From Limihaloglobus sulfuriphilus (GTDB lineage: Bacteria > Planctomycetota > Phycisphaerae > Sedimentisphaerales > Sedimentisphaeraceae): a DNA stretch of 64,000 bases. The stretch is from contig NZ_CP019646.1 of the NCBI RefSeq assembly GCF_001999965.1, positions 2,914,001 through 2,978,000 of the forward strand, in the 5' to 3' direction. Below, piece after piece: positions 1-64,000 of the stretch. The notes under the pieces were generated by a model. The model had not been told where the DNA came from and searched no databases. It worked only from the letters and a program-made list of their open reading frames with translations. The translations under genes and the position numbers were made by a program. Position 1 is the first letter of the stretch, and every line of letters begins with the position of its first letter.

Positions 1-1
1 T

Positions 2-796
2 GCCGCCTTTGCGGTTTTTAGTATTGCCGAGGCAAATGATGAGCTTACAGTTGAACAGATTGTTGAAAAAGCCAACCACGCGGCTTACTACCTCGGCGAT
101 GACGGCAAGAGCACGGTAGAGATGACTATCACCGACAAGCAGGGACGCGAGAGAAACCGCCGCTTCAACATTCTCCGCATGAACGCAGGAGGAGGCGACG
201 GCGACCAGAAGTATTTCGTATATTTCCAGGCCCCCTCCGACGTCCGCAAGATGGTGTATCTCGTGCATAAAAATGCAGAGCTTGACCAGGACGACGACCG
301 CTGGATGTACCTGCCAAGCCTCGATCTGGTTAAGCGCATCGCGGCAAGCGATAAACGTACCAGCTTTGTGGGCTCGGATTATCTCTACGAAGACGTATCG
401 GGCAGAAGCCTCGAGGCGGACAAACATGAGCTTACCAAAACAACCGAGGATGGCTATGTAGTGAAAAACACTCCGAAAAAGCCCGACATGGTGGAGTTCA
501 GCTACTACAACACCATAATCGACAAGAAAACTTTTCTGCCGGTCAAGATGGAGTTTTATGATAAGTCCGGCGAGCTTTACCGTACAATAGAAGCTCTCAA
601 GGTTGAAATGATAAAATCCAAAAAAGACGACAAAGAGGTTGAATACCCGACATCCACAGAATCACTCGTAAAAGATCTCAAAAGCGGAAGCACTACGAGA
701 ATGAAGTTCTCAAACGTTGAGTACAATATCGGCCTCAAGGAGAGCATCTTCACCGAACGCTACCTCCGCCGCCCGCCGAGAGAAGCAATGCGATAA
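2..796 (+). CDS. Outer-membrane lipoprotein-sorting (LolA-like) protein, 5' end outside window
   Basis: The frame is open from base 2, so the start codon and most of the signal peptide lie upstream; 264 residues are visible, opening with the tail of a signal sequence (AAFAVFSIAEA). The body resembles the LolA-like family of outer-membrane lipoprotein-sorting proteins: the stretch WMYLPSLDLVKRI followed by FVGSDYLYEDV is typical, as is the C-terminal region on converting a precursor fold (FLPVKMEFYDKSGELYR). Members of this family usually sit beside RND/MMPL-type exporters and are thought to carry lipids or lipoproteins across the periplasm. Here the next gene, 30 bp downstream, is an outer-membrane barrel, which fits an envelope transport cluster whose inner-membrane pump would lie upstream of the window. 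The family assignment is fairly firm; the cargo is unknown. Confidence 0.8.
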   Translation, partial: AAFAVFSIAEANDELTVEQIVEKANHAAYYLGDDGKSTVEMTITDKQGRERNRRFNILRMNAGGGDGDQKYFVYFQAPSDVRKMVYLVHKNAELDQDDDRWMYLPSLDLVKRIAASDKRTSFVGSDYLYEDVSGRSLEADKHELTKTTEDGYVVKNTPKKPDMVEFSYYNTIIDKKTFLPVKMEFYDKSGELYRTIEALKVEMIKSKKDDKEVEYPTSTESLVKDLKSGSTTRMKFSNVEYNIGLKESIFTERYLRRPPREAMR

Positions 797-826
797 TAAT
801 TCGGACTTACTTACAGGGAGACATAT

Positions 827-2107
827 ATGAATTTCAAGAAGTTGATTATTCTGGCAGGCTTTGTTCTTTCTGCCGCGGTTTTTGCTGCTGATAACACTGA
901 CCCCTTCGAGCTGCCCGAGTTCTTCGGCAAGCCACAGGTTCACGGCTTCATTGAAGGCCGCGGCGGCTACCGCACACAGAACGATTTGTACGAAAAGGAT
1001 ATATCCGTCATGGATACCCGGCTTCAGCTGGATATCTTTACATACAACGACTGGGGCGACTTTAAATATAAAGGCGATTTCTGGGGCGACGGCGTTACCG
1101 AACAGGGCAAATACCAGACACGCGAGCTGTGGTTCTTTACCCGCCCGCTGGACTTTCTTGATGTCAAGCTCGGCCGGCAGGTTCTCACCTGGGGTACCGG
1201 CGATTTGCTCTTTTTGAACGATTTATTCCCAAAAGACTGGCAGTCATTCATGATCGGCCGCGACACAGAGTACCTCAAGGCCCCCTCGGACGCGGCAAAA
1301 TTCAGCTTCTTTAGCGATATCGCCAATCTTGACCTGGTATATACGCCGAAATTCGATTCGGACAACTACATAACCGGCGACTATATATCTTACTGGAACG
1401 GCGGACTGGGCCGCACTGCCGGCAGAGATGCCATCGTCCGCGCAGATGAGCGGGAAAGCTGGTTTACCGATGACGAAATCGCCGCACGCCTTTACCGCAA
1501 TATCAACAACTACGAGCTGGCTCTGTACGGCTACTGGGGATACTGGAAAAGCCCCGGCGGCCAGACTCCCGCCGGCAGGGCGTATTTCCCAAGGCTGGAT
1601 GTGTACGGTGCCAGCGTTCGCGGGCAGCTCGGAGAGGGTATCGCAAACGCGGAGATTGCCTACTACCGCTCAGCCGATGACACAGGCGGCAATGATCCGC
1701 TCGTGAATAACTCCGAGATGCGGTATCTCCTCGGTTATTCACAGGAGATAGCCCGCGACTTCAACGCAGGAGTGCAGTATTACATAGAGCAGCTGCTCGA
1801 ATACGACGACTACCGGAGGTATCTTCCGCCCGCCGCGGCAGCGACAAAACGGGATGAGTTCCGCCAGGTGGTTACGCTGCGGCTTACTAAGCTGCTGATG
1901 AACCAGAATCTTACGCTATCAATGTTTACCTTTTACTCGCCAACCGATGAAGATGCCTATCTGCGGCCAAACATTCATTACAAATTCACAGATAACCTCG
2001 CCGCCGAAATCGGTGCCAATGTGTTTTTTGGAAACTCACAGCATACTTTCTTCGGCCAGTTTGAGGATAACACCAGCATTTATACCGCCATTAGATACAG
2101 CTTCTAA
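827..2107 (+). CDS. Outer-membrane beta-barrel protein (DUF1302/porin-like)
   Basis: A 426-residue protein with a clear signal peptide (cleavage probably after AAVFA, near residue 20), followed by alternating hydrophobic/polar strands rich in Tyr, Trp and Gly, and ending in a terminal Phe (IRYSF) as expected for BamA-assembled barrels. Local features such as LGRQVLTWGTGD and repeated short aromatic strands resemble DUF1302-type and alginate-export-type outer-membrane proteins. The ATG at 827 has a good ribosome site (AGGGAG) just upstream. The gene follows the LolA-like gene by 30 bp and is probably co-transcribed with it. Substrate cannot be told from sequence. An outer-membrane barrel is well supported; the exact family is less so. 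Confidence 0.75.
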   Translation: MNFKKLIILAGFVLSAAVFAADNTDPFELPEFFGKPQVHGFIEGRGGYRTQNDLYEKDISVMDTRLQLDIFTYNDWGDFKYKGDFWGDGVTEQGKYQTRELWFFTRPLDFLDVKLGRQVLTWGTGDLLFLNDLFPKDWQSFMIGRDTEYLKAPSDAAKFSFFSDIANLDLVYTPKFDSDNYITGDYISYWNGGLGRTAGRDAIVRADERESWFTDDEIAARLYRNINNYELALYGYWGYWKSPGGQTPAGRAYFPRLDVYGASVRGQLGEGIANAEIAYYRSADDTGGNDPLVNNSEMRYLLGYSQEIARDFNAGVQYYIEQLLEYDDYRRYLPPAAAATKRDEFRQVVTLRLTKLLMNQNLTLSMFTFYSPTDEDAYLRPNIHYKFTDNLAAEIGANVFFGNSQHTFFGQFEDNTSIYTAIRYSF

Positions 2108-2144
2108 GGCCGCCGCGGAAAAGACAAACAGATTCCCGATATGT

Positions 2145-2213
2145 TTATGCTTTTATCTCATCGGAGCTGAACACGCGTTTTGCCTTACCCGCCTGCCTGG
2201 GCAGACCGCCTAA
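2145..2213 (-). pseudogene. Displaced native 3' end of paaK
   Basis: Read on the minus strand, this segment encodes LGGLPRQAGKAKRVF followed by SSDEIKA and a stop at 2145-2147. The first part is identical at protein level to the C-terminus of the PaaK ligase encoded at 4033-5322; the last seven residues differ from the present PaaK end. LPRxxGKAKRV is a normal C-terminal motif of phenylacetate-CoA ligases, so this looks like the original tail of the gene, cut off when the DUF262 unit inserted. It has no start codon of its own. Confidence 0.7.
2170..2213. repeat. 44-bp direct repeat, distal copy (att-like)
   Basis: This stretch matches 4064-4107 in the same orientation at 43 of 44 positions (the difference is A at 2205 against G at 4099). 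The distance between copies is 1894 bp. The sequence contains a 7-2-7 palindrome (GCCTGCC / GGCAGAC here; perfect in the other copy) and, on the minus strand, codes the last conserved motif of PaaK. It marks the outer end of the DUF262-bearing unit. Confidence 0.85.
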
Positions 2214-2238
2214 AATCCGACGAGAAAAAAAGGAATAT

Positions 2239-3945
2239 TTAAAAACTTATTCTCCAAATAGAGGTTGCCTGACGTGCCATCCATTTTTGTCTTGCTTCAA
2301 TCTTTTCCGGGTTCCACTCCGAATATTCTTCTGCTATCTTTTTTGTAATTCCGAACTGGCTGGAACGATAGTTTGTTATTTTTTCATCAAAACTGCAATT
2401 CCCAATATCTCTGTTTGGTCCGGTTTCCATTAGAGCCATGTTTCCTAAACGGTACACATATCTGGAATGTTGGTTTTCGTCAAGACTTGCCCAGGATTCA
2501 TCAGGGTTTTCGGGCAGAATATGCTCTATATTGTATTTATCACTTTCTCTGTCAAATTTCTGGCTGGTTAAATGTTTTTCGAGTTCGAACAGAATATATC
2601 TGACAACTTGCTTATTTCGTGAATTTGTTGTTTTGAACTCTTTTTCCATAAAAGAAGATTTGAATCTTGAATCTTCAGGATAATTCTCTTTAAGCCGGCT
2701 CAACACTTCGCTTGCCGTTTGGATTTTTCCTGATGTCAGCTCAACTGCAATTGAATTATAATTTCTTTCCTGTTCATTTGACTGGAAGTTGCATATCACA
2801 TTGTATCTGAATGATATAATCGTGACAGCTCTTAGTATCTTAGTAAATGAATCGGAGTCACTCTGAGAAAATTTAACGTGAGCTGCAAGTAAAACAGCAA
2901 AGGGCTGTTTCACATAGAACATTTTTAACAGCTTGAGGCATTCCTGCTCCTTGCTTGACCACATGTTATCGTGCGGGTCACGTATAGCAGCGTAGATATT
3001 AGCGTATCTATCCAGATCTCTTATAATCTCAAATGCGGATGCTTTGGTTTGAATCTCTTTTCGGATTGTTTTGAAAAGATCAGTTTTACGCACGAGTTTT
3101 CTGCGGCTGTTCCAAAAAACACGTAGAAATTCGGGAAAACTCTCACTTCCCAATGTACCCACAATTCTTTCCCAGCGTTCTTCAAGATTTTTTAACTCTT
3201 TTTCATGAGAGCCCTCATTGTTAACGACTGAGAAAAGATAGTTCTTTAATAGATCAGTAGAAGAAAGCCTCACTCCTCTGGCATTCAAAGTTTCAAACAC
3301 TTTAAATGCGTTAAGTTCGTCGCTTACTGTAATAACTGTGAAAAACAATTTATCAACTATAGAATCAATAAATTTCGCTAATTCCTGCCCGTTTTCAGAA
3401 GCAAAGCCTTTTATTTTGTCTTTGAACCAGGTAAATGATTTTCTAAGTTGATGTTCTGAGGATCTAAGGCCTCGTTGAGGAAGCGGCTCCAGAGGGACTA
3501 AGTAATTCTGGTAAAATTGATCATTGTGCCTGTTGAGCTTAAGTTTTGTACGTGGAATTAGAGTCACAGGGTCAAGATAACCAATATAGTTACTGCGTAA
3601 TTGCTCTAATCGTCTTTTGTTGTTATCCGGATCTTGATTTTGCTCGGCCAAATCGTTCAATATCGATAGTGAAGCCAGAACTATTATACTCAATGTTGTT
3701 ATACGCTGTTGACCATCGATTATATCAAAATCTTTACTGTCATCTGATTGAAGCACAAGATAACCCATATAATGACTTGGTTCAGGGTCTGCGTCAAACA
3801 GGCTGACAATATCCTGCCATAGATCATCCCATTCTTCGGCGGTCCATGAATAATCTCGCTGAAAAGAAGGAACCTTATATGTTAAACCATTGCCTAATAG
3901 CTGGCGGAATGTTTGATTAGCTGTGTTAAAATTGGTGTTAGCCAT
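2239..3945 (-). CDS. GmrSD-type DUF262/DUF1524 single-chain restriction protein
   Basis: This 568-residue protein has the two halves of GmrSD-like defence proteins in one chain. The N-terminal DUF262 domain shows VPSFQRDYSW (25-34) and the diagnostic DGQQR (77-81), a ParB/Srx-like NTPase fold. The C-terminal DUF1524 domain shows an HNH-type EHILP (474-478) and LGNMALM (500-506) followed by the usual Asn and Lys/Tyr-rich region. Known members such as GmrSD cleave phage DNA with modified cytosines, and single-chain DUF262 proteins occur in several defence contexts. ATG at 3945 has GGGAG upstream. The gene stands alone within an integrated unit at the end of paaK, which supports a transferred defence role. 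The modification it recognises cannot be inferred. Confidence 0.85.
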   Translation of the reverse strand: MANTNFNTANQTFRQLLGNGLTYKVPSFQRDYSWTAEEWDDLWQDIVSLFDADPEPSHYMGYLVLQSDDSKDFDIIDGQQRITTLSIIVLASLSILNDLAEQNQDPDNNKRRLEQLRSNYIGYLDPVTLIPRTKLKLNRHNDQFYQNYLVPLEPLPQRGLRSSEHQLRKSFTWFKDKIKGFASENGQELAKFIDSIVDKLFFTVITVSDELNAFKVFETLNARGVRLSSTDLLKNYLFSVVNNEGSHEKELKNLEERWERIVGTLGSESFPEFLRVFWNSRRKLVRKTDLFKTIRKEIQTKASAFEIIRDLDRYANIYAAIRDPHDNMWSSKEQECLKLLKMFYVKQPFAVLLAAHVKFSQSDSDSFTKILRAVTIISFRYNVICNFQSNEQERNYNSIAVELTSGKIQTASEVLSRLKENYPEDSRFKSSFMEKEFKTTNSRNKQVVRYILFELEKHLTSQKFDRESDKYNIEHILPENPDESWASLDENQHSRYVYRLGNMALMETGPNRDIGNCSFDEKITNYRSSQFGITKKIAEEYSEWNPEKIEARQKWMARQATSIWRISF

Positions 3946-4032
3946 TTTATAAGCTCCCTCGCGTTTATACTTACATTATATCAGTCTGAAAACGATAATA
4001 TAATAAAAGTTTGATTAACGCAAAAAGAATCT

Positions 4033-5322
4033 TTATTGAACAGTTCTACAGTCTTCTTTACGAAACACGCGTTTTGCCTTACCCGCCTGCCTGGGCAGGC
4101 CGCCTAAGGGGAACACATCACCTTTTGGGCTGAAACCGAGTGCCTCTTTGAGTGCTTTCTCGACCATGAAGCCGGTAACGCCTTCCTCGACCTCGACATT
4201 TACGCGGACATCTTTCACGCCGTTGTGCTCCTCGAGGATTATCTGGTAATTCGCGCCGGCACCGGGGATTTTCATCAGTGCCTGTTCGACCTGTTTGGGC
4301 CAGAAGTTCACGCCCTTTACGATCAGCATATCATCTGTGCGGCCGGTAACCGATTCAATCTTTGTGTGCGCCCTGCCGCAGGCGCATTTCCCGCGGCTTA
4401 AAACCCTGGTCAAATCGCCCGTCCGAAGGCGTATGACAGGCAATGCCTCACGGGTCAGAGCGGTTACCACCAGCTCGCCGAACTCGCCGTCAGGCAGAAG
4501 CTCACCGGTGTCGGGGTTTATAACCTCTATTATATAGTGATCCTCCCAGACGTGTATGCCGCTGTGGTCAATGCAGTCCTGGCCGAGCGTGCCGACGCCG
4601 CCGGTCTCGGTCATTCCGTAAATATCGTATATTTCAGCGTTTAACCCGCCTTTTATCTTGGCTTTGAGCGAGTCGGAGAATATCTCAGCCCCGAATATCG
4701 CTACCTCTAAGTCCGGCAGATCCCGGCCCGTCTCGGCAAGCACCTCCATAATTCGTATTCCATAGCTGACAACGCCGGTGAATATGCGGGTTTTGAAGTC
4801 CCTGGCGAGCTTTATCTGCCTTTCGGTGTTGCCGGCACCTGTGGGGATGATAAACAGGCCGGCGGCGCGTGCCCCGTGATACATACCGAAGCCGCCGTTG
4901 AACAGACCGAAAGAGGGCGTAATCTGGATCGGGTCACCCTTTTCCGCGCCGGCCATACAGTAACAGCGTGCCATACACTCGGCCCACTGACGCAGATCAT
5001 TCTCCGTGTAGGGCATGACAACCGGCGTACCCGTAGAGCCGCTGGACATATGCATCTCGATCATGGACTTCTGCTCAACACAGCTCAGCCCCAACGGGTA
5101 GTTATCCCGCAGAGTAGCCTTGTCCATCAGCGGAAACGAGCTCAAATCCTCGAGCCCTTCCAGATCTTCCGGAACTATGCCGGCATCATTAAACCGCTTG
5201 CGCTGAACTGGATTATTCTCATAAACATAAGCCAGCATGCGTTTTAGCTTAGTAAGTTGAATATTTTTAATCTCATCCTGGCTCAAGGTCTCGAGCCGAA
5301 CATCAAAAAAGCTGTTTTCCAT
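4033..5322 (-). CDS. paaK: Phenylacetate-CoA ligase (AMP-forming)
   Basis: A 429-residue adenylate-forming enzyme that activates aryl acids such as phenylacetate to CoA thioesters. Visible are the P-loop-like SSGSTG near residue 93, YGMTETGG near 235, a Cys-rich turn (CACGRAH) common in this family, the GRTDDMLIVKGVNF hinge and the C-terminal GLPRQAGKAKRV motif. I place the start at the ATG at 5322, which has GGAG six bases upstream, rather than the TTG at 5334. In anaerobes paaK often accompanies iorAB, which makes aryl-acetyl-CoA from aromatic amino-acid keto acids; here iorB lies 4.8 kb upstream, separated by accessory genes. The last nine residues (RKEDCRTVQ) appear to come from the integrated DUF262 unit. 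Confidence 0.9.
   Translation of the reverse strand: MENSFFDVRLETLSQDEIKNIQLTKLKRMLAYVYENNPVQRKRFNDAGIVPEDLEGLEDLSSFPLMDKATLRDNYPLGLSCVEQKSMIEMHMSSGSTGTPVVMPYTENDLRQWAECMARCYCMAGAEKGDPIQITPSFGLFNGGFGMYHGARAAGLFIIPTGAGNTERQIKLARDFKTRIFTGVVSYGIRIMEVLAETGRDLPDLEVAIFGAEIFSDSLKAKIKGGLNAEIYDIYGMTETGGVGTLGQDCIDHSGIHVWEDHYIIEVINPDTGELLPDGEFGELVVTALTREALPVIRLRTGDLTRVLSRGKCACGRAHTKIESVTGRTDDMLIVKGVNFWPKQVEQALMKIPGAGANYQIILEEHNGVKDVRVNVEVEEGVTGFMVEKALKEALGFSPKGDVFPLGGLPRQAGKAKRVFRKEDCRTVQ
4064..4107. repeat. 44-bp direct repeat, copy inside paaK 3' end (att-like)
   Basis: Partner of 2170-2213. Here it lies within the coding sequence of paaK, covering the conserved GGLPRQAGKAKRVF motif, and contains the perfect palindrome GCCTGCC-TG-GGCAGGC at 4085-4100. 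Since the motif is expected in PaaK proteins, this copy (or its partner) is gene sequence reused as a crossover site rather than a foreign repeat that happened to land in frame. Confidence 0.85.
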
Positions 5323-5391
5323 GTATATCTCCAATTAGTAACAGGTCAGACGTTGTCGAAACTGTTTGTTCTATACAAGCACTAATAAAGA

Positions 5392-5739
5392 CTAATTCTC
5401 TTCTAAGTCTAACTGTTCAAGCTGTAAATTCATTGCTTTGGCAAGTTTGACCAGTGTATTGCGGTGAGGATTCTGGCCGGCTCTCTCGATCTGTGCCAGG
5501 GCAGATTGAGAAATACCTGCTTTGGCTGCCACGTTTTTCTGAGTGAGGCCAAGGTATTTTCTCCAGGCCTTGATGATAGACATATCATCCACAACCATCA
5601 TCTCGACTACCTCATGAGGAACCGTCTGTCCGTTATCGTAACCGGTAAGTGCAATATAATCATCATAAGGAAGAACAGCGTATTCCGGTTTGCCGTTCCT
5701 CTCGATAATCTGAACATTTTTTTTAATAAGTACGCTCAT
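5392..5739 (-). CDS. HTH (Xre-type) antitoxin of a RelE-like module
   Basis: A 115-residue protein. The first half (IIERNGKPEYAVLPYDDY) resembles a Phd-type toxin-neutralising segment; the second half is a canonical Xre/Cro helix-turn-helix (LGLTQKNVAAKAGISQSALAQIER, here split: recognition helix around QSALAQIER). It would bind both toxin and operator DNA and repress its own operon. The gene starts 17 bp before the end of the toxin gene, so translation is probably coupled. Toxin-first order is as in HigBA. The pair sits between paaK and the restriction genes and may serve to stabilise the inserted island. Confidence 0.85.
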   Translation of the reverse strand: MSVLIKKNVQIIERNGKPEYAVLPYDDYIALTGYDNGQTVPHEVVEMMVVDDMSIIKAWRKYLGLTQKNVAAKAGISQSALAQIERAGQNPHRNTLVKLAKAMNLQLEQLDLEEN

Positions 5740-5977
5740 CTCTTTTGCCTACTTTCTCGATTGTAACGATCTTAATTTCCTGCTGCCACGAAAAGATAAC
5801 TCGATAGCGGCCAACACGCAGACGATACTGGCCTTGGCAGCCGGTTAAGGACTTGACATTAACGCAATCAGGCATACCGGCTAATCCGCCAACCTTTTCA
5901 ACAATAGTAACCTGTTGTTTTCGCGGCAGTTTCCGAAGCTGCTTGAGTGCTTTTAATGTCCAGTTTACCTTATTCAT
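5723..5977 (-). CDS. RelE/ParE-family toxin
   Basis: An 84-residue basic protein with the RelE-fold pattern: an N-terminal helix pair (ALKQLRKLPRKQQ), then SLTGCQGQYRLRVGRYRVIF, the strand-loop-strand core with conserved Arg residues (YRLRVGRYRV) that in this family bind mRNA in the ribosome A site, and a final strand ending KVGKRDERTY. The closing Arg/Tyr residues fit a ribosome-dependent endoribonuclease rather than a gyrase-poisoning ParE, although the two cannot be separated with certainty. The toxin precedes and overlaps its HTH antitoxin. The upstream 80 bases are very AT-rich and are the likely autoregulated promoter. Confidence 0.85.
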   Translation of the reverse strand: MNKVNWTLKALKQLRKLPRKQQVTIVEKVGGLAGMPDCVNVKSLTGCQGQYRLRVGRYRVIFSWQQEIKIVTIEKVGKRDERTY

Positions 5978-6058
5978 GTCTTATTTTATTACTTATATAA
6001 TAATTTAATTATAAGATATTTCAAGAAAAAACTTATAATTTTGAAAATTCGGGAATAA

Positions 6059-6187
6059 TTATTCCTTGTATAGCCGGTCATTTTGCCAGTTTTCGGTGTT
6101 TGTGACAAAATACGCTCCATACCGGCTATAATCATACCCCTTTAACCGTATAGAACGTCTATGATGTCTATCTGGTTCATAATTCAT
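6059..6187 (-). pseudogene. Truncated REP-associated tyrosine (Y1) transposase, N-terminal fragment
   Basis: A 42-codon ORF with ATG at 6187 reads HHRRSIRLKGYDYSRYGAYF then VTNTENW and stops at 6059. HHRRSIRLKGYDYSxxGAYFVT is the well-conserved N-terminus of RAYT/IS200-like Y1 transposases common in planctomycetes and Bacteroidetes. The HUH motif and catalytic Tyr regions that should follow are missing, so the protein cannot be active. It is probably the scar of a deletion. It lies between a DUF2442 ORF and the toxin-antitoxin pair, in the non-core block between iorB and paaK. Confidence 0.7.
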
Positions 6188-6215
6188 TTCATCTCAGGCA
6201 TTTGTCCATAATTTT

Positions 6216-6356
6216 CTACACCGGTAAACTGTCAGAATATAATGTTTCCGGGTCCAGATACTTTGAAACATCGAAAATCCGCTTTTCCCCGCCTTCAAAG
6301 GTGAGGCAGAGATGATGGTTTTCCAATGGTTTTACGTTGAGTACGCCTTTATACAT
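6216..6356 (-). CDS. Short DUF2442-like protein
   Basis: A 46-residue ORF starting two bases after the end of the restriction gene on the same strand. It reads MYKGVLNVKPLENHHLCLTF and continues with EGGEKRIFDVSKYLD, matching the start of DUF2442 proteins (pattern V..VkPL.dy.L.l.F..GE.rvFDv..yL). DUF2442 proteins are usually about 80 residues and are often paired with DUF4160, a suspected toxin-antitoxin arrangement. This one stops early at 6216, and no DUF4160 partner is visible, so it is probably a truncated remnant. It was too short for routine gene calling; the family call rests on the N-terminal pattern. Confidence 0.55.
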   Translation of the reverse strand: MYKGVLNVKPLENHHLCLTFEGGEKRIFDVSKYLDPETLYSDSLPV

Positions 6357-6358
6357 AA

Positions 6359-9148
6359 TTATCTACCAACAGATTTACGGATATTATATAGTTTTGTTAA
6401 ACCATCATAGGCTGCCAATCGGTCGGTCTCAGATAAGCCTATAGCTTCAGTTACTACCGTATCAAATTCAACTCTAATAGGATCCCTTAATTCTTCCAGA
6501 ATAGGCTTTACTTCACGCAACTTCAGCTTTGCAAAAGAAATTTTAATACTATCTTCTGCGTCTTTTGATATTAGTTCTATTTTGGGAACATGCAAACCAG
6601 CCCTAATATTTCTAGTATTAATATCAAGGACACCTAAACCCCGTCCAAAACCTATCGCTTCAATTAAGCCAATAACATATATACTATTAAGCAAAGCATG
6701 CAATAAAGACTCGTTAACGCTTTCATTTGTTACTGTCAAGGAAATTAGCCGCTGATCAACAAAAGCTGGCTCGTTTGGCTTGGGGACAAACAAACGGCTA
6801 TCAGGACTCATCGAAATAATAAAGTCAGCCAATTTAGATGTATCTATTTCATACCACGAAAGATTTGGATTTTCTATGAGTAATTTTTCAGGAATCGTTA
6901 TTCTTTTCCCTTTTACAATAGTAGTCTGATCCTTAAAGCGATTAATCCATCTAATTGCACCTTGTTTATTCACATCGGCCAACTCATCTTCTGTCATTGA
7001 GCAACAAAAAACTTGTTGGCTTGAGGAAACAACTAACTTTTTACACGTTCGGATATCCTTTATGAATGGTTTTAGAAATTCAGTTTCAATATTATAACAT
7101 TCATTTTCTCGAGGATAAAACAGTTTGTTCCAGCCCGTACGATTACCTCTTGATATTTTACAATAAAAGCTGAGTTTTTCAAACTTGTCTATATTAGGTA
7201 AAAACCACTTGAAATTCTCTTCCGAAAAGCAAAAGTTCCAACCAATATTACAACAGCGAAGCTGATCAACTTCCGTAACGGACGGTTTATTAACACTCAA
7301 ATAGTCAGAAGGCTGATCAATCAGAATTTCTGAAACCAATAATTTTAAATCATCTAACTCGCAATCTTCAATAGAACATAAAGTCGTTACAAACGAAGTT
7401 TCACAACATTCATCCTCCATATTCTTTTTCTGACATATAAGTAGGTTTGCGACGACATCAGCGTTGTCGAACCATTTGCCGCTTCCTGAGGTTACTACAT
7501 ATTTAACAGTGTAGAATTTTCGTAATAAATCACGAAATTTCTGCCCCCACCCCGTAGCAGGAAGCCAAGAATTTGATACAACTACCCCTAAATACCCGCC
7601 ATCATCTAATAAATCATAAACCTTAAAAGGAATATATGCTAACAGGTCACTCCTTCCATCAAGTTGCTCTGCTGTCGGTATGTTATATTTGTCATAAAAT
7701 TCTTTTATTTTTATTTTTGCAGACAGGTTCAGTTTCTTTATATCCTCAAATCTAACAAAAGGTAAGTTTGAAATAATAGCTGAAAATTTAGGTAAATGAC
7801 GTTTTATGTTATTTCCTGTTGACGGATCAATAAAGTCAATTTCTTTACCAGAATGTAAATCAAAAACATCGTGAGTAAAAATTTGTAAAATTTCGTTCAT
7901 TGCTTCCGGAGCCAACATAGCTAACGTTGAGATCTGAACCGGAAAAGCAAATTTATCAGCCCCCCATGTCTGTTTAAATGCTTCTCTACCAGTAATATGA
8001 TAATCTGATTTTGTTGACAATATCGCATTTAAAATAGTACCGGTTCCACAAAAAGGGTCAATGACCACAGCAGATTTATCTGATAACGTGAGACGTACCA
8101 AAAAATGCGCGAGTGGTTCCGGTGTAACATATAGCCCAGCCCCTTTTTTTATTGAAGATAATACAGCACAATGAAGAATACTATGAAGAACTTTTTTGTC
8201 TATCTTAGCAAACTCAAATTCTCTTAAAAAATGATTAAATCCAACAAGAGTGCTCCAAACTTCATCAGGAACCAGGGTATCAAAATCAGTTTTTTGGAAA
8301 ATATTTGAATAGTTGCTCTTGTTTGATATTTCAGAGAAAACCTTTAAAGCATCATGGACTGTTGTTTCATGCTGTATTCTTTCTACATCTTTCACTGCTG
8401 ACGTATATGCTTTTAATATGTTTGAAAAAACAAATCGGTTAAACCACCGTAGCAAAACATGGTAAGCCAGTGGGCTTGCCGGTGAATCTTCACCAGGATA
8501 CTGATGCTTCACTTGCCTCCACCACACATCAACTTTAGCATCAATGGCACTATCTCGTTGTATCTCATTTTCTATAAACAATTTCACTTCGGCATGACAC
8601 GAAAGCAATTGATTGATTATGCCGTCATTAGAAAACATGACACCCGGAGCAACGCCCGATATACGCCCTCCTTCAAAGAGACGGTCTATTTTTGCTAAAA
8701 TATCATATGCAGCATTCTTCCACAAGTCTGGCTTATTACTAACATCGTTTCTTGTGCTGATAGCCCCATTATGATAGAGAGGCTCAGGGTAGAGCTCGTA
8801 TTCGTTACTTACTTCATTTAAGATGTACAGATTTGCCGTCTTAACATTCCATACAACATAGCTGTTCAATTGTAACGCAATAGCTTTTTTCTTTGCATTA
8901 CCTATTAGCTCAGTATCATCGATAGGAGTATCGGGCATCTTCAGCTCCCATCCCTGAAGAACATGTCCATGTGACTTGCTGGAATACAATAAAACATCCG
9001 GGAAAAGCAGATTTTTCCCCGTTTTAAGTGTGTTTTCACCAGATGCCCGCTTTATTGATAAGTTAACTTTTGGCAAAAGGCTATTAATATGTGAAATAAG
9101 ATCAATCGCCCAAGAACGTTCATTATATCGAAGCTTTGCGGTTGACAT
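6359..9148 (-). CDS. Type IIG-like restriction enzyme/N6-adenine methyltransferase fusion
   Basis: A 929-residue protein that combines cutting and methylating domains. The N-terminus has a PD-(D/E)XK-type nuclease signature, FPD (49-51) and WELK (67-70). From about residue 335 comes a gamma-class N6-adenine methyltransferase: GLYVTPEPLAHFLV (338-351), SAM-binding motif I DPFCGTG (364-370) and motif IV at 461-464. The C-terminal 350 residues should hold the target-recognition domain. Motif IV reads NLPF where NPPF/NPPY is usual, which could reduce or alter methylation. It overlaps the upstream methyltransferase gene by 26 bp, so the two are one operon. An Eco57I-like arrangement (fused enzyme plus separate methyltransferase) is the closest match in layout. 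Base composition is AT-rich compared with paaK and ior. Confidence 0.8.
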   Translation of the reverse strand: MSTAKLRYNERSWAIDLISHINSLLPKVNLSIKRASGENTLKTGKNLLFPDVLLYSSKSHGHVLQGWELKMPDTPIDDTELIGNAKKKAIALQLNSYVVWNVKTANLYILNEVSNEYELYPEPLYHNGAISTRNDVSNKPDLWKNAAYDILAKIDRLFEGGRISGVAPGVMFSNDGIINQLLSCHAEVKLFIENEIQRDSAIDAKVDVWWRQVKHQYPGEDSPASPLAYHVLLRWFNRFVFSNILKAYTSAVKDVERIQHETTVHDALKVFSEISNKSNYSNIFQKTDFDTLVPDEVWSTLVGFNHFLREFEFAKIDKKVLHSILHCAVLSSIKKGAGLYVTPEPLAHFLVRLTLSDKSAVVIDPFCGTGTILNAILSTKSDYHITGREAFKQTWGADKFAFPVQISTLAMLAPEAMNEILQIFTHDVFDLHSGKEIDFIDPSTGNNIKRHLPKFSAIISNLPFVRFEDIKKLNLSAKIKIKEFYDKYNIPTAEQLDGRSDLLAYIPFKVYDLLDDGGYLGVVVSNSWLPATGWGQKFRDLLRKFYTVKYVVTSGSGKWFDNADVVANLLICQKKNMEDECCETSFVTTLCSIEDCELDDLKLLVSEILIDQPSDYLSVNKPSVTEVDQLRCCNIGWNFCFSEENFKWFLPNIDKFEKLSFYCKISRGNRTGWNKLFYPRENECYNIETEFLKPFIKDIRTCKKLVVSSSQQVFCCSMTEDELADVNKQGAIRWINRFKDQTTIVKGKRITIPEKLLIENPNLSWYEIDTSKLADFIISMSPDSRLFVPKPNEPAFVDQRLISLTVTNESVNESLLHALLNSIYVIGLIEAIGFGRGLGVLDINTRNIRAGLHVPKIELISKDAEDSIKISFAKLKLREVKPILEELRDPIRVEFDTVVTEAIGLSETDRLAAYDGLTKLYNIRKSVGR

Positions 9149-10010
9149 CGGTAATCAGCTCCTTTATATATCCTGTACGTGCAATTTTTGTTGAAAACAT
9201 CATTTCTGGAGCAGAGAAGTAGGCTCTTCTTAAACGCTCTTTTGCAACTTGTATAAGATTTATGTATTCATCCTTAAAAAGCCTTGAATCCTGATTTTTT
9301 TCTATGCCGATAAAATTCCTGTTTTCCAATAGTGCAGAAACAAGAAAACTTCCCGCCCCAAAGGTGTTATCTAAAACAACATCCCCTTCATTCGTAAAAG
9401 TCCGAATAAGTTCACGTCCTAGACCAACTGGTTTTTGGGTGGGGTGCCAAACCTTTACCTCTTCTTCGCTTTCTGGTGTCTTATGATAGATTATATCAGT
9501 TGGATATCTCAATCCGTTTTTGCTCTCTACTAAAGAAGGTTGAAATCTCCCATAGCTGCCAGTAAATTGGTTTTTCCTAACCCCCTTTGAATACGGTATT
9601 CCCGGTCTCATCTGAGGATTGTAAACTGGCTGCTTACGATAAAAAACACAAATATCTTCATGCTTTCTTAGAGGTTGTTTTTTTGCGTTTAAAAAGTTTG
9701 TAGGTTTTGATTTTTCCCATACAAATTTATATTTGAAAAATTTTTCATTACTTATTATAAGTTTAGCTGTGAAAACTCCTTGAGAGGTTAGTATTATTGC
9801 ACCGTCAGGTTTAACAATTCTATGATATTGCTCCCATAGTTTATTTAACGGGATAACTGAGTCCCATTTATTCTGGGTAGTTCCATAAGGTAAGTCACAT
9901 AGCACCATATCAACAGAGTTGTCTGGCAAATACGTCATTATATCCAAGCAATCGCCTTCAAATAAATTGTTCAAATACTGAGATCGCTCCAGTAACTTTG
10001 GCTTATTCAT
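9123..10010 (-). CDS. Beta-class DNA (adenine-N6 or cytosine-N4) methyltransferase
   Basis: A 295-residue modification enzyme. Motif order places the catalytic motif DLPYG (39-43) before the SAM-binding motif (LDNTFGAGSF, 213-222), which is the beta class. HPTQKPV (189-195) is typical of this Pfam N6/N4 methylase family, and the stretch DLPYGTTQNKWDSVIPL is characteristic of phage- and RM-borne adenine methylases. The gene overlaps the downstream nuclease-methyltransferase gene by 26 bp and should protect the host target or one strand of an asymmetric target. Start is ATG at 10010 with a weak ribosome site. Its recognition sequence cannot be told from the sequence. Confidence 0.85.
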   Translation of the reverse strand: MNKPKLLERSQYLNNLFEGDCLDIMTYLPDNSVDMVLCDLPYGTTQNKWDSVIPLNKLWEQYHRIVKPDGAIILTSQGVFTAKLIISNEKFFKYKFVWEKSKPTNFLNAKKQPLRKHEDICVFYRKQPVYNPQMRPGIPYSKGVRKNQFTGSYGRFQPSLVESKNGLRYPTDIIYHKTPESEEEVKVWHPTQKPVGLGRELIRTFTNEGDVVLDNTFGAGSFLVSALLENRNFIGIEKNQDSRLFKDEYINLIQVAKERLRRAYFSAPEMMFSTKIARTGYIKELITDVNRKASI

Positions 10011-10128
10011 TGTATAACTCCATAATGAATGTGATTACTTAGAAATTAGATACACGCATTTTCATAACCAAATAAAAACCTAATAATATTATAAATAGAT
10101 AAAAGTTAAAATTCAATAAAATTTTCTG

Positions 10129-10167
10129 AAAAAACGGGATTTCCAGTTCTGGCTGAAAATCCCGTTT
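10129..10167 (-). terminator. Intrinsic terminator after iorB
   Basis: On the minus strand a 10-bp perfect stem (AACGGGATTT / AAATCCCGTT, 10133-10142 with 10157-10166), with a further CCAG/CTGG pairing in the loop, is followed by a T run. It lies 16 bp past the iorB stop and closes the ior transcript before the restriction genes. Confidence 0.8.
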
Positions 10168-10182
10168 GGAGTATTGTTTTGT

Positions 10183-10767
10183 TTATTTGTAGTCTCGTCC
10201 GGCCTGGAATGCCTTGAGGTTAAGCGCCAGGAATTTTGGCTTTACGGAGATTTCTATCGCCTCTTTCCAGGCTGCGTCTGGCAGGTCTAGCGCCTTTGAG
10301 ACGGCCCCGAGTGTTACGACGTTTGCGCATTTTACGTTTCCAAGCTCCACTGCGATTTTGCCCGCGTCGAAGTACACCAGATTGGGGAACTTTGCTTTGA
10401 GCCGCTCCTGGGCATCCTTTGGATACGCGGCAACGCCCATCGAAACCGTAACCGGCACCATCATCTGGGAGTTAACCACTACCAGCCCGTCAGGGGCGAG
10501 GTACTGGGCATACCGCAGTGCCTCGATATTTTCCAGGGCTCCCACGACCGCGGCGGTTCCTTCCTGCACGATAGGACTGTAAACCTCTTTGCCGTAGCGT
10601 ATCTGGGCGATAACCGAGCCGCCCCGCTGTGCCATGCCGTGCACTTCGTTTGTCTTTACGTCATATCCGGCGATGCGGGCAGCCTGGGCAACGATCTCGC
10701 TTGCCAGCAGGATTCCCTGTCCGCCTACGCCGCACAGAACTACACTTGTTGTCTTATTTTCGCTCAT
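10183..10767 (-). CDS. iorB: Indolepyruvate:ferredoxin oxidoreductase, beta subunit
   Basis: A 194-residue subunit of the oxygen-sensitive enzyme that oxidatively decarboxylates aryl pyruvates (indolepyruvate, phenylpyruvate, hydroxyphenylpyruvate) to aryl-acetyl-CoA with reduction of ferredoxin. It shows the pyruvate:ferredoxin oxidoreductase gamma-type fold start VVLCGVGGQGILLASEI and the conserved NEVHGMAQRGGSV (around 40-52). The ATG lies one base past the iorA stop with GGAGG inside the iorA end, so translation is coupled. The enzyme is cytosolic and anaerobic, working in aromatic amino-acid catabolism, with paaK as a natural partner. Confidence 0.93.
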   Translation of the reverse strand: MSENKTTSVVLCGVGGQGILLASEIVAQAARIAGYDVKTNEVHGMAQRGGSVIAQIRYGKEVYSPIVQEGTAAVVGALENIEALRYAQYLAPDGLVVVNSQMMVPVTVSMGVAAYPKDAQERLKAKFPNLVYFDAGKIAVELGNVKCANVVTLGAVSKALDLPDAAWKEAIEISVKPKFLALNLKAFQAGRDYK

Positions 10768-10768
10768 A

Positions 10769-12514
10769 TCAGCTGTCCTCCTTTGAGACTATCGCGTTGA
10801 ATTTACAGACCTGGCCGCACATATTGCAGCCGACACACAGCAGCGGGTTTACCTTTGGCTTGCCGCTGCCGCCCTCGATAGCGGGACAGCCGAGCTTGAG
10901 GCACATGCCGCACTCTTTGCAGTTCTCCTCGATAACCTCGTGGATACCGCCGATAGCGAGTTTTTCCTTGAGCACGCACGGGCCCTTGGAGATGATCAGC
11001 GAGGGCTCATCCGCCGCGATCTCTTCTTTGACGATCTTCATAGCCTCGGGCAGGTCATACGGGTTCAGCTCGCGTATCCTCTTGATTCCGCAGGCCTTGC
11101 CGAACTCGGCGATAGATGCCTCGGTTGTCGGCTCACCCATCAGCGTCTTGCCGGTTCCGGGGTGGTCCTGATGGCCGGTCATTGCGGTAGTGCGGTTGTC
11201 AGCTACGATTAGAGTAGAGTTGCCCTTGTTGTAACCAATGTTCAGTAAACCGGTTATACCGGAATGGAAGAAAGTGGAATCGCCCACAATACCCACGACC
11301 GGCTTGGGGTTTTTTGCCTTGTCGATGCCGTGAGCCATTGAGATGCCCCCGCCCATACAAAGGATAATATCCAGTGCGTTGAGCGGTTTGAAGGTGCCCA
11401 GGCTGTAACAGCCGATATCGCCTGTAACGACGGCCTTTTCGCGTGCCAAAGCGTAGAAAACGCCGCGGTGCGGACAGCCGGCACACAATACCGGAGGCCT
11501 GCCGGGCAGGTCAGTATCCGGCTCAAATTTATTTTGAGCAGGCTTTCCCTCTTCGTATGCCGCACGCACAGCCGCAAGCCGTGTCGGCGAGAGCTCGCCG
11601 ATGCCCGGCACAAAATCGCGGCCGAGGCAGTCAATGCCCATGGCAAGTATATGCTGTTCGAGAAGATCATCTAACTCCTCTACAACGAGTATGTTATCCA
11701 CCTTGGCGGCGAATTCTCTGATTAGCTCATCTGGGAACGGATACGAGAATGTCAGCTTAAGCACGGATGCTTCGGGCCAGACCTCACGGACGTACTGGTA
11801 GGTGATACCCGCGGCGATGATGCCCAGTTTTGTATCACGCATTTCGATTCGGTTCCATTCGCTGGCAGAGGCCGCCTGGCGAAGTTTCTGGAGCCGCTCT
11901 TCGACCTTGACACGCATCGGGCGGGCCCACAGCGGAACCGGCACCCATCGCGGCGGGTCTTTTTCAAAGCCGACCTCATTGGGCTCTCTGCGATCGCGGC
12001 ATTCCACGAGGCTCCTCGAATGGCTCACACGGGTTGTGCTGCGGACGATTACGGGTGTCTCGTATTTCTCGGAAATATCCATCGCATAAACGATAACGTC
12101 TTTGGCTTCCTGGCTGCTGGACGGCTCGAAAATCGGTATCTTGGCGAATTTAGCGTAGTTACGTGTATCCTGCTCGTTCTGAGAGGAGTGCATTCCCGGG
12201 TCATCGGCAACGATAGCAACAAATCCCCCTTTTACGCCCAGATATGCCAGCGTCATCAGCGGGTCAGCGGCGACGTTGAGCCCAACGTGCTTCATGGTAA
12301 CTATCGAGCGGGCGCCGGCCATCGCGGCAGCGGCACCGACCTCGAAAGCGACCTTTTCGTTCGGTGCCCATTCGCAGTAGATGTCCTGTTTGTAGTTTAC
12401 GACCGCTTCGAGAATTTCAGTAGAGGGTGTTCCCGGATACGCCGAAGCAACGGTTACGCCGGCTTCCCATGCGCCGCGGGCAAACGCCTCATTTCCTGAC
12501 AGTAGCTTTATCAA
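10769..12514 (-). CDS. iorA: Indolepyruvate:ferredoxin oxidoreductase, alpha subunit
   Basis: A 581-residue thiamine-diphosphate subunit. The N-terminus (GNEAFARGAWEAGVTVASAY) is the PFOR-like pyrimidine-binding domain; the middle has CAGCPHRG and GDIGCYSLG, then a TPP-binding GIVGDSTFFHSG region. The C-terminus is a two-cluster ferredoxin domain, with CxxCxxCxxxxCP from Cys532 and CxxCxxCxxxC from Cys560, the route for electrons to ferredoxin. Start is a TTG at 12514, supported by AGGAG nine bases upstream and the absence of a better start. It leads the iorAB operon, which ends at a terminator after iorB. Confidence 0.95.
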   Translation of the reverse strand: MIKLLSGNEAFARGAWEAGVTVASAYPGTPSTEILEAVVNYKQDIYCEWAPNEKVAFEVGAAAAMAGARSIVTMKHVGLNVAADPLMTLAYLGVKGGFVAIVADDPGMHSSQNEQDTRNYAKFAKIPIFEPSSSQEAKDVIVYAMDISEKYETPVIVRSTTRVSHSRSLVECRDRREPNEVGFEKDPPRWVPVPLWARPMRVKVEERLQKLRQAASASEWNRIEMRDTKLGIIAAGITYQYVREVWPEASVLKLTFSYPFPDELIREFAAKVDNILVVEELDDLLEQHILAMGIDCLGRDFVPGIGELSPTRLAAVRAAYEEGKPAQNKFEPDTDLPGRPPVLCAGCPHRGVFYALAREKAVVTGDIGCYSLGTFKPLNALDIILCMGGGISMAHGIDKAKNPKPVVGIVGDSTFFHSGITGLLNIGYNKGNSTLIVADNRTTAMTGHQDHPGTGKTLMGEPTTEASIAEFGKACGIKRIRELNPYDLPEAMKIVKEEIAADEPSLIISKGPCVLKEKLAIGGIHEVIEENCKECGMCLKLGCPAIEGGSGKPKVNPLLCVGCNMCGQVCKFNAIVSKEDS

Positions 12515-12788
12515 TTTTATAAACTCCTGTTTTAATAGTATTTATCAGTATTTAGACGCAGACCGACAGCCCGCGTTTCACTGGAAAGAAACATTAAACC
12601 AAAAATCCGCCAATTTTCAAGACTTTCCTGAAAATCAATGTTTTTTCATACTTCACCCAGCGGAATTATATCGAATAACTGTATGGAGTTTTGTCGTTCA
12701 CAGCCGCCGGCATGTTTTCAGGTGTTTCAGCGTTTTACAGCATTATCTCGTAACCGCTCCATTACTGTCGCGGCTCTGAGGCAGGATT

Positions 12789-13628
12789 TTAAATGTGATT
12801 TCTTGGCATCATGCTGCGGTTTGTCAGGATTCCGTCGATTGCCAGGTCACGATACGGGCCCGAGGCATCATAGAATTTCTGCGAGGTGTCGATGGTATTT
12901 ATCATCATGCCGGGTTTATTAAACTCCAGCTGAGCGGCAATCACGCCGTCGGGCCGGATAAAACAGCTTGGATACGGGCTTATCGGGGCGGACGAATTGG
13001 TCATACTCACCCACATATAGTTTGTCGCTGCGCGGCACTGCATTGTCTGACGCATAATATCAGTATGAACGCTGGGTTTGAGCTGGCGGGCGTTGTAGAA
13101 TGACTGTATCACCGCCTCTACTCCCATCCGGCACAGCCGCCGGTAGAGCTCGGGAAAACGCAGGTCATAGCATATCAGCAGCGCGAATTTCACCCCGTTG
13201 AGCTCAAAGGTAAAGAATTCATCGCCGGGTGTATAATACCTGATATCTGTGGGCGTGCAAAACCGTTTGTGGTAAACGCCGGCGGCATTACCGTCTCTGT
13301 CGAACATTACGAGACTGTTGAAGGGGTTTTCAAAGCCCTCCGCCCGCGTGGCAGTGCCGAAAACTGTATATATCCGGTTTTTGCGGGCGGCTTTGCTGAT
13401 AGAGCGGGTCTCCATTTCCAGGCTCTTCCAGTCAAACTCATACCAGCCGCGAAAATCCGTGCCGGCGTAGCCGCTGAGGCAGCACTCGGAGAAATGAACA
13501 ATATCCGCTCCGCCCTCCGCTGCCTGCCGGATGTATTCCTGCATTTTCTGTGAGTTCTGCCGGATATCGCCGGAGACGGCGAACTGGCACGCCGCTATCT
13601 TTACCTTGCCGTGTGTCAATACTTTCAT
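12789..13628 (-). CDS. Carbon-nitrogen hydrolase (nitrilase superfamily)
   Basis: A 279-residue enzyme with the full catalytic set of the nitrilase superfamily: Glu48 in VHFSECCLSGY, Lys121 in VYHKRF and the nucleophile Cys153 in LLICYDLRFPE. Such enzymes hydrolyse amides, carbamoyl groups or omega-amides of small metabolites in the cytosol; the substrate is not evident here. Length is normal for a stand-alone amidohydrolase. The gene is monocistronic in this window, 274 bp upstream of iorA on the same strand and divergent from the HtrA gene. No terminator was recognised on either side. Confidence 0.88.
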   Translation of the reverse strand: MKVLTHGKVKIAACQFAVSGDIRQNSQKMQEYIRQAAEGGADIVHFSECCLSGYAGTDFRGWYEFDWKSLEMETRSISKAARKNRIYTVFGTATRAEGFENPFNSLVMFDRDGNAAGVYHKRFCTPTDIRYYTPGDEFFTFELNGVKFALLICYDLRFPELYRRLCRMGVEAVIQSFYNARQLKPSVHTDIMRQTMQCRAATNYMWVSMTNSSAPISPYPSCFIRPDGVIAAQLEFNKPGMMINTIDTSQKFYDASGPYRDLAIDGILTNRSMMPRNHI

Positions 13629-13921
13629 AAGCCCTGTACCGGTGATTTTTGGTTATATTCTTTGGCGGGCTTAAAAACCCGCACTGCGTCTATCGGGTTA
13701 TGATACCATATTTAAGACGTATATACAACACATGAAATATCGCTCAAGACAAAATCCTCCGCAGCCGGTAAAACACGCCTGCCGTTGCCTGAAAATACAT
13801 GAAATCTCCGCAATGTTCCGAACAAACAGGGACTTAGTTGCGTAATTAGAGTACATGTTAGGTATTTGTGTAAACATAAAAATTTACAGGAAAAAAGGAT
13901 AAGTTTATTTTAGAGGTATAA

Positions 13922-15334
13922 ATGAGTAAGAAAAAAACTAATTTACTAATAACAGTTGTATTGTCACTCTTTTTATCGTTAACCGCTTTTTCATCTGCGC
14001 AGATTGAATCATTCCGCGATGTTGTAAAAAAATGCAACCCCGCGGTAGTTTATATAGAGGTTGCTGTGGAGGTAGAAGCTCCTCAGATAAACATCCCCTG
14101 GCTGCGCCCCAGCCCTGACCAGGCTCCCGAGAGCCAGATACAAAAGGGCAGCGGCTCGGGCGTTATTATAGACGCTGAAAACGGATATATTCTTACAGCA
14201 GCACACGTTGTAGCAAACGCCGAAGAAGCCGTTGTGCATTTGCCCGACGGCCGCGAATTTGAAATCATCGACATTATGACCGATGAGCAGACAGATATCG
14301 CGCTTGTGTCAATCGATGCAGACAACCTGCCGCAGGTGCCTCTGGGAGATTCCGACGCGATGGAAATCGGCGACTGGGTGCTGGCAATGGGCTCACCTCT
14401 GGGCAAGTCGCTGGAGAACTCGGTTTCTGTAGGTATCGTCAGCGGCAAAAGCCGTAAAACCGGTATCCTCGGCAGCCTGGGCATCGAAGATTTTATCCAG
14501 ACAGACGCAGTTATCAACCGCGGCAACAGCGGCGGCCCGCTGGTCAACGTAAACGGTGAGGTGATAGGCATTAACTCCAATATTATCTCCAGCACCGGTA
14601 TGAGTGCCGGCATTGGTTTCGCCGTTCCGAGTAACGTGGCTAAGAAGGTAATCTCAGACCTCCAGGAATACGGCGAGGTCATCCGCGGCTGGCTCGGTGT
14701 TACTGTGGCATCGCTCTCTGATGTTCCTGCCGATGAGCTTCCGGGCGATATACCAGAGGACATACTCAAAAGAGGCGCCGCCTATATACCCGAGGTTCTC
14801 GAAGACGGCCCCGCAGATAAAGGCGGAATGAAGAACAAAGACATCATCATTGCAATAGACGGCCGGGAAATAACAAGCAGCTCTGAAGTGATAGATTTGA
14901 TCAGCTCAATGAAGCCCGACACTAAAGTCGAATGCACAATCATCAGAGACGGCAAGGAAATCAAACGCGAAGTTACTCTTGGTCTGCGTCCGGGCACCGG
15001 AAATGAAGGCGTTGCAGACGTTACAGATGAGCAGCGCGAATCAGCGGCTTACCAGGAGCTTGGAATCGCGGTTGAAGACATGGCCGGCGGTATCAAGGGT
15101 ATTCTCAGACGAAGAGCAACCTCCGGAGTTCGCGTGGTATATGTAAAACCCGGGTCTCTGGCAGATGAATTCGCAATAGTAACCGGTGATATTATAATGG
15201 AATTCGGCGATACAAATATTAAGGGCAGCGAACAGTTCGATGAGCTTGTAGAAGACGCCGACCTGAACGAAGGTATAATGCTCACTGTCAGAAATAAAGA
15301 CGGAAAACGTAAAGTCATTATCAAAAAATACTGA
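13922..15334 (+). CDS. HtrA/DegP-type periplasmic serine protease with two PDZ domains
   Basis: A 470-residue secreted protease with a signal peptide (about 1-26). The trypsin-like domain has the complete triad: His95 (TAAHVV), Asp125 (TDIALV) and Ser203 (GNSGGP). Two PDZ domains follow, roughly 255-350 and 375-465; the second begins with a partly degenerate carboxylate-binding loop. HtrA proteins degrade or refold misfolded envelope proteins, and the two-PDZ form matches DegP/MucD. The ATG at 13922 is preceded by AGAGG. It stands alone, with a hairpin terminator about 75 bp downstream. Confidence 0.93.
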   Translation: MSKKKTNLLITVVLSLFLSLTAFSSAQIESFRDVVKKCNPAVVYIEVAVEVEAPQINIPWLRPSPDQAPESQIQKGSGSGVIIDAENGYILTAAHVVANAEEAVVHLPDGREFEIIDIMTDEQTDIALVSIDADNLPQVPLGDSDAMEIGDWVLAMGSPLGKSLENSVSVGIVSGKSRKTGILGSLGIEDFIQTDAVINRGNSGGPLVNVNGEVIGINSNIISSTGMSAGIGFAVPSNVAKKVISDLQEYGEVIRGWLGVTVASLSDVPADELPGDIPEDILKRGAAYIPEVLEDGPADKGGMKNKDIIIAIDGREITSSSEVIDLISSMKPDTKVECTIIRDGKEIKREVTLGLRPGTGNEGVADVTDEQRESAAYQELGIAVEDMAGGIKGILRRRATSGVRVVYVKPGSLADEFAIVTGDIIMEFGDTNIKGSEQFDELVEDADLNEGIMLTVRNKDGKRKVIIKKY

Positions 15335-15407
15335 AACCATAAATGATTGCTAAACCTTAAAAACAATAACTCATCTTTTTCATAATCGTAACACCTCCAA
15401 ATAATGT

Positions 15408-15440
15408 TAGGCCCGGTTCCCCAAAGCCGGGCCTTCATTA
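15408..15440 (+). terminator. Probable terminator after the HtrA gene
   Basis: The stem AGGCCCGG / CCGGGCCT (15409-15416 with 15427-15434) closes a short loop and is followed only by a weak T-rich tail (TTCATT). It is the first strong hairpin after the HtrA stop. Function as an intrinsic terminator is likely but not certain because of the poor U tract. Confidence 0.55.
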
Positions 15441-15551
15441 TGCGCCTTGGCAAATTTTAACGCTGCATTAAATTTTACCTCGTCCGCAGATTTCAGCAGA
15501 AGACGATTATCAGCACCACTCAAGTCATTACAACAAAACGCCTTACCCCTC

Positions 15552-15629
15552 GTAGAGACGCATTGCATGCGTCTCTCTGCAACGAACATCTGGAAGTTTT
15601 ACGAGTCACATGGTCAAAGCTCAAGAGAG
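15552..15629 (+). repeat. Dispersed palindromic repeat, copy 1
   Basis: A 78-bp sequence starting with a perfect 10-3-10 inverted repeat (AGAGACGCAT-TGC-ATGCGTCTCT, 15554-15576) and a 50-bp tail. It is about 88-90% identical to 18220-18297 in the same orientation. A third, shorter stem of the same type is at 18342-18364. It looks like a REP/MITE-type element in non-coding DNA. Confidence 0.8.
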
Positions 15630-15677
15630 GTATGCAATGCTATAAAGTAAAAAAATTACACGTTTTTTATTTTTCTA

Positions 15678-15706
15678 TTGACAGAAACGTGTTTTCTTTG
15701 TAGAAG
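15678..15706 (+). promoter_or_regulatory. Sigma-70-like promoter of the PEP-CTERM gene
   Basis: TTGACA at 15678-15683 and TAGAAG at 15701-15706 with a 17-bp spacer. It points toward the PEP-CTERM gene starting at 15828, giving a leader of about 115 nt. The rest of 15335-15827 contains only the terminator and the palindromic repeat. Confidence 0.5.
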
Positions 15707-15827
15707 TTACCGTGTATTGAATGCGGGAAACATTTAATACACTACATAGGTCATAAGTTTGGCCAATGGGAAATTATATTAAAACAGGGAAATTTTGGGC
15801 TTCTGAACAAGCTCAGGGAGATGTCAA

Positions 15828-16778
15828 ATGAAAACTGCACTTCGGATTTTGTTCGTATTAACTGTAATCTGTACTTTCAGCCAGTTATCCTTAGGACTAT
15901 CAATCAACGAAACATGGTCAGGCCCCGCAGACCCAACAGGCTGGAGCATACATTCTTACCAGGGAACCGGCTTCACAACAACCGGCACAGCCCGCACAAA
16001 TTATCTAAGCAACGGCTATTTTCAGCTTACTGAAAGTAGCGTAGGCTGGGAACGTACAACAGCTCTTTACACAGCCGACACATTCAGCACTTCCGAGAGT
16101 TTTAGTTTTCAGGCTGACTACCGTGTCCAGACTCAATCGGGCAGACGCGGCGCTGACGGGCTATCATTCTTTTGGGTTGACAAAAGCTATCTTGACAGTA
16201 ACAGCATTGACCCTGCAAACCTGGAAGGCGGCTACGGCAAATGGCAGGGCGCACCTCATGGAGCAACTTCCGGTGATATCGGTTATTATGACGGTATCCG
16301 CGGCTACAGCTTTGAATTAGACCATGAGAAGGACAGCAAAGATGAACAGCTCGAATATACACACTTCATACGTATAACCGACTGGAGCCACTTAGCCACA
16401 AATACCCAGTTGGACCTCAAAAGCAATAATGATGACTTTTACGAAAACAACGGATGGCAGAGGGCATATTTCAGCTTTGACGGCGATACAGAGACTTTCT
16501 CTTACTACCTTGAAGATTTAGATGATAACGGCGATCCCAACGGCATTAAAACCGAAATAGTGACATTCACCATTGATTCGCTGGACTTCAGCGGCGAAGG
16601 CGACCCCTCCGGGGCATACGAGACCTTCAGCGAGGCTTATTTCGGTATCGCGGCGGGCACAGGCACTGATTACGCCGAGCACGACATACGCAACCTCACC
16701 TTTGTACCGGAACCGGCAACACTAATAGTATTAGGGCTTGGCGGCTTGTTTGCTGTCAACAGACGCAAACAAAACTAA
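15828..16778 (+). CDS. PEP-CTERM protein with L-type lectin-like domain
   Basis: A 316-residue exported protein. It has an N-terminal signal peptide (about 1-23) and a beta-sandwich with L-type (legume-type) lectin features: GADGLSFFW, GYSFELDHE and a final strand YFGIAAGTGTDYAEHDI. The C-terminus (293-316) is a PEP-CTERM sorting signal: VPEPATL, a hydrophobic segment and a basic tail NRRKQN. Exosortase would cut at the PEP motif and place the protein at the cell surface, possibly with exopolysaccharide; an exosortase gene lies 18 kb away in this window. AGGGAG precedes the ATG. Carbohydrate binding is an inference from the fold. Confidence 0.85.
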   Translation: MKTALRILFVLTVICTFSQLSLGLSINETWSGPADPTGWSIHSYQGTGFTTTGTARTNYLSNGYFQLTESSVGWERTTALYTADTFSTSESFSFQADYRVQTQSGRRGADGLSFFWVDKSYLDSNSIDPANLEGGYGKWQGAPHGATSGDIGYYDGIRGYSFELDHEKDSKDEQLEYTHFIRITDWSHLATNTQLDLKSNNDDFYENNGWQRAYFSFDGDTETFSYYLEDLDDNGDPNGIKTEIVTFTIDSLDFSGEGDPSGAYETFSEAYFGIAAGTGTDYAEHDIRNLTFVPEPATLIVLGLGGLFAVNRRKQN

Positions 16779-16811
16779 AGAATGTATATTGCAAAACCGC
16801 ATAAAAAACAA

Positions 16812-16850
16812 GTTATGCTGCGGAGATTAAACTTCGCAGCATATTTTTTT
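16812..16850 (+). terminator. Shared terminator of convergent genes
   Basis: The stem TATGCTGCG / CGCAGCATA (16814-16822 with 16835-16843), with extra GAG/CTT pairs, is followed by seven T. It ends the PEP-CTERM transcript. The MFS gene from the other strand has its stop codon inside the loop, so the hairpin may work in both directions (an A-rich stretch lies on the other side). Confidence 0.8.
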
Positions 16851-18068
16851 GGCTGATGATTTGTGAGCGGCACTCTCAAAATAATATTTCAACCGCGAAT
16901 TGGCGAGCATTGAACAGGCAATTAAGCACGCCGATCCGGCGGTAATAAGCCGAAAACTTATCCCCGCATCTAAAAGTACACCGAATATCGCCGGGCTCAA
17001 AGCTGTCCCGAAGACTATAACCGTCACAGACATCGCCCTGATCCTGCCCAGGCTCTGCGTGCCGTAAACCTCGGCAAGGAGTGCCGTTGTGGTAGTGCTG
17101 CTCATTCCCATAGTAATACCTGTAAGAGCAAGGTACACCGGTGCGGCCAACGGGCTGTCAAACAATGCCAGAATCAGAAGGCCGGCAAGAAACGGGCTCA
17201 AGTAATAAGGAAATACTCTCAGAGCGGAATACTTGTCTATCAGCTTTCCGCTGACCAGCGAAAAAAGACTCCTGCCAAGGGCAAATCCTAAAAAAGAGGC
17301 CGTAAGCAATTCTACCGCCCAGCCTTTTTCATCTGCCAGTCTAAGCTGGTGAAAAAGAAACCCCGTAGTCATAAACGGCAGTATAAACATAGATGCAACA
17401 ATTATAATAAACCGTTTATCCTTCCATAAACTGATTACAGAATCTACCTTGCTGCCCGGCCGGCTCTGCTGCTGATCGGGAATTCTATGACGTTTATCGC
17501 TGAGGGCAACAAAAACAAACGGAACCAGCGTCAGCCCCATAAGTATGCCGTTTAGAAACATTGAATACCGCCAGCCGATCAGAGCGATTGTACAGCCGAT
17601 GACAAAAGGCAGACATGCTTCCCCTACTGAATAGCCCATAACGCTCAAGCTCAAAGCTGTGCCGCGTCGTTTGCTGAAAAATTTTGATATTGATGTGTTT
17701 GAAATGTGTGAAAGCAGTCCCTGGCCGCCAAAACGAAGACCCCAGAAACCCAAAAACACCCAAACCAGATGAGAGGAGGCAGAGACAACAAAACACGAAG
17801 CCATGAGCAGGATCACCGCTGAAAGCGTATAAGTGCGAAGATTGCAGCTGTCGATGAACCTTCCGCCGTAAACAAGACAAAACCCGCTAAAGACTGTGGC
17901 CGCTCCATAGAGAATGCCGAACTCGCCGTTGGTCAATCCGAACTCGCTCATTATTGAAGGCACATAAAGCGAGACCAGAAACGTCTGTCCGAAGCTCGAA
18001 AAGAACGTCAGGAAAAACCCGAAACTTATTAATTTTTTATTGCTGAGAAAAAAACGTAGATAATCCAT
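16827..18068 (-). CDS. Major facilitator superfamily transporter
   Basis: About 413 residues with twelve predicted membrane segments in two halves separated by a basic loop (SDKRHR around residue 195). The cytoplasmic loop 2-3 carries YGGRFID, a variant of the MFS GxxxDR motif, and a second copy GKLIDKYS begins the second half. The overall pattern is closest to the oxalate/formate and monocarboxylate-like MFS group, but the substrate cannot be named. I place the start at ATG 18068; a TTG 27 bp earlier would add nine residues. No clear ribosome site favours either. The gene is monocistronic, between two copies of a palindromic repeat. Confidence 0.85.
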   Translation of the reverse strand: MDYLRFFLSNKKLISFGFFLTFFSSFGQTFLVSLYVPSIMSEFGLTNGEFGILYGAATVFSGFCLVYGGRFIDSCNLRTYTLSAVILLMASCFVVSASSHLVWVFLGFWGLRFGGQGLLSHISNTSISKFFSKRRGTALSLSVMGYSVGEACLPFVIGCTIALIGWRYSMFLNGILMGLTLVPFVFVALSDKRHRIPDQQQSRPGSKVDSVISLWKDKRFIIIVASMFILPFMTTGFLFHQLRLADEKGWAVELLTASFLGFALGRSLFSLVSGKLIDKYSALRVFPYYLSPFLAGLLILALFDSPLAAPVYLALTGITMGMSSTTTTALLAEVYGTQSLGRIRAMSVTVIVFGTALSPAIFGVLLDAGISFRLITAGSACLIACSMLANSRLKYYFESAAHKSSAKKICCEV

Positions 18069-18219
18069 AATTATTACTTTGGGGATAAACAACAACTTGA
18101 TGTTTCATTAAGAAATATCTATTATACACATAAAATGCAGTTTATCAAGCACGAACAAAAAGATTGCAATGCTTAGCGTGTGTAAAATTCTCTTCGAAGA
18201 AGAATTCTGACAAAATTCC

Positions 18220-18297
18220 GTAGAGACGCATTGCATGCGTCTCTCTGCAACGGACATCTGGCAGTTTTGCGGATCATACGGCCAAAGCTCAAGAGAC
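18220..18297 (+). repeat. Dispersed palindromic repeat, copy 2
   Basis: Same 78-bp unit as 15552-15629, in the same orientation, exactly 2668 bp downstream, with about nine mismatches. The perfect 10-3-10 stem is conserved while the tail has drifted. It lies in the otherwise empty gap 18069-18431. Confidence 0.8.
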
Positions 18298-18341
18298 ATA
18301 TATTTGTTTCTATCTTCATATTATTGAGGAGTGCAGGCCTA

Positions 18342-18364
18342 AGAGACGCAAGCATTGCGTCTCT
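18342..18364. repeat. Related short palindrome, copy 3
   Basis: AGAGACGCAA-GCA-TTGCGTCTCT is a perfect 10-3-10 inverted repeat differing from the other copies at the tip of the stem by matched changes in both arms. No tail homology was seen. Compensated change suggests that the hairpin itself is what is kept. Confidence 0.65.
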
Positions 18365-18431
18365 ACTACGGCGAATGGGAGGCTCGGCGGATTGTATGCT
18401 TTCAGCAGAACCAAAAACAGCTGCTCCGATA

Positions 18432-19298
18432 TTACAAATCAAATTCTTCAACAAGAAAACTTTCCAATTTGCCGGCAATGTTCTCAAAGTCCGGCATGTT
18501 AGAATTGAAAAAACCGTGCTTTCTTCCCTCATAAAGCTCAAGCCGTGCGCTGCCGCCCTTATTTTTGACCGCCTCTGCGAAACGGCGGGCCTGCTCAGAG
18601 CTTATAGTCTCATCTGCGCTGCCGTGAAACAGCAGCGATGCTGGCGGGTTATTCCTAAGATTATATATCGAAGACGCTGCACGAAGTTTTTCCTCAGTCA
18701 CTCCGGGAAACATGCTCTCCGCGGCTTGTTCGCCGGGAAATTTGCTCTCGCACTTATTAAGCAGATCAAAGCCGCCGTTAAACGCGACAAAGACTTTGCA
18801 CTCCGGCGTATATTGACATATAAGCGAGGAGAGAACCGCTCCCGCTGAGGCTCCGGCCATCCCGAAGCGTGACATATCGAAATTCATCTCGTCCGAGCTG
18901 CCGCGAATAAAATCTATCGCCGCTTCCACATCACTTTTAGCGTCGGCAAATTCCGTGCCCTCGGAGAGCCTGCGGTAGTTGATCCTTACGCCGGCGATTC
19001 CCCGCCGCGCCATACGCTGCGAATATCCCTTAAGCTGGTTGAGACTGCCGCCCCAGCTGTGGACGTAAAGAACCACAGGAAACGGCCCAACTCCGGCAGG
19101 CATATCTACCTCGCAAGCCAGCTCCTTGCCCTCAAGCCGTTTATAGACAAGCTCTTTGGTTGTTATCTGAGCCGGGGATTCTGCTTTTTCTGTTTTGGAA
19201 TCTCCCGCCGGCGAAACACCGTCCCGGCAGCCGCCGGTGCAAAATAACGACGCAATAACCGCTGAAACAATAAACGCTTTTATAAATTTTTTGCTCAT
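18432..19298 (-). CDS. Alpha/beta-hydrolase lipoprotein (dienelactone hydrolase/esterase-like)
   Basis: A 288-residue protein with an N-terminal signal that ends in TGGC (Cys24), a plausible although not ideal lipobox, so it is probably membrane-anchored in the envelope. The hydrolase fold shows the oxyanion region VVLYVHSWGGS, nucleophile Ser151 in GASAG, an acid near LLFHGSADETI and the catalytic His in GRKHGFF. The fold fits BD-FAE or dienelactone-hydrolase-type esterases acting on small esters or acetylated sugars. It overlaps the upstream ChrA gene by 4 bp (ATGA), so it is the last gene of a short operon with the two ChrA halves. Confidence 0.82.
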   Translation of the reverse strand: MSKKFIKAFIVSAVIASLFCTGGCRDGVSPAGDSKTEKAESPAQITTKELVYKRLEGKELACEVDMPAGVGPFPVVLYVHSWGGSLNQLKGYSQRMARRGIAGVRINYRRLSEGTEFADAKSDVEAAIDFIRGSSDEMNFDMSRFGMAGASAGAVLSSLICQYTPECKVFVAFNGGFDLLNKCESKFPGEQAAESMFPGVTEEKLRAASSIYNLRNNPPASLLFHGSADETISSEQARRFAEAVKNKGGSARLELYEGRKHGFFNSNMPDFENIAGKLESFLVEEFDL

Positions 19299-19843
19299 AA
19301 TAAAATAACTCCTAAAACAGCCCCTGCACCAATAAAAATAATCGGGTGGGTTTTCTTAAAATAATACCACACTGCCAGAACGGCGAATATAAGAAGCCGT
19401 CGCCAGTCAAACCAGCCGGGCGAATCCATACTGTTGAAACTTACCACTGACACGTTGAAAATGAACCATGCCGCGGTAGCTATCAGCCCCAGAGCCGTCG
19501 GCCGCAGTGCATACATAACGCGGCGGATACTCGTGTGGCTGTTGAAATCCTTGACGAAGCCTGCGATGAGCAGAATTATTATAACTGACGGTGCCGCCAT
19601 CCCGACCGTAGCGGCGAGTGAGCCGCCAACGCCGCCGGCCCTGTAACCTACATATGTAGCGATATTGATCCCTATCGGCCCGGGTGTGGACTGCGAGACG
19701 GCGATCATGTCGATGAAATCCTGCTGACGTATCATTCCGGTTTCAACAACTGATTCCTGCATAAGAGGTATCGCCGCCACTCCGCCGCCGACGGCAAAGA
19801 GGCCTACCTTGAAAAATATCATAAACAGCTTAATATAAATCAC
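19295..19843 (-). CDS. Chromate transporter family protein, second half-size subunit
   Basis: A 182-residue membrane protein of the short-chain ChrA type. Its N-terminal FFKVGLFAVGGGVAAIPLM and the downstream STPGPIGINIATYVGY are the hallmark motifs of the family. In this family two half-size proteins act together as an oxyanion (chromate/sulfate-type) exporter. Start is a GTG at 19843 overlapping the previous stop, with GGAGG nine bases upstream. Paired with the half-size gene just before it and overlapping the hydrolase gene after it. Real substrate not established. Confidence 0.88.
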   Translation of the reverse strand: MIYIKLFMIFFKVGLFAVGGGVAAIPLMQESVVETGMIRQQDFIDMIAVSQSTPGPIGINIATYVGYRAGGVGGSLAATVGMAAPSVIIILLIAGFVKDFNSHTSIRRVMYALRPTALGLIATAAWFIFNVSVVSFNSMDSPGWFDWRRLLIFAVLAVWYYFKKTHPIIFIGAGAVLGVILL

Positions 19844-20436
19844 CTGGGCTTTGCCTCCTGCAACCGGCCGTACAACAGCCCCGCAACCGCCGCGGTGATG
19901 ACAACGGGGATTGGCGAGATGCCAAACACCAGAACAGAGACAAACGCCCCAATGCCAAGTACTGCGCCAAAGATGTCTTTGACCGCTTTTCGCCAGAGGG
20001 TTATGACAATATAGACCAGCAGCATTGACACGCCTATCCTCATGCCGGCAAACGCTTTCTGAACTATCGGGATATCCTGGAAATGCGAAAAAAACGCCGC
20101 GATTGTAACGATAATTATAAGCGAAGGCGCGAGCATACCGGCAGAGGCGAAGAGAGCCCCCGCAACGCCTGCCCTTCTATAACCGACAAATGTGGCGGTG
20201 TTTACCGCGATAACCCCCGGCGTGGACTGCCCGATAGCGAAATAATTCAGCACATCCTCATCTGTGAGCCAGCCGCGGTTTTCAACCAGCTCGCGGCGAA
20301 GCATCGGCAGCATTACATACCCGCCGCCGATTGTGAAAAGGCCGATCTTGAAGAACGCCGCAAACAAACGCAGACTCTCGCCAGGAGTGCCGCGGCGTGA
20401 TGTCTTGCTGTTTTTTTCTTTCGCTTTTTTACTCAT
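19840..20436 (-). CDS. Chromate transporter family protein, first half-size subunit
   Basis: About 198 residues, homologous to its neighbour: FFKIGLFTIGGGYVMLPML and QSTPGVIAVNTATFVGYRRAG are the ChrA motifs. The N-terminus is a short basic stretch (MSKKAKEKNSKTSRR) before the first membrane segment. I choose ATG 20436, which has AGG at proper spacing; ATG 20460 would add eight residues. It follows valS by about 80 bp on the same strand and overlaps the second ChrA gene by 4 bp, so the two halves are made together. Confidence 0.88.
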   Translation of the reverse strand: MSKKAKEKNSKTSRRGTPGESLRLFAAFFKIGLFTIGGGYVMLPMLRRELVENRGWLTDEDVLNYFAIGQSTPGVIAVNTATFVGYRRAGVAGALFASAGMLAPSLIIIVTIAAFFSHFQDIPIVQKAFAGMRIGVSMLLVYIVITLWRKAVKDIFGAVLGIGAFVSVLVFGISPIPVVITAAVAGLLYGRLQEAKPR

Positions 20437-20514
20437 TAGAGAAACCTGCACAGCTATCATGCCGCCGTAATGATTATGACGGATTTAAGGTGCTGCTCAG
20501 CCGCTGATTTTTTT

Positions 20515-23500
20515 TCAGGAAAGATGCTTATCGACTACTGCAAGCTGCTCCTGAAGGTCGGCGAGTTTCTGGCGGGCCTGCATTACAACCTCGGGCTTGG
20601 CACGGGTAACAAAATTTTCGTTAGCCAGCTTGGCCTCGACGGGTTTTATCGCCTCGAGTATCTGCTTTCGCTGTTTGTGGAGACGTTTTCGCTCTTCCTC
20701 GGGGTCAATCACTCCATGCACGAACACCTCGAACTCCCCTGTAATAGCGGAGGCTGAAGTTTCGGTCTTTTCAGCAGTAAGAGCTACCTCGAGAGCTTCC
20801 AGGCCGGCAAGCGTCTTTATAAGGCTGCGGTGCTCGGTGAGCATCTCCACCAGATCTTCAGGAGCTGTCAGCGATGCTGAAAGTTTCGCCGATGGAGCGA
20901 CGTTGTACTGACTGCGTATCTCGCGTACGGAACGTATGATATCCTGAAGCAGTGATATCCGCTGCTCAATTTCGGGATTCTCGAGAATCTCGGCCAACTC
21001 GGGCCAGGCCGCCTTAATCAGCGTCTCTGACTCCGGCGCATCTGCGAGATCCTTAAGATATCTGTGGGGTATATTTTCGTTGAGCACCTGGAATATGCCC
21101 TCTGTTATAAACGGCATGAACGGATGCATAAGACGCAAGGTCTGATCAAGGGCAAACGCCAGCACGTTCTGTGCTATCGGCCGCTGCTGCTCATCGCGGA
21201 ATCGCGGCTTTGCCCACTCCAGATACCAGTCGCACAGATCGTTCCAGAAAAACCGATAAAGACAGGTTGCCGGTTCGCTGTATTTGAACTCGCCGAGCAT
21301 ATCGGTAACATCTTTGGCAGTATCCAGAAGCCGCGAAAGCAGCCATTTGTCTGTGATATCGAGTTTTTCCATATCGAACGCCTCGGTATCGATCCCGTCA
21401 AGATTCATCATCGCGAAACGGGTCGCGTTCCAGAGCTTGTTGCAGAAGTTTCGCCCAATATCAAATTTTTCGCTGACGTTGCGGCCCTGCTCGTCCTGCT
21501 TGACGGGCATACGCATATCCTGGTTATCCGTGGTCATCTGCGCCAGACTGAACCGCATCGCATCTGCCCCGTAGGTCTCAATGATGGCTAACGGGTCTAT
21601 GCCGTTGCCCTTGCTTTTGCTCATTGTCTCGCCGTTGCCGTCGAGTATCTTGCCGTGTATAAACACATCGCTGAAAGGAACTTCGCCGAGGTTGTAAAGC
21701 CCCATCATAACCATACGCGAAACCCATAAAGTGATGATATCACGTGAGGTAACCAGCAGGCTGGTAGGGTAATAGAACTTGAGCTCCTCGGTCTCTTCGG
21801 GCCAGCCCATTGTGCTGAACGGCCAAAGGGCAGAACTGAACCAGGTATCAAGCACGTCGGGGTCCTGAACCCAGCCGCGTTTTTCGAGTTTTTCTTCAAA
21901 CTCGGCCGATTCATCCGCCGGGCATATATCCACCCGAACCGTGCCGGGCTTGTCTTCATATTCTGTTACCTGGACGAAATATTCGCCCGCGTCTTTCATG
22001 AACTCGCCCCAGCAGCAGCCGACTGCGCCGTTGAGTCCGGCGAGTATCTGTTTGTTGACCTTGTTAAACCGGTGCTTTCTGGCTTCTTCGGCAATAGAGG
22101 CAACCGCGGCCTCTGCGATGGGCATATCGTCTATACCAAAAGAAAAAATCGGGACACTCATGGCGTTTATGGCCGCCTCGAGTTTGGGATCTATCTCAGA
22201 CGCCATTACCGGATCCGGCTCGACATCCGCCGGCAGCTGAATATCGCGAGACCATATCGGAATACGGTGCCCCCACCAAAGCTGGCGGCTTATGCACCAG
22301 TCACGTATTCCCGAGAGCCAGTCCAGATAGCTCTTTTCGTAGCGCTGCGGGTGAATCTTAACGGCTTTTTCTTCTACCGCCTTCATTGCCGGTTTTGCCA
22401 GCGGCTCAACCTTAACAAACCACTGATCAGAGAGATACGGCTCAATCATTGTGCCGCTGCGGTCGCTGTGTCCGATCTCCTGTTCTTTGGGCTCGATTCT
22501 TTCCAGCAATCCTTCTTCTTCGAGTGCTCCAATAACGGCCTTCCGGGCCGCCATTCTGTCCATACCCTCGAAACGGCCGCCGTTAGAGTTTATGCAGCCC
22601 TCCGGTGTGAGAATATTTATCTGTTCAAGCCCGTGGCGCAGGCCGATCTCGTAGTCATTAGGGTCATGTGCGGGGGTCACCTTCAAAAAGCCCGTGCCCT
22701 CGCCGCGTTTTACATAATCGTCGGCAATGATCGGAATATCACGGTCTGTCAGAGGCAGTTTGACCCGTCTGCCGATAAGGCCCGCCGCCCTTTCGTCTTT
22801 GGGGTTTACCGCGACGGCGGTATCTCCGAGCATTGTCTCGGGACGGGTTGTCGCGACGGTAATATGCCCGCTGCCGTCAATGAGCGGGTAATTTATATAA
22901 TAAAATTTGCCCTGAACGGTCTTATGGAATACTTCATCATCGGCAACGGCGGTCTGGAGTTCCGTGTCCCAGTTTACAAGCCGCTTGCCTTTATAGATCA
23001 GCTCATCGCCAAAGAGCCTGAAAAAAGTCCGGCGGACGGCCTTGGCACAAACATCATCAAGCGTGAAACGTGTCCTCTGCCAGTCGCAGCTGGCGCCTAT
23101 GCCCTTGAGCTGCTCAAGTATCGTGTTTCCGTACTGATTTTTCCAGTCCCAGATCATCTCGACGAGTTTTTCTCTGCCGACATCATGGCGGTTGAGTTTT
23201 TTCTCCTGTTTGAGCTTTTTCTCTACCACTGACTGGGTGGCTATACCGGCATGGTCGGTGCCCGGCATCCAGAGTGTGTTGCAGCCCTGCATACGCTTGA
23301 ACCGTACCTGTACGTCCTGGAGCGTGTTGTTCAGGGCGTGTCCCATGTGCAGCATACCGGTAACGTTGGGCGGCGGTATCACAATGGTATATGGCGGCGT
23401 GTCCGGCCCGCCTTTGGCAGGCGGTTCGGCATGAAAACTGTCATTCTCTGTCCAGACGCAGTTGGCCTGTTTTTCAATCTCGGCCGGATTATAGGTTTTG

Positions 23501-23517
23501 GATAACTCTTTAGCCAT
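20515..23517 (-). CDS. valS: Valyl-tRNA synthetase with an enlarged catalytic-core insertion
   Basis: A 1000-residue class I synthetase that charges tRNA-Val. HMGH (57-60) is the HIGH motif and TMSKS (631-635) the KMSKS motif; the editing domain includes TTRPETMLGDTA (223-234), and the C-terminus is the tRNA-binding coiled coil (EEERKRLHKQRKQILEAI). The protein is longer than most ValRS (about 880-950). The excess lies between HRIP (417-420) and DVLDTWF (554-560): about 133 residues against roughly 30-35 in E. coli ValRS. The insert includes MSVPIFSFGIDDMPI and a Cys-Cys-Trp segment. ATG 23517; upstream 320 bp hold the divergent amidase promoter. Confidence 0.97.
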   Translation of the reverse strand: MAKELSKTYNPAEIEKQANCVWTENDSFHAEPPAKGGPDTPPYTIVIPPPNVTGMLHMGHALNNTLQDVQVRFKRMQGCNTLWMPGTDHAGIATQSVVEKKLKQEKKLNRHDVGREKLVEMIWDWKNQYGNTILEQLKGIGASCDWQRTRFTLDDVCAKAVRRTFFRLFGDELIYKGKRLVNWDTELQTAVADDEVFHKTVQGKFYYINYPLIDGSGHITVATTRPETMLGDTAVAVNPKDERAAGLIGRRVKLPLTDRDIPIIADDYVKRGEGTGFLKVTPAHDPNDYEIGLRHGLEQINILTPEGCINSNGGRFEGMDRMAARKAVIGALEEEGLLERIEPKEQEIGHSDRSGTMIEPYLSDQWFVKVEPLAKPAMKAVEEKAVKIHPQRYEKSYLDWLSGIRDWCISRQLWWGHRIPIWSRDIQLPADVEPDPVMASEIDPKLEAAINAMSVPIFSFGIDDMPIAEAAVASIAEEARKHRFNKVNKQILAGLNGAVGCCWGEFMKDAGEYFVQVTEYEDKPGTVRVDICPADESAEFEEKLEKRGWVQDPDVLDTWFSSALWPFSTMGWPEETEELKFYYPTSLLVTSRDIITLWVSRMVMMGLYNLGEVPFSDVFIHGKILDGNGETMSKSKGNGIDPLAIIETYGADAMRFSLAQMTTDNQDMRMPVKQDEQGRNVSEKFDIGRNFCNKLWNATRFAMMNLDGIDTEAFDMEKLDITDKWLLSRLLDTAKDVTDMLGEFKYSEPATCLYRFFWNDLCDWYLEWAKPRFRDEQQRPIAQNVLAFALDQTLRLMHPFMPFITEGIFQVLNENIPHRYLKDLADAPESETLIKAAWPELAEILENPEIEQRISLLQDIIRSVREIRSQYNVAPSAKLSASLTAPEDLVEMLTEHRSLIKTLAGLEALEVALTAEKTETSASAITGEFEVFVHGVIDPEEERKRLHKQRKQILEAIKPVEAKLANENFVTRAKPEVVMQARQKLADLQEQLAVVDKHLS

Positions 23518-23707
23518 TTTATTTCCAGGTATAATTCAAACTAATACAGAAACATATTTAAGTGTTACAATTACGTGGATATATTTTAACCTGTAAATTC
23601 CAACTGTAAAGAGCAAACCAAAATGTGTAAATATCCGGCGCGAATACAGACAACAAATATAATTTTCCAAAATTTTCTACATGGATTGACCTTAATCAAT
23701 ATCTTAC

Positions 23708-23735
23708 TTGACCGGCAGGGCTGATTTAATATGAT
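23708..23735 (+). promoter_or_regulatory. Sigma-70-like promoter of the amidase gene
   Basis: TTGACC (23708-23713), a 16-bp spacer and TATGAT (23730-23735). Transcription would begin near 23742, about 95 nt before the amidase start. The rest of 23518-23837 is AT-rich spacer that must also hold the valS promoter; nothing else was recognised. Confidence 0.6.
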
Positions 23736-23837
23736 ATAAACAGTTTAAGCAGCCTTAGAGCAACATAGATTAGCAGCTCCGCTTCGATAATCGGCATATT
23801 CCGGCTGAAGTAATGAACCTGATCATAGGAGACCAAA

Positions 23838-24557
23838 TTGGAACTCAAAAAAACGCTCATAATCACTGCGGCACTGGTTGCAGCCATCGTATTTTCCGGC
23901 TGTAACGCCCCGGGCACGCCACAGGTACAGGGCAAAGACCCTATTCTGAAAGAAAAACCCGCCTATAAGCCGTACCAGTCGCCTAAGACCTATACACCTC
24001 CGGCCTCAAGAGGGCTCCAGGGCAAGACCATTGTCATTGATCCCGGACACGGCGGCAAAGATCCCGGCGCCGGCAGTGTGGGCTTTTCGCCAAAATGCGA
24101 AAAAGAGCTGAATATAGCAATCGCCCAAAAACTCGCTTCAGAGCTCAAATCCAAAGGTGCCAGAGTTATCATGACGCGCAATAATGACGTGTTTTTAGAA
24201 CTTGATGACAGGGCAAGTTTTGCCGACAGATACGGAGCTGATTTGCTTGTATCCATCCACTGCGATGCCCACAACCGCTCTGACGTGGACGGGGCTACCG
24301 TATATATAGCCCGCAACCCCAGAACAAAGAGCCGTCAGGTTGCCGAATCAATACGAAAATCGCTTGAAAGCAGCGGCATTTATACCCGCGGCGTACGCAA
24401 TGCGGATTTCAGGGTGTTGGTAAAACACTCAAAACCATCGGTACTGATTGAAAGCGGATACCTTACCAATAAAACCGATGCGGGCAGGCTCAACAACAAC
24501 TGGTATCAGGGCAAACTGGCAAAAGCCCTGGCACAGGGGATTGAAAACGGGCTGTAA
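23838..24557 (+). CDS. N-acetylmuramoyl-L-alanine amidase, lipoprotein
   Basis: A 239-residue Amidase_3 zinc enzyme that cleaves the bond between muramic acid and the peptide in peptidoglycan, as AmiC-type proteins do in cell separation. Zinc ligands and catalytic residues are present: His71 in VIDPGHGGKDPGAG, Glu90, His141 in VSIHCDAH and the terminal Glu in VLIESGYLTN. The N-terminus (IVFSGC, Cys22) looks like a lipobox, so it is likely membrane-anchored. The start is a TTG at 23838, the only one that includes the signal, with AGGAG five bases upstream. It precedes the galactokinase-like gene by 35 bp. Confidence 0.9.
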   Translation: MELKKTLIITAALVAAIVFSGCNAPGTPQVQGKDPILKEKPAYKPYQSPKTYTPPASRGLQGKTIVIDPGHGGKDPGAGSVGFSPKCEKELNIAIAQKLASELKSKGARVIMTRNNDVFLELDDRASFADRYGADLLVSIHCDAHNRSDVDGATVYIARNPRTKSRQVAESIRKSLESSGIYTRGVRNADFRVLVKHSKPSVLIESGYLTNKTDAGRLNNNWYQGKLAKALAQGIENGL

Positions 24558-24592
24558 AACTAATATTATCTAAATGAATAAGCGGGTTTTTT

Positions 24593-25858
24593 ATGAAAAC
24601 AGATGAAGTTATTACGAGAAAAAGTGATTTTACGCCGCAGGACGCAGAAGTTCTCGAGAAACTCAAGGAAATAGCCGCCCAACAGGGGCTTGATATAGAC
24701 GGCGGCAAGGTATGCAGGACATCTTCCCGCTTCTGCCTCGGCGTAGAGCATGGCGACTACAACGGCACAGAGCTGTTCGGAGTAGGCACAAACCGCTTCA
24801 TCTGGCAGGCATTTAAACCTAATAACACCAACAGGTACCGTTTTTTCAGCTATAACTTCCCCGAAGACGGCATTGTGGAATTTGAGTCGGGTAAAGTCCC
24901 CGAGCCGGAGACCGTGAAAGATTCTTCTGCCCGATTCCCATACGGCGTTGATTATGAGCTGCGCAAGGCGGGATTTGACACATCAAAAGGCTACGATGCA
25001 GTGCAGTACAGCAATATCCCCGGCGGCGGCATGAGCAGATCGGCATCATTGACAATAAACCTGATACTATGCGCCGCGGAATCGAACGGCTTTGAAATTG
25101 ATAACCCGCTGGATATAATAGACATAGCAGTTGCCGTTGAAAACGAATACATCGGCTCTCCCTGCGGCGAGCTGGATCAGATAATGATACTCTTTGCCAA
25201 AGAAGGCATGGGTACGCACTACAACCCCTCCGACCGCAGTATAAGGTATGTGCCGCTTGGACCGGGGGGCGAAGACTTGAGAATTATCGGCCTGGATACA
25301 GGTACAAAACGGCCCGGGCTGGAGAAATCAACCTACAAAATCCGCCGGCAGGAATGCGACACTTTCTCCGATATGCTCAGCAAAGAAGGCTGGGGGATAA
25401 GCAAACTCGCAGATATACGCGACGAGGACACCTACAATAAAGTCGTTGAGAAATACGGCCGCTCACATCCCGATATGTGCCGGCGTATGAAATACATTTA
25501 CAAAGCTCAAAAACGCTTTTACGAGATGCTCGCGGCATGGGAAAAGGGCGATATCGCAAAGGTCGGAGAGATTTTCCGCCGGGACGGGATCGGGCTGCGT
25601 GATGAATACAGTATATCCGGTCCGGAGCTCGAGACGATGTGCGATATCGTTCGAAGCGTTGACGGGGTGCTCGGCGAAAGAATGCTCGGCGGCGGCGACA
25701 AGGGTGCCGCGGGAGCACTGGCACTGAGCAGCGCGGTCGAGGATTTGCGGCGGGCTGTCGATACGGCATACCCCCGCAGCAGACCAGACTACGTCGATAA
25801 ATATACCGTCCACGTCTGCAAAGCAGTTACCGGCGTTACGATTCTGAAAACAATCTGA
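24593..25858 (+). CDS. Galactokinase-like GHMP kinase
   Basis: A 421-residue sugar kinase of the GHMP superfamily. It carries a modified galactokinase signature, GVEHGDYNG (50-58, where GEHTDYNGG is usual), the ATP-binding GGGMSRSASL (144-153), ENEYIGSPCGELDQ (183-196) with the base-type Asp, DTGTKRP and a C-terminal MLGGGDKGAAGAL loop. The altered sugar-binding signature means that galactose itself may not be the substrate; a related sugar or an inositol-like compound is possible. ATG 24593. Probably co-transcribed with the amidase upstream and convergent with the exopolysaccharide operon. Confidence 0.82.
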   Translation: MKTDEVITRKSDFTPQDAEVLEKLKEIAAQQGLDIDGGKVCRTSSRFCLGVEHGDYNGTELFGVGTNRFIWQAFKPNNTNRYRFFSYNFPEDGIVEFESGKVPEPETVKDSSARFPYGVDYELRKAGFDTSKGYDAVQYSNIPGGGMSRSASLTINLILCAAESNGFEIDNPLDIIDIAVAVENEYIGSPCGELDQIMILFAKEGMGTHYNPSDRSIRYVPLGPGGEDLRIIGLDTGTKRPGLEKSTYKIRRQECDTFSDMLSKEGWGISKLADIRDEDTYNKVVEKYGRSHPDMCRRMKYIYKAQKRFYEMLAAWEKGDIAKVGEIFRRDGIGLRDEYSISGPELETMCDIVRSVDGVLGERMLGGGDKGAAGALALSSAVEDLRRAVDTAYPRSRPDYVDKYTVHVCKAVTGVTILKTI

Positions 25859-25918
25859 TAATTCACAAGCAAGCTTTCAATACCGCGAAAGCATACACAC
25901 CGCACAAGGTGCACACAA

Positions 25919-25954
25919 ATAAAAAAAGGCCGGCAATATCACTTACCGGCCTTG
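25919..25954 (-). terminator. Intrinsic terminator of the exopolysaccharide/exosortase operon
   Basis: On the minus strand the stem AAGGCCGG / CCGGCCTT (25926-25933 with 25946-25953) has a 12-nt loop and is followed by seven T. It lies 28 bp past the BY-kinase stop and faces the galactokinase-like gene. Confidence 0.85.
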
Positions 25955-25980
25955 GAAATTTTCTATGTTATGCCTGGCTT

Positions 25981-28197
25981 TTATGCTCTGGCAAGCTCGA
26001 CTGTCTGGTACTCCTGATATGTATCAAACATATCTGTCAGGTCGCCGCCTTTAACAGGTTTAACCGCAACAAGAACCGCACCGATAACATTAGCCTGAAC
26101 CTTCATCAGCTCGTTAAGAGCAGTTTTTGCCGAAGCCTTGGCTGTTGTTTGCGAGTTAATAACCATAAGAGCCGCATCAGCCTTGGTTGCTACAACTTTA
26201 CCGTCGCTGACAAACGTCGGAGCGCTGTCGAGAACGATATAATCATAGATTTCAGATGCCTTCTTGAGGAATTCATCCATCGCGGGACCTGAAAGCAGCT
26301 CGGACGGGTTAGACGGCAGCGTACCGCTGTCAACCACGTCGAGATTATCCACGCCGGATTTACGGACAACAGAGTCAAAGGCCGCCTTTCCAAGCAGCAG
26401 ACCGCTTAGGCCGCTGCCTTCGGCTCCCTCAAAGAGCTTAACGGTGCTGGGCCTGCGGAAGTTTGTATCAACAAGCAGGGTTTTCTTGCCCTCTGCCGCC
26501 ATAGCCATCACAAGATTCACGGCTACAGAGGTCTTGCCTTCTTTTGCGTTTGGACTGGTTACCGAAACGATTTTGCCGTCAAAGGAACCGCTCAAAGTCA
26601 GATTAGCCTTAAGCTGACGGTAAAGCTCGCTTGTCATTGACAGCGGAGCTTTGGCAAACACCTCTGCCGTATTGATATCCTCAACATCCTCATCGCTGTC
26701 ACTGTGGCAGATGTAGCCAAGCAGATTGACATTGAGCTGACGTGTAAGGTCGGAAGGCTGTTTAAACTTGTTGGAAGAAAGCTCGATCAGGAATGCCAGA
26801 CCGAAGCCTATCAATGCTCCAAGTATGAATCCGCCGGGGCCGAATACAATCAGCTTGGGGAAACTGGGGCCAAGAGGCACCTGTGCCGTGGCAATAAGCT
26901 CGAGTTTGGAAGATGTCGGGTCGTTCAATACCAGGCTCAGGTCACGAATATAACGTTCAATATCATCGATCGATTCAATTCTCTTTTCACGGATATCCAG
27001 GTACTGCTCGTATTCTGCGCGAAGCTCATCAAGCTCTTTCTGCTGTACGAGGGTTTCCTGTGCCTGGCGTTTGTAATCTTCAAGCTGGCTTACAAGGTAC
27101 ACACGAAGGTCTTCACTGTTTTGAAGATCAGCCTGGCGGGTAAGCTCCGCAATATAATTGACACGGTCTTCAAGTTCTCTTTCGGCCTGTTGGATCTGAT
27201 CCTGTATCTGCTGAACCGTTCTGTGCTCGCTGCCGAGCTTGGCTTTCACTCTTGCCAGCTGCGGACGCAGAGCAATGATTGTCTGGCGTGCATTAACGGC
27301 AATAGCGTCAGTTTCTACCTGGCGGCGGACTACCTCATCGAAATCGCCGATAGAGCGTGCCTCCAGAGTAGCGATCTGGGCTTCAACGTTGCTGATCTGA
27401 GACTCGAGTTCACTGAGTCTTACCTCAACACTGTCACGGCGAACCTTTATACTGTGCCTGACTGAACTGCTGGCCATGCTGGTGTCCTGGAACTCAGCGA
27501 GTTCGGGGTTTGTCTTACGAATCTGCTGCAGTGATTCCTGCGCGGCACGCAGGTCTGCTCTTAGTGACTGCTCCTGCGTACGTGCCTGAACGAGTTTTTC
27601 GCGGTGAGACGACGTTGCCCTCTCCAGCTGGTCACGCAGATAAAGGTCAACGAGTTTGTTAACGATCGCCGCAGATTCTCTTGCATCGCCGCATTTAAAC
27701 GAAACTGTTATAAGCTCGGTTTCTCTCTGCGCAACAACACTTAAGTTTTTATCTAAATAGCCTAAGATTTCTTGCTCATTAACAGCACCGCCGGCACCAA
27801 CAAAATCGCTGAACCATGAAGTCTCACGGATATCATCCTGCATGATAAGATTTCTGAAAAGACTTTCCTGCCTGATGTAACTCGCCTTCGTTTGACGGAA
27901 GAGGTAGTAGGCTTCTCTTTCAGTGGTACCCTGCCCGAAATCCATAGGGTTTGTATCACCGGGAGGCAGAACACGTATGTAAGACGTTGCCGTATATGAC
28001 GGTATAAACATATTTGCAAGAATAAAACCGCCGACACCCAGCGCTGTGCCTAAGATGATAAAGATGATTATTAAAACCAGTCTGCGCCTTATGATAGAAA
28101 GAATATCCTTGGGCGTCAGTTCTACTCCGGCATCCCCCTGGCCGGCCGGCCTGCCGTAGTTTCTTGCCGAGATCGGCATGTTTGTTGTATTGTTCAT
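25981..28197 (-). CDS. Polysaccharide co-polymerase/BY-kinase (Wzc-like)
   Basis: A 738-residue inner-membrane protein combining a Wzz chain-length domain with a bacterial tyrosine kinase. A first membrane segment lies at about 38-62, a long periplasmic coiled coil at about 180-420 (many Gln/Glu/Arg heptads), a second membrane segment near 450-475, and the cytoplasmic kinase from 541: Walker A SPNAKEGKTS (548-557), Walker A' LLVDTN (574-579), Walker B IVLDSAP (654-660). The C-terminal Tyr cluster is small (Tyr727, Tyr730). It controls polymer length and export together with the Wza-like protein encoded at the other end of the operon. Last gene of the operon. Confidence 0.92.
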   Translation of the reverse strand: MNNTTNMPISARNYGRPAGQGDAGVELTPKDILSIIRRRLVLIIIFIILGTALGVGGFILANMFIPSYTATSYIRVLPPGDTNPMDFGQGTTEREAYYLFRQTKASYIRQESLFRNLIMQDDIRETSWFSDFVGAGGAVNEQEILGYLDKNLSVVAQRETELITVSFKCGDARESAAIVNKLVDLYLRDQLERATSSHREKLVQARTQEQSLRADLRAAQESLQQIRKTNPELAEFQDTSMASSSVRHSIKVRRDSVEVRLSELESQISNVEAQIATLEARSIGDFDEVVRRQVETDAIAVNARQTIIALRPQLARVKAKLGSEHRTVQQIQDQIQQAERELEDRVNYIAELTRQADLQNSEDLRVYLVSQLEDYKRQAQETLVQQKELDELRAEYEQYLDIREKRIESIDDIERYIRDLSLVLNDPTSSKLELIATAQVPLGPSFPKLIVFGPGGFILGALIGFGLAFLIELSSNKFKQPSDLTRQLNVNLLGYICHSDSDEDVEDINTAEVFAKAPLSMTSELYRQLKANLTLSGSFDGKIVSVTSPNAKEGKTSVAVNLVMAMAAEGKKTLLVDTNFRRPSTVKLFEGAEGSGLSGLLLGKAAFDSVVRKSGVDNLDVVDSGTLPSNPSELLSGPAMDEFLKKASEIYDYIVLDSAPTFVSDGKVVATKADAALMVINSQTTAKASAKTALNELMKVQANVIGAVLVAVKPVKGGDLTDMFDTYQEYQTVELARA

Positions 28198-28306
28198 TTT
28201 CCTTTATTTCTCCATATTTTCATGAAACATTATATTAGCCTTATAATAACTCAAAACAGTACGATACAGTTTTTTCTAAACTAATCAAGATAAATACTTA
28301 TAAACA

Positions 28307-31300
28307 TTATGGATTATTCAATTTTCTCAAGGTCTGCTCTATCGCCTCCCTTTGGGACTCATTGTAGTAATTCCGCCCCAGATCGAGGGCCCTCTGATAA
28401 GCCGCTATGGCTTCTTCATTTTGCTCAAGTGCAGCATTAGCCTCGCCTAAATGTTCGTAAAGCTCTGGCGAAACGTTAGTTGTATCTGCTTCAACCATCT
28501 GGATAGCCTGAATAAACATCTGAAGGGCCTTTCTATTTTGGCCATTCTTCAGCAACGCGTAACCGTATGTGTCCAGAATAGTCCCGACGGTAGGAGCCAG
28601 GGCGTAGGCTTTCTTGGCTATTTCGAGAGATTTTTCCCTGGTGCTCTCATTTCCTGCAAGCAGATAAGCATAGTTGTTCAGAAGAGATGCGTTATTGGGG
28701 GTTCGGTCGAGAAGCTCTTCATATATTTCTACAGCTTCATCAAAATACTCTTGAGAATGCTCTTCACGCATAAGCATCTGGATTGTTGATGCCTTTGTGG
28801 CTTTGAGGTTTACGACTGCAGCTTCGTTCCCCGCAGCAAGCTCAATGCACTTATCCAGGGCTTCAACCGAGTCTTTAAGCCTGCCATTGACACGAAGGTA
28901 GTTGTACTTGAACACATTCTGAGCAAATGCTTCAGAATTCTCGATATACTGTTTGTAAAATCTTTCTAATCCGTCCTTTGAGGCAACCCTTGCAATCATG
29001 CTAATTAGCTGATTTGTAATGTTCTCATCACCGGCGGCAGATTCAACCGCGTCGGCGTAGTCTTCAAATGCAGCCGCTTCATTGCCTGATTTAAACTTCG
29101 CCTCGGCTGAATAGGCATTACAGATTGAGGCAAGCGGACCGTCGGCATACTTGTCTGTCAGCTCTATAACCGCGTTGTAATCTTCCAGTCCGATCAATGA
29201 GTTTAAATACCCCTGGAAAGCCGTGACATCTTTTTCCTCTGAATCCTGCCAGTTAGCCTTATAAATCTCCAGGGCTTGCTGGGGTTTTCCGGTTCTCAGC
29301 AGCGACTGGGCAAGTCTGTTCGACCAGAAATTGCTTTCGGGGAATTTCTCGATCATTTCACGGTAATAATTCATTAACTCGCTGTCGCTGCCCTGTTTTA
29401 CGTACAGTTCTTCAAGCACCATATATACGCTGTCCGGAACTGATGAGGCCTGTATAAGCGACCTAAGCTCGTTTATAGCCTGCGAAACCCTGTCGGCCCG
29501 TGCATAAGCTCTTGCAAGTTCAACACTTGCCCGAACATCAGCATTCAGGGTTTTGCTCCTGACAAGGCTGGAGACCGCCTGGTTGTAATCACCCATAAGC
29601 GTTTCTATCTGCGCCTTTATACGCCATGCAAGGGGGTTGTCCCTGTTGGTGTCAACCGCCATTGATATCGCGCTGAAAGCGCTGTTAAAATCGCCGCGGC
29701 GAAGAAGCATCAGAACCTCAAGCAAACGCCCTCTCTGCTCATCAGGATACTCCTGTTTATAAGCATTGAGCTTAGTTTCGGCTTCGTCAAGCATACCAAT
29801 ATCCAGAAATGCCTGAATCTGCATCAGACGCGTATCCTGATTTTTGTTTACTGCGATAATCTCATCTGTGTATTTGATAACGTCAGCCTGGTTATTTTCA
29901 TGTTTGGCAACGTTGATAAGCCCCTCAAGGATTTCGGGGTTTGTCGGGTCAATGGCATAGAGCTTATCAAGTATCTCTTTGGCCTGGGTAAATTTCTCCT
30001 GCCTCAGGTACACTTTCCACATAATCTTTTCGTTGCCGCCGAGAATTTCCTCTGCCTCATTCGATCTTCCGGTTGTCTGGAGAAGCTGGGCGTATTTATC
30101 CAGCAGGCCGACATTGTCCGGATATCTATCTACCGCGTCCTTATAAACCTTTTCGGCATACTCAAGCATACTTGAAACGGTTTGAGAGTCTGTCTCCTGC
30201 CTTGCGATAAGGACTGCCATATCCGCAACAGTTTCGGCGTTTTGGGCACTTGGATCGGCCTCGTAGAGTTTTTTGCGTATATTAAACGCTTCAAAGGGTT
30301 TATCTTCAAAAGCGATGTGTGCGTATAAGCCCTGGAGCTGTGTATTATTCGGGTTGAGCCTAATGGCGTTTACAAGGGCTCTTTCCGCTTCTTCTTTCTG
30401 GTTTTGCGTTACAATCTGTCCAAGTCTGTCATTTCGCTGAACCAGCACCAAAGCAAGGTGTCTGGCGGCTTCGGTATTGAGCGGATTCTGGCGGTACGCG
30501 GTCTGGGCATCCTCGACCGAGCCCTGGTAGTCTTCCAGAGCCGACTTTGCCAGGCTCCTTGTAACATAGGCAACGGGGAATATAGGCCGTTTGGCAAGTA
30601 CCGAATCTATCCTTCTAAGGGCATCGTTGTAGTCTTTTTTCTTGAGTGCAAGCTGCGCTGCGAAGAAGTCTCCGCCCGCCCGGTCAAAATTTTCCTGACG
30701 TGCCAGATCCGTCATCTGCTGGGCAAGCTCAAGATTGTCCATTTTTGTAGCGGTATCAAATATAATTCCGGCAATCGCGCCCTTTCTCTCGCCCGCGTCA
30801 TCAAGAAACGGCATCAGAACATCGATTACCTCCTGATCCATTCCTCTTGATTGGTAGTACTGCGCCCATGCCATCGCCTTGTCAATATCGCCATCGATTT
30901 TCTCCACACTTTGGGCAAAAACATCTTCGAGCTCTTCGGGCGTAGGATTTATTGGATTATCCAGCTCGCTGCGGCCGAGCATCACGAGGGCATCGATTGA
31001 TTCGGGATTATATTCAAGGTATGTGTTCAGAAGGGTGCGTGCCTTGTCCATATCATTTCTGAAATAGTAATTTACCAGCGCGGTAACCACATTTAAATCT
31101 ACATCTTCACCCTCTCTAAGGATATCAACTAAAATCTGATCAACCCTTTCAAGGCTTTTGCGGAGGGTTTCATCGTCAATAGCGCCTTCCTCATCAATTT
31201 GAGCCTGTTTGACCAGCGCATTTACCTGTGCAGATATCAGAGCCAGCTCGTACCTCTTGGCGGTAACCTTGTCAAAGTCAGCACTATCAAGGATTTTCGC

Positions 31301-33004
31301 GGCATCTTCAAAGAAACCGCCGGCAATGCAGGCCTGTATCTTGATCCTGTTGAATTTTTCATGCCCGCTGCCGAAGACACCCTCATAATCCTCAAGTACG
31401 CTGAGAACATCACCGGGAGCACCAAGCCGTATCAGCACCTGGGCATAATCCAGAACCGCGTCAGGCTTGCCGTTCTGCACGACATGCGCCTTTATCGCTT
31501 CAGATAGAAACTGAGAAGTCGCCCCGACATACTGGGTATCAATAAAGAGCCTCGCCAGCGCATAAGCAACATCCACATCAGGGTTTTCAGTTACTGATGT
31601 CTTCTGGTAGGCATCGTAAAGATTGCGTATCGCTTCATCACGGTTGCCCTTTGCCAGCTCAACAAACCCCCGCCATTTAATATTTACCGGATTGTCTGCA
31701 ACAGGCAGTATCTGTTCTATGTTGTTTATGTATTTCTGGGCCAGCTCCAGATATCTGGCTGCCTTTTGCTCATCATCTTGTTCACGGGCCTCTACGGCTA
31801 TCTCTATATAATATTTTGAAAGGTAACTTGAGAAAGTGTACTTATTCGTTCTGTTTCTCGCCTCGTACGGCCCCACAACGTCCTGGGATTCAGGCAGACC
31901 GAGACCTTTTATAGCCAGACGAATCGCTTCTTCAAGCAGCTCAGGGTCTTTATCGAGTCTGGACTTTTTATAATATATGAAAGTCGCCTGTTTAATATAT
32001 TCAACATTATCAGGCGAAAGCGACATTGCTTTGTCAATATGATCCTTAGCCTTGTCAATCGTCCTCAGGTCAAGCTGATAATAAAACGCCGTATTGAAAT
32101 GGGCCTCGGGGCTCTGGGGAAATTTCTCCACAAGATCATCATATTCAGCGCTTAGCCTCTTGTAACCTTCAATATTACCCTGTATCAATGAAAATTTCAT
32201 GTCAAGCCTGTTGATGTAAGCCTGAACATTTTCAGGATAGGCCTCAATAGCCGCGTCAAGAACATCAAGCGCCGCCTGGCGTGAATTGGCCAGGGCATTT
32301 AGCTTACCAGACGCCTCGTCGAGCTTGCCCTGCTCTATCTCAAGATTCGCCATATACTTATAAAGATCCATGTCCTCCGGATTGGACTCAATAAGTTTCT
32401 CCAGACGCCCGCGGGCCTCTTCAAGATAAAGCTCTCTGTCCGGAACATCACCGGTTTGAACCTGGCGAATCAATGACCATGCTCTTTTCTTCTCGACAGA
32501 AGGACTTATCGGCTGATTGTTTTTTTCCTGGGTATCGATTATCTCTTTGGATGTGTCGCCAACCTGCTTCCAGAGGCTTTCCTGGCCAAAATCTGCCATG
32601 GTGTAATAAAAATCAAGCAGCTTCCGGCGTGATTCTATGTCCGAAGGGTCAAGGACTGTTATGTTTTTCCAGCATTGGATTGCACGGGGCCAGTCCGCCT
32701 CTTTGGCTTCTGTGCCGCTTTGGGCATCGGCCGGGACATCAAGCAGCGCCAAATCCGCCATGGTGTATAAAAGCTCGATCTTTTTCTCTTTGGATTTTGA
32801 ATAGGCATAGGCCTTGCCGTATGCATCCCGGGCAACATCATAATCCTGCGATTCCATAGCCGCCACAGCGCGTTCATAATGCTTTTCGGGGTTGCGGGTC
32901 ATCCTCAGATACAGCATTCCGCCGGCCATTACAATGACACCCAGAACGGCAATACCAATCAAAGCCACACGAATATTTAATTTCTTTTTACTTTTTTTTG
33001 CCAT
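28307..33004 (-). CDS. Giant membrane-anchored TPR protein of the exosortase locus
   Basis: A 1565-residue protein with a basic start, one membrane segment (about 12-30) and then almost only tetratricopeptide repeats, seen as recurrent A..Y...G....A...Y..AL..dP patterns; the last is AIAAYQRALDLGRNYY. Large TPR proteins are regular members of PEP-CTERM/exosortase exopolysaccharide loci (PrsT-type), where they are thought to scaffold export in the periplasm. The usual form is a lipoprotein of about 900 residues; this one is much longer and uses a membrane anchor instead of a lipobox. It lies between the EpsI-like gene (23 bp) and the BY-kinase (109 bp). Confidence 0.85.
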   Translation of the reverse strand: MAKKSKKKLNIRVALIGIAVLGVIVMAGGMLYLRMTRNPEKHYERAVAAMESQDYDVARDAYGKAYAYSKSKEKKIELLYTMADLALLDVPADAQSGTEAKEADWPRAIQCWKNITVLDPSDIESRRKLLDFYYTMADFGQESLWKQVGDTSKEIIDTQEKNNQPISPSVEKKRAWSLIRQVQTGDVPDRELYLEEARGRLEKLIESNPEDMDLYKYMANLEIEQGKLDEASGKLNALANSRQAALDVLDAAIEAYPENVQAYINRLDMKFSLIQGNIEGYKRLSAEYDDLVEKFPQSPEAHFNTAFYYQLDLRTIDKAKDHIDKAMSLSPDNVEYIKQATFIYYKKSRLDKDPELLEEAIRLAIKGLGLPESQDVVGPYEARNRTNKYTFSSYLSKYYIEIAVEAREQDDEQKAARYLELAQKYINNIEQILPVADNPVNIKWRGFVELAKGNRDEAIRNLYDAYQKTSVTENPDVDVAYALARLFIDTQYVGATSQFLSEAIKAHVVQNGKPDAVLDYAQVLIRLGAPGDVLSVLEDYEGVFGSGHEKFNRIKIQACIAGGFFEDAAKILDSADFDKVTAKRYELALISAQVNALVKQAQIDEEGAIDDETLRKSLERVDQILVDILREGEDVDLNVVTALVNYYFRNDMDKARTLLNTYLEYNPESIDALVMLGRSELDNPINPTPEELEDVFAQSVEKIDGDIDKAMAWAQYYQSRGMDQEVIDVLMPFLDDAGERKGAIAGIIFDTATKMDNLELAQQMTDLARQENFDRAGGDFFAAQLALKKKDYNDALRRIDSVLAKRPIFPVAYVTRSLAKSALEDYQGSVEDAQTAYRQNPLNTEAARHLALVLVQRNDRLGQIVTQNQKEEAERALVNAIRLNPNNTQLQGLYAHIAFEDKPFEAFNIRKKLYEADPSAQNAETVADMAVLIARQETDSQTVSSMLEYAEKVYKDAVDRYPDNVGLLDKYAQLLQTTGRSNEAEEILGGNEKIMWKVYLRQEKFTQAKEILDKLYAIDPTNPEILEGLINVAKHENNQADVIKYTDEIIAVNKNQDTRLMQIQAFLDIGMLDEAETKLNAYKQEYPDEQRGRLLEVLMLLRRGDFNSAFSAISMAVDTNRDNPLAWRIKAQIETLMGDYNQAVSSLVRSKTLNADVRASVELARAYARADRVSQAINELRSLIQASSVPDSVYMVLEELYVKQGSDSELMNYYREMIEKFPESNFWSNRLAQSLLRTGKPQQALEIYKANWQDSEEKDVTAFQGYLNSLIGLEDYNAVIELTDKYADGPLASICNAYSAEAKFKSGNEAAAFEDYADAVESAAGDENITNQLISMIARVASKDGLERFYKQYIENSEAFAQNVFKYNYLRVNGRLKDSVEALDKCIELAAGNEAAVVNLKATKASTIQMLMREEHSQEYFDEAVEIYEELLDRTPNNASLLNNYAYLLAGNESTREKSLEIAKKAYALAPTVGTILDTYGYALLKNGQNRKALQMFIQAIQMVEADTTNVSPELYEHLGEANAALEQNEEAIAAYQRALDLGRNYYNESQREAIEQTLRKLNNP

Positions 33005-33027
33005 AAAATATCAAGCCTTTCGTTAAG

Positions 33028-33822
33028 TCATTTAGCTTGTTGATCTTCTGATTCTTTATTGAGCTTCTCCAGGTTGGGCCAGTGTTCCCGCTCCAGGACC
33101 GGAAGCAGCTTCTCGAGCATCGGTTTTGACGCCTCAATCGTTTCTTCATATTGAGCGTTGCCGGAAACACCGAAAAACCGCCATTCTACCTTTGAGAAAA
33201 AGCTGTATTTACCCAGTATATTTGTACCCAGAATGTTTCTCGCCTCGGTTCTGCCATTGGCATATGACGAGTTGACCTTGAAAAAGTAAGAAACGTTGAA
33301 CGTCTCTGTTCCCGACAAAATATCCGCCGATGTCCTGCTGAAAGTCAGCACCCGCACCGGCAGCTCGAGTTTTTCACCCGACGGCCTGAGTTCCGGGCAT
33401 TCAAGCGCAATTCTCTCATTTCTAAGGTCATCTCTCTGGCTGCCCGCTCCGAAATAACATTCCTCAGGAACATGGGGGATTCTGTCATTTATACCTGTAT
33501 AATAAGTCAGAAACAGGCTTACGTACCGCGAGCTGCTCGTCTGCTCTGCCGTGGTATCTTCAAGAATCCACTGTATATAATCCTCTGTGCCGAGGCTTTC
33601 AAGTATGTCGTAATTGTCTATCTTGGTTTTTGTAATAACCTTATAGGGCCAGAGCTTGTATTCATCAATACCGTCAAACGGCTTGACAAGCGGTATAGGC
33701 TCTTTTCTGCTCACCATACCCAGACTCTCCATGATCATATTCATGCCTACACATGAAACAGCAAGCACTCCAATACAGATCAAAAAGTGCGGCGAGGTAT
33801 AATGTTTTTTCCAGCCGCTCAT
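33028..33822 (-). CDS. EpsI-like exosortase-associated protein (DUF3485)
   Basis: A 264-residue protein with one N-terminal membrane segment (about 12-32) and a periplasmic domain. The motif FLTYYTGINDRIPHVPEECY is the hallmark of EpsI/DUF3485 proteins, which in other bacteria are fused to or encoded next to exosortase. Its biochemical role is unknown; it is needed for exopolysaccharide production in some methylotrophs. The start ATG overlaps the exosortase stop by one base (TAATG), so translation is coupled. Confidence 0.88.
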   Translation of the reverse strand: MSGWKKHYTSPHFLICIGVLAVSCVGMNMIMESLGMVSRKEPIPLVKPFDGIDEYKLWPYKVITKTKIDNYDILESLGTEDYIQWILEDTTAEQTSSSRYVSLFLTYYTGINDRIPHVPEECYFGAGSQRDDLRNERIALECPELRPSGEKLELPVRVLTFSRTSADILSGTETFNVSYFFKVNSSYANGRTEARNILGTNILGKYSFFSKVEWRFFGVSGNAQYEETIEASKPMLEKLLPVLEREHWPNLEKLNKESEDQQAK

Positions 33823-34784
33823 TACTGATCCTCCCTGCGGCTGACAAGAACCACCTTGCCCTTGGGCTCTTTATCTTCTTCTACGATAAGGTTTTCCATA
33901 AACCAGGCAATAAACCCGTAAAAGACAAACGCCAACGGAAGCATCAGCATACCCAGCATATCATGGTAAATGCCCTGGGCGTATTTCGGGTCGAACAGAA
34001 TATAGATAAATCCCGTTACCGTAACCCTGACAATATTACAGAGTATCGCGATCGGAACTGTGCTGCACAGAAGAACCAGCCTTTGCCATACCGGCCTGTC
34101 ATGCAGATACGCCATCGCAACGCCCAGCGCGACAAAAGCCATCAGAAGCCTCATACCGCTGCACGCCTCGGCAACGTTAAGTGAAGGCTCAAACGGCTCT
34201 CCCTTGTAAATAACGTCGATTATAACGCCTGTAGCGGTTGCCTCCAGCTCGGGAACCAGATTTAAAAGTCCCGCGGCAATCGTCGAGGCAAGCTGCCGCA
34301 TCGGTATGGTAATCTCTCTGTATATCCGCTCGGGCAGAGGAACCGCGAAGAAAAGATACGCAACCGGAAGCCACATATATTTTACCTGTTTCCAGCCGAG
34401 CTGAAAAAGAATTATCGCTCCAAGTGAAGCTATCATGATCAGCGGCATACCGTAGGCATATTTGAGGAAAATACCGTTGAATACGTATAGAAAAAGAAAA
34501 AAGACAAACGCCGCAAGTCCCAGATAGGACGGCTTAATCTCTGTAGAAAGTATCTGGTTCTTTTTCTGATTTATAAAATAAAGACTGAAAAGAGGTATAA
34601 GGAAACCGTGTGACCAGCTGCTGTCGCTCACCCAGCGGTTCACAATATCAGATATCTCAGTCCAGAAAAGACATGCAAAAAGAAAGCCGATAACGGCCAT
34701 TTTAATAAACGAATGGAAGCCTAATGACTTCCATTCGTATTTAGTCTGGTTTTCTGAGGGGCTTATTGATATGCTCTCTGTCAT
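33822..34784 (-). CDS. Exosortase
   Basis: About 320 residues and eight or so membrane segments. The three proposed catalytic residues are in place: Cys208 in EACSGMR, Arg253 in CNIVRVT and His274 in GIYHDMLG. Exosortases are membrane transpeptidase-like enzymes that recognise PEP-CTERM tails; a likely substrate is encoded at 15828. I choose ATG 34784; a TTG 18 bp earlier would give an unusual N-terminus (SVYCC). It is followed directly by its EpsI-like partner and preceded by the Wza-like gene, the usual exopolysaccharide context. Confidence 0.93.
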   Translation of the reverse strand: MTESISISPSENQTKYEWKSLGFHSFIKMAVIGFLFACLFWTEISDIVNRWVSDSSWSHGFLIPLFSLYFINQKKNQILSTEIKPSYLGLAAFVFFLFLYVFNGIFLKYAYGMPLIMIASLGAIILFQLGWKQVKYMWLPVAYLFFAVPLPERIYREITIPMRQLASTIAAGLLNLVPELEATATGVIIDVIYKGEPFEPSLNVAEACSGMRLLMAFVALGVAMAYLHDRPVWQRLVLLCSTVPIAILCNIVRVTVTGFIYILFDPKYAQGIYHDMLGMLMLPLAFVFYGFIAWFMENLIVEEDKEPKGKVVLVSRREDQ

Positions 34785-34847
34785 ACAACAATATACGCTC
34801 AATCCGGCTTTCTAATTGAATTAACTCTTTGCAAGAGCAAATACTTT

Positions 34848-36407
34848 TTACCAGTCACTGATATTTCTGCCAGTGTAATACTCTTCCGAAAAATTCCTGT
34901 CGTAGATGAGGCCGAAACCGTAAGTCGCTCTGAAAGAATTTCTCAAGACGGCCTTCCAGTAAGCGGTCGCGTCTGTTCCGACATTAATAGTATCGTCCTG
35001 CTTGATATAGAAGTCCGGCTGGATTCCTTCAGATATCTTCTTGAGATTAACCTGAACGATTTCCTCACGGTCTTCGCCTACGCGGCGTCTTACCTCTACA
35101 TTTTTAGGAGAAGCCAGCGGCCCGAGCCCGCCCGCGGCAGCAACTGCCTGCATAAGCGTCATCGGCCTGCCTGTCATAGGGACATAACCCTGGTAATTAA
35201 CATTACCCATAACGACACACTCACCGATAGAATCAACCGGCACATTGATAACATCGCCGGGTTTTATTATAATATTGTAACGGGGGTCACCGGCGTTCAG
35301 TTTGTCAAACGGCACCTTGATAACGCGGGAATAGGTCTCTGTGTCCTCAACCTCGTCCTCGAACGCTGCGGGTACTACATCTTTTAGCTCGATTTTTTCA
35401 AAGATATTTTCTTCATCTTCAGGCTCAGCCTGAGCAACACCTTGAGTTGCCTGTTCGCTCTTCTGGGGGGCTTTTTCAGCCGTCTCGGCGGCTTTATCTT
35501 CGGCCTGCTCTGCATCTTCAACCTGAACCCATTTGCCGTCCTTGAAGATCCATTCCACCTTTTCCCCGCTGTCAGCGGCAGAAACAGTGTTTTGTGCAGC
35601 GGATGTATCAGAGAATGATACCACGCCAAAATCATCTGCCCTGTCAGAAGGAGCAATCATCTCTACGAGTTCATTCTCGTCAACCTGACCCTTTGAATTT
35701 TGTGAGACAGGCTCAACACGAATGACATCGTCATTTTTAGTATCAGATTCGCGGGCCTGATTTTCCTGCATCTGGGTTATTTCGGCGGGGCTTAGATATC
35801 TGGTTACATATATATAAGATGCGTTAAATTCAGAAACTCCGCCGGCCAGAGCAATTGCCTCTTTGAGACGGAAATCGTACCTGGGCAGCTGATAACGGCC
35901 GCCGCGGTCGCTGATCAGACCCTGACCGTAGATTGAGAAAGTCCTGCGCTCGGACTGACCGATCTGCACGGTCACGGCAGGTTTTCTCAGGATATCCGGC
36001 GAAAGTATATCTTTGATGACACCCTCAAGCTCTCTCTCTGTAAGACCAAGAACATCAATGGGCCCGACCTCTGGAACGAAAATCTGACCGGATTCGGTTA
36101 CCTGGAAATCTCCTATATAATACTCGCCCTCTGTAAGCAGCTCGTACACTGTAACCCTCAAAATATCACCGGGGTTGAGTTTGTAGTCACCCAGAACGTT
36201 TATAGCATCTTCAGGAGTCGGGGGCTCTGCGTTTGCGTACTCAGAGGCAGCCTCCTCAGAGACACCAAGACTCTCAAGTATAACGTGCTCTACCGGAACC
36301 GCACTGAAACGTCCAACCTGCGTGGGATCCCAGAACTTGTTACTGCAACCATAAATAGTTATCGAAACTAATGCTGCTAAAAGAAGCTTACCAACAAATT
36401 TTTTCAT
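34848..36407 (-). CDS. Wza-like polysaccharide export lipoprotein with acidic insertion
   Basis: A 519-residue outer-membrane export protein. A lipobox (IYGC, Cys21) follows the signal peptide. The Poly_export domain includes YKLNPGDILRVTVYE and the first SLBB region GRYQLPRYDFRLKEAI; a second SLBB domain begins at NPGD-like KPGDVINVPVDSIG and VMGNVNYQGYVPM. Between them lies about 150 residues of acidic, Ala/Glu/Lys-rich low-complexity sequence (about 215-370) that ordinary Wza proteins lack and which is probably disordered in the periplasm. First gene of the operon, behind a good promoter. Confidence 0.9.
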   Translation of the reverse strand: MKKFVGKLLLAALVSITIYGCSNKFWDPTQVGRFSAVPVEHVILESLGVSEEAASEYANAEPPTPEDAINVLGDYKLNPGDILRVTVYELLTEGEYYIGDFQVTESGQIFVPEVGPIDVLGLTERELEGVIKDILSPDILRKPAVTVQIGQSERRTFSIYGQGLISDRGGRYQLPRYDFRLKEAIALAGGVSEFNASYIYVTRYLSPAEITQMQENQARESDTKNDDVIRVEPVSQNSKGQVDENELVEMIAPSDRADDFGVVSFSDTSAAQNTVSAADSGEKVEWIFKDGKWVQVEDAEQAEDKAAETAEKAPQKSEQATQGVAQAEPEDEENIFEKIELKDVVPAAFEDEVEDTETYSRVIKVPFDKLNAGDPRYNIIIKPGDVINVPVDSIGECVVMGNVNYQGYVPMTGRPMTLMQAVAAAGGLGPLASPKNVEVRRRVGEDREEIVQVNLKKISEGIQPDFYIKQDDTINVGTDATAYWKAVLRNSFRATYGFGLIYDRNFSEEYYTGRNISDW

Positions 36408-36517
36408 AATAATGTTCTCTAATATTTTCTCACAAATAAAAAATTCAACATCTACACCCCAACAAGTAAATGCTGAACGTTTATAAAACCGCTACTTCGC
36501 GCCTTATACATTCAAGT

Positions 36518-36545
36518 AATATATACAACTGTTATCACATGTCAA
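36518..36545 (-). promoter_or_regulatory. Promoter of the exopolysaccharide/exosortase operon
   Basis: On the minus strand TTGACA (36540-36545), a 16-bp spacer and TATATT (36518-36523). Transcription would start around 36511, leaving a leader of about 105 nt before the Wza-like gene. No other convincing promoter was seen down to the terminator at 25.9 kb, so the five genes are probably one unit. Confidence 0.65.
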
Positions 36546-36647
36546 ACAAAAGTTTTGATCGCAGTCGAGTTATTTAAAAAAAAATTCAGCGATAAAACAT
36601 TATTTTGCAATAGATTAAACAACAATAGCACCAAAATACCTATAAAT

Positions 36648-37055
36648 TCAATCGGAACTGGACGATATAAAACTTTTAAGTATCACCGCCGCGGCGACGG
36701 CATCAAGTATTTTCTTTCGTTTTCTCCAGCTCATCTGCGCCGGACCGAGAATATCCTCGGCCTCGAAACTTGTAAGACGCTCGTCATGGAGAAAAACTTT
36801 AAGTCCCGTTTTGGCTGAAAGTTGCGAAACGAAATCCCTGACTTTCGCTGCCTGGCCGCCCTCTGTGCCATCCATGTTAAGCGGCAGACCCACGACAACC
36901 GCCTCGGCCGCCTCGTCCTCAATCACCTTTATAATATGTTTCAAAAGCGCCCCGTCGGTCTGTAGAACCTTCAGCGGGGTCACTATCGTCTCACCCGCAT
37001 CACAGACGGCAAGGCCGCTGCGCTTATCACCGTAATCTATCGCTAAATACCTCAT
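36648..37055 (-). CDS. ruvX: Holliday-junction resolvase-like protein RuvX/YqgF
   Basis: A 135-residue RNase H-fold protein. It starts MRYLAIDYGDKRSGLAVCD (first catalytic Asp in AIDYG), has VVVGLPLNMDGTEG in the middle and HDERLTSFEAED with the second acidic site near 95. YqgF proteins act in 16S rRNA 5' maturation and were first proposed as resolvases. I prefer the ATG at 37055, which gives the usual length and a gene start just past the upstream stop; ATG 37073 would overlap the upstream gene by 16 bp. Third gene of a uvrD operon. Confidence 0.88.
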   Translation of the reverse strand: MRYLAIDYGDKRSGLAVCDAGETIVTPLKVLQTDGALLKHIIKVIEDEAAEAVVVGLPLNMDGTEGGQAAKVRDFVSQLSAKTGLKVFLHDERLTSFEAEDILGPAQMSWRKRKKILDAVAAAVILKSFISSSSD

Positions 37056-37057
37056 TT

Positions 37058-38152
37058 TTACCCGCTCAGCCATTTTTTATACTGCTCATCATCATCTTCT
37101 TCACCGCCGGCGGCAAGCCTCTCGAAAATCAAAGCCGTAACCTCAGTAAAATATACAAACTCGCCTAAACTGTAAGCATCTATCTTATCGAGATTTATGC
37201 GAATAACATTTTTTTCGGCCTCATCTGTCTCCGGCTTCGAATAAATATATGTTTTCAGCTCCTCAGCATTGATGCCGGGAAAACACTGCAATGCACCGCA
37301 ACATGTCAGACTGTACCAGGCACTAAGACTGCCCAGATGCTCTTTATCCGTGTAAGCCTGGAAAACCTTCATCCCTTGATCGGCATAATACCAGTTTAGA
37401 GCAGCGTTTACAGCGGCCGGATTCTTGTAGAAATCCTCTCTGCTGACCTGAGAGTCCATCGCCCTGGCACCCGAGAGCATTTTTTCTGTATCGATACCGG
37501 CAGCTCCTGCGCAGAGAAGGCCCGCCTCGCTGAGAAGCGGAAGCTCACCCTGGAACCCCGCCGGCACAAAAAGCGTTTCTATTCCGCCGCGGGCTGCCAG
37601 TTTTGCCGGTAAAGAAGATTCGCTGTCGGTAACCGCCAGCAAATCAGGTACTTGCCTGAGCTGCTCAAAAGCACACTTGAGATCTGACTCATTATATTCG
37701 TTTTTTCTGGAATCGGCGGCGATTACAAAAAAAGCCCGCGTAATTTTTTCGCCAAGACGGTTTATAACCGCGGATATCTGATCATGAAAATAACCTTCAA
37801 GAACCAGCATACGCGGACACTTGCACTCTAAGTCATTGCCGTCAAGAGCCTTAGACGAAGACAGCGATTCAGTGAGCATATTAATGCCCCTGCTCCAGTT
37901 CCCAGAGCCTATAAAAATAACGTAATCATATCCGCCGCGTATTTTTTCCGCCCAGGCTACCGCCCTGTCGTACCTAAGCTGATTATAAGGCATGTCTCTG
38001 TAGGGAGTTAGCCCATCGTTGCGGGCACGGTTGACTTTATGTATCAACGGAGTAACCTTTTGGGCAAGAATATCCATCTGCCCGGAATCAAGCCCTTTGC
38101 CGCCGGCAGAGCCTGTTAAACAGCCCTCGTAATTTAATGAAATACCGCTCAT
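37058..38152 (-). CDS. Degenerate glucose-6-phosphate isomerase-like protein (probable pseudoenzyme)
   Basis: A 364-residue protein that follows the order of bacterial phosphoglucose isomerase, with SIS-type folds. YDYVIFIGSGNWSRGI stands where IGIGGSYLG-type sequence is expected; LFVPAGFQGELPLLSEAGLL corresponds to the VGGRYSVLTAVGLLP region; KIDAYSLGEFVYFTEVTALI matches the C-terminal MDAYTFGYLVYFFE region and QYKK the final helix. Catalytic parts are changed or gone: the SKSGTTTE phosphate loop reads AADSRKNEYNE, GGR is QGE, and the ESEGK-to-His segment is replaced by WYSLTCCGALQC. It should therefore not isomerise sugar phosphates. Located between uvrD (13 bp) and ruvX in one operon. Role unknown; a regulatory or sugar-phosphate-binding protein is possible. 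Confidence 0.7.
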   Translation of the reverse strand: MSGISLNYEGCLTGSAGGKGLDSGQMDILAQKVTPLIHKVNRARNDGLTPYRDMPYNQLRYDRAVAWAEKIRGGYDYVIFIGSGNWSRGINMLTESLSSSKALDGNDLECKCPRMLVLEGYFHDQISAVINRLGEKITRAFFVIAADSRKNEYNESDLKCAFEQLRQVPDLLAVTDSESSLPAKLAARGGIETLFVPAGFQGELPLLSEAGLLCAGAAGIDTEKMLSGARAMDSQVSREDFYKNPAAVNAALNWYYADQGMKVFQAYTDKEHLGSLSAWYSLTCCGALQCFPGINAEELKTYIYSKPETDEAEKNVIRINLDKIDAYSLGEFVYFTEVTALIFERLAAGGEEDDDEQYKKWLSG

Positions 38153-38165
38153 TAGTCCCTGGTTA

Positions 38166-40409
38166 TTACTTTTTCGTTAGTTTAGCATATTTCAACAGCA
38201 GATTTTTGCTCGATCCGGTATTAAAACGCACTGAAACAATGCTGTTTTCTCCCGAATCCATGAAATCCGTAACCACACCGAAGCCGAATTTCGGGTGAAG
38301 CACCTTGTCGCCTTTTTTAAAGGGTGTATCCTTTTGCGGCACCGCGCTCAAATCCGAAGTATATTTCTTGACCGGGCTCTTTTTTGCGGTCTGCGGTTTA
38401 GAATAACCGTAACTTTGCCCTCTGGCGGAGGAATTTCTGCCCGTCGGCGGACTCATAAACCTGAAACTTACCGACTCGGAAGATCCGCTTCTGCCGGTAT
38501 CGGCTCCTATCTCGCCCAGGAATGAGGAGGGAATAGTTCGGCTCTGAATGCCCCGCAGCATCCTGTAATCGGTATGGCTTATGTGCAGCCTGTGCCGGGC
38601 GCGGGTAATGCCCATGAAAAAGAGCCTGCGTTCTTCTTCGAGGTCGTCTTCACTTTCCATGCTCCGCTCGTGCGGCAGCATCCCCTGTTCAAGACCGATA
38701 ATATACACATTGTCAAACTCCAGCCCCTTTGCGGCATGGAGTGTCATCAGCGAAACACACCCGCTCTCAGGATCATACGCATCGCTGTCGCTGTATAATG
38801 CTATCGACTGGAGATAGTCAAGCAGCGTTGGCTCCTCGGCGTTTTCATCATACAGAGAAGCCGAGTTTATAAGCTCATCAATATTATCAGAGGCATTGCC
38901 GCCTTCGGGGTCGGCCTCAAGCGATTTTTCTATCCCCGATTCATCGTACACCAGCTCCATGATATCGGCAACACTGTTTGTCTCCGCGGCGGCTTTCTGG
39001 AACTTGCGCATCATCTCCACAAATGTGCGAACCTTGCCCGAAGGCCCGGGCCCGATTGTGCTTATGGAAGATACCCTTGAAGCCGCGTCAAAAATACTTA
39101 TCCTGCCGCTCTGGGCAAATTCAATTATCCTGTTGACTGTGGTCTTGCCGATGCCGCGGGTTGGAGTGTTGACAATGCGGGCAAAAGCCTGGCCGTCGTC
39201 GGGGTTTACTATGAGCTTGAGATAGGCGATCATGTCGCGTATTTCTTTGCGGCTGTAGAACTCCACGCCGCGGACTATACGGTAAGGGATTTTTTCACGG
39301 ACGAGCGACTCTTCAAGTGTTCGGCTCATGGAGTTTACGCGGTAGAGTATCGCAATCTCGTTGGGATCCGCCCCGCTTGTGATAAGTTTTTTTATGTCAG
39401 AGGCGATACTGCTGCTCTCGAGGCGGGAGTCCTCGTACCTGTCGAAAACCACCTCCGCCTCGCCGGAGACCGCCGCGACAAGTTTTTTTGGCTTTCGCTG
39501 TTTGTTGTTTACAATGAGCCTGTCGGCAAGCTCAAGTATCTCTCTTCGGCTGCGGAAGTTCTCCTGCAGGTCAATGCGTGAAGCATTGGGCCAGTCCTTT
39601 TCAAACTGGAGAATATTCTTGATATCCGCCCCGCGCCATTTGTAGATCGACTGGTCAGGGTCGCCGACGACAAAAATATTACCGTGCTTTTTTGCCAGCA
39701 GGCGGGCTATCTGGTACTGGGCATGGTTCGTGTCCTGGTACTCATCGATCAGCAGATAGCGGTACCGGCCCGAGAGCTCCTCGCGGACATGGTCACTGTT
39801 TTTGAGCAGCAAGGCCGTCTTCATCAGCAGGTCGTCGAAATCCAGCGCGTTATTTTCATCAAGAAGCCGCTGGTACTCCTTGTATATCTTGATTATTTTG
39901 CTGTAGTAATAATCACCCTCAAACTCGGTAAGGCTCTCGGGCGTCTCGACGGCGTTCTTGAATCTCGAAATCGCGGCAAGCGTCTTTGCCGGAGGAAAAC
40001 TGCCCGAAGGGTAATCAAGGTTTGAAACAGCCTGCTTGACGCACTTGCGCTGCTCATCGTCGGAATAGATGCTGAAATTCTCCTTCACATTTGCGGCGTC
40101 TCCGTACCTGCGGAGAATCCGAACACAAAGCGAGTGAAACGTGCTTATCTGCGTTCCCGGGCCCACACCCATGCCGGCGACCCTCTTTCGCATTTCCTCG
40201 GCGGCCTTGTTGGTAAACGTAATCGCGCATATATGCCAGGGAGCCGCGCCGGTTTCAATAAGTCGGACTATGCGGCAGGCAATTACCCGTGTCTTGCCGC
40301 TGCCCGGGCCGGCAAGGACTAGCAGAGCGCCATCCCTGAAATTCACGGCTTCTGACTGAGAGGGGGTTAACAGACTCGGGTCAAACGTACGGCTGTGAGT
40401 TTCAATCAT
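38166..40409 (-). CDS. uvrD: UvrD/PcrA-type DNA helicase
   Basis: A 747-residue superfamily 1A helicase for repair and removal of proteins from DNA. Motif I GPGSGKT (34-40), the Walker B-type LLIDEYQDTN, VVGDPDQSIYKWRGAD, and the C-terminal VSLMTLHAAKGLEFDNVYI and GITRARHRL motifs are all present. The C-terminal extension ends in a Tudor-like domain (KVLHPKFGFGVV) as in PcrA. I start at ATG 40409 (MIETHS), three bases past a short remnant ORF; the longer form would begin at a TTG. Transcribed with the isomerase-like gene and ruvX. Confidence 0.95.
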   Translation of the reverse strand: MIETHSRTFDPSLLTPSQSEAVNFRDGALLVLAGPGSGKTRVIACRIVRLIETGAAPWHICAITFTNKAAEEMRKRVAGMGVGPGTQISTFHSLCVRILRRYGDAANVKENFSIYSDDEQRKCVKQAVSNLDYPSGSFPPAKTLAAISRFKNAVETPESLTEFEGDYYYSKIIKIYKEYQRLLDENNALDFDDLLMKTALLLKNSDHVREELSGRYRYLLIDEYQDTNHAQYQIARLLAKKHGNIFVVGDPDQSIYKWRGADIKNILQFEKDWPNASRIDLQENFRSRREILELADRLIVNNKQRKPKKLVAAVSGEAEVVFDRYEDSRLESSSIASDIKKLITSGADPNEIAILYRVNSMSRTLEESLVREKIPYRIVRGVEFYSRKEIRDMIAYLKLIVNPDDGQAFARIVNTPTRGIGKTTVNRIIEFAQSGRISIFDAASRVSSISTIGPGPSGKVRTFVEMMRKFQKAAAETNSVADIMELVYDESGIEKSLEADPEGGNASDNIDELINSASLYDENAEEPTLLDYLQSIALYSDSDAYDPESGCVSLMTLHAAKGLEFDNVYIIGLEQGMLPHERSMESEDDLEEERRLFFMGITRARHRLHISHTDYRMLRGIQSRTIPSSFLGEIGADTGRSGSSESVSFRFMSPPTGRNSSARGQSYGYSKPQTAKKSPVKKYTSDLSAVPQKDTPFKKGDKVLHPKFGFGVVTDFMDSGENSIVSVRFNTGSSKNLLLKYAKLTKK

Positions 40410-40411
40410 AT

Positions 40412-40495
40412 CTAAAAATTCTTTTCCCAAATATCTTTAAGACCAAATTCGTCAAGTTTTTCCGTATAAATTGTGAACAGTTCACGCTCTTCCAC
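40412..40495 (-). pseudogene. 27-codon remnant, possibly the 3' end of a nucleotidyltransferase gene
   Basis: In the frame shifted by one from the preceding small ORF, a GTG at 40495 opens ELFTIYTEKLDEFGLKDIWEK and stops at 40412. Endings of the form Y..k...lGl.dlWek are common in small nucleotidyltransferases found after genes like the 74-residue ORF upstream. A deletion could have removed most of that partner. The match is short and the identification tentative. Confidence 0.3.
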
Positions 40496-40706
40496 AGAGG
40501 AATATCTCCCTGACCTCTTTTTCAATCTCTTCGTCTGTCCAGTCCGGATGCTGCTGTTTGAGCCAGTTTGTCTTCATCTGGCGGGCTGTCCAGTACATAT
40601 CCTCAAGAATTCTTATCTTTTGTTCAGCGGACATGTTGCGGTAAATCTCCCTGCGTACCCTTTCGCCTTCTTCCAGATGCCGTTTTTGAAAATCGTCGGC
40701 GTACAT
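40482..40706 (-). CDS. Small conserved hypothetical protein (74 aa)
   Basis: A charged, helical protein: MSAEQKIRILEDMYWTARQM, then KQQHPDWTDEEIEKEVREI. Small proteins with this pattern (a mention of 'M..arel....l...hPdw...ei..e..rr.') are widespread and often lie before a nucleotidyltransferase-like gene, suggesting a two-gene toxin-antitoxin-like module, but the partner here is only a possible remnant. ATG 40706 overlaps the previous stop (TGATG), so it is translationally coupled to the 609-residue membrane gene. No function assigned. Confidence 0.7.
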   Translation of the reverse strand: MYADDFQKRHLEEGERVRREIYRNMSAEQKIRILEDMYWTARQMKTNWLKQQHPDWTDEEIEKEVREIFLCGRA

Positions 40707-42535
40707 CACTGCTGCCCCTGCTGTTGCTGCTGCTCCTGCATCTTCTGGTATTCCTGCATGAAAGTCTCGTTTTCCTCGGTGAGTTTTTCAAAGACTTCCG
40801 GCCGCTCATTTTCAAGACGCTGCATCAGTGCGTAGCTCATGTTCGGAGGATAATAGGGATCGTTCATGAAGTTTATGAGGGCGATGTAACGCAGCCTTGA
40901 GAACGAAGGCAGCGTAACCCGCTCACCCTCAAAATCCTCTGTGCGGTAAATATCATACACCTGGCGGGCGAGCTGTTCTTTGCCCATCGCTTCCTGATCA
41001 TCATAGATCGCATACCGGAAATACGCCTCGCTGAGCAGCGTTGTGCACGCCTCCATAGCATCATAAATGGTTATGCCCTCGAACTCTTCTTTTATCCGCT
41101 GGCGGCAGAAAACCTCTATCGGGACAGAATTCTCCGGCCGCGGGTAACGCTCCCGGAGATCCTTGTAAATCTGAGAAGCCTTCTTGACATGGCCGGCCTG
41201 ATAAAACGAAAGCACGGCGTTTGTCAGCATGTTCCGGTGTCCGGTATAGAGCGACCTCGAGCCTGCTTCGCCGTCTTCGCCGCTGTACTTTTCGATACGC
41301 TCAATCTGAGCGGCGTTATAGGAATCGAACATCCTCAAATCGGGTACTGTGTAGAGCGACTTGCCGTACTTGGCGGCGCCGACAGTGTCTTCTGCGCCGA
41401 TTTCGGATTCCGTCGCCTCTGCCGGCAATACCGCGTCATAGACAACGAGCCTGCCCGTCCTGAAAAGATTCTGTAAACTGTGGAACACGATACGGTCTGT
41501 ATTGATCTCGTCTATTGAGTAATCCTCGCCGACAACGCCCTCACTGCCGGCCTGTGCAAGGCCCTTCTCAGCCCAGTATATCGCGTGTGCGTCCGGGTGT
41601 TCCCAGTTGAGAGGCTCTCTGACTCCTTCTTCAAAGGTGATCGGGCCGTACTTCTCGTTTAACTTTATCATCAAATCGATGTCAAACTTCCAGGTATTGC
41701 GAAGCTCCCACGCCTGAGAAAAATCCCGCATCGCGATCAGCGCGTCGCTCTGCTCGTAATCCTGCATCAGAAGAACTGCCTCCTCAGAGAAACCCTGCTC
41801 TTTGTTGAAAAGTCTGAGAAACTCAAGGGGGAACTTCTCTTCATCTGCCAGCTTCTCGTCAGCGGCCTTTAGCTTGTCGGCAAATTCAGCGAGCGTCTCA
41901 TTTGCCCGAAGCTGTTCAAACGTTTTTGGTGCCGCGGCAAGGCTGTCAAAATGCGCATTGGTCAACGGCTGCACCAGCGGACCCATCTCCATTATCAGCC
42001 GCAGTTTGTAGTATTTGTGCACATCATCGGTAACACCGCTCATCTTGTGCTGGAAAATCCACGCCAGAGAGCGGTAAAGTATAATCGCATTGGGGTTGTA
42101 TTCGATGCCCTTATCCCGCAGCAGTTCAAATCCGTTCTTGACCCAGTGCCACCGCTCTTCGGGCCGGCTGGAGGGGATTGCCACCGATATATTATACGCC
42201 ATGTTCCAGGCATGAAAATCCCACACGCTGGCAAACCGCGGCTGGAGAACCGTGATCCACTCGGCGATCTGCTTGGCATCGAAGAACTGCCCCTCTTCTT
42301 TGAGCCTGTCGGCTCGCATCCAGAGTATATCAACAACGAGACCGCGAAACGCGCCCATAGCAACCGTTGCGAAAGCAAGCGAGGGCGGCGCGTTCTCCAG
42401 CGGCTTATCAGTACTGATCAGCTTGAGCTCTTTACGCATCGCGTTTATATCGTCAAGCTGCATCAGTGCAGACAACAGCAAGCCGGCGCCGGCTATAACA
42501 AACATTAACGAAATTATTATATTCTTTATACGCAT
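40706..42535 (-). CDS. Conserved hypothetical membrane protein, 609 aa, Gln-rich tail
   Basis: I do not recognise a named family. There is one N-terminal membrane segment (about 6-27) and a second hydrophobic stretch (AFATVAMGAFRGLVVDILW, about 54-72); the rest is soluble and helical, with TPR-like spacing (AEWITVLQPRFASVWDFHAW; NPNAIILYRSLAWIF). The tail is Gln-rich (MQEQQQQQGQQ). It follows an ABC exporter on the same strand, so it may be a partner in that export system, with the bulk of the protein outside the membrane. Between it and the permease gene lies an inserted four-helix-bundle ORF with repeats; its start codon is inside the repeat. Confidence 0.75.
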   Translation of the reverse strand: MRIKNIIISLMFVIAGAGLLLSALMQLDDINAMRKELKLISTDKPLENAPPSLAFATVAMGAFRGLVVDILWMRADRLKEEGQFFDAKQIAEWITVLQPRFASVWDFHAWNMAYNISVAIPSSRPEERWHWVKNGFELLRDKGIEYNPNAIILYRSLAWIFQHKMSGVTDDVHKYYKLRLIMEMGPLVQPLTNAHFDSLAAAPKTFEQLRANETLAEFADKLKAADEKLADEEKFPLEFLRLFNKEQGFSEEAVLLMQDYEQSDALIAMRDFSQAWELRNTWKFDIDLMIKLNEKYGPITFEEGVREPLNWEHPDAHAIYWAEKGLAQAGSEGVVGEDYSIDEINTDRIVFHSLQNLFRTGRLVVYDAVLPAEATESEIGAEDTVGAAKYGKSLYTVPDLRMFDSYNAAQIERIEKYSGEDGEAGSRSLYTGHRNMLTNAVLSFYQAGHVKKASQIYKDLRERYPRPENSVPIEVFCRQRIKEEFEGITIYDAMEACTTLLSEAYFRYAIYDDQEAMGKEQLARQVYDIYRTEDFEGERVTLPSFSRLRYIALINFMNDPYYPPNMSYALMQRLENERPEVFEKLTEENETFMQEYQKMQEQQQQQGQQ

Positions 42536-42727
42536 AAGTCTAAACTAATAACTATTAACTAATAACTAATAGTTAAAATTCCTATAACAGTATTCACAAT
42601 TTTGTGGTTCATTTCTCGTTCTACAATCAAAACTGTCATCGCAAATAATTTACCGCAAGCCAAGCTCAAACTATTAGTTATTAGTTATTCACTTTTCACT
42701 ATCCACTATTCACTTAAACAGTTATTC
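42529..42727. repeat. Direct repeat A flanking the four-helix-bundle gene
   Basis: Identical to 43081-43265 except for a 14-bp extra segment (42694-42707, a further copy of the local TTTCACTATCCACT motif). It spans from the last bases of the four-helix-bundle gene to the first codons of the 609-residue gene. Inside it, an 18-bp perfect inverted repeat (AACTAATAACTAATAGTT at 42557-42574 and its complement at 42669-42686) frames about 130 bp, a MITE-like layout. Confidence 0.9.
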
Positions 42728-43087
42728 ACATCTTTCTGGTTCATTTGACGTCTTAACAGTCGATACAAGCATCGCAACCAATTCGCAGCAATCCGAGTTC
42801 AAGCTGTTGAACATTTCTTTGTTTATATATTCTGTTTCTTTTAAAAGCGATATCCAGTAATCTGTTTCATTGGCCTCTTTTAAGGCTATTGTCATTTTAT
42901 TGCAAAAATCCTGCCTGCTTCGGGCAAACTCTGCTTCGCGGATCAAAGCTCCAATCGCCGTGCCGCTGCGAAGAACCTGACGGCTCATAACAAACTCTTT
43001 TTTCTTATCCTGTAAATATCTGGTACATCCAACGATTCGCTTTGCGAAATTAAAACTTTTATTCTGTAACACAGACACTTTACGCAT
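42722..43087 (-). CDS. Four-helix-bundle protein (S23/23S rRNA intervening-sequence family)
   Basis: A 121-residue protein with the features of the S23 family: KSFNFAKRIVGCTRYL at the first helix, MSRQVLRSGTAIGALIREAE (the conserved 'qllRSgtSi.aNi.EA' helix), then ALKEANETDYWISLLKE and a last helix LVAMLVSTVK. Relatives are encoded inside intervening sequences of 23S rRNA genes, as scattered ORFs, and as the Avd partner of diversity-generating retroelements, where they bind nucleic acid. Here it stands alone within a duplicated intergenic region inside an operon. Start and stop codons both lie in or at the edge of the repeats. Its function here is unknown. Confidence 0.85.
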   Translation of the reverse strand: MRKVSVLQNKSFNFAKRIVGCTRYLQDKKKEFVMSRQVLRSGTAIGALIREAEFARSRQDFCNKMTIALKEANETDYWISLLKETEYINKEMFNSLNSDCCELVAMLVSTVKTSNEPERCE

Positions 43088-43265
43088 AAGTCTAAACTAA
43101 TAACTATTAACTAATAACTAATAGTTAAAATTCCTATAACAGTATTCACAATTTTGTGGTTCATTTCTCGTTCTACAATCAAAACTGTCATCGCAAATAA
43201 TTTACCGCAAGCCAAGCTCAAACTATTAGTTATTAGTTATTCACTATTCACTTAAACAGTTATTC
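43081..43265. repeat. Direct repeat B flanking the four-helix-bundle gene
   Basis: Partner of 42529-42727. It spans from the last codons and stop of the ABC permease gene to the start of the four-helix-bundle gene. Near-perfect identity over 185 bp shows that the duplication is recent or kept uniform by recombination. Confidence 0.9.
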
Positions 43266-44625
43266 TCGCTATTTCTTTTCTGTTAAATACCAGTATTCCA
43301 AGTCCAATCAAAACCAGCGAACGCGCCACCGCGGTTGCCAGTATATTCAGCCCTACAAACGACCACTCTATCATACGTGCCGAGACAATCATTGGCGAGG
43401 GGTTGAACCTGCCGTCGAACTTGGGCATAAGTGAGAGCAGCGGTTTTATTGTAAAGGTGTACAATAGTCCCATGCTGCTGCTGAGCAGCTCAAGCGAATC
43501 GAAGATAAACCCGTTGACCGTGCCGATAAAATATATCGTGATAGCAACAAATATCGCAACCGGAAACGAGAGCCACGTAGAAAAGGAAACGCCCATCGCC
43601 GTCAAAAACGTCAGCCGCACAAGTATTATAACGCACGCCCGGAAAAAATTCATACCAAAACCTCCGCGTTTATAGAGCACCTCAACATCTTCGGGGATTA
43701 TAGTAACCTGGTTATAGTGCAGGTTCTGCATACCAATCTCGAGGTAACCGTCTTCAGCAACCACATTAGCGGGAATCTGCAGCTCACGGGCCGTGCGTGT
43801 CGGGTCGCGGCGTATATCAGAATAATACACCGGAAAATCGGGGCGTTTGCCTTCTTCGAGTTTGCGAAGATCGCCCGCTATCCACTGCGTAGCGATGCCG
43901 TCGCTGCCGGCTGACGTAACGGCGGTTAGCTTGAAACGGACAAAAATTGTTTCCGCCTCGTCCGAAGGATACACATTGCTGAACCGCCAGACGAAATCCT
44001 CGCCCGGGCCCAGGCTCTTTGCCTGCATAATTATCTGGCCTCTGATGATCCTGAAAACCTCATCAACGGTAGAGCCCTGGGGCAGCTCGTCGGCGTTTTT
44101 GAGTCTGTTGTATCTCTCGAGTGCCAGGCTCTGGAGCTTTTCTTCCTCGATAGGAGGCCGCGGCTTTACACCGGCGCGTGCGGCGAAAAACTCCGTCTCC
44201 ACCCGCTGCGTATCCTCGGCTGTAGTATCGCTGAATCTGGGCATATTAACTGTTATCGCATAAATAATCGAACAGAACAGAGCCAGAAGCAGAACATTTA
44301 CAACCATAAGCCCAACGAATTTGCCCAGCAGTATCTCTGACCTGCTCACCGGTTTGGTAACGAGCATGTATAGCTGTTTGTACTTGAGCTCGAAGTTGAG
44401 ACTGTAACAGGAAATCGCCACCGCCATCAGGCACAGCATCATACTAACCAGTGATATGCCATAGCTGGAAAAACTCTGAACCTTGCCCAGAAGCGTGCCG
44501 TCGCCGGTAGTTATAACGCTGAGAACCGGCAGTATTACCAGCAGCAGCGCTATCACAACCAGAGCCAGCTTCATACGCATGGCATGGGCAATGGTGTTTC
44601 TGGCGATTACCCAGATGTTAGCCAT
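43252..44625 (-). CDS. ABC-2 type transporter permease
   Basis: A 457-residue permease: first membrane segment near 15-35, a cluster of segments at about 70-130, a large extracytoplasmic domain (about 130-330), and four more segments at the end. LVTKPVSRSEILLGKFVGL is the cytoplasmic coupling region typical of NatB/ABC-2 exporters and closely resembles that of the permease at 53818. I choose ATG 44625 (MANIWVIARNTI), 8 bp inside the ATPase gene end; the longer version adds an arginine-rich leader from a frame overlap. It works with the ATPase encoded just upstream. The last codons lie in repeat B. Confidence 0.85.
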   Translation of the reverse strand: MANIWVIARNTIAHAMRMKLALVVIALLLVILPVLSVITTGDGTLLGKVQSFSSYGISLVSMMLCLMAVAISCYSLNFELKYKQLYMLVTKPVSRSEILLGKFVGLMVVNVLLLALFCSIIYAITVNMPRFSDTTAEDTQRVETEFFAARAGVKPRPPIEEEKLQSLALERYNRLKNADELPQGSTVDEVFRIIRGQIIMQAKSLGPGEDFVWRFSNVYPSDEAETIFVRFKLTAVTSAGSDGIATQWIAGDLRKLEEGKRPDFPVYYSDIRRDPTRTARELQIPANVVAEDGYLEIGMQNLHYNQVTIIPEDVEVLYKRGGFGMNFFRACVIILVRLTFLTAMGVSFSTWLSFPVAIFVAITIYFIGTVNGFIFDSLELLSSSMGLLYTFTIKPLLSLMPKFDGRFNPSPMIVSARMIEWSFVGLNILATAVARSLVLIGLGILVFNRKEIARITV

Positions 44626-45886
44626 TCTTCTCCTCCGAATCCTCTTGGGTCTCTTCCTGATAAGAGTCCGGATTGTCAAGGTCTTTTTTAGCCAGCTTGC
44701 TGAGCAGGCTCTTGTTGATCTTTTCCTCCTGCTCTATCTCTTTGCTCTTTTCTACCTTTTCAACCAGATCAACTGAAGGCTGCTGGTCGGCTTTTTTCTC
44801 TGTCAATGCTTTGAGCAGCGACTTGTCTGCCTCTTGGGCAGGCTTGCGTTTTTCGACTTTAGTTGTCTCGGCGGCTTCTTCGGCGCCCTTTTCAGCAGTC
44901 TCTTTTGATTTGGGCTGTTTGTCCGGCCGTGCATGAACAAGCTCATCGAGGATATCCTTTTCTTCCTGCGGTCTGGAAGAAAGGAAGTCGCCGATCTTGT
45001 TCGTGCTGACCGCGCCGCTGGTGCCTATCTGCTGCTGCTGGGCCTGGCTGACAATACGGATAAACATATCCTCGAGACGGTCGGTCGGGCTGGAGATATC
45101 TATTTCGCTGGTTTCCTTTTTTATCAGCTCCCTGATCTTGCTGATAAGACCTTCGGAGAGGTCGCCGGTGGTTATCTGGCAATGGCCTGTTCTCTGGAGA
45201 AGCTCACGCACTTTGCCCTCGGTCTGCATTACGCCGCCGTAGAGTATTCCGATCCTGTCACAGACATCCTCGACATCGGCGAGCAGATGGCTGCACATCA
45301 GAACGGTTTTACCCCTCTCTGAGAGGCTTTTTATCAGGTCCTTTATCTGCCGCGTACCGATCGGGTCAAGCCCTGATGTCGGCTCATCAAGTATCAGCAG
45401 ATCCGGATCGTTGATCAGCGCCTGGGCAAGGCCTATACGACGCGCCATACCCTTGGAAAATGTGCCGACCTGGCGGTTTCCCATACCGGCAAGGCCGACC
45501 ATATCAAGCAGGGAGTCTATACGCATATTCATCACTTTTGACGGCAGACCGAAGAGTTTGCCGTAAAAACGAAGCGTCTCCCGTGCGGTGAGATACTTAT
45601 ACAGGTATGACTCCTCTGGCAGAAAACCGATTCTTCGAGAGATGGCCTTGTCGCCGGCATAGCCGCCAAGCACAAACGCCCGGCCCTTGCTCGGGCGGAG
45701 AAGCCCCAGCAGAACCTTTATAGTCGTACTCTTACCCGAACCGTTGGGCCCGAGCAGGCCGTAAACTTCGTTATGGTTTATCTTCAGTTCAAGCCCGTCA
45801 ACCGCGAGCACCTTTGTCCGGCCCCACCAGTCGGTAAACGCCTTGGACAAAGCGACTGTTTCTATTGCGTATTTACTGTCTGTCAA
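44618..45886 (-). CDS. ABC transporter ATP-binding protein with long charged tail
   Basis: A 422-residue ATPase. Walker A GPNGSGKST (46-54), the signature FSKGMARRIGLAQAL and Walker B LLILDEPTSGLDP are complete, so it should power the permease encoded next. Residues up to about 300 are a normal NatA-type subunit; the last 120 are very rich in Lys and Glu, with repeated short segments SLLKALTEKKAD and SLLSKLAKKDL, and are probably disordered or coiled. Start is TTG 45886, the only in-frame start before the domain. The gene overlaps the permease gene by 8 bp. Confidence 0.9.
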   Translation of the reverse strand: MTDSKYAIETVALSKAFTDWWGRTKVLAVDGLELKINHNEVYGLLGPNGSGKSTTIKVLLGLLRPSKGRAFVLGGYAGDKAISRRIGFLPEESYLYKYLTARETLRFYGKLFGLPSKVMNMRIDSLLDMVGLAGMGNRQVGTFSKGMARRIGLAQALINDPDLLILDEPTSGLDPIGTRQIKDLIKSLSERGKTVLMCSHLLADVEDVCDRIGILYGGVMQTEGKVRELLQRTGHCQITTGDLSEGLISKIRELIKKETSEIDISSPTDRLEDMFIRIVSQAQQQQIGTSGAVSTNKIGDFLSSRPQEEKDILDELVHARPDKQPKSKETAEKGAEEAAETTKVEKRKPAQEADKSLLKALTEKKADQQPSVDLVEKVEKSKEIEQEEKINKSLLSKLAKKDLDNPDSYQEETQEDSEEKNG

Positions 45887-45960
45887 TTTAACACCGCTTT
45901 GGTTGCTTAATATAATCAGTCCGATCAGTCTGATCTGACCGACCGCATTTATCTCTTTAT

Positions 45961-47955
45961 TTACTCTTTACCGGCCGCTGATTCTTCTGTGTGCGGCTCA
46001 AGATACTCACCAAACCTCACAAGCCGTGCGCTGTTGAAGATAACAATGATCGAGCCTACAAAGTGCAGCGGAGCCGCCCAGGTGGACTTCAGATATCCGG
46101 CAAGTGCCAGTATAACACCTATTACAATGAAAAGACTGCCGAAAATCAGGTTCATATTTATCACAAGCCGTGTCTTGCGGGAGAGCTTCACCAAAAACGG
46201 CAGCCTCTTTAGGTCATTATTCATCAGCGCGATAGAGGCCGAGTTAATAGCCACATCACTTCCCGCGGCACCCATTGCGATACCCAGATCGCCCTCTGCC
46301 AGTGCCGGAGCGTCGTTGATACCGTCACCGATAACCGCGACGGAGTGGCCCTGGCTGCGGATGTTTTTCACAATATCGAGCTTGTCGTGCGGCAGACAGT
46401 GCGCCTTGTAATCGGTACAGCCCAGCTCCGCGGCTACCCTGCCGGCAACATCTTTTCTGTCACCGGTAAGCATAGTGATGCGTTTTATGCCGGCTTCCTG
46501 CAGCTCGGATACAGCCTGACGGGCCTCCGAACGGGTCTTGTCCTGCATACCTACCCAGCCGATACACTTATCGCCGCTGGCAACATAAAGAGCACTGAAA
46601 CCCTGCTCCTCGTGGAGTGAGGGGTCGGTGATAGAGCTCATGTCGATGTTGTTTTCCTTAAGGAAGCTCTCGCGGCCGATGAGGATTTCATTGCCTTCCA
46701 CAACGGCTTTTACACCCTTGCCGGGAACCTCTTCGAAATTTTCCGGCTCGATTAGAGACACATTCGCCTCTTTGGCAAGCATGATAAGCGCCTGGCCTGC
46801 CGGGTGGCGGCTGAGAGTCTCGGCAGAAGCCGCGGTACGCAGCAGATCCGCCGGCTCAATACCTTCTGCCGGCTCGAGTTTTGTTACGTAAAGGCGGCCG
46901 GTTGTAAGAGTTCCGGTCTTATCGAACACCATCGCCGTTAGTTTGCCGGCAATCTCGAGATCAGCAACATTTTTTATAAGCACGCCAAGACGTGCCGCCG
47001 CGGAAATAGCCGCGACCATCGCAGTCGGCGTGGCAAGAATCAAAGCACACGGGCATGAGACAACGAGAATCGCGATAAAGCGGTCAAACTCCTTGGTAAA
47101 GAAGAGTGCCACTGCCGCGATCATCAGTATTGTAGGAATATACCAGCTTACATACTGGTCTATAATACGCATGATTGGAATACGCGTTTTCTCCGCCTGC
47201 ATAATCAGCGACTGCACCTTGCCCAGCGTTGTGTCCTCGCCGGCCTTGGTAACGGTAATATCCATCGAGCCTGTAAGGTTGCTTGTTCCGGCGAATACCT
47301 GCTGACCGGGATACTTGTCAACCGGCAGCGATTCACCTGTGATTGTCGCCTCGTTGACACTTGAGTTGCCTTTTGCCACTTCACCGTCGGCGGCGATAGC
47401 ATCACCAGGGCGAACCCTGATAACATCACCGGCCTTGAGCTGGGATACGTCCACTTCTGATTCTGTGCCGTCATTTGCCAGCAGCATTGCCTTTTTGGGA
47501 GTCAGCCTGATCAGCGATTCGATCGCCGCACGCGCGCCCAGGGCGGTACGTGTCTCCATAAGCTCACTGAGCAGCATGAAGAAGGATATAACGCCTGCCT
47601 CTCTGTACTCTCCGAACGCAAACGCCGCCAGTACCGCCAGCGCCACCAGCTCGTCCATGTGCATTGAGCCTTTGGCTATCGACTTGAAGGCGTGAACGAT
47701 AATCGGAAGAGCCATCAGAGCAGCACCGATCATGGCGGAGAGCTCAACTATGGAGCTTTCAGAACCGTAGAAGATCGGAGCGATAAAGCTGTTAAGCAGA
47801 AGCACACCGCCGGCGAGAGTTCCTATAAGGGCAAGCGATACGCCCCTGGTACTTGTATGGCTGTGAGAAGCACCGCAGCCGCAGCCGCATTCAAGCCCGT
47901 GGCTGTGCTCATGTTCCATCTCGATATTTTTAAGGTTTAGAGTATTATGAGGCAT
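45961..47955 (-). CDS. Heavy-metal P1B-type ATPase
   Basis: A 664-residue cation pump. It has the phosphorylation site DKTGTLT (Asp345), TGES (206-209), the intramembrane CPC (301-303) that defines metal-transporting P1B pumps, and GDGINDAPAL near the end of the nucleotide domain. CPC with the nearby segments fits Cu+/Ag+ or Zn2+/Cd2+/Pb2+ pumps. There is no ferredoxin-like metal-binding domain; instead the N-terminus is a short His/Cys cluster (HEHSHGLECGCGCGASHSH), which suggests Zn/Cd-type metal binding. It lies between SPFH genes and the ABC exporter on the same strand, possibly one operon. Confidence 0.93.
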   Translation of the reverse strand: MPHNTLNLKNIEMEHEHSHGLECGCGCGASHSHTSTRGVSLALIGTLAGGVLLLNSFIAPIFYGSESSIVELSAMIGAALMALPIIVHAFKSIAKGSMHMDELVALAVLAAFAFGEYREAGVISFFMLLSELMETRTALGARAAIESLIRLTPKKAMLLANDGTESEVDVSQLKAGDVIRVRPGDAIAADGEVAKGNSSVNEATITGESLPVDKYPGQQVFAGTSNLTGSMDITVTKAGEDTTLGKVQSLIMQAEKTRIPIMRIIDQYVSWYIPTILMIAAVALFFTKEFDRFIAILVVSCPCALILATPTAMVAAISAAARLGVLIKNVADLEIAGKLTAMVFDKTGTLTTGRLYVTKLEPAEGIEPADLLRTAASAETLSRHPAGQALIMLAKEANVSLIEPENFEEVPGKGVKAVVEGNEILIGRESFLKENNIDMSSITDPSLHEEQGFSALYVASGDKCIGWVGMQDKTRSEARQAVSELQEAGIKRITMLTGDRKDVAGRVAAELGCTDYKAHCLPHDKLDIVKNIRSQGHSVAVIGDGINDAPALAEGDLGIAMGAAGSDVAINSASIALMNNDLKRLPFLVKLSRKTRLVINMNLIFGSLFIVIGVILALAGYLKSTWAAPLHFVGSIIVIFNSARLVRFGEYLEPHTEESAAGKE

Positions 47956-47979
47956 AATTTATTTTCTCAGTAAACAATT

Positions 47980-49263
47980 TTAGTTCTGGTTGCTGTCACT
48001 TTTATTGCTGTCTTTTTTGGGATTTCGGTTTATAAGAACCCTGAATTCCCTCTCCTTATCGCCGTCAGAGGGCTGAACGATGATTTTTTCTTCAGCATTG
48101 GCAAGCACCTGCTCGATCGCATCCTGGTAAATCCTCTGAACAACCAGCTCGGGGCGTTTGCGGTACTCGGGCAGCAGACTTCTGAAATAGTCGGCATTCG
48201 CCCGGGCGTTCTCAACGACACGCGTGCGGTAAGCGCGGGCATCGGCAATGACTTCCTGTGCCTGACCGGAGAGCCTCTCCCAGAGAATCTCCATCTGTTC
48301 GGGCGGTGTATCCTCACTCTTGATACCTTCAAGGATTTCCAGCACATCGGGCCCGCCGGCTTCGCTGAGAGTCTTTTCAGCGTAAGTGCGTGCATCAGTT
48401 ACGTTTGCCTGGCTGGTCTGGCTGGCTTTTATCGAAGCCTGGAACGCCTGATTTACCTGACGCGGCCAGGTTATATCGAGTATCTGCATATCGCTGACCC
48501 GTATCCCCGAGCCGATCTCGTCGAGCTTGTTCTGGAGAGTGCTCTTGACATCGCGGGCAATACGCGCCTTAGCGGTCGTCGTTGCCTGGTCAATACTGTA
48601 GTTTACAAGCACCGTTACCACGCTGTCCTCAACAAAAGAAGTGAGCATAGGGGTGATGCTCTCGCGTATCACATCACTGAAAACCTCGCCGGCCTTGAGC
48701 TTGCGAACATATACATTTTTGAAAAACAGATAGGGGTTGTCCTCTATCGTATAGTTAAGCTGCCATTTACAGTGAAGTATGTTGTAGTCGTTGCCCTCGA
48801 CACCTTCGACCCTGTCACTGCGGGTGAGGCAATAGCCGTCCTGAACGGGGTTGAGTGTGGGGCCGATGCGTGCATTTCTCTGGTTCTCGGCGAGCTTTTC
48901 CTCGGCTGTCTGGTAATACCAAAACGAGTCAATCGCCAGTTTTTGAGTACCGGTGGCCGGAATCTTGACGATTTCGTCTATCGGGTACGGCATCGACCAG
49001 TGAAGCCCCGGACCGACAAGCGCCTGTCCCTGGGCATCTTTTACGACTTTGCCGAAGCGGAGAACAAGCGCCATTTCGTCCTTTTCAACAGTAAATATGC
49101 CCGAACAAAGGTAGAGCACTACCAGTACGACCATAACAACCTTGAGCATGGCAAAGCACAGCCGCAGAGCGTCGCTGAGCGATTTACTGCCCGCGTCGAG
49201 AAACGTTTCCTGTTCTTTGGGGCGGGTATCGGCGGTGTTGGTTTTGTTTTCTTCTGTATTCAT
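47980..49263 (-). CDS. SPFH/HflK-like membrane protein
   Basis: A 427-residue protein with one membrane segment (about 40-60) and an SPFH domain: GIFTVEKDEMALVLRFGKVV, then GPGLHWSMPYPIDEI. A coiled-coil region follows (AKARIARDVKSTLQNKLDEI to about 390). HflK/HflC proteins form cage-like complexes around FtsH in the membrane and limit its proteolysis. This one is longer than HflK of enterobacteria in the middle of the SPFH domain (about 105-150). It is third in a row of SPFH genes on this strand. Confidence 0.87.
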   Translation of the reverse strand: MNTEENKTNTADTRPKEQETFLDAGSKSLSDALRLCFAMLKVVMVVLVVLYLCSGIFTVEKDEMALVLRFGKVVKDAQGQALVGPGLHWSMPYPIDEIVKIPATGTQKLAIDSFWYYQTAEEKLAENQRNARIGPTLNPVQDGYCLTRSDRVEGVEGNDYNILHCKWQLNYTIEDNPYLFFKNVYVRKLKAGEVFSDVIRESITPMLTSFVEDSVVTVLVNYSIDQATTTAKARIARDVKSTLQNKLDEIGSGIRVSDMQILDITWPRQVNQAFQASIKASQTSQANVTDARTYAEKTLSEAGGPDVLEILEGIKSEDTPPEQMEILWERLSGQAQEVIADARAYRTRVVENARANADYFRSLLPEYRKRPELVVQRIYQDAIEQVLANAEEKIIVQPSDGDKEREFRVLINRNPKKDSNKSDSNQN

Positions 49264-49315
49264 ATCTTTAGATTCTCAATTTGTTTTAAATTCGGCTGCA
49301 AAATATGATTAAGTT

Positions 49316-50233
49316 TTATTCGGCAGAAGTTTCCTTTTCACCTTTTTCAGGGGCTATATCCGGCACATCCTTGAGCAGCCCTATCGGCTGGGTGTCTGCT
49401 CCGAGAACGATTGTTGTATCCTTCTCCAGCATAACCTTGAGTGCTTCTATATCACGCAGAAACATTGCCAGCTCGGGATCTTCTTCGAGCATCTTGTAAT
49501 AACGGGCTGCCTCTGCATCGCCCCGGCCCATGATCGCCTTGGCGCGAGCGTTCGCCGCGGCAAGCAGCTCGGTCTTTTTGGATTCGGCGTCGGTGCGTAT
49601 CTTCGTAGCGGTAGCGTTGCCCACGCCCAGGATTGTCTCGGTCTTGCGGTTTCTGTCCGCCTTCATACGGTTGAACACCTCGGCGGTTACCTCTTCGTTG
49701 ATCTCAAACTTCTTGATTCCAACCATGGCTACCGTGATGCCGTACTTATCGCTGAGCTCGCTGCCCAGAGACTGGCGAAGCTCATTTTCGATACCCTCAA
49801 AATTTATCTTCTCAGGGTCAGTATTGATGAATTCGCTGAAATAATGGCGGCCGATAACTTCATTCTGTTCATTTCTCAGCTGACTCATCAGGAACTTCTG
49901 CACGTCGTTGACTGTCGAGACACGCTCGAAAAACTTCTGCGGCTCGGCAATTCGCCAGGCGATATACGATGTTACCACAACCGGCTCGCCGCCCTTGGTG
50001 GTGGTCTCTTCCATCTGGCCCTCAAAGAGCTGAAGGCGGGAATCAAAGCGGTGAACTTTCTCGATCGGAGAGGGCCATTTGATATAAAGACCCGGATCAA
50101 CCTTTTCCGCTACCGGCTCGCCGAAACGGGTTATCAAAACAGACTCTGTCTCACGAACCTGGTAAAAACAGAACTTCAAACCAAGCACTATCACAATAAT
50201 TATAAGAAGGATTGTTACAAATAAATTTTTCAT
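49316..50233 (-). CDS. hflC: HflC-like SPFH protein
   Basis: A 305-residue protein of normal HflC length: one membrane segment (about 5-22), FYQVRETESVLITRFGEPV, GLYIKWPSPIEKVHRFD, the SPFH core, and the helical region KTELLAAANARAKAIMGRGD (Ala-rich coiled coil). It probably partners the HflK-like proteins encoded on either side to form a cage that regulates FtsH. ATG 50233. The 95-bp gap upstream holds a fragment of the repeat that also flanks the four-helix-bundle gene. Confidence 0.9.
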   Translation of the reverse strand: MKNLFVTILLIIIVIVLGLKFCFYQVRETESVLITRFGEPVAEKVDPGLYIKWPSPIEKVHRFDSRLQLFEGQMEETTTKGGEPVVVTSYIAWRIAEPQKFFERVSTVNDVQKFLMSQLRNEQNEVIGRHYFSEFINTDPEKINFEGIENELRQSLGSELSDKYGITVAMVGIKKFEINEEVTAEVFNRMKADRNRKTETILGVGNATATKIRTDAESKKTELLAAANARAKAIMGRGDAEAARYYKMLEEDPELAMFLRDIEALKVMLEKDTTIVLGADTQPIGLLKDVPDIAPEKGEKETSAE

Positions 50234-50301
50234 TGTTTTCCTCGGCTATTCACCAATATTTACAAATATTACAAATCGTTATCACTTATCAGCTATTCAC
50301 T

Positions 50302-50324
50302 ATTAGTTAATAGTTATTAGTTTA
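50302..50324. repeat. Fragment of the operon's dispersed repeat
   Basis: The 23-bp sequence ATTAGTTAATAGTTATTAG plus four bases occurs, in the opposite orientation, at the edge of repeats A and B near the four-helix-bundle gene. It sits between the stop of the polytopic SPFH gene and hflC, next to short CTATTCAC motifs also shared with the repeats. Confidence 0.6.
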
Positions 50325-50328
50325 CAGT

Positions 50329-52368
50329 TTATTCGGGCACCTCTATATCATACAGGCTCGGCGCCAGACTCTCCTGGAGATCAACAATCATGACTTCGCT
50401 GTCCTGGTCATCGGAGACCACGACATATTTTCTGATATCCTGAAGTGTCTCCTCAAGCGTCTGAAGACGAAGCTGCTGGAGATATATCCGCGGGGCTTCA
50501 CGGAAAGCCAGTATCTGGGAAGCAAACCGCTCACCCTCGGCACGTGCAGTCTCGCTTTTATCATAAGCATAACTGCGGGCCTGGCTTAGGTCTTTAAATA
50601 TCTCGCCGCTGGCGCTGGTAAACGCCTCGTCCAGCTCAAGGGCCATTTTCTCAAGCTCCTGCCGGTCGGCGGTTGATTTCTTTGCCTGATACTCTTCTGC
50701 CATTTCGTAGAGCCTGTTGACCTGGTTAATCCCGCCGCCAAGCTCGGTCATGATCTTGTTTTCCATTGCCAGGGCATCCAGGATAATCGCCTGACGCTTC
50801 TGAATAGAGCCGATAACCTGCTCATACTCCTTGGCAACCTCCAGCGGCGGATGAACACCCTGCAGGCCGACCATAACGATTTCGACTCCAAGGCCGATCT
50901 CGTCGCTGTATTTCTGAATACTCTTCTTAAGGCTTCTTGCCGCCTCGCCGCGGCCGGCACCCAGCAGGCTGTTTGTTTTAACCTCATCGCCGAACGCCTC
51001 TGTCTCAACGCGGGCATTCGCGCCGTAGCGAACCAGCTCACGGTAACATATCGATTCCAATAAGCCGACAGGATTGTTATGATTATAAACATAAGCCTGG
51101 AGGTCTTTTATGCGATACTGAATCGGAACCGCCGCGATTACTATACTAACGGGAACAACACCTTCATCACTATCTTCCACCCTGTCGGTGGAAACAAGCA
51201 GGCGATATTCATACTCATAGTGCTTTTCGCCCCAGAGCAGAGGCTTGCGGGAAATTTCATTCGAATCCTGCCCTTCATCTTTCTCCTGATAACCAACGTG
51301 TATCTGCTGTATTCTGTCGGTATTGTATATATAGGCCTTCTCAATCGGCCACGGCAGCTTTAGAGTAAGCCCCGGCTCGGCGAGTTTGCCCCGCTCAAAA
51401 GAGCCGAAATACTCGATGACCGCCTGCTGTCCGGGATTGACAACTACAAAACAGCTAAGCAGATACATCGCCAGCATCATAAACAGAACAAGCGGCAGAA
51501 TCGCCTTTTCAAGGAGTTTGTAGAACCAGGTCTGCGAGACCTTGAAACCAAACTGGTAGTCTATAGTATGCGCTGCGGTGTGGAGAATGCCGCCGGGCTC
51601 GTTTATTGTACTGAGAAGACGCGAATCAAACGCGGGCATGTGATACTGTCCGGCAAAACGGGGGCGGTAGATATCAAATATCTGGCTCACGACTATCTCG
51701 CCGCCGATTAAGAGCATAATATAAGGAACAACCCGGGTTCCGATGCGAATCGGCATGTCGTACTGGAAAAACTTCAGTGCAAGCATTACCGCCAGAACTA
51801 TGGCTATCAGCGAAAAAGAAAGCATATTACTGCCCCCGCCCCGGAGTGCCTTGCTGGCAGAAGTGGCAGAAGTACCAGTGGCATAGCGTGAAAATGCGAA
51901 ACTTATAAACGCCACAGCAACCATAAGCAGTGCAGGGCCAAGGGGTTTGCCCTGGACTTCATCCAATACGCCCGCGCTGCTTTTGAGAGTGGAAAGCCCA
52001 AAACCGATATACATCGCTGCTGTCAGCAAAGAAAATCCCGGCGTAAACCATTTTTCATATACCGTCAGACGGTTGCGGGCCACCATGAACATCGCTTTGC
52101 GCTCGCTGCTGCCCTGAAAAATGGTGCTTGAGCTCTCCGCGGCCATCATCGAATAATCGAGCTTCTCAATCTCTGCAAGGTACTTAAGGTAATACAAGAT
52201 AACAAGATACAGCCAGATCAAAGAGCCTGAGAGCCCGTACCAGCCAAGATATCTTATCACAGGGTAATTGCTTATGCCCGAACCTATGAACAGGGTCACG
52301 AAAAAGACCAGACTAAGTATAAACGCCGCTGAGGACAGGTACGCTGCCCTTTTATATGTTTCTTTCAT
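50329..52368 (-). CDS. HflK-like SPFH protein fused to a polytopic membrane domain
   Basis: A 679-residue protein. The first 270 residues contain five or six membrane segments that ordinary HflK lacks; a further segment (about 285-310) leads into an SPFH domain starting CFVVVNPGQQAVIEYFGSFE, then GLTLKLPWPIEKAYIYNTD. The coiled coil follows (KSTADRQELEKMALELDEAF), and the end is acidic. The fusion would anchor an HflK/C-type cage with an extra membrane unit. It heads a row of three SPFH genes. ATG 52368; the upstream 333 bp are AT-rich. Confidence 0.85.
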   Translation of the reverse strand: MKETYKRAAYLSSAAFILSLVFFVTLFIGSGISNYPVIRYLGWYGLSGSLIWLYLVILYYLKYLAEIEKLDYSMMAAESSSTIFQGSSERKAMFMVARNRLTVYEKWFTPGFSLLTAAMYIGFGLSTLKSSAGVLDEVQGKPLGPALLMVAVAFISFAFSRYATGTSATSASKALRGGGSNMLSFSLIAIVLAVMLALKFFQYDMPIRIGTRVVPYIMLLIGGEIVVSQIFDIYRPRFAGQYHMPAFDSRLLSTINEPGGILHTAAHTIDYQFGFKVSQTWFYKLLEKAILPLVLFMMLAMYLLSCFVVVNPGQQAVIEYFGSFERGKLAEPGLTLKLPWPIEKAYIYNTDRIQQIHVGYQEKDEGQDSNEISRKPLLWGEKHYEYEYRLLVSTDRVEDSDEGVVPVSIVIAAVPIQYRIKDLQAYVYNHNNPVGLLESICYRELVRYGANARVETEAFGDEVKTNSLLGAGRGEAARSLKKSIQKYSDEIGLGVEIVMVGLQGVHPPLEVAKEYEQVIGSIQKRQAIILDALAMENKIMTELGGGINQVNRLYEMAEEYQAKKSTADRQELEKMALELDEAFTSASGEIFKDLSQARSYAYDKSETARAEGERFASQILAFREAPRIYLQQLRLQTLEETLQDIRKYVVVSDDQDSEVMIVDLQESLAPSLYDIEVPE

Positions 52369-52701
52369 TTATTCTGAACCTGATAAAAATCTTTTGCTTT
52401 TTTATTGAACAAGTTAAAATATATCTTAAGTATATATGTCTGATTCTAAAGAATCTTGATACTATAACAACAAATTTCTGTTTGTGTAGTATTTTATGGG
52501 CGAACTTGAATTATTATGTAACCAACAGATTACACTTAATCTTAAAGACAAGACATCTCAACCTTTACGGCATACAATAAGTTCTTGTTCATTATTTAGC
52601 TGACACGAAATGAAATAGAAATGTTAATAAAGTCTTGACAAAGACTTATAAAATAAAGATGTTTTCTTGCATGGTATAAATCACAGATTTGGACCATTTC
52701 T
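52369..52701. other. AT-rich intergenic region, no gene recognised
   Basis: This gap lies between the start of the polytopic SPFH gene and the end of the DUF2335 gene, both on the minus strand. It should hold the promoter of the SPFH operon. A TTGACA occurs near 52636 on the plus strand without a properly spaced -10. No coding sequence, hairpin with T run, or repeat was found. Confidence 0.4.
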
Positions 52702-53298
52702 CTACTTATCACTATCGGACTGTTTGCTGAATTCTTCGTCCATAGCCTGAATTTCCTTTTTGCTTGTATGCCTGTAATCCAGAAACGCCCAGACTATTGC
52801 TGTCAAGGTACTGCCGACAAAAACTATGCCTGACTTGGTATAGCCATTAAAAATCAACACAAACCCGCCTACAGAAAAGACTAAGACTGATATCATCGCA
52901 AACACCTGCCCGGTGAAAAGGCGTCTGTGCATAGTCTTTTGATTGAACTGTATCTCCTGGTGCTGCAATTTCTGTTCATTGATTTGCAGGCTGTGCTTGT
53001 GCTCCAGATCATCCCTTTCCGCCTGCTGACGGTGTTTGAGCTCGGCCTCACTCATCTGAATAATACGTTCAGCAAGCCCCTTTTGGATCTTTTCATATTC
53101 CGCCATAACAGCCGGCGGCGGGATCGGACCTGAAAATTGATGAATCAACTGTGTAGCCTGTATCTGAAAAACAAGCTCTTTCTGGTCCTCCGGCAGACTC
53201 TCAAGCTCTTTAAGGACGCTCTCTACATTTGCAGGAAGGCTTTCCGAATTGTCTGAATCAGCCTTTTTAGCGTTTCTCTGTCGTGTCTTGCGGTTCAT
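52702..53298 (-). CDS. DUF2335 family membrane protein
   Basis: A 198-residue protein. The motif HQFSGPIPPPAVMAEYEKI followed by ERIIQMSEAELKHRQQ is the signature of DUF2335, a family of small predicted membrane proteins often carried in accessory or phage-like regions. A helical, Gln/His-rich stretch (about 85-125) precedes two membrane segments (about 130-175). It overlaps the upstream 110-residue gene by 32 bp, so the pair is probably one unit. Function unknown. Confidence 0.82.
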   Translation of the reverse strand: MNRKTRQRNAKKADSDNSESLPANVESVLKELESLPEDQKELVFQIQATQLIHQFSGPIPPPAVMAEYEKIQKGLAERIIQMSEAELKHRQQAERDDLEHKHSLQINEQKLQHQEIQFNQKTMHRRLFTGQVFAMISVLVFSVGGFVLIFNGYTKSGIVFVGSTLTAIVWAFLDYRHTSKKEIQAMDEEFSKQSDSDK

Positions 53299-53599
53299 TC
53301 AATGACTTTCCACATTGCTGCATGGAATAGCTCAAACTCTCGCCAACACGAGAGAAATCATTGCCTATCGCACCCCAGAGCCCTTTATCACGGGCGGCAA
53401 AGAGTGTATCTAACCTTGCACTTTGGTATTTTTTTAGAAGCTCATCAAGCCGCAAACTATTTGAGTTCAGCTGAACAACTGAATTCTGCTGTTTGAATAC
53501 AACCTGTCTGGGAGTTGGGCCAAAGAGGTTGCCAAACACGTTAAGACCTGAGATGAACCCTCTAAAATATTGCTTATTGTCTTTTCGAATATCAAGCAT
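53267..53599 (-). CDS. Hypothetical protein, 110 aa, paired with DUF2335
   Basis: I do not recognise a family. The protein begins MLDIRKDNKQYFRGFISGLN, has LFGPTPRQVVFKQQN and a polar, helical second half (SLRLDELLKKYQSARLDTLF). There is no signal peptide or membrane segment. Its 32-bp overlap with the DUF2335 gene and the ATG at 53599 support a real coding sequence translated with it. Confidence 0.55.
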   Translation of the reverse strand: MLDIRKDNKQYFRGFISGLNVFGNLFGPTPRQVVFKQQNSVVQLNSNSLRLDELLKKYQSARLDTLFAARDKGLWGAIGNDFSRVGESLSYSMQQCGKSLNEPQDTTEKR

Positions 53600-53727
53600 A
53601 ATAAAATATAGATAACAAATATTGTCTATTTGTCAATAATAATAAAGACTTACAAAAGAAAAACATCTTTTTGCGGTTAAATGCTTTATAGCAACTTTAT
53701 AAAATCAAGACCAATTTTCCATTGCTT

Positions 53728-53757
53728 TTGAACTATATCACTGTTTAATAGTATAGC
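53728..53757 (+). promoter_or_regulatory. Possible promoter of the ABC-2 permease gene
   Basis: TTGAAC (53728-53733), 18-bp spacer, TATAGC (53752-53757), about 60 bp before the permease start. The match is moderate in a very AT-rich region and may be chance. Confidence 0.3.
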
Positions 53758-53817
53758 AAAATAATTTATTTTGTGCAGCATTTTTATTAACTAACTTACC
53801 TTTATTAAAAGGAAATT

Positions 53818-54786
53818 ATGATACCTGCAAAAATAACGGCTATAGCCGCCAATACTTTTAAGGAAACGATACGTCAGCCGATTTTCGGCATTATAGTATT
53901 TCTGGGAATACTGATATTTATATTCAGCCCGTCAATAACTATGTACTCAATCGACGACGACAACAAACTCCTGCGGGAGTTAGGCTTTTCTACGCTGTTT
54001 CTGGCAGGGTTGTTCATAGCTGTTTTCTCCTCTACCGGAGCAATCGTGGAGGAGCTTGAAAACAAAACAGTTATGACAGTTTTAACCAAACCGATACCCC
54101 GCTGGGGATTTATCCTGGGCAAATTTCTCGGGCTGGTGCTGGCGGTGGCTATCGCACACTACATACTCACAGTCGCGATGATGTTTGTCCAGCGGCACGG
54201 CGTGATGTCAACGGCCTCGGACGAGCTGGACTGGACTGTCATAACAGCAGGAATAATAACCATTTGCGTATCAATTCTGCTGGCAACGCTGATGAACTAC
54301 ATCTCTGACTGGAGCTTTATCGCCTCGTCGATGATTTTCATGGCCGCCCTGGCAACGGTATTTCTGGGGATACTTTTCTTTATAGACCGCCACTGGCAGG
54401 TAAATATCCAGGAAAACGGACTGCACGCCTTTGATGCGTACAGCTCAATACTGCTGTTTCTGGCGGTAACTATCATGGTCGCCGCGGCGGTGCTGTTCTC
54501 AACACGGCTCAACCTGGTCGGAACGCTGCTGATGTGTATAGCCGTATTTCTCTTAGGGCTTATAAGTGATTATATCTTCGGCAGATACGCAGATACCTAC
54601 CTCTGGGCAAAGCTCGGCCGCCTGCTCGTTCCAAACTTCCAGGTATTCTGGATTAGCGACGCGATATACCAGGAAAGCAAAATAACCGTAAGCTATATAT
54701 GGAAAGCTCTCAGCTATGCCGCCTGTTATACCGCGGGCATTCTGGCACTGGCGGGCGCTGCATTCCAGAACCGCCAGATGAGCTGA
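53818..54786 (+). CDS. ABC-2 type permease without adjacent ATPase
   Basis: A 322-residue permease with six or seven membrane segments. The cytoplasmic segment ELENKTVMTVLTKPIPRWGF followed by ILGKFLGLVLA is the ABC-2 coupling region and closely resembles that of the permease at 43252, so the two are relatives. ATG 53818 has AAAGGA upstream. No ATP-binding gene lies next to it; the ATPase may be encoded elsewhere, perhaps the one at 44618. Substrate unknown. Confidence 0.82.
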   Translation: MIPAKITAIAANTFKETIRQPIFGIIVFLGILIFIFSPSITMYSIDDDNKLLRELGFSTLFLAGLFIAVFSSTGAIVEELENKTVMTVLTKPIPRWGFILGKFLGLVLAVAIAHYILTVAMMFVQRHGVMSTASDELDWTVITAGIITICVSILLATLMNYISDWSFIASSMIFMAALATVFLGILFFIDRHWQVNIQENGLHAFDAYSSILLFLAVTIMVAAAVLFSTRLNLVGTLLMCIAVFLLGLISDYIFGRYADTYLWAKLGRLLVPNFQVFWISDAIYQESKITVSYIWKALSYAACYTAGILALAGAAFQNRQMS

Positions 54787-54868
54787 CAAAATAAGAAGCT
54801 AAAAATGCTGTTTTCTGATATTACTGATATAAACATCTCGATTACTAATCTATAACTCGGTCCGCTCT

Positions 54869-55720
54869 ATGATTGCATTGCTATTTGTATCGTTTGTCTG
54901 GGCGTTTTCGTTCGGCCTCATAAAAGAAGAGCTCAGCGGTGTAAATCCCGAGCTGGCAGGCTTGCTGCGTCTGTGTATATCTCTACTGGTATTTGTCCCG
55001 TTTTTACGGATAAAATCTCTGGGCCCGCGGCTTTGCCTGCGGCTGATGGCTGTCGGAGCGGTGCAGTACGGATTGATGTATGTTACTTATATAAGCTCAT
55101 TTACCTATCTGCAGGCGCATCAGGTGGCAATGATGACGATAACCACGCCTCTGTATGTGGCAATTATCGCGGGTCTGTATCAGAGACAGCTAAACATCAG
55201 GGCCATTGTTGCTGTCATCGGCGCAATCGCAGGGGCACTGATCATAGTTATGCGCAGCTTAACGCCGGCCGATTTCGGTTTGGGCATGATTCTGCTGCAA
55301 ATATCAAACGTCTGTTTTGCCTGGGGACAGGTGTACTACCGAAAACTCGCCGGAGATAACCCCAAAATCAAAACGCGGGAGGTCTTCGCGGTGATATACC
55401 TCGGTGCGGTCATAACGGCTGCCGCCGCGACTGCCTCAAGCCGCGGATTTTCCGGCATAACCGAGCTGAATCTCCGCCAGTGGGCGGTTATCTTTTATCT
55501 CGGAGCGCTTGCCTCGGGATTGTGTTTCTTTCTGTGGAACTGGGCGGCGGTTCGGGTCAGGGTCGGCACACTTGCAGCGGCAAACAACCTCAAAATCCCG
55601 CTGGCAATCACCTGCTCACTGTTATTTTTCGGTGAAACAGTCAATATTCCCCGACTGATTATCGGCGGCGGCATTATCGCGGCAGTTTTTGTATGGAGCT
55701 CAAAAGGAAAGCGAAGATAA
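54869..55720 (+). CDS. EamA/DMT-superfamily transporter
   Basis: A 283-residue protein with ten predicted membrane segments in two homologous halves, the EamA layout. The first half includes FSFGLIKEELSGVNPELAGL and LLRLCISLLVFVPFL; the second ends AAFLWSS-like AAVFVWSSKGKRR. Drug/metabolite transporters of this type export amino acids or other small metabolites. The gene follows the permease by 82 bp on the same strand; no functional link is evident. Confidence 0.87.
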   Translation: MIALLFVSFVWAFSFGLIKEELSGVNPELAGLLRLCISLLVFVPFLRIKSLGPRLCLRLMAVGAVQYGLMYVTYISSFTYLQAHQVAMMTITTPLYVAIIAGLYQRQLNIRAIVAVIGAIAGALIIVMRSLTPADFGLGMILLQISNVCFAWGQVYYRKLAGDNPKIKTREVFAVIYLGAVITAAAATASSRGFSGITELNLRQWAVIFYLGALASGLCFFLWNWAAVRVRVGTLAAANNLKIPLAITCSLLFFGETVNIPRLIIGGGIIAAVFVWSSKGKRR

Positions 55721-55742
55721 AAATGCTGTCTATCTTCCCGGG

Positions 55743-56645
55743 CTAAACAATATCCATAATTGCTATTACGAGATTTACAAAGTTGAAAGCCGCGTGTATC
55801 GCAACCGGATACCTCATCGAACCGGTTTTCTCGTAAGCATATCCAATACCCATAGATAGAACAATAAGCGTCGGCCAGTGAAGCAGCATATCACCGCCGT
55901 GAATCATTGCAAACAGAACTGATGTTATGAATATCGAGAGCCATCTTGAGGGCGTCAGTTTTTGCAGCAGCGTTTGCAGAAATCCTCTGAAAATAATCTC
56001 TTCGGTAACCGGAGCCACATAAACCGCCGAAAAGAATATCGCTATCAAAACCCATGCCGACGGATCTTCGCTCAACGAAGCCAGATAATCGTGCCTGGGC
56101 ATTTGAAAATCTTCGCCCATGATCATCACGCATATCAGGTTAATGGCGTTATAAACGATAATGGTCAGCGGCCAGATAGCCAGGAACATCTTGAGCCCGC
56201 CGATTTCTTCACGCAGTGCCTTTTTCGAATCGAATGTTACACCAAAACCCTTCAGACCGTTGGCGAAAACCTTCTTTGCCAGAAAAAGAGAACATACAAC
56301 GGTAAAGGCCGAAGCAATGGTGCTGCTTATAACTGCCCCGCCGAGCTCTTCGGCAGGTGTCGGCTCGCCGGGCATGAAAAACGCGGCAAATTCCGATATT
56401 GCAAGGGTAAGAAAAGACCACATAAGAAATATCAGCAAAACCGGCCACGGAGTGAGCCTGTTTTCACGCGGCGGAGCGTCTTTGAGTGCCTCTGCTCCGA
56501 AGCGGGTATTTACCAGCCATCTGCTCAGTATGATACAGCCGATACCAAGAACAACCATCAATGCCGCGGATACGACAATAACGATATTCTGAGCCAGGCC
56601 GGCTGTTTCCTCGAAGTAAAATAATTGTCTAATTAATTCTTTCAT
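55743..56645 (-). CDS. CPBP-family intramembrane glutamic endopeptidase
   Basis: A 300-residue membrane protein of the CAAX-protease/Abi family. Active-site residues are visible: the paired Glu215-Glu216 in VTEEIIFRGFLQ and His249 in LFAMIHGGD. Such proteases process prenylated proteins in eukaryotes (Rce1); in bacteria they act in bacteriocin immunity and membrane-protein turnover. It is convergent with the EamA gene (22 bp apart) and divergent from murA. Target unknown. Confidence 0.9.
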   Translation of the reverse strand: MKELIRQLFYFEETAGLAQNIVIVVSAALMVVLGIGCIILSRWLVNTRFGAEALKDAPPRENRLTPWPVLLIFLMWSFLTLAISEFAAFFMPGEPTPAEELGGAVISSTIASAFTVVCSLFLAKKVFANGLKGFGVTFDSKKALREEIGGLKMFLAIWPLTIIVYNAINLICVMIMGEDFQMPRHDYLASLSEDPSAWVLIAIFFSAVYVAPVTEEIIFRGFLQTLLQKLTPSRWLSIFITSVLFAMIHGGDMLLHWPTLIVLSMGIGYAYEKTGSMRYPVAIHAAFNFVNLVIAIMDIV

Positions 56646-56761
56646 CTTGCCAAAACCCGATAAAAACTTAACCTATATCTATATTAAAATGTGAAGCCTT
56701 TTACCACGCTTACATATTACAGAGATTGGTTAAAAATAGCCAGAGTTTTCAAGGAGAATAC

Positions 56762-58042
56762 ATGAATATTTTTGAAATAGACGGCCCGTGCAAGCTAAGC
56801 GGAACTGTCGAGATAAGCGGCGCCAAAAACGCGGCCCTGCCCATAATGGCGGCGGCAGTGCTTGGAAACGGCAAAACCCTCTTAGAGAGTGTGCCCGATA
56901 TCGCCGACATCAGAACGATGTTCGAACTCCTTGATTCAATTGGTGTTAAGTGTAAAAGACTCGAAAACGGCAAGGTAGAGGTCGATGCCTCCAGCATCGA
57001 TAATCCCGTCGGCGATTATGATATAGTTCGGAAAATGCGAGCCAGTTTCTGCATCATAGGCCCGCTGCTTGCCCGCTGCGGCCAGGCCAGGGTATCTCTG
57101 CCCGGCGGCTGCTCGTCGTTCGGACACAGGCCGGTAGATATACATCTCAAGGGGCTTCGGGCTCTCGGCGCGGAAATAAGCATTGAAAACGGCTATGTAA
57201 CCGCCAGAGTTCCCGAGGGCGGGCTTGTCGGCACTGAAATCTTTCTCGGAGGAACAAACGGCCCCACAGTTCTCGGCACTGCCAATGTACTGATGGCGGC
57301 GTCTATGGCAAAGGGCACCACAGTCCTGGAATATGCCGCCTGCGAGCCGGAAATACAGGACATGGCAATATTTATGAAAAAAATGGGAGCAAAAATTTCC
57401 GGTATCGGCACCCAGACGCTGACTGTTGAGGGCGTGGACGAGCTCAAGCCGGTTGAACATAGGATAATCCCAGACAGGATAGAAGCCGGTACCTTTATGG
57501 TCGGTGCGGTCATGACACAAAGCCAGATTACGATCAGCAACTGCTGCCCCGAACATCTTCGGGCACCGATTGACTGCCTTCGCCAGATGGGAACGCGGAT
57601 CTGCGTGGACAAAGACAGCATGGAAGTGAGCCACACGGGCAAAATCCGCCCGGCGCATCTCACCACCCAGCCGTATCCGGGATTCCCGACAGACCTGCAG
57701 GCGCAGTTTATGGCGATGCTTTGTCTGGCCTCGGGTAACAGCTTCATCACCGAAAAAATTTTCCCGGAGAGGTTCAGCCATGTAGCCGAGCTGAACAGGC
57801 TATCGGCTGAGATAAACAAGGTTGGATCGAGTGTGGTAATCTCGGGCAGAGAAACTCTTCTGGGCGCGCCGGTAATGGCATCGGATCTAAGGGCCTCCGC
57901 GGCGCTGGTTCTGGCGGGGCTTGCCGCAGAGGGAAAAACCATAGTAAACCGTGTGTATCACATTGACCGCGGCTACGAAGATATTGTCTCCAAGCTACAG
58001 GCGCTTGGAGCGGCTATAGAACGAAAACACATCGATGACTGA
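56762..58042 (+). CDS. murA: UDP-N-acetylglucosamine 1-carboxyvinyltransferase
   Basis: A 426-residue enzyme for the first committed step of peptidoglycan synthesis, adding enolpyruvate to UDP-GlcNAc. Lys22-Asn23 (SGAKNAALP) bind substrate, and Cys117 in LPGGCSSFGHRPVD is the catalytic, fosfomycin-sensitive Cys. The two-domain inside-out barrel pattern is complete through the C-terminal RVYHIDRGYED. The ATG at 56762 has AAGGAG six bases upstream and is preferred over the TTG at 56726. Presence of MurA fits a planctomycete that makes peptidoglycan. The PHP gene follows 7 bp later. Confidence 0.97.
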   Translation: MNIFEIDGPCKLSGTVEISGAKNAALPIMAAAVLGNGKTLLESVPDIADIRTMFELLDSIGVKCKRLENGKVEVDASSIDNPVGDYDIVRKMRASFCIIGPLLARCGQARVSLPGGCSSFGHRPVDIHLKGLRALGAEISIENGYVTARVPEGGLVGTEIFLGGTNGPTVLGTANVLMAASMAKGTTVLEYAACEPEIQDMAIFMKKMGAKISGIGTQTLTVEGVDELKPVEHRIIPDRIEAGTFMVGAVMTQSQITISNCCPEHLRAPIDCLRQMGTRICVDKDSMEVSHTGKIRPAHLTTQPYPGFPTDLQAQFMAMLCLASGNSFITEKIFPERFSHVAELNRLSAEINKVGSSVVISGRETLLGAPVMASDLRASAALVLAGLAAEGKTIVNRVYHIDRGYEDIVSKLQALGAAIERKHIDD

Positions 58043-58049
58043 TTGACTT

Positions 58050-58886
58050 TTGAGCGGATTTGACAAAGACATACTAAAACAGAACCTCCACACCCATACA
58101 AGCCTGTGCAAACACGCAGAGGGCAGTGTTCGGGATTACTGCGCCGCGGCGCTGAACAGCGGAATAGAAGTGCTTGGCATCAGCGACCATAACCCTATGC
58201 CCGGCGACCGCTGGATATCCATACGTATGTCGCAAGACCAGCTCTGCGGCTATGCCGAAGCCATCGAAGATGCACGCAAAGAATTTGCACCTGAAATGCG
58301 GGTAATTGCCGGCCTGGAATGCGATTACGTGCCTGAATACCTCGATTTTTACCGCCGGAAATTCCTCGATGAGTACGGGTTTGAGTATCTCATCGGCGGA
58401 CTCCACCTGTTCTATCATGCCGGCCAATGGCAGAGCTGCTACCTGGCCCTGGACAGCAGAGCGGCACTGCGGGCATACACCGAGCAGTATGTTGAGATGC
58501 TGGGCAATGATATGTTCGCGTTTGCGGCTCATCCCGACCTGTTCGCTTTCGGCTGGTTTGAGTGGGACAATTATACCATCGGCTGCGCAAGGGAAATACT
58601 CACCGCCGCCCAGGAAAGCGGCAAGCCGCTGGAAATAAACGGCTTCGGAACCATAAAAAACATGGTTGACGATCCCGCCGGCCCGCGGCCGCCATACCCC
58701 CTGCCGCAATTCTGGCAGCTCGCAGCAGAATACGATATCACCGCGGTGATCAATTCAGACGCTCACTCGCCGGACAACATCACCGCAGGCATGACAGACT
58801 GCCTTGATATAGCCCAAAAATACGGCCTCCGCAGGGCAAAACTCGAAGATATGATAAAACCGGCTGACGAACAAAACAGCTTATAA
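58050..58886 (+). CDS. PHP-domain histidinol-phosphatase-like hydrolase
   Basis: A 278-residue metal-dependent phosphoesterase. The PHP motifs are present: HTHTSLCKH (His14, His16, His22), GISDHN, GLECDY and late INSDAH. The closest family is HisK-type histinol-phosphatase (PHP class), which would dephosphorylate L-histidinol phosphate in histidine synthesis, but similar proteins act on other substrates. The start is a TTG at 58050, the only start that keeps the first metal-binding motif. It is probably translated with murA. Confidence 0.85.
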   Translation: MSGFDKDILKQNLHTHTSLCKHAEGSVRDYCAAALNSGIEVLGISDHNPMPGDRWISIRMSQDQLCGYAEAIEDARKEFAPEMRVIAGLECDYVPEYLDFYRRKFLDEYGFEYLIGGLHLFYHAGQWQSCYLALDSRAALRAYTEQYVEMLGNDMFAFAAHPDLFAFGWFEWDNYTIGCAREILTAAQESGKPLEINGFGTIKNMVDDPAGPRPPYPLPQFWQLAAEYDITAVINSDAHSPDNITAGMTDCLDIAQKYGLRRAKLEDMIKPADEQNSL

Positions 58887-59152
58887 CGTTTTCCGCCGCA
58901 TCGGTGAACAAAGCATTGCACCGGCAATAGGCAATTAAACGTATTTCTTTATAAAACATAACCTTAATCACATAAGAACGATGAAACTTGTTTTTGTAAA
59001 TCCATGTATCCCATGAATTTATTCATGTTTTTTATGTTTTATTTTGTATTAGTGCCCTTTATTTATTAAAATATCAGAAGTACAGGAAAAAGACTGATTA
59101 GCTGTTATATTAGCGTTCTGTACATGAAAAACATATTTACATGAGGTGCATC

Positions 59153-61081
59153 ATGCAAAAGTTCGTGAGTGGATTGATTTTGTTGTTTTTAATCACTTCT
59201 TTTTCTTCTAACATTTTCGCGGAGGACCCCGACTACGGAAGCACTTTGGAGACCGCCGAAACTGCTGTCACAGACGGAAGCGCCTATTACGGCGTTTTGA
59301 GCGACAGCAGCGACCAGGACTGGTTCAAGTTCAGCCAGAGCGGCAACAACCTCTACCGGCTGACTCTCCTCAATTCCGAGTATAACTGGAAATATATCCA
59401 TGTTTACATTATAGACGAGTTTGATTTTATCCGTGAGCTGCCCCATATCACTGCGTATAATCAGGGCCAACAGGCACAGTATTTTATCGAATACCCATAC
59501 GACTGCTACATCAAGGTCTCTGGAAACGCCGGTTCGTACAGGATAAATGTTGAGTATCTCGAGACGGTCGAGCCGGATGACTATCAGAACGCCTGCGATG
59601 ACGCGGCAGACCAGATAGTAATAGACGCCGGCCCGCTGGCAGCAACTCTGGACCATACAGACCCCGAATTCTACGATACGGACTGGTTTTATTTCCAGCC
59701 CCAGCCGCTGCACAAGTACCGTATCAAAAAGACTCAGGCGGCTAACTCCAATCTGTGGTTCCAGCTTTACAACGATGCCTGCCAGCAATTGTATGGCAGC
59801 ACCAATGAAATTACATTTATCCCCTGGGACGCGAATGACTATAAGCTCTATCTGCATGGCGACGTGAACCGCTACGGAAACTACTATACCATCGAGATCG
59901 AGGATATAGATTCATATACCGATGATCACCTGAATACTTACGGCGGCGCGACCGCCTACACTCCCGGCAGCGGCGAGCTGTTCTGCAGCATAGATTACGA
60001 AGCCAATGTCGGCAGTGACCTTGACTATCTCACATTTGAGCCGATCGCAAACACACGCTACAGTTTCAAATTGAAAAATTTAGAGTACAGCTGGAAGTAT
60101 CTTAAGGTATATCAGGAAGATGAGTTCGGTATCGCCCAGGAGCTCTGCAACACGTCAGCCTACAACCAGCTAAACGAATGCACGGCGTTTTTTGAGTACG
60201 ACAGAACAGTTTACGTTCGTATGGAAGGAAGTGTCGGCAATTACAGCGTCGAAATAAACCAGCTCGATACGGTAACAGATTCGTATTCTAACTTCTGCCA
60301 AAGCGCTTTCCCAATCCTCATTGACGAGGATATTATCGGAACGCTTGTACACGATGATCCGTATGATGTTGACTGGCTGAGTTTCCAGCCTGTGCCGCTG
60401 CAGAAATACCGTATAACACTTACCCCGGCGTCTAACTCCGGTGTCTGGTTCGCTGTTTATAACGATAACTGCCAGCAAATCTACGGGGCAACAAACGATA
60501 TGACCTTTATCCCCTGGGACGCCGCGGATTATAAAATCTATGTTCATGGTGATGCCAACAGAAAGGGCAACTACTACAGCATCAAGGTCAAACCGCTGGA
60601 GAACGAATTTTACACCGATGACTGGCCCAATACCCGCGAAACCGCGGCAAATCTGCCCAAGGACGGCACCGAGGTTGATGTCGCGTTAGAGTACGAGGCC
60701 AATTTAGGCACCGACGTTGACTGGTTTACCTTCGTAGCCGCTCTGAGCGGAAATTACCATTTCACAATCATGAACCCCGAATACAACTGGGATACGATGC
60801 GGATTTACAGGGTAAACGAAACGAATCAGCTTGTCGAGGTACGGGCCGAGAGTGCCTATAACCAGCTCAAGGAGTTTGATGTTGCCCTGACTGAAGGTAC
60901 CCACTTTGTTCGTATGGAAGGCAGCGTCGGCGGCTGTGTCATTACCCTGCAGTCACCCGAGCCGCGATGCGGCGATCTCGACCACCCATACCCGACGGCG
61001 GACGCCAACAGAGACTGTGTGGTTGATATGCACGACATAGCCGAGATGGCACTGCAGTGGCTTACAGATGTTCGTCCATAG
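59153..61081 (+). CDS. Secreted PPC-type repeat protein with dockerin-like tail, copy 1
   Basis: A 642-residue exported protein (signal peptide about 1-22, ending NIFAEDPD). The body has five modules of about 110-120 residues built around DxDWFxF and NxYxI strands, in two alternating forms (one with NSEYNWKYI and DEF, the other with QPLHKYRI and WFQLYND). They resemble bacterial pre-peptidase C-terminal (PPC/DVUA0089) domains, often found on secreted enzymes. The end, RCGDLDHPYPTADANRDCVV then DMHDIAEMALQW, is a dockerin-like calcium-binding segment typical of this planctomycete group. No catalytic domain is seen. I start at ATG 59153, with GAGG seven bases upstream. Probably a cell-surface or matrix protein. 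Confidence 0.8.
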   Translation: MQKFVSGLILLFLITSFSSNIFAEDPDYGSTLETAETAVTDGSAYYGVLSDSSDQDWFKFSQSGNNLYRLTLLNSEYNWKYIHVYIIDEFDFIRELPHITAYNQGQQAQYFIEYPYDCYIKVSGNAGSYRINVEYLETVEPDDYQNACDDAADQIVIDAGPLAATLDHTDPEFYDTDWFYFQPQPLHKYRIKKTQAANSNLWFQLYNDACQQLYGSTNEITFIPWDANDYKLYLHGDVNRYGNYYTIEIEDIDSYTDDHLNTYGGATAYTPGSGELFCSIDYEANVGSDLDYLTFEPIANTRYSFKLKNLEYSWKYLKVYQEDEFGIAQELCNTSAYNQLNECTAFFEYDRTVYVRMEGSVGNYSVEINQLDTVTDSYSNFCQSAFPILIDEDIIGTLVHDDPYDVDWLSFQPVPLQKYRITLTPASNSGVWFAVYNDNCQQIYGATNDMTFIPWDAADYKIYVHGDANRKGNYYSIKVKPLENEFYTDDWPNTRETAANLPKDGTEVDVALEYEANLGTDVDWFTFVAALSGNYHFTIMNPEYNWDTMRIYRVNETNQLVEVRAESAYNQLKEFDVALTEGTHFVRMEGSVGGCVITLQSPEPRCGDLDHPYPTADANRDCVVDMHDIAEMALQWLTDVRP

Positions 61082-61125
61082 TGAAAATTGAATAGAAACG
61101 AATAATCAGCAGCGGTTTTAAGTAT

Positions 61126-61166
61126 AACGGCGGAAGCAATAAAACCAAAGATTTGCTTCTGCCGTT
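61126..61166 (+). other. Nested hairpin between the tandem PPC genes
   Basis: AACGGCGGAAGCAA (61126-61139) pairs with TTGCTTCTGCCGTT (61153-61166), 13 Watson-Crick pairs and one G-U, loop 13. A looser outer arm (AATCAGC..CGG with CCGCTGATT) extends it. There is no T run after it, so it may stabilise mRNA or partly uncouple the two genes rather than end transcription. Confidence 0.6.
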
Positions 61167-61211
61167 AGGCCGCTGATTTATAAGTAGGTTCTTTTTAGAG
61201 AGGGCTAAAAA

Positions 61212-63143
61212 ATGAAAGGTTTTTTTATTGTAACATTAATTTTGCTGGCGTCATTGTTTACGGCTGTATTTGCCGAGGATCCCGATTACGGCAGCACATG
61301 GGAAACCGCCGAGCTGATAACTCCAGACAGCACTTTGTATGTCGGTGTATTGGGAGAAGGTGACCAGGACTGGTTCTATTTCCCCCAGACCGGAAACAAC
61401 CGCTACCGCTTCACCATCACAAACCCCCAAAGCGGCTACAAGGTGATGAAGGTTTACCTGCTGGACGAATTCAACATTCTCAAGGAAATGGTATCCCTAA
61501 GCGCCTGGACAAACACCTTGCAATCCCAGCCGTTCTTTGAGTATGACTACGATGTTTATATTCAGGTTTACAACACAGCCGGAGATTACAGCATCCGGGC
61601 GGATTACCTGGGCAATACGCCGCCGGATATGTACATGAATTCGTGTGTTGACACGGCGGACGAGATTATCCCGACAACAGACCCGCTCAACCCGATAGCC
61701 CCCACCGTGGGAACGCTGGATCATCTCGACCCGGACGAATACGATACGGACTGGTTCTACTTCCAGACACAGCCGCTTCATAAGTACCGCATATACAAGA
61801 CTCATGCATCAAATTCTAACGTCTGGTTCAGGCTCTATTCGGATGCTTGCGGCCAGTTGAGCGGTAACACATCCGATTTTACCTTAATACCCTGGTACGG
61901 CGATGATTACCGGCTGCTGCTGGAAGGCGATGTCAACCGCTACGGAAATTATTACACGGTTGAGATCATCGACCTCGAAAGCTACACAGACGACCACGGC
62001 AACACCTATGATGCCGCAACGGCGTATGAGCCGGACGTTACCGGCGAGCTCTTCGCAAACATAGACTACGAGGCGAATCTGGGCAGCGACCTGGATTGGT
62101 TCACCTTTACACCGACGGCGAACACACTCTACCGCTTTACAAACAAGCACCTGGCAGGCGGGTATATAACGATGCGTGTCTATCAGGAAAACGAGTTCGG
62201 AGAACGTATTGAGCAGTGCTCCGTGAGCGCCTGGAACGAGGTAAGACAGCTGACAGCTTTCTTTGAATACGCCAGGCCGTGCTATGTTCGCTTTGAAGGT
62301 GTAGTCGATGAGTACAGCCTTACGATTGAGACCGTTGAGACCCTGACGGATTCATACTCCAATGACTGCGAGTTTGCTTCCGAGCTGCTTGTAGGCGAGC
62401 TTGTCGGCGGAACTCTGGTACACGACAGCCCTTACGATGTTGACTGGTTTGTATTCCAGACACAGCCGCTGCACAAGTACCGCATTTACAAGACTCACGC
62501 GTCAAATTCAAATGTCTGGTTCAGGGTATTTTCAGATGATTGCCAACAGCTCTCCGGGAATACAAGTGACTTTACGATTATCCCGTGGTACGGCGAAGAT
62601 ATTAAAGTGTATCTGGAAGGTGACGGCAACCGTCTGGGCAATTATTACACGATCGAAGTTACTGACCTTGAATCCTACACGGACGACTGGCCAAACACCT
62701 GGGACGCGGCGGCAGAGATGCCAAAGGACGGCACAGAAGTTGATGTGTTCTTTGAATACGACGCAAACATCGGTACAGATGAGGACTGGTTCACCTTCAT
62801 TGCCGGCCAGGACGGAGTGTATCACTTCATGCTCGGAAACCCCGAAGGCGGCTACGACACCATGCGCATTTACAGGGTAAACGAGATTCAGCAGCTGATA
62901 GAGGTAACAAACCAAAATGCCTGGAACCAGGTCAGGGAGTTTGATGTAACCCTTACAGCGGGAGTGCATTACATCAAGATGATGGGATCCGGCGGCTGCA
63001 CGATCAGCCTTGTCTCGCCCGAGCCCCGCTGCGGCGACCTCGACCACCCGTACCCAATGTCAGACGCAAACCGCGACTGCGTTGTTGACCTGCTCGATGT
63101 AGCAGTAATGGCAGCCGAATGGCTTACAGATACGAATCCGTAA
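61212..63143 (+). CDS. Secreted PPC-type repeat protein with dockerin-like tail, copy 2
   Basis: A 643-residue paralogue of the preceding gene, with the same architecture: signal peptide ending AVFAEDPD, five alternating modules (DQDWFYFPQTGNNRYRFT; DTDWFYFQTQPLHKYRIYKT) and the closing RCGDLDHPYPMSDANRDCVV tail. Two of its modules share nearly identical segments (FQTQPLHKYRIYKTHASNSN occurs twice), which points to recent duplication within the gene. Both copies have the same number of modules, so the gene pair arose by duplication of the whole gene. A strong terminator follows. Function is unknown; extracellular adhesion or carbohydrate-complex binding is possible. Confidence 0.8.
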   Translation: MKGFFIVTLILLASLFTAVFAEDPDYGSTWETAELITPDSTLYVGVLGEGDQDWFYFPQTGNNRYRFTITNPQSGYKVMKVYLLDEFNILKEMVSLSAWTNTLQSQPFFEYDYDVYIQVYNTAGDYSIRADYLGNTPPDMYMNSCVDTADEIIPTTDPLNPIAPTVGTLDHLDPDEYDTDWFYFQTQPLHKYRIYKTHASNSNVWFRLYSDACGQLSGNTSDFTLIPWYGDDYRLLLEGDVNRYGNYYTVEIIDLESYTDDHGNTYDAATAYEPDVTGELFANIDYEANLGSDLDWFTFTPTANTLYRFTNKHLAGGYITMRVYQENEFGERIEQCSVSAWNEVRQLTAFFEYARPCYVRFEGVVDEYSLTIETVETLTDSYSNDCEFASELLVGELVGGTLVHDSPYDVDWFVFQTQPLHKYRIYKTHASNSNVWFRVFSDDCQQLSGNTSDFTIIPWYGEDIKVYLEGDGNRLGNYYTIEVTDLESYTDDWPNTWDAAAEMPKDGTEVDVFFEYDANIGTDEDWFTFIAGQDGVYHFMLGNPEGGYDTMRIYRVNEIQQLIEVTNQNAWNQVREFDVTLTAGVHYIKMMGSGGCTISLVSPEPRCGDLDHPYPMSDANRDCVVDLLDVAVMAAEWLTDTNP

Positions 63144-63177
63144 ACACAAATAATCAGAAAAAGATGAGTTTTACACG

Positions 63178-63215
63178 CCGGGCATTGAGGATTTCCTTAA
63201 TGCCCGGTTTTTTTT
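63178..63215 (+). terminator. Intrinsic terminator after the PPC gene pair
   Basis: The stem CCGGGCATTGAGG / CCTTAATGCCCGG with a four-base loop is followed by eight T. One internal mismatch is a G-T pair. The remainder of 63216-63459 is AT-rich and should hold the promoter of the next gene, but no convincing -35/-10 pair was seen. Confidence 0.9.
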
Positions 63216-63459
63216 ACGTGAGATGCGAGTGGTGCAGCCGGCTTTGAGCCTGAGAAAAACATGATCGCATACCGTTCCATAACTTTTCAATTTCCTTCTT
63301 ATCTTTTAGCTTTAAACAGTATTTTATTTAGTTTTGTCTCCATCCGTGTTTATCCATGGTTTTATTTTTATTTACCTTGACGGCAGCCCCTTAATCTACT
63401 AAGGTAATACAGGGTATAAAACAATTGAATCAACTGCATTAAAAGTAAGGGCGTCTATT

Positions 63460-64000
63460 ATGTCTAAACAAACCAGTTTCTCAATTCTCTTCGCCGTATG
63501 TGTGCTTATCCTCGTACTCCCCTCAACCCTGCTCGCATTCGCCGGCGGCGACGGCAGCCCCGAAAACCCGTACCAGATTTCCACCCGGGCCGACCTCGAA
63601 GCGGTAAACAACGATCTGGCAGCGTGTTACATCCTGATAAACGATATTGACCTGGCGGGGACGGTTTATACCATGGCTGTTATAGCGTCTGATACTGTGA
63701 CTGGGAGTAATACCTTCGACGGTACGCCGTTTGCAGGTTCATTTGACGGCAATGGCCACATTATCAGCAATCTAACAGTTGACGGCTCATACTTCTGCGG
63801 GCTGTTCGGCGAGATTGGAGCAGCGGGTTCAGTTTACGCCCTTGGCCTGGAAAATGCCTCAGTTACTGCAAAATATTACTTCGCCGGCGGCCTGGCAGGC
63901 AGAAACAACGGCAGTGTGTCGAGCTGCTATTCAGCCGGCTCGATTACCGGAGGCCGTGAAGTTGGGGGTCTGGTGGGCAACAACTACGACGGCAGTGTGT
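63460..64000 (+). CDS. GLUG-repeat secreted protein, 3' end outside window
   Basis: The first 180 codons of a gene that runs off the window. A signal peptide (about 1-25, ending LLAFAGG) is followed by GSPENPYQISTRADLEAVNN, a typical start for GLUG-domain proteins, and repeats such as FAGSFDGNGHIISNL, YFCGLFGEI and FAGGLAGRNNGSVSSCYSAG, then VGGLVGNN. GLUG repeats form parallel beta-helices in surface and secreted proteins, including IgA1-protease-type adhesins. The ATG at 63460 is preceded by TAAGGG. Many planctomycete GLUG proteins end in a dockerin-like or PEP-CTERM tail, but that end is not visible. Confidence 0.85.
   Translation, partial: MSKQTSFSILFAVCVLILVLPSTLLAFAGGDGSPENPYQISTRADLEAVNNDLAACYILINDIDLAGTVYTMAVIASDTVTGSNTFDGTPFAGSFDGNGHIISNLTVDGSYFCGLFGEIGAAGSVYALGLENASVTAKYYFAGGLAGRNNGSVSSCYSAGSITGGREVGGLVGNNYDGSV

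Follow-up and report, generated by a model that had tools for sequence, protein, structure and literature searches.

Cis-mobilizable elements (CIMEs), which are decayed ICEs or IMEs, measure 1.2–13 kb, carry cargo only and have been described at the 3′ ends of the protein-coding genes fda, rpsI and rpmG (PMC7563491). The H47 genomic island of E. coli excises and integrates without a recombinase of its own (PMC3191183, PMC5426353). In Helicobacter pylori, a long target duplication has been proposed for the insertion of restriction-modification (RM) genes (Nobusato et al. 2000, as summarized in PMC1643837 and PMC3031569). HEC-06 is a known family whose proteins are described as working alone, and single-protein enzymes are the commonest GmrSD form (PMC11411939). 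Here we describe a HEC-06 gene that lies between two copies of a 44-bp sequence behind paaK, in a window of 64,000 nucleotides, the whole stretch of Limihaloglobus sulfuriphilus DNA that was analyzed. The features of the locus are collected in Table 1.

Table 1. Annotated features at and around the paaK 3′ end, with window positions and strand.
Feature	Position	Strand	Remarks
Outer tail: rest of Phe codon, SSDEIKA, stop	2145..2169	-	no similarity to ortholog tails
Outer 44-bp repeat copy	2170..2213	-	attR-like; alternatively, what remains of the 3′ end of a second paaK allele
Inserted unit, 1,850 bp, 37% G+C	2214..4063	-	without integrase, transposase or terminal inverted repeats
HEC-06 / GmrSD-like protein, 568 aa, DUF262 + DUF1524	2239..3945	-	motifs intact
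HEC-06 upstream region inside the unit	3946..4032	-	RBS-like GGGAG at ~3954-3958; TATAAT hexamer at 3975-3980
Present paaK tail RKEDCRTVQ and stop	4033..4063	-	weakly similar to ortholog tails
paaK-like phenylacetate-CoA ligase	4033..5319	-	below NCBIfam equivalog cut-off
Inner 44-bp repeat copy, last conserved paaK codons (LGGLPRQAGKAKRVF)	4064..4107	-	attL-like
Second A+T-rich defence insert between iorB and paaK, 37% G+C	~5335..10182	-	no long flanking repeats
HTH antitoxin-like protein	5392..5739	-	
ParE-like toxin	5723..5977	-	
Type IIG restriction enzyme-methyltransferase	6359..9148	-	
N6/N4 DNA methyltransferase	9123..10010	-	
iorB + iorA	10183..12514	-	directly upstream of paaK in relatives

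Comparison of the window sequence confirmed the repeats reported in a preliminary description of this DNA, with 43 of 44 positions identical, and also its reading of the two copies: the inner copy lies in frame at the C-terminus of paaK, and the outer copy, translated in the paaK frame, gives LGGLPRQAGKAKRVF-SSDEIKA-stop. The copies differ only at the third position of a Gly codon (GGC/GGT), a synonymous change. Identity ends abruptly on both sides, also in a gapped alignment, and the flanks of the two copies share no sequence. When the 3.87-Mb genome was searched with a 24-bp part of the core, allowing up to three mismatches, two copies were found, both at this locus. The paaK end motif was detected in 11 of the 161 genomes of the order, with two copies only in the source genome and one copy in each of the other 10. 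We saw neither an insert-free paaK that ends in RKEDCRTVQ with the 44-bp copy downstream nor many dispersed copies, two findings that the preliminary description had named as contrary to its account. As a control, flanking repeats were scored at 29 paaK loci and about 47 loci with HEC-06 homologues, and loci cut by contig ends were set aside. The window reached a score of 41 and a Candidatus Contendobacter locus (L063) a score of 30, while no other valid control locus scored above 15. The 44-bp repeat is confirmed, and it is beyond chance.

A G+C-rich palindrome in the core would suit a dispersed, REP-like palindromic repeat; this origin, like a tandem duplication of the paaK end, is scarcely credible. 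The former is refuted by the presence of two copies only and by the nature of the core, which is paaK coding sequence conserved in orthologs and therefore no dispersed repeat. The latter is excluded in its simple form because the tails behind the two copies differ. The palindrome itself had been presented as a 7-2-7 structure of the core. It is present and perfect in the inner copy only, as the single mismatch falls in one arm in the outer copy, and the motif CTGCC-NN-GGCAG derives mostly from the codons of a conserved LPRQ (Leu-Pro-Arg-Gln) motif; a relative (L004) has CTGCCGAGGCAG. Around the outer copy (2151-2230) we also noticed, post hoc, a 13/15 inverted repeat (TTTTATCTCATCGGA / TCCGACGAGAAAAAA) whose two arms lie in the insert and in the flank, respectively. 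Its shuffle p-value is 0.0017, and it fits no model.

The G+C content changes sharply at the repeats, with 37% in the insert, 54% in paaK and 56% in iorAB. Apart from the HEC-06 gene, no substantial gene lies between the repeats; genes for recombination or conjugation are absent there, and the unit holds no cognate integrase, which a tyrosine-recombinase element would be expected to have. The encoded protein carries PF03235 (3.1e-37) and PF07510 (1.2e-31) in one chain and matches the PADLOC HEC-06 profile PDLC04154 over its full length (1.2e-243, profile positions 1–567 of 569). The catalytic motifs FQRDY, DGQQR at 77, FETLN and HILPEN at about 475 are present, as are later Asn residues. The stop codon lies 25 bp ahead of the outer repeat. 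In the region upstream of the gene, a promoter scan of this strand gave no full sigma-70 match at the TATAAT hexamer. Judging from its family (PMC10952713, PMC11411939), the protein would be expected to cut phage DNA with modified bases. The data support a foreign one-gene defence unit at the paaK 3′ end that keeps the paaK reading frame, in agreement with the integrase-less one-gene DUF262 unit behind a whole PaaK that had been proposed. The novelty that had been suggested for a one-gene GmrSD unit is unsupported, since HEC-06 is a known single-protein GmrSD-like defence family and this form is the commonest. The sampled HEC-06 homologues (49–59% identity) lie in or beside BREX, type III RM, MADS and type I RM loci; the Pseudanabaena homologue, for example, is found between pglX and pglZ (BREX). 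HEC-06 was not found in viral contigs, and phage homologues are only 24–28% identical.

The paaK gene of the window is 65–67% identical to orthologs located after iorAB. The genes iorA, iorB and paaK are contiguous in six relatives, where iorB and paaK abut or overlap, and the uninterrupted order in relatives is iorA-iorB-paaK-dctP, the gene after paaK being TRAP-transporter-like (name read from the sequence). In the window, the second insert separates iorB from paaK while both genes are whole, so that paaK is enclosed by two foreign defence inserts and the locus forms a small defence island. Only the HEC-06 unit, of these two inserts, has a duplicated target.

No gene-end duplication was found elsewhere in the window or in about 0.4 Mb of genome stretches that were scanned; the scan showed instead dispersed non-coding repeats, one tandem duplication and some further longer direct repeats. 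Palindromic repeats at 15551-15633 and 18219-18301 of the window, have the ends GTAGAGACGCA...TGCGTCTCT, and a third piece that resembles such an end lies near 18340; they are probably members of a family of dispersed non-coding repeats. At 42529-42700 and 43081-43252 lie the two copies of an A+T-rich direct repeat of 172 bp (99%), which has inverted relatives at 43221 and 50293. A near-perfect tandem duplication of 1,976 bp lies at L123:1835-5781 (approximately G000:C1:1141834-1145780). At L118:14572-18498, a truncated hsdS-like gene stands beside the gene of a 905-aa methyltransferase-type RM protein, and 97-bp copies of a non-coding repeat, dispersed with six matches in the genome, flank this pair.

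How the unit came to the paaK 3′ end can be explained in several ways. We tentatively place first a recombination at an att-like core of 44 bp, through a recombinase that the unit lacks, then an exchange with a donor strain, and after it a long target duplication. In the leading explanation, the core would be formed by the last 15 conserved codons of paaK, and a foreign HEC-06 unit would recombine there. The core would then stand at both ends of the unit, attL-like in paaK and attR-like downstream, and a stop codon past the inner core would leave PaaK whole. The unit could be the decayed remainder of a larger integrative element or the passenger of an outside recombinase. We infer both the role of the repeat as a working recombination core and the identity of the acting enzyme; the genome contains 11 Phage_integrase matches, none of them near paaK, and these integrases may act on the unit in trans. 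The sharp ends of the repeat, the uniqueness of its copies, the G+C step, the uninterrupted relatives and the precedents of CIMEs and H47 all argue for recombination at the core, as do the integrases that could act in trans and the lack of a Ku gene. Counted against it are the lack of a second element with the core or an empty site, the absence of any of the integrases from the vicinity of paaK and the roughly 47 HEC-06 loci, none of which has a comparable repeat except L063, where this gene family took a different path. Empty sites, an excised circle and a second element with the core were all absent among the 161 genomes of the order and the plasmid, phage and viral collections. A search for the core in collections of phages, viral contigs and plasmids yielded no convincing match, with one partial 31-bp plasmid match (E 0.04), and a literature search on paaK as an integration site found no paper.

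A further point against recombination at the core comes from the two tails. The LGGLPRQAGKAKRVF end motif is shared by orthologs from the order and from other parts of the phylum, and it is followed by short and variable tails (YKK, YRAKDGTLR, YRAQDGTLQ, RRDKDGNLT, YKDKDGTIR, FKSKEAGK, YETDQ). These orthologs, which are about 66% identical, have a single repeat copy and share neither tail of the window. We compared RKEDCRTVQ and SSDEIKA with 12 ortholog tails, each against its own shuffles. RKEDCRTVQ was more similar to the ortholog tails than its shuffles (p-values of 0.02 for the mean and 0.05 for the best match), and SSDEIKA showed no excess over shuffles (p-values of 0.44 and 0.53). SSDEIKA had been called a natural-looking tail and RKEDCRTVQ a replacement of the native one; the first view finds no support in these values and the second is not borne out, RKEDCRTVQ being a weakly ortholog-like tail. 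Core recombination and target duplication would both predict that SSDEIKA is native and RKEDCRTVQ insert-borne, and the tail test points weakly in the opposite direction. This test is not decisive, because it compares short peptides, because the tails are not independent of one another, and because gene ends supplied by an element can resemble those of the host. Synteny with the left neighbour (827-2107) does not tell the ancestral tail either, as this gene and paaK are on different contigs in G044 and G057, the genomes in which both genes were located.

The weakly native-like tail of paaK fits an exchange with a donor at least as well. A strain with the order paaK-RKEDCRTVQ-HEC-06 would have recombined into a paaK-SSDEIKA strain by homology-facilitated illegitimate recombination, with one crossover in paaK and the other at random. 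The last 44 conserved bases of the recipient and its tail would remain, and no recombinase core would be involved. This scenario is consistent with the synonymous nature of the sole difference between the 44-bp copies and with the 3′ end of the repeat, which falls just where the conserved part of the protein stops. It also has a similar footprint at L063 (1317-3330, 3125-4239), where HEC-06 sits behind hsdS, within a type I RM operon. The order there is hsdS, HEC-06, an hsdR 5′ fragment, an hsdS 3′ fragment, a zeta-toxin-like gene and a complete hsdR. The hsdR fragment is identical at 94 of 115 positions to the full hsdR further on, and the hsdS fragment has a different tail and a 36-bp block with 34 identical positions (51/64 overall). 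The best reading of this layout is that two type I operons recombined, one of which had HEC-06 embedded in it, and thus a gene-3′-end remnant behind HEC-06 is possible without a recombinase core. However, the homology at L063 is graded (80%), whereas the repeat of the window is short, near-identical and abruptly bounded. Two alleles that agree at 43 of 44 positions over 15 codons and have wholly unrelated tails would in addition need an extra event, and a search gave no donor in which HEC-06 adjoins paaK. Overall, we regard the donor exchange as somewhat unlikely.

Long direct repeats of the target around a restriction-type gene would equally result if the 44 bp had been duplicated at the insertion of a unit without a core, through a staggered break and its repair. 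The structure fits, but the mechanism of such a break and repair is undefined, and under this duplication paaK should bear a foreign tail with no likeness to paaK tails, contrary to the weak tail signal. Furthermore, the genome has no Ku gene, which makes classical end-joining capture unlikely. We therefore consider a long target duplication improbable.

The islet is real, well-bounded and unique among the sampled genomes, and it consists of known parts, as both its integrase-less kind and its defence gene have been described. It is a compact example of a single defence gene added behind a metabolic gene that stays unbroken. HEC-06 homologues in Pseudanabaena, Agrobacterium and Contendobacter have defence-locus neighbours, whereas the gene here stands alone behind a metabolic gene. 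Together with the Contendobacter case, the islet suggests that HEC-06 genes spread singly, as modules of one gene, and that they do so in more than one way. It is highly doubtful that the unit is a still-mobile minimal cassette, in which HEC-06 between 44-bp cores would be moved by a recombinase in trans and would give the host protein a new C-terminus at each insertion. If such mobility were true, the unit would be among the smallest recombinase-borrowing defence cassettes. A new class of trans-mobilized minimal defence cassettes is conceivable; no positive sign of mobility was seen.

The H. pylori case shares with this locus a restriction gene flanked by long direct target repeats. That case, as summarized in the two later papers, was proven by a strain with an empty site, whereas no such strain was found for the HEC-06 unit among the genomes covered. 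CIMEs share with it the att-like direct repeats, the cargo-only content and the lack of an integrase. Unlike for a CIME, no related ICE or IME and no integrase for this core was found, and there is no tandem element here. H47 is a 13-kb island with microcin cargo whose excision and integration were seen experimentally, in contrast to the HEC-06 unit, which is known from its sequence. It is likewise a small island between direct repeats with no recombinase of its own, and it relies on the host. As it has no recombinase of its own either, the HEC-06 unit is most aptly viewed as an islet of the CIME or H47 type.
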